NCBI GenBank assembly: GCA_902522465.1
Contig: CABYVV010000001.1
Span: 180,229-244,228 of the forward strand
Direction of reading: 5' to 3'
Source: an uncultured Alphaproteobacteria bacterium
GTDB lineage: Bacteria; Pseudomonadota; Alphaproteobacteria; Methylaequorales; Methylaequoraceae
Length of the DNA: 64,000 nt
This document shows positions 1 to 64,000 of this stretch, in pieces. The translations under genes and the position numbers were made by a program. How positions within the stretch are numbered: the stretch's first letter is position 1; every line of letters starts with the position of its first letter. The notes below the pieces were generated by a model. It ran no database searches, was not told where the DNA came from, and saw nothing but the letters and a program-made list of their open reading frames with translations.

Positions 1-458
1 AGTGAAATCATTCCATTAATTGAACCTGCGTGGCACACTATTAAAACGTCATTATTAAGTTCTATAATATTTTCAAGAAAATTATTTAATCTTTTTAAGA
101 ACTGAGAGTTACTTTCTCCATTAGGTATTTTAAATGCTAGCAGATTATTTTCCCACTCCTCCAACATATTTTTAGGAATATCTCCCATTTTTTTCATTTC
201 CCAATCTCCTAAATTCATTTCTTTTATTCTATCATCAATTGTAAAATCGGAAGTTATCTGTTTTGTAAGTTTAATACATCTTTTTAGGGGACTAGAAAAA
301 ACATTGATTTTTTTGAAGTCGATTTTTTCAAGAAATATTTTTTTTTTTATTTGTTTTACTTCTTTTAAAAAAGTATTAGAAACATCAAGGTCTGTCTGCC
401 CATAAAAAACATCATTAGCGACATCTAGGGATGTATGTCTTAACAAATATATTTTCAT
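1..458 (-). CDS. histidine phosphatase (phosphoglycerate mutase-like) family protein, 3' part outside window
   Basis: Reverse-strand translation from ATG at 458: MKIYLLRHTSLDVANDVFYGQTDLDVS...; RHT motif and later CHAG motif; open to window start. Confidence 0.8.
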   Translation of the reverse strand, partial: MKIYLLRHTSLDVANDVFYGQTDLDVSNTFLKEVKQIKKKIFLEKIDFKKINVFSSPLKRCIKLTKQITSDFTIDDRIKEMNLGDWEMKKMGDIPKNMLEEWENNLLAFKIPNGESNSQFLKRLNNFLENIIELNNDVLIVCHAGSINGMIS

Positions 459-727
459 CAGTATAAAATTTTAAAAAAATCGTATTTCTTTAATTCAATA
501 TTTTTTTCATCAATTTTTTCGACTAAAGATAATAAGGGGCCTTTGAGACAAGATTGTAAGAAAAGGTCAACATTCTTTGACTCTCCACAAACCTCGCATT
601 CAACCGTACTATCTTCACAATTTTTGACCCAGCCAGTTAAAGAAAACTCCTCAGCCTTTTTCTTTGTCCACGATCTGAACCCAACACCCTGAACCCTTCC
701 ATATATTTTTACAAACTTACTTTTCAT
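458..727 (-). CDS. acyP: acylphosphatase
   Basis: VKIYGRVQGVGFRSWTKKKAEEFSLTGWVKN acylphosphatase signature. Confidence 0.93.
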   Translation of the reverse strand: MKSKFVKIYGRVQGVGFRSWTKKKAEEFSLTGWVKNCEDSTVECEVCGESKNVDLFLQSCLKGPLLSLVEKIDEKNIELKKYDFFKILY

Positions 728-1118
728 CTAAATCCTTATAATCCACTTCAATAATTTCTTTATTCTCTTTTTTTTGCGAATTTTTATGTACATAATTTTT
801 TGCATTCTTGGGTATGAAATCCCAAACCAAATGTCTTACTGACTTAACCAAAATAAAAATTCCTATTACATCAGTGATAAAACCAGGGATCAACAGAAGA
901 ATTCCTGCTATTTTTTTAAACACCCATTCCTCAGGATTTAAGGAAAGATCTTTGATGCCTTGTAAGTTTACTCCTGATCTAATTAAATATAAGCCACATA
1001 GTCCTGAAACCAAAATAAAAATAATCACTGGCAAAAAACCAAAAAAATCACCACCTAATATAAATAAGAATAATTCAATAAACGGTAGAAACAATATAAA
1101 TTTTAAACCCATAATCAT
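717..1118 (-). CDS. FxsA-like membrane protein
   Basis: Hydrophobic; PFIELFLFILGGDFFGFLPVI...GILLLIPGFITDVIG pattern of the FxsA family. Confidence 0.8.
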   Translation of the reverse strand: MIMGLKFILFLPFIELFLFILGGDFFGFLPVIIFILVSGLCGLYLIRSGVNLQGIKDLSLNPEEWVFKKIAGILLLIPGFITDVIGIFILVKSVRHLVWDFIPKNAKNYVHKNSQKKENKEIIEVDYKDLDEK

Positions 1119-1152
1119 GTATTAACATTTTTAGATTTAATTTAAAACTCAT

Positions 1153-1581
1153 TTGCTAATGGAAAATTACTTAATCTTCTCAACTTCAATTATAAAATTT
1201 TTATTACCATTTCTTATTGGTAGTTTAGTCTTTTTTTCAACGATAATCGCACCAAATACTTTTATCAATCTTGACACAAAGAATGCGAGAAAGTTTATTA
1301 GATCTACCTTCCCTAAACTTTATCTATGGTCATTGATCATTAGTTTAATATTAACTATTCTTATGTTATTTATTAATGTTTTATTTGGAATAGTTTTATT
1401 TTTAGTTTCTTTTGGATTTTTCTTTTCTAGGCAATATTTAACACATTGGATTAATGAAGCAAGTGATCTATCGACTAAATCTGAGAATCAAAAAAAGAAA
1501 TTTAGCAGACTACATACCCTTAGCGTGGGTATTTTCATAAGTCAAATATTATGTCTTACTGTTATTTCTTTTATTTTTTAG
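1153..1581 (+). CDS. DUF4149-like membrane protein
   Basis: Four-TM pattern, FFSTIIAPNTF...FPKLYLWSLI...HWINEA resembling DUF4149. Confidence 0.6.
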   Translation: MLMENYLIFSTSIIKFLLPFLIGSLVFFSTIIAPNTFINLDTKNARKFIRSTFPKLYLWSLIISLILTILMLFINVLFGIVLFLVSFGFFFSRQYLTHWINEASDLSTKSENQKKKFSRLHTLSVGIFISQILCLTVISFIF

Positions 1582-2333
1582 TTTGCAATTATCTTTTCTA
1601 AAAGGTCAATATTTACAACCTTATTTCCAAACGTCTTTCCTTTTATTCTTTTAAAAGGAGCCTGGATTTCCCCCAAATCAGAAACAACAACATCAGCATC
1701 AGTAAAATTTTCATCTCTAGTAAACATTGAAGGAGTTACTATAACATTTAAGTTTGCATTTTTCGCAGACTGTAAACCCCTTAAGGAATCTTCTATTGCA
1801 ATACAGGCTTGAGGAGGCAATCTAAGTTTCTCTAGACTCCATTCATATATCTCTGGGGATGGTCTTTTATGTTTAGTCAGGTTTCCATGTGCTATTAAGT
1901 CAAAAATTGAGTTTGGGTCCATGTCAAGTCCTTTTGTGAACAATGTAAATAAACTTTCTTCAGAATTGGAAGACACAATAACGATTCTTTTTCTTTTTAA
2001 TTTCAGTTCATTTATTAATCTTAAAACCCCTGGCCTCATTTTAATTTCTGAATCAGAAATATGATCTTCAAAAATTTCACATTTAACTTTATGAATTGAG
2101 TTTATATATTTTGTCAAATTTTTGTATTCCATCATTTCAGGCCAAGCTCTTTTTATGTAATGTATGATTCTTTCTTTTCCATCACCAATGTTGATTAATT
2201 CTTTATAAATAGCTTCATCCCAAAACCAATCTAAATTAAATTCTTTAAAAGATTCATTAAATGATTTTCTATGAAGGTTTTCTGTCTCCGCTATAGTTCC
2301 GTCAACATCAAAAAAAACAGCGCTAAGTTCCAT
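1578..2333 (-). CDS. HAD-superfamily hydrolase (CbbY/beta-phosphoglucomutase-like)
   Basis: FFDVDGTIAETE, IVIVSSNSEES, CIAIEDSLRGLQSAKNANL HAD motifs. Confidence 0.9.
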   Translation of the reverse strand: MELSAVFFDVDGTIAETENLHRKSFNESFKEFNLDWFWDEAIYKELINIGDGKERIIHYIKRAWPEMMEYKNLTKYINSIHKVKCEIFEDHISDSEIKMRPGVLRLINELKLKRKRIVIVSSNSEESLFTLFTKGLDMDPNSIFDLIAHGNLTKHKRPSPEIYEWSLEKLRLPPQACIAIEDSLRGLQSAKNANLNVIVTPSMFTRDENFTDADVVVSDLGEIQAPFKRIKGKTFGNKVVNIDLLEKIIAN

Positions 2334-3741
2334 GTTTGATTTTCCTTATAATTTTAGAGGTAGATTTTCCCTTTACACATTTAATTAGGTTTACTCTACC
2401 TCCCCACTTTTTGACTTCCCTATGACCAACCACTTCATTAATTGAATAATCGTCACCCTTAAATATTATCTTGGGTTTTATGATTTTAATTAAATTTAAG
2501 GGTGTTTTTTCGTCAAAAATAACAATGCGGTCAATAAAATTAAAATTTTTAAGTATTTCTGATCTTTCTTTTTCATTGAGAATTGGTCTATCTTTTCCCT
2601 TAATCTTCTTAATTGAATCGTCACTATTTAGACCGAGAATAAGAAAATCGCATTTTTTTCTAGCTTCTTTCAAGTAATGTATGTGACCTTGATGAATCAA
2701 ATCAAAACAACCATTAGTGAAACCAATTTTCTTATTGAATGTTTTTTTTAACATATTTTGAATTTGATCAATTGTACATATTTTTTCATTAGGATTTGAA
2801 TCTAATAAATCAGACTGACTCACAACTGTAGTGCCGAACTTACCTACAGCAATTCCAGCCGCATCATTTGCTATCTCAGTTGCATTTGGCAAAGATTTGC
2901 CTTTAGCTAAACCGGATGCAATATATGCTAAAACTGTGTCGCCAGCACCAGAGACATCATAAACCTCTCTTGCCCTTGAGGGCAAATGGATGTTTTTTTT
3001 ATTATCTACTATAGAGATACCCTCAGAACTTCTTGTAGTTACGATTGTGTTAAAATTAAATTTTTTGATTAACTTATTAGATAAATTTACAACTGTTCTC
3101 TCTGATCCTAAAACTTTATCATCATGATTTGAAGCCTCGAGTAATTCTTTGAAATTTGGTGTAATTATATCTGCACCTTTATACGCAGTAAAATCTGCTT
3201 TTTTAGGATCAACTATTATTTTTTTATTTTTTTTTTTTGATATTTTGATAATTTCTTTTAATACTGAATTAGTGAGCATGCCTTTATTATAATCAGAAAT
3301 AACTACTACATCACAAAAATCGATTTTATTATCAAATTTTGTCAAAATTTTTTTCTCAATTATTGTGTCAATAGGATCTATAATCTCTTTATCTACCCTC
3401 AATATTTGTTGATTATTTGAAACAAATCTTATTTTTTTTGTAGTACATCTTTTCTTATCAATTATTAGGTCATGGGTTAATTTTTTAGTTTCTCCAAGTA
3501 GCTTCCTTAAAACTCTGTAGTCTTCATCATTACCTGAAATAGAAATGATGTGGCAAATACTTCCAGCTGCACAGACATTTCTAGCTACATTGCCACAACC
3601 TCCTAAAACTTCGTATTTATTATCATTTATTTTCAAAACTGGAATAGGCGCTTCAGGTGAAATTCTTCTTACATCTCCGTGAGAATAAGAATCAAGTATT
3701 ATATCACCTAAACAAAGTACCTTGCCATCATTATTAGTCAT
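2323..3741 (-). CDS. hldE: bifunctional heptose 7-phosphate kinase / heptose 1-phosphate adenylyltransferase
   Basis: PfkB-type N-terminus ([29 protein letters not shown]) plus nucleotidyltransferase C-terminus ([18 protein letters not shown]); start set at MTNNDGK. Confidence 0.93.
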
Positions 3742-4684
3742 TTTTATCTCCTTTAAGAAGTAGATCAAAATACTCTACTGTTTTTTTTAATCCTGAGAGT
3801 CTATTAAACTTTGGTGACCACCTTAACTTTTTTTCAGCAAGTGATATATCAGGGCATCTCATCTGTGGGTCATCTGAAGGGAGTTTTTCATGAATTATTT
3901 TTGATTTACTTCCAGTAAGATCAATTATCTCTTTAGCCAATTCAATAATTGATATTTCACTTGGATTTCCAAGGTTAATTGGACCAGAAAATTTTTCTTT
4001 CTTCATCATCAACAAAATTCCGTCTATCAAGTCATCTATATAACAAAAAGATCTAGTCTGCCGACCCTCGCCATAAACTGTGATATTCTTATTTTTTAGA
4101 GCTTGTAAAATGAAATTTGATACCACTCTCCCATCGTTTGGCTGCATTCTAGGTCCAAAGGTATTAAATATCCTTATCACTTTTATATCTAAATTATGTT
4201 GTCTTTTATAATCCCAAAAAATTGTTTCAGCGCATCTTTTTCCTTCATCATAACAGGCTCTGGGTCCCTCTATACTTACTGCACCTTTGTATGACTCTTT
4301 TTGAGGGTGTATTTCAGGATCACCATAAATTTCAGAAGTAGAAGCTTGCATTATTCTTGCTTTGGTTCTCTTTGCTAAACCAAGCATATTTATAGCTCCA
4401 TGTACGCAAGTCTTGACAGTTTGTACAGGATCATTTTGGTAATGAATAGGAGAGGCAGGACAAGCAAAATTATATATCTCATCAACTTCTACATATAATG
4501 GAAAGGTAACGTCATGCCTTAATAGTTCAAAGTTTTTATTATTATAAATTCTTTTTAAGTTATCCTCACTCCCGGTATAGAAATTATCACAGCAAATCAC
4601 ATAGTTACCCTCTTTTATTAATGATTCACATAAAAAAGATCCTATAAAACCAGCTCCTCCTGTTACTAAAACTCTTTTTTTCAT
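3734..4684 (-). CDS. UDP-glucuronate decarboxylase-like SDR epimerase
   Basis: [17 protein letters not shown]...[19 protein letters not shown]...[14 protein letters not shown]...YDEGKR; typical UXS. Confidence 0.9.
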
Positions 4685-5139
4685 CTTAATTCAATATTTA
4701 ATTCTATTTCCTGAGAAGCACCCACAAATACAGAAGCATCCTCAAATTTCGGAGGTCCTAAAAATACAGGTGCATTCCTGCTAAAACCATATCTTTCAGT
4801 GGGTATTGCTAAGAAGGAATCAAATTCGTTATTCGAATTCTTATCATGAAATATTGCAACAGCATAATATGCTTCATCTAAATTTTGTATAACAAGTCCA
4901 TTTTTTAGAACTTCAGATACCTCTATATAACCACCTATGATTTTTCCTTTTTCATCTGGGAAATCATTTGGACTGTTGTATATTCCGTAGTGAATAGCAC
5001 CTTTTTTTTCTTTTATATTTGAAATCTTAATTTTTAATTTTCCCGCAAAAGAGTTAGTGTAAAATATCAAAAATAAAAAAGTCAAAATTATTGTTTTAAT
5101 TTTCATTTTTACAATTTTTTTATTTCTTAATAATAACAA
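4681..5139 (-). CDS. DUF2141-like secreted protein
   Basis: Signal peptide; [21 protein letters not shown]...[17 protein letters not shown]...[11 protein letters not shown] pattern. Confidence 0.8.
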
Positions 5140-5146
5140 AATTTGT

Positions 5147-5857
5147 ATGCTAATAATATCTAAAATGAGATATTACATTTTAAAAATAATATTGGTATTT
5201 TTTTATACTCTCATTTGTTGTAACCCAGCTTATTCAAACAGTGAAAAGAAAGTTACAGCTGTTGAGCTTATACATAGTTCTGAACAATTACTAAAAAATT
5301 TAATTCCCAACGAAGAATTCAACAATTTAGACGAGTATATCGAAAATTCCAGAGCAATTATTTTGTTTCCTGAAATTTATGAGGGAGGACTTATTTTTGG
5401 GGCAAAGGGAGGAAATGGTATCTTACTTATAAGAAGGTCTGAAAAAGAATTTTCTGGACCATTTTTTTATTCCATTGGTGGTGTTAGTTTTGGTTTGCAA
5501 ATAGGAGCAAAATCAGCTCAAGTCTTAATGGCAATAATGACAAATAGAGGATTAAAATCCTTATTAAAAGAACGAGTTAAATTAGGCGTTGATGTTGATA
5601 TGGCTATGATTAACACTGGTGTAGGTTATTCAGCTGAAAGTACACTAAGACTAGCAGATATTTACACTTTTTCTGATAACACCGGATTGTTTGTTGGTGG
5701 ATCATTCGAAGGTACATATTTGCAACCCAGAAATGATCTAAATAATATTTTACATGGTAAAGAGTTTTCATCAGATGATATACTTAAAAAAAAGGAGATA
5801 TCAAAAGGAATAGAAAGTTTGAAGAAGATCCTCAATAATATTAATAATTACAAATAG
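5147..5857 (+). CDS. SYLF-domain (Ysc84-like) lipid-binding secreted protein
   Basis: Signal peptide then AIILFPEIYEGGLIFGAKGGNGILLIR ... SYLF pattern. Confidence 0.85.
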   Translation: MLIISKMRYYILKIILVFFYTLICCNPAYSNSEKKVTAVELIHSSEQLLKNLIPNEEFNNLDEYIENSRAIILFPEIYEGGLIFGAKGGNGILLIRRSEKEFSGPFFYSIGGVSFGLQIGAKSAQVLMAIMTNRGLKSLLKERVKLGVDVDMAMINTGVGYSAESTLRLADIYTFSDNTGLFVGGSFEGTYLQPRNDLNNILHGKEFSSDDILKKKEISKGIESLKKILNNINNYK

Positions 5858-6573
5858 TGGCTAAGGATCAAGCAATTATATTATGTGGTCATGGATCAAG
5901 AAATTCTACTCATGTAAAAGATTTTTTAGATCTTAAAAATAAATTAAAAGAAAAAGTAAAAGATATCGACCTTTATCATTGCTTTATTGAAATTAATGAA
6001 CCTTCAATAGAAATTTGCATAAAAGAAAATATAAAACATTATAAAAAATTATATTTTTTTCCGTTATTGCTTTTCGAAGGCAGACATTTAGTAGAAGATA
6101 TTAATAGAAAATTAAAAAAAATATCAGAGAAAGAAAATACAAGAATTTTAATTATTAATAAGCTCTCATTAATCAATGATCTACTTCCTATGTTTTTTAA
6201 TATCATAAAAAAGTTTCACCCCAATGGTTATGACTTTTTTATTACTTCATGCTCTTACAGTAAAAAAGATAAAGTTATAGATGAACTCAAGTCATATACT
6301 GAGAAACTATCAAAGAAGCTTAAAATTAAAAAAAAAATTTTTCATTTTGTAGGTGATGAGAAGAATGTTTTATCAAAAATAGAAAACTTCAAAAGAGAGC
6401 CAAGGATATTACTTCATCCAGTTTTCTTTTTTGATGGGTTTTTATACAAAAAGAATATTGAAAAACTATCTTCCATTAATCGTCTAGATAAACTTTGGCC
6501 ACTTTCTCATTACGAGGACATAGTAACTTTAATTTCCAAAAAATTAATTCAGGGTCTTAACACTCTCAATTAA
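5857..6573 (+). CDS. CbiX/SirB-like sirohydrochlorin chelatase
   Basis: GTG start; AIILCGHGSRNSTHVKDF motif and two-half CbiX organisation. Confidence 0.8.
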   Translation: MAKDQAIILCGHGSRNSTHVKDFLDLKNKLKEKVKDIDLYHCFIEINEPSIEICIKENIKHYKKLYFFPLLLFEGRHLVEDINRKLKKISEKENTRILIINKLSLINDLLPMFFNIIKKFHPNGYDFFITSCSYSKKDKVIDELKSYTEKLSKKLKIKKKIFHFVGDEKNVLSKIENFKREPRILLHPVFFFDGFLYKKNIEKLSSINRLDKLWPLSHYEDIVTLISKKLIQGLNTLN

Positions 6574-7158
6574 TTTTTTAACAATTAAATTTCTTGATTC
6601 GTTGGAATAATCAAAAATTGTTTTACCAGAGAAATCGGTTAAATCCTTATCAATTTCTTTTTTGACAAGTATATTTATAGCATTAATATTGTCCTTCTCA
6701 ATGCTATGCATCAGTGCAGTCATTCCAACTGCGTCCTGAAAATTAATATTTACTCCACTCTCTAAAATGTCATCAATAAGTGAATATTTATTGAGAGATA
6801 CATAATAAATTAAAATAGATGAATTTTTTAAAATCTTGATTTTTGGGTTTGCACCTTTACTAATTAAGAGTTTAAACATTTTTTTATCATTATTTGACAA
6901 TGCATATGCTAAAGCAACCAAATTACTCGAATCTTTATAATTAACAGATGCATCTTTGTCCAACATCTCTTCAACTTTTTGATATCTTTTTTTTTTTACT
7001 GCTGTCATAAAGACCCTATCAATTAATATGTCGCTTTCATCAACAGAAAATACTTTTTTCTCAGTAATTATGACAAAGAAAAAAATAAAAATAAAAAAAA
7101 AATGGTTTTTTTTGATCATTTTTGCATATTCATAAATATATATGATCTCACAAACCAC
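6544..7158 (-). CDS. secreted ankyrin-repeat protein
   Basis: Signal-like N-terminus at MIKKNHFFF (real start probably near 7119); NFQDAVGMTALMHSIEKDNINAINILV repeats. Confidence 0.8.
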   Translation of the reverse strand: MVCEIIYIYEYAKMIKKNHFFFIFIFFFVIITEKKVFSVDESDILIDRVFMTAVKKKRYQKVEEMLDKDASVNYKDSSNLVALAYALSNNDKKMFKLLISKGANPKIKILKNSSILIYYVSLNKYSLIDDILESGVNINFQDAVGMTALMHSIEKDNINAINILVKKEIDKDLTDFSGKTIFDYSNESRNLIVKKLIESVKTLN

Positions 7159-7834
7159 AAAAAAAATCTATATAATTGGTACTAATCCCTTAGATATATC
7201 TGATTGCACTCTTTATGCATTAAAAAAGATCAATGACTCAAACCTAATAATTATTCCAAAAAAATTTAAAAAAAAATTTATTAACTCAATAAAGTTGGAT
7301 CATCATCAAATAATATATGAAGAAGACCTTTCAATCACAAATGGAAAAAAGCTATGGAAAAAGATCACTAAACTACTTTCCTCGTATGAAGTCATAACTC
7401 ATTTAGTTGATGGTGACCCATATATTGATGGTTTAGGATACCAGGAGTTACTTTTCTTTAATAATCACAAGTTAGATTGCGAAATAATACCAGGTGTTGT
7501 CAAAGTTATTGATTGTTTAAATTTAAACTCAGATTTGCTTACTGATAGAGATAAAAACTCTTCAGTAACATTTGTAAAACAATTTAACAAAAGAAGAGTG
7601 GCTAATCTATTCTACAATTTTTATTTTGAGAAATTGCTAATATTTTTAAAACACGAAAAAGAATATAACGAAATGAATGAGATCTTATTAGGGTCAAATA
7701 AGAAAAATAAATTTACGATTCGTTTACCAATTAAAAATAAATTAAAAAAAATAAATTTAAATTATAAACAAAAAGGGCTTAAAAATTTGAATTTTCCTAC
7801 TTATATAATAATCGATAATGGTGAAAAAATATAA
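7142..7834 (+). CDS. divergent tetrapyrrole methylase family protein (SUMT-/CobI-like)
   Basis: THLVDGDPYIDGLGYQELLFFNNHKLDCEIIPGV resembles the methylase motif; N-terminal glycine loop is degenerate (IIGTNPLDIS). Confidence 0.65.
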   Translation: MISQTTKKIYIIGTNPLDISDCTLYALKKINDSNLIIIPKKFKKKFINSIKLDHHQIIYEEDLSITNGKKLWKKITKLLSSYEVITHLVDGDPYIDGLGYQELLFFNNHKLDCEIIPGVVKVIDCLNLNSDLLTDRDKNSSVTFVKQFNKRRVANLFYNFYFEKLLIFLKHEKEYNEMNEILLGSNKKNKFTIRLPIKNKLKKINLNYKQKGLKNLNFPTYIIIDNGEKI

Positions 7835-8405
7835 ATCAATATTTAAAAAAAATGCTTTAATGATGGCTTCCATTATAATTGTATTAATCATTTCAATATT
7901 TCTAATTGATCAAATTAAATCGAGACAGGCCAACAAAAATTTTAATATTGGTGGAAACTTTATTTTAACTAATCAGTATGGTTTAGAGTATAACTCGAAA
8001 CAAATAAAAAAAAAAAAACTGATTTATTTTGGGTACACATTTTGTCCAGATGTTTGTCCATTTGATGTTTTAAAGCTCTCTAATTTTTTGGATTCAAACC
8101 CAAATTTAAAAGATGATGTAGAATTTATTTTTATTACAGTAGATCCAGAAAGGGATAAGACGGAACAAATAAAGAGTTTTTTGGAAAATTTTAACCCTTC
8201 AATTATTGGTTTAACAGGTTCGAAAAGTCAGGTGGAAAGGGTTATTAGGGATTACAGAATTTTCGTTAGAATTAACGGTTCAAAAGATGATGACAATTAT
8301 CTTGTTGATCATAGCTCTTTGTTTTTTCTGATTGATCAAGAGGATAACTATATTTCACATTTTAGACCAGATGATTTTAAAAAAAACGTGGATAAGTTTT
8401 TCTAG
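7818..8405 (+). CDS. SCO1/SenC family copper-binding protein
   Basis: Single TM; LIYFGYTFCPDVCPFDVLKLS CxxxC and C-terminal DHSSLFFLI motif. Confidence 0.92.
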   Translation: MVKKYKSIFKKNALMMASIIIVLIISIFLIDQIKSRQANKNFNIGGNFILTNQYGLEYNSKQIKKKKLIYFGYTFCPDVCPFDVLKLSNFLDSNPNLKDDVEFIFITVDPERDKTEQIKSFLENFNPSIIGLTGSKSQVERVIRDYRIFVRINGSKDDDNYLVDHSSLFFLIDQEDNYISHFRPDDFKKNVDKFF

Positions 8406-10276
8406 AAAAAATTGTCTAGAATAGATTCAAATACATTTTTTTTTGGCTCTCTTTTTGACTTTTCGATAAGATTTTTGATCTTCCTTTTGTTTTCAAGAGC
8501 TGATTCTGTTGAAGTTATTTCGTAATTTAAAGCGCGCGGTTGTATGTTTAAGTGAGCTTTTTTCATAAATTCACTCCACAATAATGCTGGCGCTGTACCT
8601 CCTGTGATTTTTTCCATAGGAGAATCATCATCATTTCCAAACCAAACTCCAACTACAATATTTGATGTAAACCCTACAAACCAAGCATCTCTTAATGACT
8701 GACTAGTTCCAGTTTTTCCGGCAGCAGGTCTATTTATTTTAGCTTGTTTTCCTGTTCCAGTCTTTATTGTCTCCTCCATCATTTTAGTCATTATTCTTAC
8801 AGTGCTCGAATCTAAAATTTTACCAGGACCTTGAATCTTTCTTGTAAAAAGATTTTTCCCGTCAGTATTCTCAATTGATCTTATTCCATGAACAAATACC
8901 CCGTTACCATTATTTGCTAGAACATCATAAGCTGCTGTAAGTTCAAGAAGATTTACTTCTGAGGTTCCCAAAGCTAAAGAAGGTGTATTTAATATTGGGC
9001 TATTAATACCCATATTTCTTGCCATTTGAATTACTTTATCTCTTCCAATGTTTTCAGATATTTTCACTGCTACCGTGTTGATTGATTTAGAAAAAGCATC
9101 TTGAACACTTACCTCTCCTATATAATTATCTTTATAATTCTTAGGTGACCATCCATTAATATTTATTTTAGAATCAACCATTAAATCCTCAGGGGAAACC
9201 CCACCTTCAATCCCAGCCAGATAAACGAATAATTTAAATGCTGATCCAGGTTGTCTTTTAGCCTGAGTAACTCTGTTAAATTGAGAGTCACCATAATCTC
9301 TCCCACCTATCATTGAAATCACACCACCATCTAAATCAAGACTTACAAGAGCTGATTGATCTGCTGATGGATAATTAGTCGTTATTTTATTTAAAGACTC
9401 TTCCGCAATTTTTTGTAACTTTACATCTAAAGTTGTTCTAACTATTAGATCTTGGTTTATTTCCCCTACGTAAGCTTTAACTCTCGGAAGCAACCAGTCA
9501 ATAAAATATCTTGTACTTTTTGGAGGTGTTGTAAATTTAGCATATTTTTGATTATTGAATTTTGCTTGTTTAACTTTATCTTCAGAAATCATTCTATCTT
9601 TAGCCATGTTTTCTAAAACTAATGAGGCTCTCTCTTTAGACAAACTTTTATTAGCAATTGGATTAAACCTTGAAGGTGCTTTTAAAAGACTAGCTATAAC
9701 TGCGCATTCATATAAATTTAAATCCTCAACTTTTTTATTAAAATATTTCTCTGAAGCTGCCTGAACACCGTATGTTCCAGAACCCAAATAAACTCTATTT
9801 AGATAAATACTTAAGATTTGTTTTTTTGAAAATCTTAGTTCTAACCAGATACTTAAAATTAATTCATGGAGTTTTCTAGTGTACGAACGTTCTGGAGTGA
9901 GAAAAAGATTTTTTGCAAGTTGTTGAGTAATTGTACTCCCACCTTGGACAATTCTTCCTTCTTTGATGTTTACATATACAGCCCTTAAAATACCACGAAA
10001 GTCGACTCCGTGATGCTGAAAAAACCTTTTATCCTCGGTAACAATTACAGCATTAATCAAATTTTCTGGGAGATTTTGAAATTTTATAGACTTTCCGTAA
10101 ATATCCCCGTAAGAGGCAATGATTCTTCCATCCTTATCGAGAAAAGTAATGCTTGGTTGTCGAGAAATTTGGATTGATTCGGTTTCTGGTAAATTTAGAA
10201 GTGACCATGTGACTGCCATGCTTGAAAGCAAAGCAAGCCATATAAATAAAATCAGCAACCATCTTAAAGCCTTCAA
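8402..10276 (-). CDS. penicillin-binding protein 1A-type transglycosylase/transpeptidase
   Basis: EDKRFFQHHGVDFRGILRA, GGSTITQQLAKNLFL, RQPGSAFKLFVY, GKTGTSQSLRDAWFVGFT. Confidence 0.94.
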   Translation of the reverse strand: MKALRWLLILFIWLALLSSMAVTWSLLNLPETESIQISRQPSITFLDKDGRIIASYGDIYGKSIKFQNLPENLINAVIVTEDKRFFQHHGVDFRGILRAVYVNIKEGRIVQGGSTITQQLAKNLFLTPERSYTRKLHELILSIWLELRFSKKQILSIYLNRVYLGSGTYGVQAASEKYFNKKVEDLNLYECAVIASLLKAPSRFNPIANKSLSKERASLVLENMAKDRMISEDKVKQAKFNNQKYAKFTTPPKSTRYFIDWLLPRVKAYVGEINQDLIVRTTLDVKLQKIAEESLNKITTNYPSADQSALVSLDLDGGVISMIGGRDYGDSQFNRVTQAKRQPGSAFKLFVYLAGIEGGVSPEDLMVDSKININGWSPKNYKDNYIGEVSVQDAFSKSINTVAVKISENIGRDKVIQMARNMGINSPILNTPSLALGTSEVNLLELTAAYDVLANNGNGVFVHGIRSIENTDGKNLFTRKIQGPGKILDSSTVRIMTKMMEETIKTGTGKQAKINRPAAGKTGTSQSLRDAWFVGFTSNIVVGVWFGNDDDSPMEKITGGTAPALLWSEFMKKAHLNIQPRALNYEITSTESALENKRKIKNLIEKSKREPKKNVFESILDNFF

Positions 10277-10309
10277 TTTTTTGATCCAAATATTTATGTT
10301 AAATATTTA

Positions 10310-13907
<3,598 letters not shown>

Positions 13908-13917
13908 TAGAGAACAT

Positions 13918-22913: not shown

Positions 22914-23900
22914 TTAGTCGAAGAAAGGTTTTTTAACCAGATCTGGTGGGGTCCTCCCTTTTGCAAAAAATTGAATGTTTTTTATAACTCTTTCACCCAT
23001 AGCCTCACGACTTTCTAAAGTAGCTGAACTTATATGAGGTAAAAGAACAACATTTTGCGATTCAAGCAGACTAGGAGTAATTTGTGGTTCATGTTCAAAA
23101 ACATCAAGACCAGCTCCTCCAATCCTTTTCCTATAAAGAAGAACTGCTAAAGCTTGTTCATCAATAATCTCACCTCTGGATGTATTTATAATAATACAAT
23201 TTTTCTTTAAAAGTTTTAATCTTTTCTTTGATAAAAGATGAAAAGTCTCAGGCGTATATGGACAATGGATTGAAATAATATCTGATATTGAAATCATCAA
23301 ATCAAGGTCCGAAAAATATTTTGCAGAATATTGTTTTTCGATAGATTTGCTTAGACGTTTTCTATTATGATAGAGAATTTTGCCGCCAATAACCTTTAAT
23401 CTGTGAGCAACTGCGCAGCCAATTCTTCCCATACCAATAATACCTATATTTTGCCCTTTTATTCTTTTTCCCATGGTTTCACTTGGCCCCCAGCCTGACC
23501 AGTTTCCTGTTAATAATTTTTTTTGAGCATCTATTACTTTTCTACTAATCATTAGTATCATTGTCAGAACTAGATCAGCAGTATCTTCTGTAAGGACATC
23601 TGGTGTATTAGTTACCAGAATATTGTTTTCATTTGCAGTTACTAAGTCAAGATTATCAACCCCGTTTCCGAAATTAGCTATTAATTTTAATTTTTTACCT
23701 GACTTTATAATTGATCCGTCTATCGTATCTGAAACACATGGAACAAGAATGTCTACATTTTGTATTTTCTTCTTAAGCTCACTGTAAGAAAGTCTTCTAT
23801 CGGATTTGTTATCAATGACCTTAAAATTTTGTTTTAATTTTTTTTCTATCTTTTCTGGTAATTTTCTTGTAATGAGAATTATGAAATTATTCGATGTCAT
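22914..23900 (-). CDS. D-isomer specific 2-hydroxyacid dehydrogenase (glyoxylate reductase-like)
   Basis: NIGIIGMGRIGCAVAHRLK; NTSRGEIIDEQALAVLL; GAGLDVFEHEP; start set at MTSNNFI. Confidence 0.92.
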   Translation of the reverse strand: MTSNNFIILITRKLPEKIEKKLKQNFKVIDNKSDRRLSYSELKKKIQNVDILVPCVSDTIDGSIIKSGKKLKLIANFGNGVDNLDLVTANENNILVTNTPDVLTEDTADLVLTMILMISRKVIDAQKKLLTGNWSGWGPSETMGKRIKGQNIGIIGMGRIGCAVAHRLKVIGGKILYHNRKRLSKSIEKQYSAKYFSDLDLMISISDIISIHCPYTPETFHLLSKKRLKLLKKNCIIINTSRGEIIDEQALAVLLYRKRIGGAGLDVFEHEPQITPSLLESQNVVLLPHISSATLESREAMGERVIKNIQFFAKGRTPPDLVKKPFFD

Positions 23901-24354
23901 AAAAATTATTTTTTTTTTTTCTTTCTTTTGTACGTTATTAAATATATCACCAAACAACGCTAGATCTGAAATAAAAAATAAATTTATGACTACAAAATAT
24001 AATGAAGTAAACGTACGTAATGGACCAGGATTAAATCATCTCAAAGTTTATAAGATTTTTAGGAAGGGTTATCCACTAAAAGTGACTAAAGAGTTTGAAA
24101 ACTGGAAAAAAGTGTCAGACTACAGAAGAGAATTAGGATGGGTCTCAAATTCTCAGTTAACAGAAAAAAAAAGTGTTATTGTGACTATAGAAGAGGATTT
24201 TATTTTTAAATTTCCTGATGAAGAATCAAAAAAAATTGCTGTTGCCAAAAAAGATTTTATCTTGAAATGTGAAAGGTGTGAAAATGCTTGGTGTCTAGTT
24301 GATGAAATGAAAATTAAAGGTTGGGTAAGAAAAAAATCTGTATGGGGGTTTTAA
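23881..24354 (+). CDS. secreted bacterial SH3-domain protein
   Basis: Signal peptide; NEVNVRNGPGLNHLKVYKIFRKGYPLKVTKEFENWKKV; GWVRKKSVWG. Confidence 0.85.
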   Translation: MKLFDVIKIIFFFSFFCTLLNISPNNARSEIKNKFMTTKYNEVNVRNGPGLNHLKVYKIFRKGYPLKVTKEFENWKKVSDYRRELGWVSNSQLTEKKSVIVTIEEDFIFKFPDEESKKIAVAKKDFILKCERCENAWCLVDEMKIKGWVRKKSVWGF

Positions 24355-24369
24355 TATCAAAGATAAGAT

Positions 24370-24786
24370 TCATTCTTCTATTATATTAATAACCACATCA
24401 ACAGATTTAAATCTTTTTCCTTTTGGCAACTTCGGCAATTTGGATATCGTTAAATAATCCTCCTTTATGTCAATCAATTGCTCCGAGTTTTGACAGTAGA
24501 AATGATGATGGTCTCTTAAGTTCGTATCAAAGTAAACTTTATCACTAGACGTTTTAACTACCTTAATGATTCCGTTATCTTTGAATTGATTAAGACAATT
24601 ATATACTGTAGCTAATGATACTTTTATTTTTTTGCGATTAACTTCATGATAGACCTCTTCGGCTGTAAAGTGAGCAGGACCATTCCTAAACAGTATTTTG
24701 ATCAAATTAAGCCTTTGGTTTGTAGCTTTAAGTGGCGACTTTTTAAGAAGTTCTAGTGCGTTTTTTATATATAGGTTATTATTCAT
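24370..24786 (-). CDS. Fur family regulator, Irr-like
   Basis: KATNQRLNLIKILFRNGPAHFTAEEVYHEV...VSLATVYNCLNQF...DHHHFYC. Confidence 0.85.
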   Translation of the reverse strand: MNNNLYIKNALELLKKSPLKATNQRLNLIKILFRNGPAHFTAEEVYHEVNRKKIKVSLATVYNCLNQFKDNGIIKVVKTSSDKVYFDTNLRDHHHFYCQNSEQLIDIKEDYLTISKLPKLPKGKRFKSVDVVINIIEE

Positions 24787-24801
24787 AAATCCAATTTAAA
24801 G

Positions 24802-26202
24802 TTATAATCCCTTCGTTATTCTGTCAACCAATTGATTTACTTTTGGAATAAATCCCCCTCTATAAAACGGATCTAAAGCAAACCTATAAACAGAATGTCC
24901 TGCAAACATTAGTTGATTTTCTATATTAGAAATTCCATGACTTATATTCTGAAGAGTCTTTTGTATGCAGAACGATCTAGGATCTGCTTTTTTTCCTGTT
25001 GTTCCTGTTTCTCCCTGAGACCAGTTACTAAATAAACATTGAGACAAACAACCCATACAGTCAATTTGATCTTTAACTATTTGGCTTGCCTTTTTGATTG
25101 TAACCCAAATTAATGTGTCATTGGGAGTTGTCATTGGTTTAGAAAACCCTTTTTTTATCCATTCCACTATTTTAGATTTATCTGAGTGTTTCACGTAAAA
25201 TGCTCTCTTTCTAGGACCTATCTCTATTTTTTGATTAAATTCATTTGTTTGTTCTTTAAGAAATGGTGTCTGCCTCTGCGATCTCTCTTCTAGTTCTTGG
25301 AGAAAATCATTCTTAACCGCTGATGAGTAGAACCCTGTAGGACTAAATTTATGTAGACTGACTTCTCCTTTTTTAATTGTTAACAGTCTCTTTTTCCAAG
25401 CATCTGGAATAGGACTCTCTTTTGTTAAAAGAGGCCGAGTACCAAATTGAAAAGCTATCTTCCCTATTTCTGGATTATTTATCCAGTCTTCCCACTCAGA
25501 TAGATTCCAAACTCCTCCTGCCATAATTATTGGAATATGTTCTAAATTAAATTCATTCATCAAAGATCTAAGATCCTTTACTCTCGGATAAGGTGGCTGA
25601 GGAGACAATGGATCCTCACTATTAGATAAACCATTGTGTCCGCCTGCGAGCCATGGATCCTCATAGACGACTCCTCCTAGATAATCTGCTGTTTTTCTAT
25701 AAGATCTCTTCCATAAAGCATTAAAGGCTCTTGCTGATGAAACAATAGGATAATAATAAATACCAAATTTAGCTGCAATTTCTGATAATTTATATGGCAT
25801 ACCAGCACCACATGTTACACCATCTATTATACTTCCTGCCTTTTCAAGAGTTCTTGTCAAGATTTCTTCAGCAGCTGCCATTTCCCATAAAATATTAATA
25901 TGTATTGGAGCTTTGTTTCCAGCAATATCTCTTGCAATTTTTGCTTGCTCAATTGCTCCTGACACTGAAAAGTCGACCAGTTCTCTGTGTCTTGCTGATC
26001 TTGTTTTTTCCTTATAAACCTGGGGGATAAGATTTCCTTGTTCATCATACGAATCAGCATTGACTCCAGAGAAAGTTCCTACCCCTCCTGCTTTTGCCCA
26101 GGCTCCTGAGCTTTCCCCACTACTAACAGCAATACCTTTACCGCCCTCAATCAGAGGGAGAGATTCCTTCCCTGATAAAATAATAGAGTCTATTTTTTTC
26201 AT
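24802..26202 (-). CDS. nitronate monooxygenase (NPD) family flavoprotein with Cys-rich C-terminus
   Basis: IIMAGGVWNLSEWEDW...AFQFGTRPLLTKES; C-terminal DCMGCLSQC...SFC. Confidence 0.8.
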   Translation of the reverse strand: MKKIDSIILSGKESLPLIEGGKGIAVSSGESSGAWAKAGGVGTFSGVNADSYDEQGNLIPQVYKEKTRSARHRELVDFSVSGAIEQAKIARDIAGNKAPIHINILWEMAAAEEILTRTLEKAGSIIDGVTCGAGMPYKLSEIAAKFGIYYYPIVSSARAFNALWKRSYRKTADYLGGVVYEDPWLAGGHNGLSNSEDPLSPQPPYPRVKDLRSLMNEFNLEHIPIIMAGGVWNLSEWEDWINNPEIGKIAFQFGTRPLLTKESPIPDAWKKRLLTIKKGEVSLHKFSPTGFYSSAVKNDFLQELEERSQRQTPFLKEQTNEFNQKIEIGPRKRAFYVKHSDKSKIVEWIKKGFSKPMTTPNDTLIWVTIKKASQIVKDQIDCMGCLSQCLFSNWSQGETGTTGKKADPRSFCIQKTLQNISHGISNIENQLMFAGHSVYRFALDPFYRGGFIPKVNQLVDRITKGL

Positions 26203-26203
26203 T

Positions 26204-28273
26204 TTAAACGTCTTTGATACTTAATTTTACTTTTCCTCTATCATCCACTCCAATGACTTTTACTTTAACAACATCTCCTTCTTTAACAACATCTGTTGTT
26301 TTTTCAACTCTTTCATTTTTAAGTTGACTTATATGTACTAGACCATCTCTACTACCCATAAAGTTTACAAAAGCACCGAAGTCCGTTGTTTTAACAACTT
26401 TTCCTTCATATATTTTTCCAACCTCAGGTTCAGCAACTATGTCATTAATCATGTCATTAGCTAAATTACTTTCCGTAGATTTAGATGCAAAAATTGTCAC
26501 AATTCCATCATCGTCAATTTCAACTTTAGCCCCCGATTTCTCACAAATATCTTTTATTACCTTACCCCCTGATCCAATTACTTCTCTTATTTTAGATTTG
26601 TCTATTTTAATTTTAATAATTTGTGGAGTATTTGATTTTGTCTCTGAACGTGGTTTTTTTAAGACTTTGTTCATTTCATTCAATATATGAATTCGAGCGT
26701 CATACGCCTTGGAAAGTGATTCTTCCATGATCTCTTCAGTAATACCATTCACTTTAATATCCATTTGCAATGATGTGATGCCGTTTTCTGTTCCAGCAAC
26801 TTTAAAATCCATGTCACCTAGGTGATCTTCATCTCCCAAGATATCAGTTAAAACCACAAATTCATTATCTTCTTTTATTAATCCCATAGCAATTCCCGCC
26901 ACAGGTTTTTCAAGGGGAACACCCGCATCCATTAATGCAAGAGAGGAACCACAAACTGTAGCCATAGATGATGAACCATTAGATTCTGTAATCTCTGATA
27001 CAACTCTTACTGTATAGGGAAATTCTTTTGCTTTTTTTAATACTGGGTTAATTGCTCTCCAAGCTAGTTTTCCATGACCAACCTCTCTTCGACCTGTAGA
27101 TCCAATTCTTCCAACTTCATTAACTGAAAACGGTGGAAAATTATAATGTAGCATAAATTTTTCCTTCGAGTCGCCATCTAATGTATCTAAGAGTTGTTCA
27201 TCGGATGTTGTTCCTAATGTAGTTGTCACAAGAGCTTGAGTTTCTCCCCTTGTAAACAAGGCGCTTCCATGCACATCTCCCAATAAGTCAACTCTTACGT
27301 CAATACTTCTTACGTCATCAAGCCCTCTTCCATCGATCCTCTGCTTTGTTTTTAATATCGAAGACCTCACGATGTCTTTTTCAATTTTTTTTATCTGATC
27401 TTTGAAGGCTGGTTCCTCATCTGCATCTGGTTTAAATGATTCAATGATTTGTTTCCTTTTTTCATTTAATGATTCGTTTCTTTTTTTCTTTTCTTTAATT
27501 TTATAAGAAGAAGATAATTCCTTGTTTGTCATATCTTGTAATTTTTTTAAATAGTCAGGTTTACTTTTTTCTGGTATTTGCCATGAATCTTTTGCTGCTA
27601 TCTCTGCTAACTCTATTATTTTATCAATAACACATTGGAATTCTTTAAAACCGAACTGGACAGCTCCAAGCATAATTTTTTCGTCAAGTTGATTTGCCTC
27701 TGATTCAACCATTAAGACACCATCTCTAGTTCCAGCGACCACTAAATCAAGTTCACTGTCTTTTTGTTCGTCCTTTGTAGGATTTAATATGTATTCTCCA
27801 TCCATATATCCGACTCTAGCGCACGCTAGAGGCCCTAAAAATGGTAGACCTGAAATTGTAATTGCTGCTGAAGCACCAATCATTGCACAAATAGAAGGAT
27901 CATTTTCACCATCATAATTTATAACTGTGCAGATTACTTGAGTTTCATTCTTAAAATCGCCGTGAAACAGCGGTCTTATTGGTCTGTCAATTAATCTAGA
28001 GCTTAGAATTTCATTTTCAGACGGTCGTCCTTCTCTTTTAAAAAATCCTCCAGGTATTTTTCCCGCAGAATATGCTTTCTCTATGTAATGTACTGACAAA
28101 GGAAAGAAGTCATTGCCATTATCTGATTCTCGTGACGCTGTAACTGTACAAAGAACAACAGTTCCTCCCAAAGTACATGTTACCGCACCATCTGCTTGTC
28201 TGGCTACCAAACCAGTCTCTAATTTAAGAGAAAGACCCTTCCAGTCTAACTCAACAGTTGAAATATTAAACAT
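26204..28273 (-). CDS. pnp: polyribonucleotide nucleotidyltransferase
   Basis: [20 protein letters not shown] ([15 protein letters not shown]) and S1 ([19 protein letters not shown]) domains. Confidence 0.97.
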
Positions 28274-28293
28274 TTTCTATCTCCTTGAACTGC

Positions 28294-28545
28294 CTAACGC
28301 CTTAGACCAAGAGATTTTATGATTGACTCGTATCTTTCATTGCTTTTGGTTTTCAAATAACTCAAAAGTTTTTTTCTTTTTCCTACAAGCTTCATCAAAC
28401 CTCTTCTAGTATTATGATCTTTTTTGTTAGATTTAAGATGTTCTGTTAAATTCTTAATTCTTTCTGAAAATATTGAAATTTGACTTTCACTGCTCCCAAC
28501 ATTTTGTTTTTCAGTTTTGTTGTTTAATGCTTTGTTCATTCTCAA
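28294..28545 (-). CDS. rpsO: 30S ribosomal protein S15
   Basis: [48 protein letters not shown]. Confidence 0.96.
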
Positions 28546-28583
28546 TTCCTGAATCTTTATTAAATTATTTTAATAGCATGTGG

Positions 28584-29489
28584 TTATATATGGGAAATGA
28601 ATAATTTCTTTGGTTGAAAATTATTTTTTTCAACACAACCGACTGCGACAAGCTGGCTTTCATATTTTGCAAAGACAATATTTTTGTCCATCTTAAAAGC
28701 AGTTGATTCTTCATTCATCTCTATATAGTTTCCTGTTAAAACTTTTTTAACTTGCTTATAGTCCAAGTTGAGGTAGTTATTACAATGAAAAAAAACGTCA
28801 ATCGGATGTACAAGTTTAACTAGGTCATCACTATGCACTAAACTCAATAAATAATCCAGTGAAATAAGTTTTTTATTACAATCACCAAAACCCACTCTTC
28901 GTAATTCGGTTAACATTCCAATTGTTCCTAAAGATTGTGCAATAGTTTCAGCTAAACTTCTAACATATGTTCCCGAACTACACTCTAAATAAAAAAAAGC
29001 TTTTTCATTAGATATCTTTTTCAAAAATTTTAATTCTTTTATCCTTACTTTTCTTTTTTTTAGTTTAAATGGAATATTTTTTCTCGCTAAGTCATAAGCT
29101 CTAAATCCATTTATTTTTACGGATGAAAATTTTGGAGGTGTTTGTTCTATTTCACCAATAAAATTTTTCAAACAAAATTTAATTTCCTGATCAGTAGGAA
29201 AACAATTTTTCTTTTCAATTATCTTTCCTTCAGAATCAGCTGTATCTGTTTTAACTCCCCAATGTATCGCAAACAAATATTTTTTATTTTCCTTTTCTAC
29301 AAAGCTTATGACTTTTGTTGCTTTTCCAATTGCAACAGGTAAAAAACCTGAGGCCAGTGGATCCAAGGTTCCAACATAACCACCCTTTTTATTTTTAACG
29401 ATTCTTTTAATTTTCTGTAGCACAAAATTTGATGAGACCCCTACAGGCTTATCTACAAAAATCCAACCATCAATTAGATTACTTTCCAT
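28584..29489 (-). CDS. truB: tRNA pseudouridine(55) synthase
   Basis: DGWIFVDKPVGVSSNFVLQKIKRI; GYVGTLDPLASGFLPVAIGKATK. Confidence 0.95.
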   Translation of the reverse strand: MESNLIDGWIFVDKPVGVSSNFVLQKIKRIVKNKKGGYVGTLDPLASGFLPVAIGKATKVISFVEKENKKYLFAIHWGVKTDTADSEGKIIEKKNCFPTDQEIKFCLKNFIGEIEQTPPKFSSVKINGFRAYDLARKNIPFKLKKRKVRIKELKFLKKISNEKAFFYLECSSGTYVRSLAETIAQSLGTIGMLTELRRVGFGDCNKKLISLDYLLSLVHSDDLVKLVHPIDVFFHCNNYLNLDYKQVKKVLTGNYIEMNEESTAFKMDKNIVFAKYESQLVAVGCVEKNNFQPKKLFISHI

Positions 29490-29853
29490 GTTCGGTTTTC
29501 TTCATTTTATTCTTTAAAACTTCAAACCTAAGCTTCGGCGTATATCTAAGTTCTATCTTACTAGAAAATTCTTTCCTGATTTTAACTGAATTATACTCGA
29601 TTGTTTTAAGAATCTCTTCGTGGTTATTTTGGGTATCATTATTTAGTGTATCTATATAAACTGTTACGGTTTTACCGTCTCCAGACAAAAAAATATTAGA
29701 AACTGACAAGAATACTATTTTACCATCTGAGTCATAAAAATTTTGAGTTAAAAAAACCTCTGCTAGAGTTCTTCTAATTAAAGAAGAAATTTTGTCAATT
29801 CTTGATTTTTTTTTTTCTTCCTTAATTTTTTCTAAACTAAGGTTTTTTTTCAT
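29479..29853 (-). CDS. rbfA: ribosome-binding factor A
   Basis: RIDKISSLIRRTLAEVFL...IRKEFSSKIELRYTPKLRFE; between infB and truB. Confidence 0.92.
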   Translation of the reverse strand: MKKNLSLEKIKEEKKKSRIDKISSLIRRTLAEVFLTQNFYDSDGKIVFLSVSNIFLSGDGKTVTVYIDTLNNDTQNNHEEILKTIEYNSVKIRKEFSSKIELRYTPKLRFEVLKNKMKKTEHGK

Positions 29854-32161
29854 CTTTTTCTCTTACATAGAATTCTAATTTATCATTCTGGATGACATCA
29901 TTGAATTTTGAAAGAACAATGCCGCATTCGAGTCCACTAAGTACTTCTTTAACCTGATTTTTTTCTCTTCTGAGACTTTGAATCTCACACTCATGGATTT
30001 TTTCCTCATTTCTAATTATTTTCACAAAAGATCTCGAACTTACTTTTCCCTCTTCAATAACACAGCCAGCAACTTTGTTAGAATCTGACAATTCAAAAAC
30101 CTGCTTTATGATGGCCTTTCCAATTAAAGTTTCAACTACTTTATCCTCGTCTAGTCCTTCGATTATTTTTTGTGCTTCATCCAGGACCTCATAGATAATT
30201 GAGAAGTATTTTATGCTTATTCCTTCTCTTTTTGACAGACTTTTAGCTTGAGTGTTTGCCTTAACATTAAAACCAAAAATTTTTGCTTGAGAGGCTATTG
30301 CCAATGTCACATCTGATTCATTAATTTCTCCAACTGCCGTATGTATTATTTTTATTTCTATGTTATCTGAATTCATTTTATTAAGACTTTGTTCTATAGC
30401 TTCTTTTGATCCATGCACATCTGTTTTAACAATTATTGAAATAGTTTTCTTATTTTCTTCTGAAGCGCTTTTAATCATTTGATCAATAGAAACTCTTTTT
30501 ACGGATGAGTTGTCCTCTATTCTCTTGCGTCTCGACCTGTATTGAGTTACCTCTCTTGCTCTTGATTCATTGTCAACTACAACCAATTTATCTCCAGATT
30601 CAGGAGTTCCTGATAATCCTAAAACCTCAACTGGATGGCTTGGAAAAGCAGTATTAATTTTATCTCCTGAGTCATTATACATTGCCCGTACTTTTCCCCA
30701 TTCTTTTCCGATTACTGCTATGTTTCCTATTTTTAAAGAACCATTTTGGATTAAAGTTGATACAACTGTTCCCTTGCCTTTTTCAATTTTTGATTCGATC
30801 ACAGTACCTTCCGCGCTTCTATTAGGGTTAGCCTTTAATTCAAGAATTTCAGATTGAAGTAGAATGGCATCAAGCAAATCATCTATTCCATCTTTTGTCT
30901 TTGCTGAAACATTTACGAATACATTCTGACCGCCCATTTTTTCATTTATGATTTCATGCTTCATTAGGTCTGCTTCAACCTTTTTAGGATTAGCAGTTGG
31001 TAGATCAATTTTATTAACTGCAACTATTATTGGACATCCAGATGCTTTGGCATGACTTATTGCCTCAATAGTTTGTTCGTTGACGCTATCATCGGCTGCA
31101 ACAACTAAAATAATTACATCTGTAATATTTGACCCTCTAGCTCTCATTTGACTAAACGCTGCGTGACCTGGAGTATCAATAAAAGTTATCATTTGTCCTT
31201 TTTTTGCTTCGACTATATAGGATCCAATATGCTGAGTTATCCCTCCAGCCTCAGATGCCGCAACTTTTTTTTCTCTTATGACATCCAGCAATGATGTTTT
31301 TCCATGGTCTACATGCCCCATAATAGTTACCACTGGTGGTCTGGGTAATAAATCTTTTTCTATGTCTGTTGGTCCACCTAACCCGACTTCAACATCAGAT
31401 TCACTGACTCTTTTTGGTGTATGCCCAAATTCAATTACTAATAATTCTGCAGTATCTCCGTCAATTATCTGATTTATTGTCGCCATAACTCCAAGCTTCA
31501 TCAATTGCTTTATCAAGTTAGAAGATTTTTCAGCCAGTCTGGAAGCGAGTTCATTGACTGCTATAACATCAGGAATAATAATCTCTTTCTTTTTCTTTTC
31601 TTTATTATCAAGACTTTCTTTGGAATCGACTTGTGAAACATTTCGAAGCTTTGCCTTTTCCCGCGCTCTTTTTATAGCAGCTAGAGATCTTACCTTTTCG
31701 TTGTCATCATCAAGCGCTTGGGAAATAGTAAGTTTTCCTTGTCTTCTATTCTCAAAACTTTTTGGAGATTTTATAAATTTGGGTTGTTTAGGTCTTTCTA
31801 ACTCTGCATTTCTTGTTTCATTAGGAACTGTTGACTCACTAAAATTCTTTGTAGAAGTTTTCTTATTGGTTTTTTTCTCTTCTTTTGTTTGCAAGGGATC
31901 ATCAGCAACTTCAACTTTTTGTGGTTCATTATTTTTTTTAATTACCTTAGATATCTCATGCTCGTTAAAATCAGTTGATTTGGGTTGATCTACTTTTTCG
32001 TTTTTTGAGAAACCACTCAATGATCTTTTTTTTTTTACTTCAACTGAAACTGATCTACTTCTTCCATGAGAAAAACTTTGTTTTATTTGACCGGCGTTAA
32101 TGGTTTTTTTTAATTGAAGTTTGCCTGTATGCCCATTTTTTTTATTGTTATTTTCTTCCAT
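29837..32161 (-). CDS. infB: translation initiation factor IF-2
   Basis: RPPVVTIMGHVDHGKTSLLDVIREKKV; DTPGHAAF; NKID. Confidence 0.97.
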   Translation of the reverse strand: MEENNNKKNGHTGKLQLKKTINAGQIKQSFSHGRSRSVSVEVKKKRSLSGFSKNEKVDQPKSTDFNEHEISKVIKKNNEPQKVEVADDPLQTKEEKKTNKKTSTKNFSESTVPNETRNAELERPKQPKFIKSPKSFENRRQGKLTISQALDDDNEKVRSLAAIKRAREKAKLRNVSQVDSKESLDNKEKKKKEIIIPDVIAVNELASRLAEKSSNLIKQLMKLGVMATINQIIDGDTAELLVIEFGHTPKRVSESDVEVGLGGPTDIEKDLLPRPPVVTIMGHVDHGKTSLLDVIREKKVAASEAGGITQHIGSYIVEAKKGQMITFIDTPGHAAFSQMRARGSNITDVIILVVAADDSVNEQTIEAISHAKASGCPIIVAVNKIDLPTANPKKVEADLMKHEIINEKMGGQNVFVNVSAKTKDGIDDLLDAILLQSEILELKANPNRSAEGTVIESKIEKGKGTVVSTLIQNGSLKIGNIAVIGKEWGKVRAMYNDSGDKINTAFPSHPVEVLGLSGTPESGDKLVVVDNESRAREVTQYRSRRKRIEDNSSVKRVSIDQMIKSASEENKKTISIIVKTDVHGSKEAIEQSLNKMNSDNIEIKIIHTAVGEINESDVTLAIASQAKIFGFNVKANTQAKSLSKREGISIKYFSIIYEVLDEAQKIIEGLDEDKVVETLIGKAIIKQVFELSDSNKVAGCVIEEGKVSSRSFVKIIRNEEKIHECEIQSLRREKNQVKEVLSGLECGIVLSKFNDVIQNDKLEFYVREKDEKKP

Positions 32162-32166
32162 CTATC

Positions 32167-33687
32167 CTAACTCTTGTACCAATGTTTCCTTGAATCCATT
32201 ATTATCTCATCAGCTTTTTCTTTATCCATATCTCTAAAGATTTCGATTAATTCGGAATTAGACAAGTCAGCAAGTTGATCTCTGGTTTTAATGTTATTTT
32301 CATTTAATTTTATCAATTGGTCGGTACTGAAAAAATCTGTATTAAGCATATATTCATCAACACCCGACTCTTTTAGTTTTGACAAGTTTTCAATTCTTAA
32401 TTTTTCGACGCAAGTTTTGGCTCGTTCAATCAGTTCTTTCGACAGAGTCTCGTCAAAACCTTCTATCGAAGTAAGTTCCTCCAAAGATACCAAAGCAACC
32501 TCATCGATAGATGAAAAACCTTCGGTTACTAATAAATGAGCAATTACTTCATCGACATCAAGTTGACTTATAAATTTTTGAGATAAATTTTTAAACTCTT
32601 CGTTCCTTCGATCAGATTCTTGTGAAGTTGTAAGTATGTCTATGCTCCATCCTGTTAAAGAACTTGCAAGCCTAACGTTCTGACCTTTCCTGCCTATTGC
32701 CAAGCTAAGTTGTTCATCTGGAACAATCACGTCAATTTTTTTCAAGTCTTCCTCTATTATTACTTTATCGACTTCGGCAGGACCAAGTGCGTTAACAACA
32801 AATGTTGCTATATCCTCAGACCATAGGACAATATCAATTTTTTCTCCTTGTAATTCATTGACAACTGCTTGGACCCTACTTCCTCTCATACCAACACATG
32901 CTCCAACGGGATCAATACTTTTTTCTTTAGTATATACCGCAATTTTAGCTCTACTTCCAGGGTCACGAGAAACCGACTTTACTTCAATAATTCCATCATA
33001 AATCTCTGGAACTTCTTGGAAGAATAATTTAACAAGAAAATTATTATGAGCTCTAGACAAGAAAATTTGAGGTCCTTTTAAATCATGCTTAACCTCATTA
33101 ATATATGCTCGAATTCTATCAGATCTTCTAAATATTTCTCTGTTCAACAACTCCTCTCTTCTCAGGATTGCTTCGCCTTTACCAAGATCTACAATTAAAT
33201 TTCCGTATTCAACTCTTTTAACAACTCCGTTTACAATTTCTCCGATTCTATCCTTAAATTCATTAAATTGCATAATTTTCTCAGCCTCTTTTACTTTTGA
33301 AAAGATAACCTGTTTTGCTGTTTGTACTGCTATTCTTCCAAAATCAAGAGGAGGCAACTCTTCTTTTACAAATTCACCGACATTTAAAGATTTTTGCTCC
33401 TTACTCAAGCTTGAAATATTGATTTTATTAATTCTTTCCTCAGAAGGTAATAAATTTATATCTTCGACCACCTCTTGGTAGCGAAACAAATTAATTTTTC
33501 CAGTCTTTTTGTCAACATGCGCTCTTATATCTAATTCAAACCCATATTTGGTCCTACCTGCTTTAGCAATTGCTGATTCCATAGCGTCAATAACTTCCAT
33601 TTCATCAATACCTTTTTCTTTAGCTATATTCTTTGCAACATCAATAATGTCAAAGCTAGGGTTTTCTCTTATGTCTTCTTTTTCCAA
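32167..33687 (-). CDS. nusA: transcription termination/antitermination factor NusA
   Basis: S1/KH organisation: DPVGACVGMRGSRVQAVVNELQGEKIDIV...LAIGRKGQNVRLAS. Confidence 0.96.
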   Translation of the reverse strand: MEKEDIRENPSFDIIDVAKNIAKEKGIDEMEVIDAMESAIAKAGRTKYGFELDIRAHVDKKTGKINLFRYQEVVEDINLLPSEERINKINISSLSKEQKSLNVGEFVKEELPPLDFGRIAVQTAKQVIFSKVKEAEKIMQFNEFKDRIGEIVNGVVKRVEYGNLIVDLGKGEAILRREELLNREIFRRSDRIRAYINEVKHDLKGPQIFLSRAHNNFLVKLFFQEVPEIYDGIIEVKSVSRDPGSRAKIAVYTKEKSIDPVGACVGMRGSRVQAVVNELQGEKIDIVLWSEDIATFVVNALGPAEVDKVIIEEDLKKIDVIVPDEQLSLAIGRKGQNVRLASSLTGWSIDILTTSQESDRRNEEFKNLSQKFISQLDVDEVIAHLLVTEGFSSIDEVALVSLEELTSIEGFDETLSKELIERAKTCVEKLRIENLSKLKESGVDEYMLNTDFFSTDQLIKLNENNIKTRDQLADLSNSELIEIFRDMDKEKADEIIMDSRKHWYKS

Positions 33688-33797
33688 TTTATTTCATCCT
33701 TAATTAATTAAAATAAAAACTTTAGTTTCGAAATTTGAAAATTTTTAATTATTAATACCAATACTTTAAGAAAACATAAATAATTTAATAAATTTTT

Positions 33798-34454
33798 TTA
33801 TTTTTTATATATAAAAAAGTTAATTTCGTTTTTTTCAGTCAAAGCCTTATTATAATACTTTGTAGGGAAAATATTTAACTTGCTAAAATTAATCTTTCTT
33901 TGTTTTAATTCAAATAACTTGAAAAACTTTCTATCTAAAAAGCATTTATTTATTTGATCTGAATAATCTTTGTCATCAGTAATCACAAAAACTTTAGAAT
34001 TATCAGAGGTTATCAATTCTAATTTTTTTATAAATTCACAGTTTACCAATCTTCTTTTGTTATGTTTTTTTTTTGGCCAGGGGTCTGGAAACAGTATATA
34101 AATTTCATTAAAAATTAAATCTTTAATAAGCTCGAATAAACTAGTGAAATCAAGATTTGTAAAATAAACATTTCTTGTAGACCTAAACACAATTTTTTTC
34201 ATAAGCTTTACATTGCCCGAGAGAAAAGGATCGCATGCTAAAAAAATCTCTTTCTTTCTTTCCTCTGACTGAAAAATTACATTATCACCAGTTCCAAATC
34301 CAACTTCTAAATTTACTAAATCAGAAGAACCCTGAAGTCTAGTTTTTAATTCTTTAAAGTTTAATTGATTAAAAAAAAAGGGAGATTTCTTTAATTCAAT
34401 GGAATCAAAGTTTTTTTTGTTTCTCGAAAGTTTTCTACCGTATGATATCGACAT
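33798..34454 (-). CDS. trmB: tRNA (guanine-N7)-methyltransferase
   Basis: NLEVGFGTGDNVIFQ; IYILFPDPWPKKKHNKRRLVNCEF. Confidence 0.94.
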   Translation of the reverse strand: MSISYGRKLSRNKKNFDSIELKKSPFFFNQLNFKELKTRLQGSSDLVNLEVGFGTGDNVIFQSEERKKEIFLACDPFLSGNVKLMKKIVFRSTRNVYFTNLDFTSLFELIKDLIFNEIYILFPDPWPKKKHNKRRLVNCEFIKKLELITSDNSKVFVITDDKDYSDQINKCFLDRKFFKLFELKQRKINFSKLNIFPTKYYNKALTEKNEINFFIYKK

Positions 34455-34457
34455 TTA

Positions 34458-35633
34458 TTAGTAGTCATTAAATATTTTTTCCGCTAGGTCTGTTTTCTCC
34501 CAAGAGAAACAACCAGTTTCTGAATCAAAGTTTCTTCCAAAATGACCGTACGTTGCTGTTGGTTCATAAATTGGTTTGTCAAGTTTAAGATAACTCTTTA
34601 TTCCCTCGGGTGATAAATCAACATACGAGTTTATAATTTCGATGATTTTCTTAGAATTGATTTTAGACTCTTTATCTGTTTTTAGATAAATTGAAATTGG
34701 CTGGGCAACTCCAATAGCATAGGATAGTTGTATCAAACACTTCTTTGCTAGCTTACTTGCAACTACATTTTTTGCAAGATACCTTGCTATGTACGCAGCA
34801 GATCTATCAACCTTCGTATAATCTTTTCCTGAAAACGCACCACCACCATGCGGAGCTGCCCCACCATAAGTATCAACTATTATTTTCCTACCTGTCAAAC
34901 CAGTATCACCGTCTGGACCACCAACAACAAACCTTCCAGTTGGGTTTATAAGAATTTGCTTTGATTCAGGAAGCATTGCTGATGGAATGGAACTTTCTAT
35001 TATTTCAATTACTTTATGTCTAATCTCTGTTGTTGCAATATCAGGTAGATGTTGAGTTGAAACAACCACAGATGTTATTTTTTTTGGTTTTCCATTGAAA
35101 TACTCCATGGAAACTTGACTCTTGGAATCAGGTCCGAAAAAAGAATTGCTATTCTTTCTAAATTTTGAAAGTGCTAGCAAAATTTTATGAGAATAAAAAA
35201 TAGGTGCTGGCATAAGAGATTCAGTTTCTGAACATGCAAAACCAAACATAATTCCTTGATCACCTGCACCTATAAATTTTTCAGAGTCAACACCCTGAGA
35301 TATGTCTTTGGACTGTTGATGAAGATAATTTTCTATCTTTAAATTCTTCCAATGAAATCCTTCTTGTTCATATCCAATATCTTTTATTTTATCTCTAATT
35401 CTGATATCAATTTTCTCATTAGTAACTCTATCAATATTTTCTGATATTTTGACCTCTCCAGATAAAATTACTCTATTTGTAGTTGTTAATGTCTCGCAGG
35501 CTACACGTGAATTTCTATCCGCATCCATGTACATATCGACCACTAAATCAGATATCTGGTCACAAATTTTGTCAGGATGTCCCTCTGAAACAGATTCGCT
35601 AGTGAAAATAAAATTATCTTGATTAACTGTCAT
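34458..35633 (-). CDS. metK: S-adenosylmethionine synthetase
   Basis: FTSESVSEGHPDKICDQISD; GAGDQGIMFGFA; GGGAFSGKDYTKVDRSAAY. Confidence 0.97.
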   Translation of the reverse strand: MTVNQDNFIFTSESVSEGHPDKICDQISDLVVDMYMDADRNSRVACETLTTTNRVILSGEVKISENIDRVTNEKIDIRIRDKIKDIGYEQEGFHWKNLKIENYLHQQSKDISQGVDSEKFIGAGDQGIMFGFACSETESLMPAPIFYSHKILLALSKFRKNSNSFFGPDSKSQVSMEYFNGKPKKITSVVVSTQHLPDIATTEIRHKVIEIIESSIPSAMLPESKQILINPTGRFVVGGPDGDTGLTGRKIIVDTYGGAAPHGGGAFSGKDYTKVDRSAAYIARYLAKNVVASKLAKKCLIQLSYAIGVAQPISIYLKTDKESKINSKKIIEIINSYVDLSPEGIKSYLKLDKPIYEPTATYGHFGRNFDSETGCFSWEKTDLAEKIFNDY

Positions 35634-35656
35634 TAATAAAGATTAGTATTTCATTA

Positions 35657-37186
35657 TTACATTTTTTTCAAACTTTTTCTTTTTTTTATAATTTTATCAC
35701 AAATTAAACTAAGAGAAAAAATTAGGATCAAGAAAATTATTAGAATCCTCTCCTTATTTTTAATAAAAAAAGTTGAATTCGTTCCTAGGTTAATTTCACT
35801 TTGGATGAAATTTCTCTTGTTTAATCCAATTTTTTTTAGAACTTTTCCATTTGAATCTGTAATTACTGAAATTCCTGAATTAGCAGATCTTATCAATGGA
35901 ATACCTTTCTCAACTGACCTAAATATTGAAGCATTTAAGTGTTGAGTAGGACCATATAGATTTCCAAACCAGGCATCATTAGTAATATTTATTATAAGCA
36001 TTACTTTGTTTTCATTAGAAGTTTGAAAAATCGCTTCATAGCAAATCGACGGTTCAAAATTAATTTTTTTTTCTTTGTAATCTAGTGTTAAATAATTAGC
36101 CATACCTCCTACACTGAAATCAGTTTTACCGGGAGTTAATTTCCAAAAACTCACAAAAGAACGAAGTGGAATAAATTCTCCAAATGGAACTAAACGTCTT
36201 TTGTCGTAGTAAACAACTCTATCTTTTTGAATAACATAAAGGGTATTATAAATATCAAAGCCTTCTCCAGTAAAACTTCTTCTAAGTCCACCGGTTATCA
36301 AAGTTGTTTTTTTTCCAAGTTTTTTTTTTATATATTCTAATAATTCTTTTTGTTCGTTTAGATACACGGTTAATGCTACTTCAGGCCAAACTACTATAAT
36401 TTCTTTTTCTGCGTTATTATGTCCAGATAGTTCTAATAAATTATCAATATGTTTCTCAAAATAATTTTTTCTCCATTTCTCTTTTTGGGATATGTTCGGC
36501 TGGATTACTTTTAATAAAACTTTTTGATCTGAAGATATATTTTTTGATCCGAATTCCGACACTAAGATTAGAAAGAAAGGTAGTGAAAAGATAGAAAAAA
36601 GCGTTAATAAAAATTTTTTTTTTGTAAAAGAAAAACTTATTAAACTGATCCAGTAAAAAGTCAAAAATGATAGTCCAAAAACACCCACATACGCAGCAAT
36701 TTTAATCAGTCTAGCATCAAACACCCAAATATGACCAGCTAGATTAAATGGTAAACCTCCAAAAATATTCGATCGTAAGAACTCTGGTATAAACAAAGAA
36801 AGGGAAATTACGAAACATGTCGTAAAAAAATGGTCTTCATTTTTTGAATATCGGCTAAGAAAGACCGTGATCAAAATACTTGGGATAGTAAAAAACAGAC
36901 CCATTAACAAAGGGAATATAAGAAAAACAATTGGAGCAAGATGAAAGTGTTTCTCATAAACTAAAAATGGGTTTACGATCCAATTCATAGATGAAGCAAA
37001 GAATCCAATTCCAAATAACCATCCAGAAAAAAAACTACTTAAAATTTTCTGGTTCTTTAAAATTCCAGTTAGAAAGAAATAATACCCCAGTATGAACAAT
37101 GGAATCAATAGAGGTATAGATATAGATATACCACTAATTGATCCTGCCAGAAAAAATTTCCCAAAAAAATAAATTCTACTTAACAT
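35657..37186 (-). CDS. lnt: apolipoprotein N-acyltransferase
   Basis: Multiple TM plus nitrilase domain: VVWPEVAL, FEPSICYEAIFQ, NITNDAWFG. Confidence 0.93.
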   Translation of the reverse strand: MLSRIYFFGKFFLAGSISGISISIPLLIPLFILGYYFFLTGILKNQKILSSFFSGWLFGIGFFASSMNWIVNPFLVYEKHFHLAPIVFLIFPLLMGLFFTIPSILITVFLSRYSKNEDHFFTTCFVISLSLFIPEFLRSNIFGGLPFNLAGHIWVFDARLIKIAAYVGVFGLSFLTFYWISLISFSFTKKKFLLTLFSIFSLPFFLILVSEFGSKNISSDQKVLLKVIQPNISQKEKWRKNYFEKHIDNLLELSGHNNAEKEIIVVWPEVALTVYLNEQKELLEYIKKKLGKKTTLITGGLRRSFTGEGFDIYNTLYVIQKDRVVYYDKRRLVPFGEFIPLRSFVSFWKLTPGKTDFSVGGMANYLTLDYKEKKINFEPSICYEAIFQTSNENKVMLIINITNDAWFGNLYGPTQHLNASIFRSVEKGIPLIRSANSGISVITDSNGKVLKKIGLNKRNFIQSEINLGTNSTFFIKNKERILIIFLILIFSLSLICDKIIKKRKSLKKM

Positions 37187-38012
37187 TTACAAGAATTCTT
37201 TTTATTTTTCTCGTATCCGCATCCCTGATAGTGAATTCTAATCCGCTTTTATGAGTGATAACCTCTCCTCTGCTAGGAATCTTTCCAAGCAAATTAAAGA
37301 CTAGTCCGCCCACGGTATCAATGTCTTCTTTTTCCTCAGCAGAAAAATAAACTCCAATTTTATTCTCTAACTCTTCGACTGTTAGTCTAGCTGAAACATC
37401 ATATGTTTTTTTCGATATTTTTTTTATTTCTTCTATCTCTTCAAAATCGTGTTCGTCTTTAATTTCTCCAACTATTTCTTCGACTAAATCTTCAATGGTG
37501 ACAAGTCCATTTGTTCCCCCGAATTCATCAACTACGATCGACATATGAATTTGTTCTGATCTCATTTTTAAAAGCAAGTCTAAAATTTTCATTGATGGTG
37601 AGGCAAATAATATTTTGCGTATAATAGTTTTTGGCAATTTTAAATTTTTTCTACTTCTAGAATTATTTATATTCTCAAATAAATCTCTTATGTGAATCAT
37701 ACCAACAATTCTATCAAGGTTTTTCTCAAATATAGGGATTCGAGAATGTTTTGTTTTGTTAATAAAGCCAACCAATTCATTTACTTTTATATCTGATGCT
37801 ACAGCGTCAATATCCGCCCGTGGAATCATTACATCCTCGATACATTTATCACTAAGATTAATGACATTCTTAAAAATATTTTTTGTACCGTCATCAATTT
37901 TTTCCGATCCATTTTTATTATCCACGATTAAATCTTCTAAAACATTCTTTATGTCCTCTTTGTCATTAGATCTAAAGAAAGAGTTAATTTTTGAATAGAT
38001 AGTCTTAATCAT
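37176..38012 (-). CDS. CorC/TlyC-like CBS-domain hemolysin family protein
   Basis: VMIPRADIDAV...SRIPIFEKNLDRIVGMIHIRDL...VVDEFGGTNGLVTIEDLVEEIVGEI. Confidence 0.92.
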   Translation of the reverse strand: MIKTIYSKINSFFRSNDKEDIKNVLEDLIVDNKNGSEKIDDGTKNIFKNVINLSDKCIEDVMIPRADIDAVASDIKVNELVGFINKTKHSRIPIFEKNLDRIVGMIHIRDLFENINNSRSRKNLKLPKTIIRKILFASPSMKILDLLLKMRSEQIHMSIVVDEFGGTNGLVTIEDLVEEIVGEIKDEHDFEEIEEIKKISKKTYDVSARLTVEELENKIGVYFSAEEKEDIDTVGGLVFNLLGKIPSRGEVITHKSGLEFTIRDADTRKIKRILVNVK

Positions 38013-38020
38013 TTTGAAAA

Positions 38021-38485
38021 TTAATCAATTACTCTATTTGCTAGTTTAATAAGAATATCTTTTTCTTTTTTTTCCATTACCTTGGCATCAACTTCATTTT
38101 CATGATCATAACCTATTAGATGGAGAATACTGTGTGTCAACATATGTAGAAGATGATGAAAAAAATGTATATCTTGTTCAAGTGCTTCAGAAAATATTTT
38201 TTCTAAAGAAATTACAATATCTCCTAATATGTAGTAATTCTTTAAATTATTAAACATTCTATTTTCATTTTGAGGAAAAGATAAAACGTTTGTAACCTTA
38301 TTAATATTTCTGTATTTAAGATTAATTTCTTTAATTTTGTCATTATTAGTTAAGAAAACAGATATATAAACATCTTCCTTATTATTGTTTAACATTTCCA
38401 GTATAAGATCAATTGAATTTTTAACAAAATTCTTTACTTTTAAAGTTTTGAATTTTCGATCACAGTCAAATTTGATTTCAATCAT
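38021..38485 (-). CDS. ybeY: endoribonuclease / rRNA maturation factor YbeY
   Basis: HHLLHMLTHSILHLIGYDHENEVDAKVMEKKE zinc motif; start set at MIEIKFD. Confidence 0.92.
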   Translation of the reverse strand: MIEIKFDCDRKFKTLKVKNFVKNSIDLILEMLNNNKEDVYISVFLTNNDKIKEINLKYRNINKVTNVLSFPQNENRMFNNLKNYYILGDIVISLEKIFSEALEQDIHFFHHLLHMLTHSILHLIGYDHENEVDAKVMEKKEKDILIKLANRVID

Positions 38486-39503
38486 CCTTAATATTTTTTT
38501 TGTACTCTTGACCCACGCCTTGAACTCTTTCGAATTCTTCATATTTGGCGACAATCTTAGATACTAGGGAGTTTCTAACTACATCTTTTTCTTTAAATTC
38601 AATAAAACCAATATCATCAATATTTTTAAGGATCCTAATTGACTCCCTCAATCCTGATTTGGTACCTGAAGGTAAATCTACTTGAGAGAGATCTCCATTG
38701 ACAATCATCTTTGAGTTCTCTCCGAGTCTTGTAAGAAACATCTTCATTTGAATTGCTGTTGTATTTTGGGATTCATCTAAGATAATAAATGAATTTGACA
38801 ATGTTCTCCCTCGCATAAAAGCAAGTGGGGCTATTTCAATCAATCCATTTTCAATTTTTTTTAGAACTTCTGAGAATGAAAGCATGTCGTTCAAAGCATC
38901 ATAAATAGGACGTAGATATGGATCAATCTTTTCTTTTAAGTCTCCTGGAAGAAAACCTAGTCTTTCTCCAGCTTCAACCGCAGGTCTTGATAAAATAATT
39001 TTATCAATTTGACCAGATTTCAACATTGAAACAGCTAATGCTACCGCCAAGTAAGTTTTACCAGTTCCAGCTGGCCCGCAGCAAAATACAAGGTCTTTCT
39101 TTTTTACTAAATTAAAATATTCAACTTGTTTCTTTGACCTAGGTTTTATTAATCTTTTTCCAGCTGTAAATGATAATGAATCTATATTTTTTATTTTGTT
39201 ATATATTTTATTTGTAGAATCTCTAAATATGTTAATTGTTCCCTTAACTTCTCCTTCATCAAGAAAGTTATTTTTTTTTACATTCTCATACAGATGATTT
39301 AACAAGTTTTTTGTAATTTCGACACTACTATCATTTCCGCTTAATTTTAAGAAATTTCCACGTGTAATTATTGATATTGACATTTCTTGTTCAATTAAAC
39401 GTAAAAATTTATCATGCTCCCCATAAAGAAGTGGCAATAGAGAATTCTCAGTAAATGAAATTGTTTGAGAGTGTGTTTTGTGATCTTTACTAATTTTTTT
39501 CAA
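38478..39503 (-). CDS. PhoH-like ATPase (YbeZ)
   Basis: GPAGTGKTYLAVALAV; LSRPAVEAGERLGFLPGDLKEKIDPYLRPIYDAL; LDESQNTT. Confidence 0.95.
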   Translation of the reverse strand: MKKISKDHKTHSQTISFTENSLLPLLYGEHDKFLRLIEQEMSISIITRGNFLKLSGNDSSVEITKNLLNHLYENVKKNNFLDEGEVKGTINIFRDSTNKIYNKIKNIDSLSFTAGKRLIKPRSKKQVEYFNLVKKKDLVFCCGPAGTGKTYLAVALAVSMLKSGQIDKIILSRPAVEAGERLGFLPGDLKEKIDPYLRPIYDALNDMLSFSEVLKKIENGLIEIAPLAFMRGRTLSNSFIILDESQNTTAIQMKMFLTRLGENSKMIVNGDLSQVDLPSGTKSGLRESIRILKNIDDIGFIEFKEKDVVRNSLVSKIVAKYEEFERVQGVGQEYKKNIKDD

Positions 39504-39511
39504 TTCCTTCT

Positions 39512-40843
39512 CTATTCAACTAACTTTCCATGAAAGGAAAATGCAGTTAATCTTAATAGTTTTACCTTCAATAGTTTCCCAATAATATTTAAATTCGAGG
39601 TTACATGAACTGGCTGTAGGTGAGGGGTTCTCCCTACAAATTGATTATTTTTTCTTCCAACTCCTGAGAATAACACTTCAACGGTTTTATTCAAAAAAGA
39701 AAGATTAAATTGAGTTTGATACTGATTTAGCACTGCTTGAATTTTTTCTAATCTTTTATTTGAAACCTCCTCACTTACTTGAATTTTTTTGATTGACGCA
39801 GGGGTTCCTGGTCTAGCAGAATATTTGAAGGAATATGAACTAGCAAATTTTACTTTTTCTATTAAATCTAATGTCTCTTGAAAGTCTGAATCAGTTTCCT
39901 CTGGGTATCCAACAATAAAATCTGATGAAAAAGCCATATCTGCAACATTTTCTTTAATTTTTTTTATTAATCTTAGGTAAAATTCTCTCGTATGCTTTCT
40001 GTTCATGTTTTTTAAAATTTTATTTGATCCTGCTTGGACAGGCAGATGAAGAAATGGCATCATTTTAGAGTTTTCCTTATGTTCGTTAATTAAATTTTGA
40101 TCAATATCATTTGGATGAGAAGTTAAGTACCTTATCCTTTTCAGACCGTTTATTTTTGTAATAATGCTACATAAATATCCAAGTGAGACTTTTTTTTTAA
40201 CTCCATCCTCAAAAATTTCAGAGTTGTATGAGCTAACATTCTGGCCTAATAGCGTAACCTCTTTTGCTCCATTATTTGATAAATGTTTTATTTCAGCAAA
40301 GATTTGTTCAACTGGTCTTGAAAATTCAGCACCCCTAGTGTAAGGCACAACACAAAAAGAACAAAATTTGTCACAACCTTCCTGAATTGTAACTAATTTA
40401 CTGACATTTTTTTTAGCTGATGGAACTAGTGAATCAAATTTTTGCTTATATGAAAACTCACTATGAACTTTCTGGGTTTTTTTATTTTTTAAAACACCTG
40501 GAAGTTTATGGAAATTTTGAGGACCAAGTATGTAGTCTACATTTTTATTTCTTTTTATAATTTCGTCCCCTTCAGCTTGAGCGACACATCCTGTAACGAT
40601 GATTTGCATATTCTTACCAATTTTTTTTTTGTTTTCTTTAAAAATTGAAAGCCTGCCTAGATCTGAATACAACTTTTCTGAGGCTTTTTCTCTTATATGA
40701 CAAGTATTCAATATAGCAATGTCAGAATCTTCAAAGTTATTCGATGCTTTAAAACCATTGAATTCTAGCAAATCATTGAGCTTTTCAGAGTCATATTCAT
40801 TCATCTGACAGCCATATGTTTTAATAAAAAAGTACTGGTGCAT
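39512..40843 (-). CDS. miaB: tRNA-2-methylthio-N6-isopentenyladenosine synthase
   Basis: FIKTYGCQMNEYDSEKL; EGCDKFCSFCVVPYTRG radical SAM CxxxCxxC. Confidence 0.96.
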   Translation of the reverse strand: MHQYFFIKTYGCQMNEYDSEKLNDLLEFNGFKASNNFEDSDIAILNTCHIREKASEKLYSDLGRLSIFKENKKKIGKNMQIIVTGCVAQAEGDEIIKRNKNVDYILGPQNFHKLPGVLKNKKTQKVHSEFSYKQKFDSLVPSAKKNVSKLVTIQEGCDKFCSFCVVPYTRGAEFSRPVEQIFAEIKHLSNNGAKEVTLLGQNVSSYNSEIFEDGVKKKVSLGYLCSIITKINGLKRIRYLTSHPNDIDQNLINEHKENSKMMPFLHLPVQAGSNKILKNMNRKHTREFYLRLIKKIKENVADMAFSSDFIVGYPEETDSDFQETLDLIEKVKFASSYSFKYSARPGTPASIKKIQVSEEVSNKRLEKIQAVLNQYQTQFNLSFLNKTVEVLFSGVGRKNNQFVGRTPHLQPVHVTSNLNIIGKLLKVKLLRLTAFSFHGKLVE

Positions 40844-40873
40844 TGTTTAAATAATTAAATGATTTTTTCTGTT

Positions 40874-41692
40874 TTACAAGAATTTAAATTCATAAAGTTT
40901 GATTTTATCAACAATCTCTAATGAACTAAAATCATGCTTTACTTGATAAGAAATTTTTTCATAGCAGAATTTACATGCAGTTTTTCGGTCAGAAAAGCTT
41001 GTGAATTTCTTTGAATTATGAAATTTTACGTTAACCTCACTTACTCCTAATCCAAGAAATTTCCAGGCATGCGAAAGCAAGTCCATAGCACCAAACCAAG
41101 CAAGAAATGGTCTAAAAAACTTGTCTAATGGCAAACCGTCTAATTTACTATAGGTTATTGAGATTGGTTGTAAATTAAAATCTTTTAATCTCTCTGAGTC
41201 AATCAACTTAAACAGAGAGCTCTTAAATTTTAGCACTTTAGAACCGTCACTTGATGTTCCCTCAGGAAATAAGATAACATTTAGACCCTTCATCATACTA
41301 TTTTCAATAAGTTTCATTTGCTTTTCAACTGACCTAATCCTTTTTCTATCAATGAATATTGTCCTACCTAGTGCGCAAAATTTGTTAATTATTGGCCAGT
41401 CTTTTATATCTGATTTTGCCACAAATACAGCATCAATTGATGAACCTAAAATAAGAATATCTAAATAAGAAATATGGTTGGAAATAAATAAAACTTTCTT
41501 TTTTTTTGGGAAACCTGAAATATTTATTTTTATTCCAAAAATTTTGGTTAGGCCGAAAAAAAATATTTTATAAAAGAAAAAGAAATGTTTTTTTACAAAA
41601 ATTAAGTTAAAAAATTGGAATAATCCAATTAACATTATCCATGGTACGGTAACAACAAATCTAATAAATGATAAAGTAGGCGAATAAAGCAT
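40874..41692 (-). CDS. lysophospholipid acyltransferase (PlsC/OlsA-like)
   Basis: SNHISYLDILIL (HxxxxD) and FPEGTSSDGSKVLKFKSSLF; start/stop overlap with upstream OlsB-like gene. Confidence 0.88.
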   Translation of the reverse strand: MLYSPTLSFIRFVVTVPWIMLIGLFQFFNLIFVKKHFFFFYKIFFFGLTKIFGIKINISGFPKKKKVLFISNHISYLDILILGSSIDAVFVAKSDIKDWPIINKFCALGRTIFIDRKRIRSVEKQMKLIENSMMKGLNVILFPEGTSSDGSKVLKFKSSLFKLIDSERLKDFNLQPISITYSKLDGLPLDKFFRPFLAWFGAMDLLSHAWKFLGLGVSEVNVKFHNSKKFTSFSDRKTACKFCYEKISYQVKHDFSSLEIVDKIKLYEFKFL

Positions 41693-42645
41693 TAATGAAC
41701 TTTATTAAAAGAGAGCTGAGTGTATTTTTTTAAAATTTTTTTTGAGTCCAATATTATCAATACATCAGTGGTATTAAATTTATTGTCTACAATTGCACCA
41801 CTTCCAACCCAAGCTCCAACCCTTATATAAGCTTTGATAAGTGGGGGTAATTTTCTAAATTCGTCTTCCGAGTGAATTAGACTTTTATCAACTAATCTAA
41901 AGTTAGCTTTTAAGTTTTTGTGAGGAAAGGTATTTAATTTTTCAGGTGTTATATGATAATGATGTAAATATGACAATTGTTTGCTAAATAATTTGTAATT
42001 GCTTGATGGGAAGCTTGCACATCCAAAAATTAATTCCACTTGGTTATTAACAATATATGTTGCAAGTCCCCTCCACAATAACTTTATTATCCTGCCATCT
42101 CGATATTTCTCATGAACACATGATCTTCCGGCCTCAAGTAGGGTAGATTGTTTGTAATTTATTAGACTCGAAATATCAAATTCTGATTGACTATAAAATT
42201 TTTGATTTTTAAGAAATTTTGGTTTAAGTAACAATCGATAAGTCCCAACCACAAAATCATCTGAGACAGTCCTATCGATAACCACTAAATGATCACAATA
42301 TTTATCAAACTCATCAGTATCAAATTCTTTATCTGTAGATTTAGTGAAGAAACTTTTTTGTCTTAATTTTTTTACTTTCTCCATCAATTCATCTGAATCT
42401 TTAATTATTTTAATTAAAAAGGAGCCTTGTTTAATATTTAAGTGTCTTCCATTGTTATTTTTTGTAGACTGATAATTCCCCAGTATTTTTGTTTGGAGAG
42501 TACTTTCAGACCATTTTTTCACATAAATGACATTTTTTGCAACAAATTTAACTTTATCAAACATTGATTTTAATTTATCAATGTTGGAAAAGTTTTGTTC
42601 AACTTCTTTATTTTTTTGTTCTTTCGTTTTCAATTGGAACAGCAT
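41692..42645 (-). CDS. ornithine-acyl-ACP N-acyltransferase-like (OlsB family)
   Basis: LEAGRSCVHEKYRDGRIIKLLWRGLATYI...FGCASF...LPPLIKAYIRVGAWVGSGAIVDNKFNTTDVLIIL. Confidence 0.85.
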   Translation of the reverse strand: MLFQLKTKEQKNKEVEQNFSNIDKLKSMFDKVKFVAKNVIYVKKWSESTLQTKILGNYQSTKNNNGRHLNIKQGSFLIKIIKDSDELMEKVKKLRQKSFFTKSTDKEFDTDEFDKYCDHLVVIDRTVSDDFVVGTYRLLLKPKFLKNQKFYSQSEFDISSLINYKQSTLLEAGRSCVHEKYRDGRIIKLLWRGLATYIVNNQVELIFGCASFPSSNYKLFSKQLSYLHHYHITPEKLNTFPHKNLKANFRLVDKSLIHSEDEFRKLPPLIKAYIRVGAWVGSGAIVDNKFNTTDVLIILDSKKILKKYTQLSFNKVH

Positions 42646-43030
42646 ATAACTCTAATCTATAATCAATCAATTTATAACCCATTTCTTTTGCAACTTGTTT
42701 TTGCATTGCATCAACCAAAGTATTCCTGAATTCACTTACTTTTCCACTTCTAACATCTATTAAGTGGTGATGATTTTCTCTAACTGTTTCATATCTGGAG
42801 CTATATCCTTTAAATTCATGTTTTTCCAGCAAATTATTATCCTCAAATAATTTGATTGTTCTGTAAACAGTAGCAATGCCAATTCTTTTATCAATTTTTG
42901 CAGCTCTTTTATGTACTGACTCAACATCTGGATGATCTGTGGAATCAGAAAGAACCTTCACAATAACTTTCCTTTGCTCGGTCATTTTTAAACCAAGTTT
43001 ATTGCATTTGTCTAGTAATGTATCCATCAT
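42608..43030 (-). CDS. fur: Fur family ferric uptake regulator
   Basis: GLKMTEQRKVIVKVL...HPDVESVHKRAAKIDKRIGIATVYRTIKLFEDN...HHHLIDV. Confidence 0.9.
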   Translation of the reverse strand: MMDTLLDKCNKLGLKMTEQRKVIVKVLSDSTDHPDVESVHKRAAKIDKRIGIATVYRTIKLFEDNNLLEKHEFKGYSSRYETVRENHHHLIDVRSGKVSEFRNTLVDAMQKQVAKEMGYKLIDYRLELYAVPIENERTKK

Positions 43031-43124
43031 TTGTTAACCTTAGATTTCAGTTTTATTAAACTTTTATTGTGTTATCCTATTAACTAAATGTCTTATTAAT
43101 CATTATTAAATATATCATATCAGT

Positions 43125-43343
43125 ATGGAAATTAAAAAAAAAGTTTTAGATATTCGAAATCTTTCTTGTCCAATGAGCTTCCTGAAAGCTAAGGAATTTT
43201 TGAAACAAAATTCTGATTATAAGAAAAAAATCATTATTAAAGGTGAAAAAGATTTTAAGCTCTTAAACAATTCTTTAAAAAGAAATTATAAATTAAAAGT
43301 GAATAAAAAGGAAAAATGTGTTTTTGAAATTGAAATATTATAG
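43125..43343 (+). CDS. TusA-like sulfurtransferase
   Basis: LDIRNLSCPMSFLKAKEFL (CPxP-like region) in a 72-aa protein. Confidence 0.85.
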   Translation: MEIKKKVLDIRNLSCPMSFLKAKEFLKQNSDYKKKIIIKGEKDFKLLNNSLKRNYKLKVNKKEKCVFEIEIL

Positions 43344-43345
43344 AA

Positions 43346-43807
43346 TTACAAGATTAAGTTCATAGAATATGAATCAAAAGATGATTCTTCCTCCCTGTAG
43401 TAGTTTTTTCTTTTTCCACAAAAAATAAAATTATGTTTTCTGTAAAATTTTATTGCCTTGAAATTTTTTTCATTAACATCCAAAATAATCTTTTTTAAAT
43501 TATTTAATTGGCAGAACTCAACACAATTTTTAATGAATTTTTCAGCCACACCTTGATTTCGATGTTCTGGATCAACAAAAAGAGAGTAAATTTCAATAAA
43601 ATCGTCAATTTTTTTAAAGAAACAAAATCCACAAATTTTGTTTTTGGGAATATAAACTTCACCTGAAAGTTTTTTATTTTTTATTAAACTTGCAAGTTCA
43701 TCCGTCTCCCAGATATTATTGCCAAAATCCTGTATATATTTTCTCTGTAAAATAAAAATTTCTTTACAATGATCCACATTAATTTTTCTGAAAAGAAAAT
43801 TATTCAT
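43346..43807 (-). CDS. GNAT acetyltransferase, RimI-like
   Basis: EIYSLFVDPEHRNQGVAEKFIKNC...IILDVNEKNFKAIKFYRKHNFIFCGKRKNYY; next to tsaB. Confidence 0.88.
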   Translation of the reverse strand: MNNFLFRKINVDHCKEIFILQRKYIQDFGNNIWETDELASLIKNKKLSGEVYIPKNKICGFCFFKKIDDFIEIYSLFVDPEHRNQGVAEKFIKNCVEFCQLNNLKKIILDVNEKNFKAIKFYRKHNFIFCGKRKNYYREEESSFDSYSMNLIL

Positions 43808-44435
43808 AATATGTATGATGGTAACTTATTTCTTGACTAGCATTCCCATGGCCAGAGAGAATAGTCGAGACAATATCCTTTGCTGATGTTTTGAAAATAA
43901 AAATTTCATTTTCTTTGAAACCTCTTAGATTCGAAACATTTTCTTCAAAATCGGAAACTACTACTAATTTATTTAATTTTTTTTTCTTTTTATAAATATT
44001 TTCATAAACTTGTTTTAAGTCCCCATTCAGAAACTCTTTTTGAGACCTATAAATTTTTCCTTCTAACCTAAAAAATTGATAGAAAAATTTATTATAATTT
44101 TTAAAAAAAACTATTACATTTTCAAACTTATCATTCAAACAAGATAAGTAGATATCGAATTCATTTACAGTTCTAATTTTAGCATTTAAAACCACCGAAA
44201 TTCCTTGAGCAATGGCTTTAACGGATCTGAGGGCTGTATAACTTCCTGGACCGGTAGAAAAATAAACAAAACCTATCTTGGATGTATTTTTTTTAAATAA
44301 TTTTTGAATTAATAAAAAAATATCATCAATTTTATTTTGCTTTATTTTTTTTTGAAGAAAACAAATTAACTCCTGCTTTTCGTGTAAAGCAATTGAAATT
44401 CCTTGACTTGAACTATAAATTGATAATGATAACAT
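43800..44435 (-). CDS. tsaB: tRNA threonylcarbamoyladenosine biosynthesis protein TsaB
   Basis: Divergent TsaB: GFVYFSTGPGSYTALRSVKAIAQGIS. Confidence 0.85.
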   Translation of the reverse strand: MLSLSIYSSSQGISIALHEKQELICFLQKKIKQNKIDDIFLLIQKLFKKNTSKIGFVYFSTGPGSYTALRSVKAIAQGISVVLNAKIRTVNEFDIYLSCLNDKFENVIVFFKNYNKFFYQFFRLEGKIYRSQKEFLNGDLKQVYENIYKKKKKLNKLVVVSDFEENVSNLRGFKENEIFIFKTSAKDIVSTILSGHGNASQEISYHHTYYE

Positions 44436-44452
44436 AATTTATTTTTCCTAAA

Positions 44453-44989
44453 ATGAATCAAAATCTAATTAAAGTAAATAAAAAAGATTTACCTGTCATT
44501 ATTGATCTTCGCTATGCATCGACAAATAATTTTACAAAAAAAAAATTATACACTTCTGATATATGTTTAATTCATAAAGTTGCCTACGAACATCTACACT
44601 TAGCCGTTGAAATAGCTAAAAAACAAAATCTTCGTTTGAAAATATTTGATGCTTACAGACCTGCAAATATTCAAAAGAAATTATGGGATTGCTTGCCTGA
44701 TCCAAATTTCATTGCTCCTCCTTACAAAGGTTCACCTCATTCTAGGGGTGTTGCAGTTGATCTGACACTCACAGATAAGCAGGGAAATGAACTAGATATG
44801 GGAACAGACTTTGATGAATTTTCAAGACTTTCTTATCATGGATGCTTGGATATCTCCGCTGAATCATATAAAAATAGACTGTTATTACTAGGTATCATGA
44901 TAGATGCTGGATGGGATTTTTATAGAAATGAATGGTGGCATTATCAGTTGTTTAATTCAAAAAAATTCCCTATTATCTACGAATCGTAA
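44453..44989 (+). CDS. D-alanyl-D-alanine dipeptidase (VanX/DdpX-like)
   Basis: VIIDLRYASTNNF; FDAYRPANIQKKLW; SPHSRGVAVDLTL; EWWHYQL. Confidence 0.92.
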   Translation: MNQNLIKVNKKDLPVIIDLRYASTNNFTKKKLYTSDICLIHKVAYEHLHLAVEIAKKQNLRLKIFDAYRPANIQKKLWDCLPDPNFIAPPYKGSPHSRGVAVDLTLTDKQGNELDMGTDFDEFSRLSYHGCLDISAESYKNRLLLLGIMIDAGWDFYRNEWWHYQLFNSKKFPIIYES

Positions 44990-45990
44990 TGTTGTTAATT
45001 CAATTCTTGCTTTTAATATTTTTTTCTTTAACTCCAATATATTCAAACTCCTTTGAATCCAATATTACAGTTTTAATGTATCATAGATTTAATAGTGAGA
45101 AATATTTAGATACAAGCATATCTTCTAAGAAATTTAATGAACACATTAATTACCTAATAGAAAATAATATTAAAATTTTACCATTGGATAATTTAACTGA
45201 TATTCTAGAGAATAATCATAAATTTTCAGAAAAATTAGTTTTTATTACAATAGATGATGCTTACAAATCTTTTTATAAATTTGGCTTCCCCATACTTAAA
45301 AAACATAAAATTCCCTTCAGTATTTTTGTATCTAGTAAATATATTTCAGAAAATGAGAAGTCAGACCATATGAGTTGGAGAATGTTAAAAGATATCTCAG
45401 AAAATAATGGATTAATTCTTAATCATTCAACAAGTCACAGAAGTTTTTTGGCGTTAACCAATGAGGAATTAGAGAAAGAAGTAATACAAAATCAAAAAAA
45501 AATTAACAAAAATTTAGGCGCTCAACCCAAAATTTTTTCATATCCGTATGGTGAGAGTAATATAAAAATTGAGAAAAAAATTGAAAATCTTGGTTATGAA
45601 ATTGCGTTTTCCCAACATTCTGCCCCAATCTCTTATAATGAAAATAAATTTAGATTACCGAGGTATGCATTAAATGATGAATATGGAGACCTTGAAAGAT
45701 TCAAACTAATTTTAAATTCAAAACCTTTACTCGTCAGTGATTTAAATTATCAAGACACTACAATTAATACAGAAAACTTTAAGCTAAGTTTTAAAACGAA
45801 CGTTCATGCAAAACTTATAAGTTGTTTTGTAAACAATTCAGCATTAATCATCAAGGAAAACAATAACAAAAACGTGACATTATTTATCAAAAATCTCCAA
45901 CCAAATAATAGATATAGAATTAATTGTACTTATAAAGATAAAAATAACCAATTATTTTGGTTTGGAAAAATGATTAAGAGAGTCCATTAA
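44989..45990 (+). CDS. secreted polysaccharide deacetylase
   Basis: Signal peptide; LMYHRF; LVFITIDDAYKSFYKFGFPILKKHKIPFSIFV; NHSTSH; SYPYGE. Confidence 0.9.
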   Translation: MLLIQFLLLIFFSLTPIYSNSFESNITVLMYHRFNSEKYLDTSISSKKFNEHINYLIENNIKILPLDNLTDILENNHKFSEKLVFITIDDAYKSFYKFGFPILKKHKIPFSIFVSSKYISENEKSDHMSWRMLKDISENNGLILNHSTSHRSFLALTNEELEKEVIQNQKKINKNLGAQPKIFSYPYGESNIKIEKKIENLGYEIAFSQHSAPISYNENKFRLPRYALNDEYGDLERFKLILNSKPLLVSDLNYQDTTINTENFKLSFKTNVHAKLISCFVNNSALIIKENNNKNVTLFIKNLQPNNRYRINCTYKDKNNQLFWFGKMIKRVH

Positions 45991-46940
45991 TTCATCAAGC
46001 TGCGAACCTTATCAAATTTCATAAAATTATTTGTTTCCATAAGTTCCTTTATGTCTTTTACATATTCCATATCTCTTTCAGAGTAATTTTCAAGATAGTT
46101 TGCCAATTTGCTTCCCAGTAGATCCTCTCCATTCATTCTCAATTTTCTTCTTTCTTGTCTTAGTTCCTCATATGCTTTATGTGTGTTTATATTTTTTAGA
46201 TAAGAACCAACAGATTCAGATAAATTTGCAAATTTTTTCACAAAGAATTTTTGATTTTCTCTTCTTTCTCTTGGTTTAATTCCATTTTTCTTATCGTAAG
46301 TATATTGACCAAATATTGCATTTCCCTCATTTAAATATCTTGACGTACCCCAACCACTTTCAATAGCTGCCTGTGAAAGAGCCAAAGAAAGAGGAACAAT
46401 GTCAACTCTAATTAAAAGATTTCCGAGACTTGATTCAGAGTAATTGTATTTTTCGCTTAATTCAAATAACCATCCTGGCCAAAACTCTCTTGAAAAACTT
46501 TCCCCATCTGACTGATTCCACCAATCCAAAATCCTTTTCCTATCTTCCAGAATTTTCCTATTTTCGATAAATATGATTGGAAGTATTGTATTGATAAAAA
46601 GATTTTTTCTTTTTTTAACTGAATTTATTTTCAGGAAATCTTTAGGCCAGCTTGAAAAAATAATTAAACTTGATGATTTATCATTAAGAAATGAATCTAC
46701 TGAAAAATTATATTTTTCAAAAATATCGATCATTTCCTCAGCCTCACTTATATAATCTACGGTAGATTTGTTAGTGAAATAATTTAAGACTGATTTGTCC
46801 TGAATTCTAAAGCTTATAGACGAAGAGCTGAAATTTTTTATTTTTGAAAAACTTTTATAGAAACCTATAGCCAAATTTATAAATAGCATAGAGACGAGTA
46901 GAATAACTAAGTTTCTGTAAAGTACATTAGTCTTATTCAT
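45987..46940 (-). CDS. Bax-like glucosaminidase
   Basis: LSLALSQAAIESGWGTSRYLNEGNAIFGQYTYDKKNGIKP. Confidence 0.85.
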   Translation of the reverse strand: MNKTNVLYRNLVILLVSMLFINLAIGFYKSFSKIKNFSSSSISFRIQDKSVLNYFTNKSTVDYISEAEEMIDIFEKYNFSVDSFLNDKSSSLIIFSSWPKDFLKINSVKKRKNLFINTILPIIFIENRKILEDRKRILDWWNQSDGESFSREFWPGWLFELSEKYNYSESSLGNLLIRVDIVPLSLALSQAAIESGWGTSRYLNEGNAIFGQYTYDKKNGIKPRERRENQKFFVKKFANLSESVGSYLKNINTHKAYEELRQERRKLRMNGEDLLGSKLANYLENYSERDMEYVKDIKELMETNNFMKFDKVRSLMN

Positions 46941-47509
46941 TACTGATTTACAGCTTCTACTGAAACAATTTCTGGTATGTAATACTTCAACATATTTTCA
47001 ATCCCAGATTTAAGTGTAATTGTAGAGCTCGGGCAACCTGAACATGCCCCCCTTAATTCTAAAAAGACAACACCTTCTTCTAATTTAACAAAACTTATAT
47101 CTCCACCATCCTGAGCTACTGCTGGTTTAATTCTTTCATCTAGTAGTTCCATAATTTTATCTACTATTTCTTGGTCCTTTTCTGAATAATTAATACTTTG
47201 TTTTGATTTTTTACCTTCAGTAATATTTGACGTAACTTCATTCCCTTCAGAAAAAAAGTCCAAAATAATTGAAAGAATTGATGGTTTTAAACTTTCCCAG
47301 TCAACGCCTTCATTTTTAGTCACAGTTAAAAAGTCCTTACTAATAAAAACTCCAGCAACATTTTCATTCACGAATAATTTTTTTGCTAGGTTATTTTTTT
47401 CAGCGTCTATTTTAGTCTTAAATTCTAAGTTCCCTGAAGTAATTATTGTCTTTCCGGGCAAAAATTTAAGTGTTGATGGGTTAGGTGTGGTTTCTGTTTG
47501 TATGAACAT
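46940..47509 (-). CDS. NfuA-type Fe-S scaffold protein
   Basis: MFIQTETTPNPSTLKFLPG N-domain and RGACSGCPSSTITLKSGIENMLKYYIPEI CxxC domain. Confidence 0.94.
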   Translation of the reverse strand: MFIQTETTPNPSTLKFLPGKTIITSGNLEFKTKIDAEKNNLAKKLFVNENVAGVFISKDFLTVTKNEGVDWESLKPSILSIILDFFSEGNEVTSNITEGKKSKQSINYSEKDQEIVDKIMELLDERIKPAVAQDGGDISFVKLEEGVVFLELRGACSGCPSSTITLKSGIENMLKYYIPEIVSVEAVNQ

Positions 47510-47527
47510 AATAATAAATTAGTTAAA

Positions 47528-47998
47528 TCAAGACAAATTGTCAATTTCTTCTTCTGTTAGTGTTGGAGGAATTATTGTTATAGGTACTTTGATTTTTGAA
47601 CTATGCTTGATTGTAAAAGAATTTATCAAAGGATCTCCTCCGGATTTTGCTGGTGAGGAGGCTAAAACAAAATTTGAAATAAACTTATTTGCATCTAAAA
47701 ATTTTATAATACATTCTACCCTATCACCTTTCATTATGAACTTTTTTGGTTTTTTCTCTGTAAAATTTAAAATGTAATTTTCATATTCTTTTATTTTGGC
47801 TTCGGCCTCTTCTCTTAACTCTATCTCAGCAATATCTTCAACAGCTTTCCAATGACTAAATTCTAGGGTTTCAAATGTATATAATAATGCAACTCTCCCA
47901 TTTGTCCTAGCAGTTCTTCTAGCCGCATATCTTAGTGCATTAAAGATCTCATTTGAGTCATCAAGCACTACCAAAAATGTTAGTTCTTTCTCCATCAT
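47528..47998 (-). CDS. universal stress protein (UspA family)
   Basis: TFLVVLDDSNEIFNALRYAARRTARTNGRVALLYTFE; between nfu and TauE-linked genes. Confidence 0.88.
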   Translation of the reverse strand: MMEKELTFLVVLDDSNEIFNALRYAARRTARTNGRVALLYTFETLEFSHWKAVEDIAEIELREEAEAKIKEYENYILNFTEKKPKKFIMKGDRVECIIKFLDANKFISNFVLASSPAKSGGDPLINSFTIKHSSKIKVPITIIPPTLTEEEIDNLS

Positions 47999-48717
47999 AA
48001 ATATTTTCTAAAAACAAATCCTGCAGATAAACCTAATCCAATTGCTATAATAGCAGAAAACAGTCCGTATAAAAATGAGAATTTATGTGCAAATTTGAAG
48101 ACAAAAGAACTTAATCCAGGTTTTGAAACTTTAATATTAATTTTTTTACTTTCAAAGTTATTTATGCTGTCAATTATATTTAATGATACCGTGTAAATTC
48201 CTTCTGGAGAGTTTTTTGGAAGTTTAATGGGAATTTTAAAAAAATTTGGCATTTTTTTATTTATAACCTCAAAAGAATTATTTTTTATTAAAAATAAACC
48301 AAGTGACATTTTTTTTTCTATCAAATCTTTTTTTAGATTGTCATCATCTTTTCCAATCAATTTAACATTGTCGAATAAGTCTTTTTTTACCTCGAAATCA
48401 ATTTCCTCATCATCTTTATTAGTATAGTAGTGAAATAAACCAGGATAAATAAATTCACCAGTTTTACTCCATGACCACATACCGATTATTTTTTTTTTTT
48501 TTTGTAAAATAACTTTCTGACTGGGTCCCTTGACTTTTAAAACTAACGAATTCTTTGAGTCCGTAAAACCAAAAATTGTGAAATCAGCATTTGAAGAAGT
48601 TTTTGAGATTTGTATGTTTTTATCAGATAAGTCAAAAATCAAGACCTCTGATTCAGGATTCTTATAAAAAATAAAAAGTAGAATTAAAAAAACTATTTTT
48701 GGTATTAATTTAAACAT
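47995..48717 (-). CDS. TIGR02186-like membrane-anchored protein
   Basis: IFGFTDSKNSLVLKVKGPSQ...GLFHYYTNK; C-terminal TM; adjacent to TauE/SafE permease as is typical. Confidence 0.75.
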   Translation of the reverse strand: MFKLIPKIVFLILLFIFYKNPESEVLIFDLSDKNIQISKTSSNADFTIFGFTDSKNSLVLKVKGPSQKVILQKKKKIIGMWSWSKTGEFIYPGLFHYYTNKDDEEIDFEVKKDLFDNVKLIGKDDDNLKKDLIEKKMSLGLFLIKNNSFEVINKKMPNFFKIPIKLPKNSPEGIYTVSLNIIDSINNFESKKINIKVSKPGLSSFVFKFAHKFSFLYGLFSAIIAIGLGLSAGFVFRKYL

Positions 48718-49624
48718 TTTGTAGGATTATTCTGGAATTATTTAAGGGCTCATTTACCAATTCAATACCCATTTTAACACAAACCACTAAAACTATCATT
48801 GCTAATAATATTCTTATTTGTTCACCTTTAAATTTTGATGTTAATTTTGATCCATATTGTGCGCCAATAACACCCCCAATTAGTAAGAAAATAGCTAAAA
48901 TCAAATCAACTGAATAATTAAATGTTGCATGTAAAATAGATACGTTCAGCGTTACAAAAACAATTTGGAAAAGCGAGGTTCCAATTGCTAATACCGTACC
49001 CATTTTAAAAATGTAAATCATAGCGGGTACCATTACAAAACCCCCACCAACTCCCATAAAAGCTGATAATAAACCAACGAATATTCCAACAAATATAGGT
49101 AACAATATGGAAATGAAAATTTTTGAATTTCTAAATTTTAATTTAAATGGAAGAAGATCTAGAATAGTCCTTGATCTTCTTTTACTTGGAGTCTTAATTG
49201 TTTTTTCTTTTACAAGAGAAATTGTACTTTCTACCAACATTAACGTTCCAATAATAGCAAGAAATAGGATGTAAAGAAATTTTATAATAAGATCAATATT
49301 TCCTGACTCTTTTAAAAAATTAAATAAAATAACTCCAATTGTTGAACCAAAAACACCCCCAATCAATAGAAATGCTCCAATTTCATAATCAATGTTCTTT
49401 TTCAATCCATGGGCCATTGCTCCTGAGACAGAAGATCCAAGAATCTGCACTGATTCTGTTCCTACTGCTGTTGCAGGAGGTATGCCCATAAAAATTAACA
49501 AAGGAGTCATTAAGAATCCTCCTCCAACACCAAATAAGCCAGACATAAAACCAACAATGAAACCAAAAAATAAAATTAGAAGCAAATTAATTTGGATATC
49601 TGCAATTGGGAGATAAAAGCTCAT
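48710..49624 (-). CDS. TauE/SafE family sulfite exporter-like permease
   Basis: GFMSGLFGVGGGFLMTPLLIFMGIPPATAVGTESVQI; second half GLLSAFMGVGGGFVMVPAMIY. Confidence 0.94.
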   Translation of the reverse strand: MSFYLPIADIQINLLLILFFGFIVGFMSGLFGVGGGFLMTPLLIFMGIPPATAVGTESVQILGSSVSGAMAHGLKKNIDYEIGAFLLIGGVFGSTIGVILFNFLKESGNIDLIIKFLYILFLAIIGTLMLVESTISLVKEKTIKTPSKRRSRTILDLLPFKLKFRNSKIFISILLPIFVGIFVGLLSAFMGVGGGFVMVPAMIYIFKMGTVLAIGTSLFQIVFVTLNVSILHATFNYSVDLILAIFLLIGGVIGAQYGSKLTSKFKGEQIRILLAMIVLVVCVKMGIELVNEPLNNSRIILQNV

Positions 49625-50640
49625 GCTCCGAAAAATCCAATTATCTTTTTAAGTTCTTTTATATTTTTTTCCGAAATTTCATTGGCTCTCTCAAAGCCCT
49701 TTCTTAATATGGAATTTAGGTAGTCCATATCGTTAAGCAATTTTTTCATTTCACTTGAAATTTTTGATATGTTGGTTTCAACCATGTCCGTTAATTCTTT
49801 TTTAAATGCACTAAAATTCGTATCGTTGTAATCTGCTATAATTTTTTCAGGATCTTTATCGCTTAATGCAGAAAAAATGTTGATTAAATTCATTACTTCT
49901 GGTCTAGACTGTAAATCTTCAATTTTATTTGGAAATGGTAGCGAGTCTGTCTTAGCTTTCTGTATTTTCTTTCTGATTATTTCTGGTTCATCCGTAAGAT
50001 TTATTCTTGACTGGTCGGAAGGATCGGACTTACTCATTTTTTTTAATCCATCTTTTAAACTCATAACTCTAGTAGCTTTTCCAGTTATAACAGGTTCTGG
50101 AATAGGGAAAAAATCTTGATTGTAATATCTGTTAAAAGCTTGGGCAATATCTCTACTTAATTCTAAATGTTGTTTTTGATCTTCACCAACAGGTACATGT
50201 GTTGACTTATATAAAAGAATATCAGCCGCCATTAAAACTGGGTAAGAATATAAACCCAGGGGTGCCTTTTCTTTATTTTTTCCAGCTTTATCTTTGAATT
50301 GTGTCATTCTATTCAACCAACCAATTGGAGTGTGACAACTCAGTATCCATGATAATTCACTATGACCTTTCACATTTGATTGAACAAAAATGATGTTTTT
50401 ATCAGGATTAATTCCTGATGCAATATAAGCTGCAGCAACCTCTCTGGTATTTTTCTTTATTTCATTCCTGTTTTCAGGAGTTGTCATCGCATGCAAATCA
50501 ACAATACAGAAAATACATTTTTTTGTTTCTTGTAGTTTTTCCCAATTTTTTATAGCTCCAAGATAGTTTCCAAGATGAAGATTCCCTGTAGGTTGAACAC
50601 CAGAAAAAATTAGGTTTGTTTCTTTTTTTGTCTCTTCCAT
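49621..50640 (-). CDS. trpS: tryptophanyl-tRNA synthetase
   Basis: FSGVQPTGNLHLGNYLGAIKNW; KKMSKSDPSDQSRI. Confidence 0.97.
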   Translation of the reverse strand: MEETKKETNLIFSGVQPTGNLHLGNYLGAIKNWEKLQETKKCIFCIVDLHAMTTPENRNEIKKNTREVAAAYIASGINPDKNIIFVQSNVKGHSELSWILSCHTPIGWLNRMTQFKDKAGKNKEKAPLGLYSYPVLMAADILLYKSTHVPVGEDQKQHLELSRDIAQAFNRYYNQDFFPIPEPVITGKATRVMSLKDGLKKMSKSDPSDQSRINLTDEPEIIRKKIQKAKTDSLPFPNKIEDLQSRPEVMNLINIFSALSDKDPEKIIADYNDTNFSAFKKELTDMVETNISKISSEMKKLLNDMDYLNSILRKGFERANEISEKNIKELKKIIGFFGA

Positions 50641-52187
50641 TTATTTAATTTTAGTTCTTTTATTCCTAATATATATATTGCAGATGTATAAACAAGAATT
50701 CCAAAAATTATACTCATAATGAGCGAAATATTGTTACCAAAAAAAATATAGTCTAGTGGGTCTTTTTTTAAGAATTCATTCAATTTAATAGCGGTTACTC
50801 CCATCAAAAAAGAAGCGAAAGTTACTTTCATTAAAACAATTAAAATTGACTTCTCAAAATCAAATTTTAATTTTTTGTGAAGAAGTTTGCCAAGAATGAG
50901 GGCGTTTATCCAAGCGGAAACTGAAGTAGAAATAGCTAAGCCCACATGAAGAAAATCTCGAATCAATATTATGTTTAAAATAAGATTTATTACCATGCAC
51001 AATATCGAAACCTTAATTGGCGTTTTTGTGTCTTCACTTGCAAAAAAAGGGACTACAAGAATTTTTATCATTATAAAAGCAGGCAATCCAAAACATAGAG
51101 CTAAAAGGGCATTTGATGTTAGACTTACATCTTGCATGTCAAATGCACCTCTGAAAAAAAGAAAATAAATTATTTCTTCCGAAAAAATTAATAAACCAAT
51201 AAAAGCAGGAACCGATAATAAAATTCCTATTTTGATTGCATTAGATATACTTTCATTTGATTTAACAAACTGTTTTTCTTTTATTTGTGTAGATAAAACA
51301 GGAAGCAATGCCGTACTAATAGCAATTCCCAGAACTCCTAAAGGAAGTTGATTTATTCTATCAGCATAATACAAATATGATATTGATCCATCAGGTAAAG
51401 TCGAGGCTAAAATCATATCAATTAGCAAATTAATTTGGTAAGCACCATTACCCAAAATTGCTGGTAATAATAAATAAAGAAACCTCGAAATTTCGCTGTT
51501 CTTTTTTATGTTACCTATTGAAGGAACATTAATTGTTAATTTTCTTTTGCTTCTTTTTATACTTGCGTATAGCCAAAATACTTGTATCAATCCGGCTATT
51601 GAAATAGCAAAACTCAAAGACTTAGAAATGATAAGTTTATCTTCTATGCTAAAAAAATATAGCAAAACAAAAATTAAAGTAAGATTTAAAATTATTGGTG
51701 TAACAGCCATAGACGCAAACTTTCCAAGAGTGTTTAGGTAAGCGCCCATCAAAGATGTAAGACAAATAAACAAAACAAATGGAAAAGCCAGCCTTGAGAG
51801 ATCAATTGCAATTGAAAATTTATCACTATTAAAAACAAATCCAGGAGCAATCAATGTAATTATTAGTGGCATCGAAATTTCTGCTAAAACTACAAAACTA
51901 ATGAGAAAAACTAAAAGTATGGAAAAAATTTTAGAGAAAAATTTATCTGATGATACTAGTCCGGATTCTGATTTAATACCAGAAACAACAGGGATAAATG
52001 CTGCGTTCATAGCTCCTTCCCCAAAAATTCTCCTAAAGAGATTTGGTAGTTTAAAAGCTACAAAAAAGCAGTCTGAGATCATTCCAGCACCAATAATCCT
52101 AGCTATCAATAAGTCTCTTATGTAGCCTAAAATTCTACTTAGAAAGGTTAGAGAGCCAACTATAGAAATTATTTTATAAAACATCAC
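50610..52187 (-). CDS. murJ: lipid II flippase MurJ
   Basis: MviN-type polytopic protein; SRILGYIRDLLIARIIGAG...FRRIFGEGAMNAAFIPV. Confidence 0.95.
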   Translation of the reverse strand: MMFYKIISIVGSLTFLSRILGYIRDLLIARIIGAGMISDCFFVAFKLPNLFRRIFGEGAMNAAFIPVVSGIKSESGLVSSDKFFSKIFSILLVFLISFVVLAEISMPLIITLIAPGFVFNSDKFSIAIDLSRLAFPFVLFICLTSLMGAYLNTLGKFASMAVTPIILNLTLIFVLLYFFSIEDKLIISKSLSFAISIAGLIQVFWLYASIKRSKRKLTINVPSIGNIKKNSEISRFLYLLLPAILGNGAYQINLLIDMILASTLPDGSISYLYYADRINQLPLGVLGIAISTALLPVLSTQIKEKQFVKSNESISNAIKIGILLSVPAFIGLLIFSEEIIYFLFFRGAFDMQDVSLTSNALLALCFGLPAFIMIKILVVPFFASEDTKTPIKVSILCMVINLILNIILIRDFLHVGLAISTSVSAWINALILGKLLHKKLKFDFEKSILIVLMKVTFASFLMGVTAIKLNEFLKKDPLDYIFFGNNISLIMSIIFGILVYTSAIYILGIKELKLNKWKRQKKKQT

Positions 52188-54753
52188 CTGAACTCTTCTG
52201 TAGTTTATTTTTTATGTCAGTAATTATTTTTGTAACAACATTTGTATTATTAATTTTCAATCCATATTCACTTCGGAGATGAAAACTATCTTCCACGAAA
52301 TCCCCGAAAGTTGAAATTTTTGCCATTGAGATGATTATTTTATTTTTAATGAGAATTTTGGAAATGTCATGAAGTAACTTAGGTCTATTGTTTGTTACGA
52401 CATTTAATATTGTATAAGTGGCTGATGATTTGTTGTCAATATTCACTTCAAACTTACTTTTAAGTAAGGGTGATTTTCTTTTAGAATAATCTACAATTTC
52501 AAAATTTTTTCCTTCCCCAAGTTGTTTCAGTTTCTTTTCAGTAGAACTTAAAACTCTTTGAATATCAATTTCATTAAAACTTTTGTTCTCATCGAAAGAA
52601 AATTTCAAAGTGTCAATAACTGTTCCATCATCCAGTGTAAAAATTCTTGCTTCAAAAATGGACAGTTCCTCTAATACAAAAATTGAAATCAGATTCAAAA
52701 AAAATTGGGGTTTGTCCTTTGTCATTATAATTAATTCATAGAACAAATCATTTTCAGTTTTTCTAATAATAAAATTAAAAGATTTTTCTTTTTTTAGGAA
52801 AAAATTTTCTATTTGAAATAATATCATTTTCTCCGATTGAAGTAACCAATAGTTTGGATAAGTAATTTTCGAAATCTTGTCCAACTTACTTTTTGTTATA
52901 AGCTTTGATTTAGCAAGAATATTTTTACGAATTTTCTCTATTTTCTCATTTAAACTTACTATTCTTTTAGGCCTTTTTATTTGGTCTTCTAATTTTAAAA
53001 AAAGCTGCCTCAATAGATCTGATTTCCAGTTACTCCACAAGCCTTGATCTACAGCTGATATATCAGTGACTGTTAAGAAAAATAAAGCTCTAAGCCTTGG
53101 GATAGTTTGTATCTTATCCGAGAGATTTACTATGACAGAGTGATCTTCGAGATCTTTCTTAAAAGCATTATCACTTAGAAGTGAATGGTTTAAAACCAAC
53201 CAAGAGGTCTCTTCAATTATCTTATCTTTTTCAAGAAATTTAGTTACAATCTCTTTTGCAAATTTTGCACCTTTTTCGTTGTGACCACCTCCCATTCCTT
53301 TGCCTATATCATGTAGTAATGTTGCGTAATATAATGCCTTTTTATTGAATTTTTTTTTGAACTCGTCATAAAAGAAATTATACTTTTTTTTCTTTATTTG
53401 TTTCCCATCAAGTTCTTTCAAAATATTCACAGCCTTTAATGTGTGTTGACCCACAGTCAGAGAATGAAATCTATCAAATTGAGGTAAAAAAGAAATTTTT
53501 GAGAATTCGGGTACAAATTTGGCTAAAATTCCTAAGTCATAAAGTAAATTGAACTTTTCTTTATTTTTTGAAAAAAAAATTTTTCTAAATATAAACAAAT
53601 TCCTTTTTGTTAAAATCTTACTGTTATCTAATTTATCTATGTATTCTAATAAAATCCTTTTATCACTAGCATTATCTTTTCCAGATTCAATTCTATGAAG
53701 ATAATGAGAAAAAAAATTATTTGGATCGTCTGTAAAAATATTTTCTTTAATTTTTTTTAACTTTTTATTGAAAAGTTCATCAAGAATTTGAGAAAATATT
53801 TCAGCAAAATTTTTAATATTTTTGATGTGTATGAAGTATTCTTTCATCATTTTTTCTGTAAAGGTATTTTTGTCGACAAGGTAATTATTGGAATTAAAAT
53901 TAAAAAAAATTTTTTTAGAAATAGTTAATTGATAGTCAAAAGACAATACGTCATTCATTCTTCCACTTTGGTAATGAAGATGACATCTGAGAAGTAGTAA
54001 AAACTCTAATGAGTTATTTAGTATTCTTTTTTCTTTTTTTGTTAACAAATCAGATGGAGTGTTGGTTGTAGATGAATTTATGATTTTGTATATATTAAGA
54101 ATCCAAAATATTAAATTTATATCTCTTAACGATCCAGCTGTTTCTTTAAGGTTAGGTTCATTTTTAAAGTAATCGTAACCTGTCTCAATAACACGCTTTG
54201 TTCTTTCTTTAATTTTGTCTTTAATCAATTTGTATCCAGATTTTTTAATATTTTCTTTGAATTCATTAATAACTCTGAAAAAAATATTCTTGTTTCCACA
54301 AATAAATCTTGTCTCGAGCATTGAAGTTTGAATTACATGATCTTTGTTTGAGTAATATTTTGATTCTTCAATATTTCTTACTGCATAACCCACTTGCAGT
54401 CCTAAATCCCACAATGGATATAAAAAGGCTTGGATAAAATTTTTCAGTTTTTTCTGATTCAATTCTTTATTGTGTAAAAATAAAATATCTAGATCTGAAA
54501 ATGGAGCCAATATTTCTCTTCCATATCCACCAACAGCACAAATACTTATTTTATCTCTTAAAGACCTATCTTTAAGATTAACCAATTTAAACAACTCCTC
54601 AAGAAGCGTATCTGCATTTTTACTGTTATTTTTACAGTTAATTAATGCTTTATTTTTTAAAAAAAATTCATTTTTAATCTCTTTTTTTCTTTGAAGATAA
54701 TTAAATTTCAGTTTTTGTACTTGTGAACTAAATGCAAAAATTTTAGTTTCCAT
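52174..54753 (-). CDS. glnD: [protein-PII] uridylyltransferase
   Basis: ICAVGGYGREILAPFSDLDILFL; HD domain ATLLHDIGKGMGGGHNEKG; C-terminal ACT-like repeats. Confidence 0.95.
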   Translation of the reverse strand: METKIFAFSSQVQKLKFNYLQRKKEIKNEFFLKNKALINCKNNSKNADTLLEELFKLVNLKDRSLRDKISICAVGGYGREILAPFSDLDILFLHNKELNQKKLKNFIQAFLYPLWDLGLQVGYAVRNIEESKYYSNKDHVIQTSMLETRFICGNKNIFFRVINEFKENIKKSGYKLIKDKIKERTKRVIETGYDYFKNEPNLKETAGSLRDINLIFWILNIYKIINSSTTNTPSDLLTKKEKRILNNSLEFLLLLRCHLHYQSGRMNDVLSFDYQLTISKKIFFNFNSNNYLVDKNTFTEKMMKEYFIHIKNIKNFAEIFSQILDELFNKKLKKIKENIFTDDPNNFFSHYLHRIESGKDNASDKRILLEYIDKLDNSKILTKRNLFIFRKIFFSKNKEKFNLLYDLGILAKFVPEFSKISFLPQFDRFHSLTVGQHTLKAVNILKELDGKQIKKKKYNFFYDEFKKKFNKKALYYATLLHDIGKGMGGGHNEKGAKFAKEIVTKFLEKDKIIEETSWLVLNHSLLSDNAFKKDLEDHSVIVNLSDKIQTIPRLRALFFLTVTDISAVDQGLWSNWKSDLLRQLFLKLEDQIKRPKRIVSLNEKIEKIRKNILAKSKLITKSKLDKISKITYPNYWLLQSEKMILFQIENFFLKKEKSFNFIIRKTENDLFYELIIMTKDKPQFFLNLISIFVLEELSIFEARIFTLDDGTVIDTLKFSFDENKSFNEIDIQRVLSSTEKKLKQLGEGKNFEIVDYSKRKSPLLKSKFEVNIDNKSSATYTILNVVTNNRPKLLHDISKILIKNKIIISMAKISTFGDFVEDSFHLRSEYGLKINNTNVVTKIITDIKNKLQKSSGDVL

Positions 54754-54755
54754 GT

Positions 54756-57434
54756 CTAAAAATTTTTTTTCAATGAATAAAGAAAATCAAGAGCTTCTTT
54801 GGGGCTTAAATTATCTGGGTTGATTTCATTAATAGCATTCTTTAAATTTACATAATTTTTATTATCTGAAGAACTTTTATCTTTTAATTCATTTTTATCT
54901 AAATTTGTAATTTGATCTAAATTTTTTTTATCCAAGCTATTAAGAATTTTTTTTGATCTTTCCAAAATTGGTTTTTTAATTCCAGCTAAGTTTGCCACAT
55001 GAATTCCAAAAGATCCCTCAGAAATACCGTCGATAACTTTATGTAAGAAAATTATTTCTTCATTCCATTTTTTAATTTGCAATGTTTTAAGTCTTAGCGA
55101 TTTGTAATTTTCAGATAACTTACACAATTGTTTGTAATGTGTTGCAAACAATGTAAAACATCGAATCTCATTTAGGATAAACTCTAATACCGCCTGAGAT
55201 ATAGCCAAACCATCTTCCGTTGAAGTTCCTCTTCCCAGTTCGTCTAAAATAACAAGCGAGTTTGGCGTAGCTTGATTTATAATTTTTGAGGTCTCAACCA
55301 TTTCTGTCATAAAAGTTGACATACCTTTAGACAAATTATCTGATGCTCCAATTCTTGTAAAAATCTTATCAAATATTCCAATCTTTGCACTCTCCGCTGG
55401 AACATAGGAACCTATTTGATTCAATATAATTATTATGGCTACTTGTCTAAGAAAAGTACTCTTACCGGCCATGTTTGGACCAGTTATTAACCAGGTAAAA
55501 GTTCCTTCATCCATAAAACAATCATTAGGATTAAATTCTAATGATTCATTGGTTAAACTTTCTTCAACTACTGGATGACGCGAATTTTTTATTTGGATAA
55601 TAGCTTTTGAATCTATTTTAGGTCTTACATAGTTTCTAATTTTTGCTAGATTCGCAAAATTTGAAATAACATCAATAAGTGAGATTTTTTTGGATATCAG
55701 ATTTATATTGTTTGTGTGAGAATCAAAAAGATTGCATATTTCTCTATAAAGCTTCTTCTCCAAAATTATTGCATCTTCTTCTGCATTAAGTATTTGGTCA
55801 GAGGCTTCGCGCAACTCATTTGTTTGGAATCTTGAATTATTTACAGTGTTTTGTACTAAATAAAATTTTACTTCCTTTGAATGTATTATTTTATCAGAAT
55901 TTTTATTAGTAACTTCTATAAAATATCCATGAATATTATTAAATTTTATTTTTAAATTCGATACCTGAGTTAAACTAGAGTATTTTAATTGCATCTTTAA
56001 GATTTCATTTTGTTTTTCATTTTTAATATTTCTAAGATAGTCTAATTCCTTACTAACTCCTTTTTTAATTACTCCCCCTTCATTCAAGGAAATTGGAGGA
56101 GAATCTTCAATATTCTGTGTGATGACAGTTTCGAGTTCCTTAGCTTTTTTTATTAAATTATTATCTGGTAATAAAAATTTTTTAGCATTGTTGCTTTTTA
56201 ATTCATTAATTTTCAAAAAAATTTTCTCGGCATTGTTGAGGAAATTTTTTATTAATAAAAGATCTCTCGGATTATTTGTTTTCGCAGTTATTCTCGAAAT
56301 GGCTCTTTCAGCATCGGGTTGTCCTGTTAAAATACTTATTATGTCTGGAATTAATTTTTGATTATCAAGAAACTCTTGAATTAAAGAATGCCTCTCTGAA
56401 ATTTTTTTTTTCTCAATCAACGGAGACTTTAAAAAATCTTTAAGCAATCTTCCCCCAGCTGCTGTTTTTGTTTTATCTATAACATCTAATAAAGTATTTT
56501 TTTTGTCACCATTAACAGTTTTGAATATTTCTAGACTTCTTTCTGATGAGTTGTCTATTTGCATAAATTCCTCTTTTTTTACTATCTCAAATTCTTTTAT
56601 TAGTGGGATATTTTGTTTTTGTGTTAATTCAAGATAATTTATTAAAGCACCTATTGCAGATATATCAGAATCTTCGATTAATTCTTGTTTGCTAAAAAAT
56701 GAGGTTCCGAAAAATTTATTTACTTTTTCTTTGTTACTTTTTGGATCAAAAAAATCTTCATGAATATTAGAAAACTTATTCAAAAACTGACTAAACTTAG
56801 AATCTAGTTTTAATATTTTTTCTTGTACATCAGAAATAATAATTTCCTCTGGTTCAATTCTAGTTATCATTTCAAATAGCTCTTCAATTGAATTATTACT
56901 AATTTTTTGTAAATTGATTTTGCCAGTAGACATATCTGTCCATGAGATTGAAATTTCACCCTTTAATGATGCAATGCAGAGTAAATAATTGTAAGATTTT
57001 GATTCAAGAAGAGAGTCATCCAGGATAGTTCCTGGTGTAATTATTTTAACAACATCTCTTTTAAAAATCTTTTGATATTTATTAGAATCTTCTGTTTGTT
57101 CATTTTCTAATTGTTCTGCTATGGCAACCTTATGTCCTGATGATATTAATCTTGATAAATACGTTTGAGAGGCATGAACCGGCACTCCGCACATTGGAAT
57201 GTCAGCATTATTCAGTTTGCCCCTTTTAGTAAGGGCAATTCCTAGTTCTGTTGAAGCAATTTTAGCATCATCGAAAAACAGTTCATAAAAGTCGCCCATC
57301 CTGTAAAATAACAGATATCCTGTGTGTCTTGATTTAACCTCTAAATACTGTTCCATCATAGGTGTCGGTTTGGACGTATTTTTTGTTTGGTTGGGAAGTC
57401 TGAAACCACTAATATCAGGTTGTTTTAATTTCAT
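54756..57434 (-). CDS. mutS: DNA mismatch repair protein MutS
   Basis: TPMMEQYLEVKSRHTGYLLFYRMGDFYELFFDDA; ITGPNMAGKSTFLRQVA; LDELGRGTSTEDGLAI. Confidence 0.97.
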   Translation of the reverse strand: MKLKQPDISGFRLPNQTKNTSKPTPMMEQYLEVKSRHTGYLLFYRMGDFYELFFDDAKIASTELGIALTKRGKLNNADIPMCGVPVHASQTYLSRLISSGHKVAIAEQLENEQTEDSNKYQKIFKRDVVKIITPGTILDDSLLESKSYNYLLCIASLKGEISISWTDMSTGKINLQKISNNSIEELFEMITRIEPEEIIISDVQEKILKLDSKFSQFLNKFSNIHEDFFDPKSNKEKVNKFFGTSFFSKQELIEDSDISAIGALINYLELTQKQNIPLIKEFEIVKKEEFMQIDNSSERSLEIFKTVNGDKKNTLLDVIDKTKTAAGGRLLKDFLKSPLIEKKKISERHSLIQEFLDNQKLIPDIISILTGQPDAERAISRITAKTNNPRDLLLIKNFLNNAEKIFLKINELKSNNAKKFLLPDNNLIKKAKELETVITQNIEDSPPISLNEGGVIKKGVSKELDYLRNIKNEKQNEILKMQLKYSSLTQVSNLKIKFNNIHGYFIEVTNKNSDKIIHSKEVKFYLVQNTVNNSRFQTNELREASDQILNAEEDAIILEKKLYREICNLFDSHTNNINLISKKISLIDVISNFANLAKIRNYVRPKIDSKAIIQIKNSRHPVVEESLTNESLEFNPNDCFMDEGTFTWLITGPNMAGKSTFLRQVAIIIILNQIGSYVPAESAKIGIFDKIFTRIGASDNLSKGMSTFMTEMVETSKIINQATPNSLVILDELGRGTSTEDGLAISQAVLEFILNEIRCFTLFATHYKQLCKLSENYKSLRLKTLQIKKWNEEIIFLHKVIDGISEGSFGIHVANLAGIKKPILERSKKILNSLDKKNLDQITNLDKNELKDKSSSDNKNYVNLKNAINEINPDNLSPKEALDFLYSLKKNF

Positions 57435-57473
57435 ATTAATTTAAATTAGTATACAAACTATTAAATCATTTTC

Positions 57474-58733
57474 ATGTTTATTCATAAAGACTTAATTATC
57501 GTATTTTCTTTCATTTTTGTGCTGCTCTTAATTATGTTTGTTCTCATATTTAGAGATTTAAAAAGCATCAGTAAATCTCTGCAAAATTTCAAAGGAAAAC
57601 CGATCGAATCAGATAAAGTTTTTTTCTTTAATCTTTTCCAACCAATAATTTTTAATATTAATTTAGTCATAAACACCCTAAACGAGAAATCAAAATTCTC
57701 GAGATTAAGAGTATTTTTTTATGATTATTTCTTTAAATTTTTTCCTGACCCTCTTCTTATTATTGACCAAAACAACATCATTATTGAAATGAATGAACAA
57801 GCAATTAATTTTTTTGGAGAAGATTCAAAACAAAAAAATATTTTTTCAACAATTAGAATACCAGAGCTAAGCTCGCTTATCGACAAATCTGTAAAACAAA
57901 AGAAACCTGTTGAGAGAGAATTGAATTTAATTTATCCAAAAGAAAAAATCTTTAATGTTTGGGTTTCGGGTCGAAGAGATTTGGGTAAAAATAAATTAAA
58001 TTTTATTAGACTATTTGATACGACATCTCAGCATAATGTCCAAAATATTCAGAGAGATTTTATTGCAAATGCAAGTCACGAGTTAAAAACTCCAATTGCC
58101 TCAATCGTTGGATATTGTGAAATCTTATTAAACGAACCTCCCAAAACAAAATCAAAAAAAGAAGATTTTATTAAAACTATGTTTAATGAAGCAAGCCGAA
58201 TGTCATCTTTAGTTAAAGATCTCCTATCTCTTACACGTATTGAGAGGATTGAATATATCCCCCCTGAAGGCAAAGTTAATCTTAACGAAATTTTGAAAAA
58301 CATTCGACAAATATGTAATGAAAGAAAGTTTTTGAGCAAAACTAAGTATAATTTTTCAATTCCTAAAAGAAAAACTGAAATAATTGGTGATGAAGCAGAA
58401 TTACACCAAGTTTTTTTTAATATCATAGAAAATGCAATAACGCACAGTCAATCTAAGAAAACTATACAAATAAAATTAATTACAAAACCTAATACAATAG
58501 TGTTTCTAGTACAAGATTTTGGCATCGGAATTTCAAATCAAAATATTCCAATGTTGACCAAAAGGTTCTATAGAATTGATACCTCAAGACCAAGAGATAC
58601 TGGTCACACTGGCCTTGGTCTCTCAATTGTTAAGCATATTTTAAACAGACATAATGCACAATTAAATATTCAATCCGAAGTTAACAAAGGTTCATCATTT
58701 TCTATAACGTTTGAAAAATACAAATCTTCTTAA
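57474..58733 (+). CDS. PhoR-like sensor histidine kinase
   Basis: N-terminal TM, PAS-like region, IQRDFIANASHELKTPIASIVGY, VFFNIIENAITHS, TGHTGLGLSIVKHIL. Confidence 0.87.
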   Translation: MFIHKDLIIVFSFIFVLLLIMFVLIFRDLKSISKSLQNFKGKPIESDKVFFFNLFQPIIFNINLVINTLNEKSKFSRLRVFFYDYFFKFFPDPLLIIDQNNIIIEMNEQAINFFGEDSKQKNIFSTIRIPELSSLIDKSVKQKKPVERELNLIYPKEKIFNVWVSGRRDLGKNKLNFIRLFDTTSQHNVQNIQRDFIANASHELKTPIASIVGYCEILLNEPPKTKSKKEDFIKTMFNEASRMSSLVKDLLSLTRIERIEYIPPEGKVNLNEILKNIRQICNERKFLSKTKYNFSIPKRKTEIIGDEAELHQVFFNIIENAITHSQSKKTIQIKLITKPNTIVFLVQDFGIGISNQNIPMLTKRFYRIDTSRPRDTGHTGLGLSIVKHILNRHNAQLNIQSEVNKGSSFSITFEKYKSS

Positions 58734-58825
58734 AAAATTGTCTTTTAATTTAGTGTTATTTTTGTTGATATAAATTGTTGTTGTTTTTTTGCAACAAACT
58801 TGTTTAAATTTCGTTAAAGGCTTGT

Positions 58826-58856
58826 TTGTCATAAAGTTGTAACAAAAGATTACTAT
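58826..58856 (+). promoter_or_regulatory. candidate Pho box plus -10 upstream of the phosphate-selective porin
   Basis: TTGTCAT-AAAG-TTGTAAC (58826-58843) then TACTAT (58851-58856); ATG of the porin at 58888. Confidence 0.45.
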
Positions 58857-58887
58857 TTTGATTTTTTTAACTTTAAGAGGGAATATT

Positions 58888-60348
58888 ATGAAAAAATTAT
58901 ACTCGGGTATTGCAATCATGGCTGTGAGCGGTCTGATTACAAACGCCAAGGCACAAGACGTTGGTGCACAGATCGATGCACTGCAAAACGAAATTCTAAA
59001 AATGAAACAAGAAATGAATAAAGGTGGCAAAGGCAAAGCTTACTTTGAAAAAGGTAAAGGTTTACGTGTCAAAAGCACTGACGGAAAATATATGTTCCAA
59101 ATTAAAGGTAGGATTATGTATGACATTGGTGGTATCCTTGACTACGATGGGACACTGGCGGATGGTTCTACTGGCACAATTACTGAAGGTGGTTTAGGCT
59201 CAGAATTCAGAAGACTCAGATTCACATTAAAAGGTGAAGTTGGAAATGGATGGGGATTTGCATTTCAACCAGACTTAGCTGATGGAGGAGATGACCTGGC
59301 CGACAGAACAGTTATTTTTAAAGACGCACTAATTTATAAAAAGATCAAAGGAGTTGGTAAGCTGACTTTTGGTAACCAAAAAGCAGCCGCAGGTTTGTAT
59401 GAAAATACAAGTTCCAACAACTTGATATTTATGGAAAGACCGATGCACAATGAAACTATGAATTTTGGACATAGAGCAGGTATTGGATACGATACTTCAG
59501 GTGCATTTGGCAAAAGATTCCATTTAAAAGCTACAGTTTTCCATGGGATGGAAAGTGCCATCGAACAAAATATTTCTGACGGGTCAAATGCTATAACAGG
59601 TACTGAGAAAAACAACGAATCCTACGGAGCCAGTGTTGCAACTCAATACCAAATCCTTAATGATAAGAAATATGAAAGTTTCTTCGGAACTGGTTTGTCT
59701 GCGTTAGTAGGATTTCACTTTGGATATTTAGATCTTAGCAATACAGATACTGATGTTGGGGGTGATAGAAACGCACTAGGTAGATATGACACTAATAGTT
59801 CCCGAGCTAACGGACTTCATACACTTGTTGATAAGCCAATCGATTTAGGTGATGAAAATAATCTCAAAAATCACCATTTTTTTGGACCACAGTATAGTTT
59901 TATTCTTGGACAATTTTTCTCTCAGGCTGAATATCAGGTTGGTAAATATGAATATTCCGCTCCTAATACAATTGGTGCGCAATTTGCCGAAGAAGATTTT
60001 GATTTTCATGGTGGTTCTATAAGCATAGCGTATGCTTTCGATGGGAAATTTAAGCACAGTGGTAAAAAAGGAGCATTAGGTGGCTTAAAATGCAAAAGAC
60101 ATTGCTTTATGCCTAAGTATCAGTACGAATTCATAGATCAAACAGATCATGATACAAACGCTACTGGAACCGGAAATAGAAATGGAGGTTCTGGTGAGGC
60201 TCATACATTCGGTTTTAATCACTATTTTAATTCAAATGTAAGGTTAATGGCAGAATATACATTCGGTGATTATGGTTCAGATAACTCAAATGCAATGAGA
60301 GAATCTGAAATGTCATCAATTCAAGCTAGACTACATCTGAAATACTAA
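58888..60348 (+). CDS. phosphate-selective porin O/P family outer-membrane protein
   Basis: Signal peptide, coiled-coil N-terminus, FQIKGRIMYDIGGI...FRRLRFTLKGEVGNGWGFAFQPDLA; GQFFSQAEYQVG; terminal aromatic beta-strand LHLKY. Confidence 0.9.
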   Translation: MKKLYSGIAIMAVSGLITNAKAQDVGAQIDALQNEILKMKQEMNKGGKGKAYFEKGKGLRVKSTDGKYMFQIKGRIMYDIGGILDYDGTLADGSTGTITEGGLGSEFRRLRFTLKGEVGNGWGFAFQPDLADGGDDLADRTVIFKDALIYKKIKGVGKLTFGNQKAAAGLYENTSSNNLIFMERPMHNETMNFGHRAGIGYDTSGAFGKRFHLKATVFHGMESAIEQNISDGSNAITGTEKNNESYGASVATQYQILNDKKYESFFGTGLSALVGFHFGYLDLSNTDTDVGGDRNALGRYDTNSSRANGLHTLVDKPIDLGDENNLKNHHFFGPQYSFILGQFFSQAEYQVGKYEYSAPNTIGAQFAEEDFDFHGGSISIAYAFDGKFKHSGKKGALGGLKCKRHCFMPKYQYEFIDQTDHDTNATGTGNRNGGSGEAHTFGFNHYFNSNVRLMAEYTFGDYGSDNSNAMRESEMSSIQARLHLKY

Positions 60349-60380
60349 GTTTTCCTTCCTTAGTAATCTCTAAAATTAAA

Positions 60381-60410
60381 AAGAGGCTTTATAAGCCTCT
60401 TTTTTTTTTG
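60381..60410 (+). terminator. Rho-independent terminator after the porin gene
   Basis: AAGAGGCTT-TAT-AAGCCTCTT perfect 9-bp stem followed by a T run. Confidence 0.92.
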
Positions 60411-60483
60411 TGTTGTATCATATTAGTAACGCTATATGTGGTGTTGTAATAATTTTGACACATTTATTTGATACATGATATGA

Positions 60484-61284
60484 ATGGATGGCGTATCCTT
60501 TAAACATAATCGTTACAGAACAATATGGATTTCAGATGTTCATCTAGGTACAAGCGGTTGCAAAGCAGAATTGCTTTTAGAGTTTCTTAAAGTTTCAAAG
60601 TCCGAAAAAATTTTTCTTGTAGGAGACATTATCGATGGATGGCGATTAAAGAAAAAATGGTATTGGCCACAAGCTCATAACGACGTTATCCAAAAATTAC
60701 TTAGAAAAGCTAGGAAAGGAGTAAAAGTTGTATTTATACCAGGTAACCATGATGAGGCTGCGCGCAAATATATTGGTGTGAATTTTGGAGATATAATAAT
60801 AAAAAAAGAAGCTTACCATACCACTCTCAAGGGTAAGAAATTATGGATCATTCATGGAGATCAATTTGATAGCGTTATTAGACATGCGCGCTGGCTCGCA
60901 TATGTTGGTGACAAGGGTTATGCTATGTTAATCCGCTTAAACAATCTATTTAATAATATTAGACAATTTTTAAAGCTACCTTACTGGTCATTATCAAAGT
61001 TTATTAAACAAAAGGTAAAAAAAGCTGTTTCATTTATTACTGCCTATGAATTAGTAATGACTAAGGAGGCAAAAAGAAGAGGGTTTGATGGCGTTGTTTG
61101 TGGACATATACACAAAGCAGAATTCAAATCAATTCATGATATAATATATTGTAATAGTGGTGATTGGGTAGAGTCTATGACCGCGATTGTAGAACATCTC
61201 GATGGTAATCTAGAGATTGTTGACTGGTCATCTAGAATTTCTCAAGAGCATTCAAGTCACTTTCAGCTCCCACAAAAAACTTAA
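60484..61284 (+). CDS. PlcP-like metallophosphoesterase (UDP-2,3-diacylglucosamine diphosphatase superfamily)
   Basis: TIWISDVHLGTSGCKAELLLEFL; FLVGDIIDGWRLKKKWYWPQAHNDVIQKLLRKARKGVKVVFIPGNHDE; IHGDQFD; VCGHIHKAEF; followed by a GT4 glycosyltransferase. Confidence 0.85.
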   Translation: MDGVSFKHNRYRTIWISDVHLGTSGCKAELLLEFLKVSKSEKIFLVGDIIDGWRLKKKWYWPQAHNDVIQKLLRKARKGVKVVFIPGNHDEAARKYIGVNFGDIIIKKEAYHTTLKGKKLWIIHGDQFDSVIRHARWLAYVGDKGYAMLIRLNNLFNNIRQFLKLPYWSLSKFIKQKVKKAVSFITAYELVMTKEAKRRGFDGVVCGHIHKAEFKSIHDIIYCNSGDWVESMTAIVEHLDGNLEIVDWSSRISQEHSSHFQLPQKT

Positions 61285-61294
61285 TTTCCTTGTT

Positions 61295-62689
61295 ATGAAA
61301 ATAGTAATTATCTCAGATGCCTGGCACCCTCAAGTTAATGGCGTGGTCCATACGTTATCTAAAACAAAAGAACTTTTAGAAAAAAAAGGTCATAATGTTT
61401 TAATGATAACACCTAATCTGTTTAAAACATTTCCTTGTCCTACTTACCCTGAAATCCGATTATCTTTTTTTCCAGGGAACAAAGTTAAAAAGTTAATTAA
61501 AGAATTCAATCCAGATGCGATTCATATTGCAACTGAGGGTCCTCTCGGTATAGCAGGAAGGAATTATGTGGTAAAAAATGGACTTGTTTATACAACTTCA
61601 TTTCATACAAAATTTGCGGAATATATATATAAGAGAACTAAAATTCCTCTTTTTATAAGTTATGGTTATCTAAAATGGTTTCATAGTAAAGCACATAAAA
61701 TACTTGTTCCTACAAAATCAGTAATAGAAGATTTAAAAAAGTGGAATATACATAATACTACAATATGGCCACGAGGTGTTGATTTTAAGCTTTTCAAACC
61801 CCCTTTGCAAAAAAAGAAAAATGACAAACCGATATTGATAAACATAGGAAGAGTTGCTATTGAAAAAAACTTAGAAGCATTTTTAAAATTAGATCTCAAC
61901 TGTGAGAAATGGATTGTAGGTGATGGTCCAGATAGACGCAAACTCGAAAAAAAATATACAAATGTCAAATTTTTTGGTGAAAAAAAACAGCATGAATTAC
62001 ATGAATACTACGGAAAAGCAGATTTATTCGTTTTTCCAAGCAAAACCGATACTTTCGGACTAGTATTGCTAGAAGCTATGGCGTGTGGACTACCAGTAGC
62101 AGCATTTCCAGTTGCAGGGCCAATTAATGTTATTGGAAAAAGTGGCGCAGGGGTTCTAAATAAAAATCTTAAAATCGCGTGTTTAAATGCATTAAAAATA
62201 CCCGCCAGCAAACCTTTACATTATGTAAAAAAATTCACCTGGGAGAATGTTGTCAATATCTTTGAATCTAATCTACAAAATTCAAAAAAAAGGGATCCTA
62301 AAACATATGTCTTTAAAGAAAATCCACATAAAAAGAATACTGGGTTGAAGAGATTATATTTTGCTTTAATAAATAGTCTCTCAGGATTTATATTTGCTTT
62401 TAAAGAGGAGAGTGCTTTCAGACAAGAACTACTTCTCACTTTGATATTAATCCCTCTTGCTTTTATATTTCCAACCGAGACTACAGAAAAACTTCTCATG
62501 ATTGGAAGTATTATGCTTTTACTCATAATTGAATTACTTAATTCAAGCATTGAAGCCACTATTGACAGAATTTCTTTTTCACATCACGACCTTTCAAAAA
62601 GAGCCAAAGATTTAGGCAGTGCCGCTGTTCTTTGTTCACTTGCTTTTGTGTTTGTTACATATGTGTCAATATTGAAGAGATTTTTTTAG
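61295..62689 (+). CDS. GT4-family glycosyltransferase (Agt-like) fused to C-terminal DgkA-type diacylglycerol kinase domain
   Basis: MKIVIISDAWHPQVNGVVHTL...FVFPSKTDTFGLVLLEAMACGLPVAAF, then in the same frame EESAFRQE...ELLNSSIEATIDRISFSHHDLSKRAKDLGSAAVL. Confidence 0.9.
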   Translation: MKIVIISDAWHPQVNGVVHTLSKTKELLEKKGHNVLMITPNLFKTFPCPTYPEIRLSFFPGNKVKKLIKEFNPDAIHIATEGPLGIAGRNYVVKNGLVYTTSFHTKFAEYIYKRTKIPLFISYGYLKWFHSKAHKILVPTKSVIEDLKKWNIHNTTIWPRGVDFKLFKPPLQKKKNDKPILINIGRVAIEKNLEAFLKLDLNCEKWIVGDGPDRRKLEKKYTNVKFFGEKKQHELHEYYGKADLFVFPSKTDTFGLVLLEAMACGLPVAAFPVAGPINVIGKSGAGVLNKNLKIACLNALKIPASKPLHYVKKFTWENVVNIFESNLQNSKKRDPKTYVFKENPHKKNTGLKRLYFALINSLSGFIFAFKEESAFRQELLLTLILIPLAFIFPTETTEKLLMIGSIMLLLIIELLNSSIEATIDRISFSHHDLSKRAKDLGSAAVLCSLAFVFVTYVSILKRFF

Positions 62690-62775
62690 TGTATATACAC
62701 TTTTTTATATAAGATTGCAGGTAAATTTAAAAGAACGCCTTAAAACTTCAGAAACACTTTTAATGTGTATATACA

Positions 62776-63324
62776 TTATTTTTTGGAATCTAATGCTTTT
62801 TCAAAGTATTTATGAACAATTTTATCTTGGTTTTCTAAAAGCCAATCTATCGATGGCTCGTCCTTCATTGCTTTCTTTATTGCACTCGTGGTCGCCTTAC
62901 GATGAATATCAAAAAGTATTTTGTGATCTAAATTTTTGTCTTCAGCTACACTTGGATTCAACCAAACTGATACAATAATGCCTACATCATTAACTATTTC
63001 CTTTGGAATATAACCCTCTCTAACGGAATCTAACACACCATTAGCAATAGCTCCTTGAACTGTTCCCATTAAAATATTGGTGTATCTGTCGTCTTTGACA
63101 GTGACCTTGCTCACCATTAATGTTGCTGGTCTAACCATTACGTCTGTGTTCATTATCGCAAGAACTTTTGTATGTCCTTTAACTTGATTGCCTAGTAAGG
63201 TGGCGAAAGCTGTTCCAAATGGGCCGTTAAATTTTCCGATAACTACTTCCGGCTCAGCTGCTGTTCCTGGTGGTCCTCCAGCAATTAGTGACTCACCAAC
63301 TTTGATGTCAAAATTATCGCTCAT
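62776..63324 (-). CDS. formaldehyde-activating enzyme (Fae)-like protein
   Basis: VGESLIAGGPPGTAAEPEVVIGKFNGPFGTAFATLL...PATLMVSKVTV...ANGVLDSVREGYIP...HRKATTSAIKKAM matches the Fae fold pattern; SD AAGGAG upstream of ATG. Confidence 0.8.
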   Translation of the reverse strand: MSDNFDIKVGESLIAGGPPGTAAEPEVVIGKFNGPFGTAFATLLGNQVKGHTKVLAIMNTDVMVRPATLMVSKVTVKDDRYTNILMGTVQGAIANGVLDSVREGYIPKEIVNDVGIIVSVWLNPSVAEDKNLDHKILFDIHRKATTSAIKKAMKDEPSIDWLLENQDKIVHKYFEKALDSKK

Positions 63325-63343
63325 AAGTTTACTCCTTTTAAAA

Positions 63344-63547
63344 TTAAACCAGTTTCTTTAACTTTTTCTTAAGTTCTATCGCTTCACATGCTAATTTTAT
63401 ATATTTGGGTATTTGTATATCTTTTTCTCCTTTTTTACCCTTCTCATAATACTGAATCATTCTCCTTTTTAGGCCAAGTACATTAGCAGCCTCTGCTTGA
63501 GAAAAACCATTCTTTTTTCTCCATTTTTTGAACTGTTCTTTTTCCAT
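63344..63547 (-). CDS. XRE-family helix-turn-helix regulator
   Basis: MEKEQFKKWRKKNGFSQAEAANVLGLKRRMIQYYEKGKK; HTH_3-like; start set at MEKEQ rather than 63610. Confidence 0.85.
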   Translation of the reverse strand: MEKEQFKKWRKKNGFSQAEAANVLGLKRRMIQYYEKGKKGEKDIQIPKYIKLACEAIELKKKLKKLV

Positions 63548-63603
63548 AGACTTTAAGAAAGTAAGTATTAATACCAAAAAAAAAAAATTATTACAAAATA
63601 ATA

Positions 63604-63656
63604 TTGACATATGCGCAATCAGTGCGTATATTTATTAAAAACGCGCAATAGTTGCG
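63604..63656 (+). promoter_or_regulatory. sigma70-type promoter with two 13-bp dyad operators
   Basis: TTGACA (63604-63609)-N17-TATATT (63627-63632); CGCAATCAGTGCG (63614-63626) and CGCAATAGTTGCG (63644-63656). Confidence 0.65.
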
Positions 63657-63683
63657 TGTGGATAACTGCTTAGGAGACCATAT

Positions 63684-63758
63684 ATGTATGGACATTTGCT
63701 ATATTGGGGCTTTGTTTTTAAAAAAAGAAGCTTAGACAACCAAACGAAAAGAAAATGA
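63684..63758 (+). CDS. candidate 24-aa small ORF
   Basis: AGGAG at 63672-63676, ATG at 63684, MYGHLLYWGFVFKKRSLDNQTKRK*, stop overlaps next ATG (ATGA). Confidence 0.35.
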   Translation: MYGHLLYWGFVFKKRSLDNQTKRK

Positions 63759-64000
63759 CTTGGGTTATTGTTTTTGTAACATTTTTTGGCCCTCTTTATG
63801 ATTCTGACGGCTTTGTAACAGACGTAAGTAAAACTACCACAGAAACATATAATACTCAGAATTCGTGTAGGTTTATGTCTGAGATAATTAACGGCCAACT
63901 TAAAAGCGCTTCAAACATAAAAGAAAATACCAATATTTTAAAAAAGAAGTATTCAGTTTGTTTGTCTTTTAGTGATTGGTCACACTATAAGTTAGATCAA
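63755..64000 (+). CDS. candidate secreted/small hypothetical ORF, open at window end
   Basis: ATG at 63755 opens 82 uninterrupted codons to the window end: MTWVIVFVTFFGPLYDSDGFVTDVSKTTTETYNTQNSCRFM... Confidence 0.5.
   Translation, partial: MTWVIVFVTFFGPLYDSDGFVTDVSKTTTETYNTQNSCRFMSEIINGQLKSASNIKENTNILKKKYSVCLSFSDWSHYKLDQ

Follow-up and report, generated by a model that had tools for sequence, protein, structure and literature searches.

A predicted Agt-type glycosyltransferase (GT) and a complete DgkA-type diacylglycerol kinase are encoded in one reading frame directly downstream of a PlcP-type gene, in an operon preceded by a Pho-box-like site. We read this locus as a PhoR–PhoB-controlled lipid-remodeling cassette, in which the fusion protein would act as a bifunctional diacylglycerol (DAG) enzyme with the kinase as an overflow clamp; judging from the sequences, we put the probability of this reading at about two in three. 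The architecture of the fusion, its recurrence, the conservation of its active-site residues, the selection on both halves, the operon, the Pho-box-like sites and the co-occurrence of dgkA with plcP and agt were all observed in the present analysis. No mention of a GT–DgkA fusion, or of DgkA in the PlcP–Agt pathway, was found in the literature, covered mainly through the accessible portions of open-access papers, and we provisionally consider the fusion undescribed.

Organization of the locus

The locus lies in a 64-kb window, by which we mean the whole stretch of DNA that was analyzed (Table 1). As originally predicted, the fusion gene starts 10 nt after the stop codon of the PlcP-like gene. 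A hairpin resembling an intrinsic terminator separates plcP from the porin gene, so that plcP is probably transcribed from its own promoter. No Rfam match was found in the window.

Table 1. Features of the operon and its upstream neighbors, with positions in the window.
Feature	Position	Strand	Basis
phoR-like phosphate-regulon sensor kinase	57474..58733	+	Best model TIGR02966, 281 bits, below the cut-off of 334
Pho-box-like direct repeat 5' of porin, TTGTCATAAAGTTGTAACAAAA	58826..58847	+	Top-scoring site of the window (both strands); exact pattern match
Phosphate-selective porin O/P	58888..60348	+	PF07396, 1.7e-30; start taken as the ATG after AGAGGGA
Intrinsic-terminator-like hairpin between porin and plcP	60378..60404	+	
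Pho-box-like direct repeat 5' of plcP, TTGTAATAATTTTGACACATTT	60444..60465	+	Second-best site of the window; similar site in most relatives
plcP, PlcP-type metallophosphoesterase, 266 aa	60484..61284	+	PF00149, 3.4e-13; far under the LpxH cut-off; presence tracks dgkA
agt-dgkA fusion gene, 464 aa	61295..62689	+	Continuous ORF; Pfam; genomes of relatives
GT4 domain, putative Agt/GTcp type, residues 1–328	61295..62278	+	Motifs; H104, D252, E260; GT-B model, pLDDT mostly >85
Linker, residues 329–347, ending in NPHKK	62279..62335	+	NPHK/NPYK motif also begins unfused dgkA genes
DgkA domain, residues 348–464	62336..62686	+	Pfam; alignment to E. coli DgkA

Downstream of the operon, on the minus strand, there is a gene of the formaldehyde-activating-enzyme family (Fae; PF08714, 62776–63324), which fits a methylotroph. 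The Fae gene lies between dgkA and the pst cluster in genome G016, and adjoins the operon in G025. AG-892-F10, a single-cell genome of the window's family, is identified as the methylotroph Methylaequor ceniphilum, of the order TMED127, in a paper that also places pstS among the few transcripts exceeding 10^4 TPM in Sargasso surface water (PMC12542740).

Domains and active sites of the fusion protein

A Pfam search of the 464-aa ORF placed Glyco_transf_4 at residues 14–164 (6e-20), Glycos_transf_1 at residues 173–290 (5e-23) and DAGK_prokar (PF01219) at residues 360–460 (6.3e-30), the last covering positions 2–102 of the 102 in the model and scoring 103.5 bits where the cut-off is 22.3. Both domains that had been predicted in this uninterrupted frame, a GT4 glycosyltransferase and a complete DgkA, were thereby confirmed. 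The closest solved relative of the C-terminal half is E. coli DgkA, whose structures (3ZE3, 2KDC) aligned without gaps to residues 347–460 (≈1e-21), or at 1e-22 when the C-terminal part was searched alone, and the context of the locus would supply DAG, the putative substrate in preference to another lipid such as undecaprenol. The catalytic residues, which the original prediction had described as retained, proved to be invariant: across the 20 fused proteins that were examined, there is no variation at the positions aligned to R9, E28, Q33, E69, N72, E76, D80, H87, K94, D95 and S98 (DgkA numbering), which include the catalytic E28, E69, N72, E76, K94 and D95. The fusion thus shares the alignment and catalytic residues with E. 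coli DgkA, but differs from it by the N-terminal 347 residues of GT and linker and by its placement in a separate, well-supported clade. It contains the only DgkA detected in the window's genome, which is 86.8% complete. Pairwise dN/dS was about 0.1 in both halves (for G000 and G024, 0.037/0.36 in the GT and 0.034/0.36 in DgkA), showing that purifying selection acts on both.

The GT half contains the motifs GRVAIEKN (residues 185–192) and FPSKTDTFG (residues 247–255), both found in all 20 fused proteins with S tolerated for the A of GRVA, and a His–Asp dyad, H104 and D252, that is invariant in the same 20 proteins and in which Asp replaces the usual Glu. In the structure model, this half forms a confident GT-B fold with MshA and BshA as the nearest matches and PimA lower in the list, while in the DgkA half four helices are predicted, with low confidence (pLDDT of about 45), at the places expected for an amphipathic helix and three membrane helices. 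GTcp of Pelagibacter is a biochemically proven DAG glycosyltransferase, and its group is defined by GRVAxEKN, FPSxTDTFG and the His–Asp dyad (PMC8231724). By this published signature, the GT half is a predicted Agt/GTcp-type DAG glycosyltransferase. Agt enzymes of other species are reported to make MGlc-DAG and GlcA-DAG from PlcP-derived DAG (PMC4796936, PMC8528852, PMC3972451).

The fusion makes topological sense. In E. coli DgkA, the N-terminus is on the cytoplasmic side and catalysis takes place at the cytoplasmic face of the membrane, the same face at which GT4 enzymes and PlcP work.

Identity of the phosphoesterase

The phosphoesterase is calcineurin-like and fits PlcP rather than an enzyme of lipid A synthesis. 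It scored 40 bits against the LpxH model, 150 bits short of the cut-off of 190. None of the 32 genomes in the window's family passed this equivalog cut-off, LpxI was found in 28 of them, and the phosphoesterase gene is missing from half of the family. LpxH, the competing identity named in the original prediction, was therefore rejected: the cut-off is missed, the family uses LpxI, and the gene is dispensable. A PlcP homologue was found directly upstream of the GT in most of the 80 relatives compared.

Eight SAR116 genomes (genus g289) carry a more divergent plcP, with about 54% identity; at the two loci examined (L219 and L220), it stands alone without adjacent agt or dgkA.

Recurrence of the fusion and co-occurrence of its partners

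The GT4–DgkA architecture, whose spread the original prediction had left to be surveyed, is present as an intact in-frame fusion in 13 of the 32 genomes of the TMED127/Methylaequorales family. Elsewhere in this family, the locus is broken by a contig end in G003, and in G019 and G030 the GT ends at a TAA that is followed 4 nt later by the ATG of dgkA in another frame. Across the class, DgkA was found in 56 of 386 genomes, and other DgkA-containing frames longer than 400 aa occurred only in family f109, which is the SAR116 family. Here, DgkA was detected in 15 of 61 genomes and is part of an intact fusion in 13, two of which are complete single-contig chromosomes, including one identified as that of Candidatus Puniceispirillum marinum IMCC1322 (2,753,527 bp); in G452, the DgkA-bearing locus is broken by a contig end. 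Restriction of the fusion to one genus or family is ruled out by this second family.

In G463 (SAR116), a single in-frame TAA interrupts the DgkA half (L186, 4976–4978) while the rest of the fusion is intact; this may be an error in sequencing, or the kinase may truly have been lost. Long-frame DgkA matches in G663, G652 and G811 from a phylum-wide survey had no glycosyltransferase match, and the fusion was not found in plasmid or phage records, where every match spanned less than 80% of the query.

The presence of plcP closely follows that of dgkA. Of the 32 genomes in the TMED127 family, 16 have PlcP, 16 have DgkA and 15 have both (Fisher 4e-7, without correction for relatedness), and among SAR116, 14 of the 15 genomes with DgkA also have PlcP. 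The operon is absent from half of the genomes in the window's family. The SAR116 genome G468 has plcP-agt without dgkA, and most of the rhizobial plcP-agt loci examined have no dgkA nearby; the kinase is therefore not required for remodeling in general.

In G016 of the TMED127 family, which has neither plcP nor agt, an intact stand-alone dgkA (L188, 6067–6471, minus strand) sits in a Pho cluster. This suggests that the kinase may be useful by itself under phosphate stress, or that the gene may be a recent relic.

Phosphate regulation

We scored a direct repeat with an 11-nt period on both strands of the window. The two best sites lie upstream of the porin gene and plcP, although the repeat pattern had been relaxed after inspection of the window's own promoters, which makes this ranking partly circular. 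In most relatives from TMED127 and SAR116, plcP is likewise preceded by a similar site; 3 of 14 plcP upstream regions had no clear site. The SAR116 sites, such as CTGTCATAATAATGTCACA in G331, closely resemble the classic box and had no part in setting the repeat. The canonical E. coli Pho box had no match in the window with up to three mismatches.

Relatives in both families have phoR, pst or phoB genes next to the locus. The order in G016 is phoR-like, porin, dgkA, fae (opposite strand), pstSCAB and phoU; in the SAR116 genomes, the fusion adjoins phoR, pstS and pstC in G410, and in G331 plcP is preceded by pstB, phoU and phoB. The Pho-box-like sites are suggestive of phosphate-starvation control of the operon.

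Origin of the fusion

In a DgkA tree of 65 sequences and 117 columns, the plcP-agt-linked DgkAs of TMED127, SAR116 and family f215 formed an exclusive clade with 100/98 support, outside of which lay E. coli DgkA and all other sampled DgkAs. Trees of concatenated PlcP and GT agreed with the DgkA tree, the GT trees being limited to plcP-adjacent homologues. Family f215 is betaproteobacterial, probably Burkholderiaceae. Its dgkA lies directly 3' of agt in at least 57 genomes. In at least 50 of these, dgkA follows the agt match at a distance of 60–444 nt; in another 7, one frame runs through both genes, broken between them by a single stop. These tandems have the gene order, the DgkA clade and the NPHK/NPYK start of the fusion, but are unfused. 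One such dgkA begins MLNAPYHIDQNPHKGNRG, matching NPHKKNTG in the fusion linker.

Since the DgkA clade includes unfused plcP-agt-dgkA tandems, the fusion likely arose by stop loss between neighboring genes: a plcP-agt-dgkA operon would have come first, and the stop between agt and dgkA would then have been lost once. G468, with plcP-agt and no dgkA, takes the basal position in the fused clade. The TMED127 sequences branch within SAR116, a placement that is not firm (91/79). The separate genes of G019 and G030 are likely the result of a later split.

In small-genome members of f215, dgkA continues the frame of agt beyond a single stop. In genus g404 (L202, 2500–2700, and relatives), where the two genes are likewise in frame, a lone TAA precedes the start codon of dgkA by a few nucleotides, leaving them one stop codon away from fusion.

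Proposed function and alternative explanations

In the cassette that we propose, PhoR–PhoB would induce the operon when phosphate is scarce, and PlcP would cut phospholipids to DAG at the cytoplasmic face. The Agt-type GT4 half would convert DAG and UDP-sugar to monoglycosyl-DAG, while the DgkA half would use ATP to convert DAG to phosphatidate and would also anchor, and probably trimerize, the glycosyltransferase beside its substrate. As three activities behind one promoter imply, the kinase would be made during starvation and not after it. Its benefit is not obvious, because phosphate from ATP is spent in phosphate-sparing cells. The simplest reason for keeping it may be an overflow clamp, which would return surplus, unglycosylated DAG to the phospholipid pool, hold DAG low and preserve a minimum of acidic phospholipid. 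We infer both enzyme activities, induction by phosphate starvation in the host and the clamp role. More tentatively, and with odds somewhat against it, the distinct DgkA subfamily may be a dedicated third enzyme of the PlcP–Agt pathway in several proteobacterial lineages. The SAR116/TMED127 fusion would then hold glycolipid formation and the return of DAG to phospholipid at a fixed stoichiometry, possibly with phosphatidate feedback, and would represent a built-in set-point for phosphate-sparing membrane remodeling.

The original prediction had allowed for a frameshift or assembly error, and separate ORFs in G019 and G030 and the stop inside DgkA in G463 could be taken that way, but the probability of an artifact is practically nil: the gene is in frame in 26 assemblies from two families, including a single-contig chromosome, and this recurrence rules an artifact out. 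A DgkA half that serves chiefly to anchor the GT in the membrane and to scaffold its trimerization, with only incidental kinase activity, is unlikely. A kinase does spend phosphate, and Agt-type enzymes work elsewhere without DgkA (PMC8231724), anchoring being a plausible extra; however, the active-site residues of DgkA are invariant, its dN/dS is no different from that of the GT, and members of this DgkA clade also occur as separate tandem genes that could not anchor a GT.

An attractive but improbable variant has phosphatidate from the DgkA half serving as a local activator of the GT half, so that substrate is turned into effector. The plant DAG glycosyltransferase MGD1 is reported to be allosterically activated by phosphatidate (PMC5809773), and the fusion would localize such an effect, but MGD1 belongs to a different GT family, no phosphatidate sensitivity of Agt/GTcp was found in the literature, and unfused plcP-agt systems function without DgkA. 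The original prediction raised the possibility of a switch, which would toggle between phosphate-sparing glycosylation and re-phosphorylation once phosphate returns. The physical link between two DAG-consuming activities that compete within one protein holds, but the switch itself is very unlikely. It would need opposite regulation of the halves, and nothing of the kind was found, neither a regulatory domain nor a second promoter being evident; instead, a single operon with one Pho-box-like site upstream holds plcP, agt and dgkA, implying that both fates of DAG are induced together under starvation. Any partitioning between these fates would then have to be kinetic.

Comparison with known systems

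The PlcP–Agt (GTcp) systems of Pelagibacter, Agrobacterium and Pseudomonas likewise have plcP followed by an Agt-type GT4, and share GRVAxEKN, FPSxTDTFG, H104 and the DAG intermediate with the fusion locus (PMC4796936, PMC8231724, PMC8528852, PMC3972451). The Pseudomonas system has a Pho box, comparable to the Pho-box-like sites found here. As far as these papers were searched, they mention no DAG kinase, whereas the fusion locus has dgkA in the operon, fused to agt. The usual picture of bacterial remodeling when phosphate is short is one-way, with PlcP releasing DAG and Agt glycosylating it; the present locus adds a kinase that would return DAG. Two abundant ocean clades have this kinase fused to the GT, and a third lineage has it as a tandem gene. 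Control of DAG accumulation, and the stopping of remodeling before phospholipid is depleted, become directly testable. One of the genomes with the fusion is identified here as that of IMCC1322, which is in culture, and the proteins are expressible in E. coli.

The nearest published description is that of the phosphate genomic islands of HIMB59, which we compared by description only. Their gene list, too, combines a diacylglycerol kinase with an “LpxH” and an “RfaG” glycosyltransferase, alongside pst and phoBR, but these are listed as separate genes, the kinase and GT being described as “without direct P function”, and the paper does not link the three to remodeling (PMC10734472). A plcP-agt pair is also borne by Pseudomonas aeruginosa plasmids (NZ_CP137508.1, NZ_CP042268.1 and CP075839.1), with a GT that is 42% identical and a phosphoesterase that is annotated as UDP-2,3-diacylglucosamine diphosphatase.
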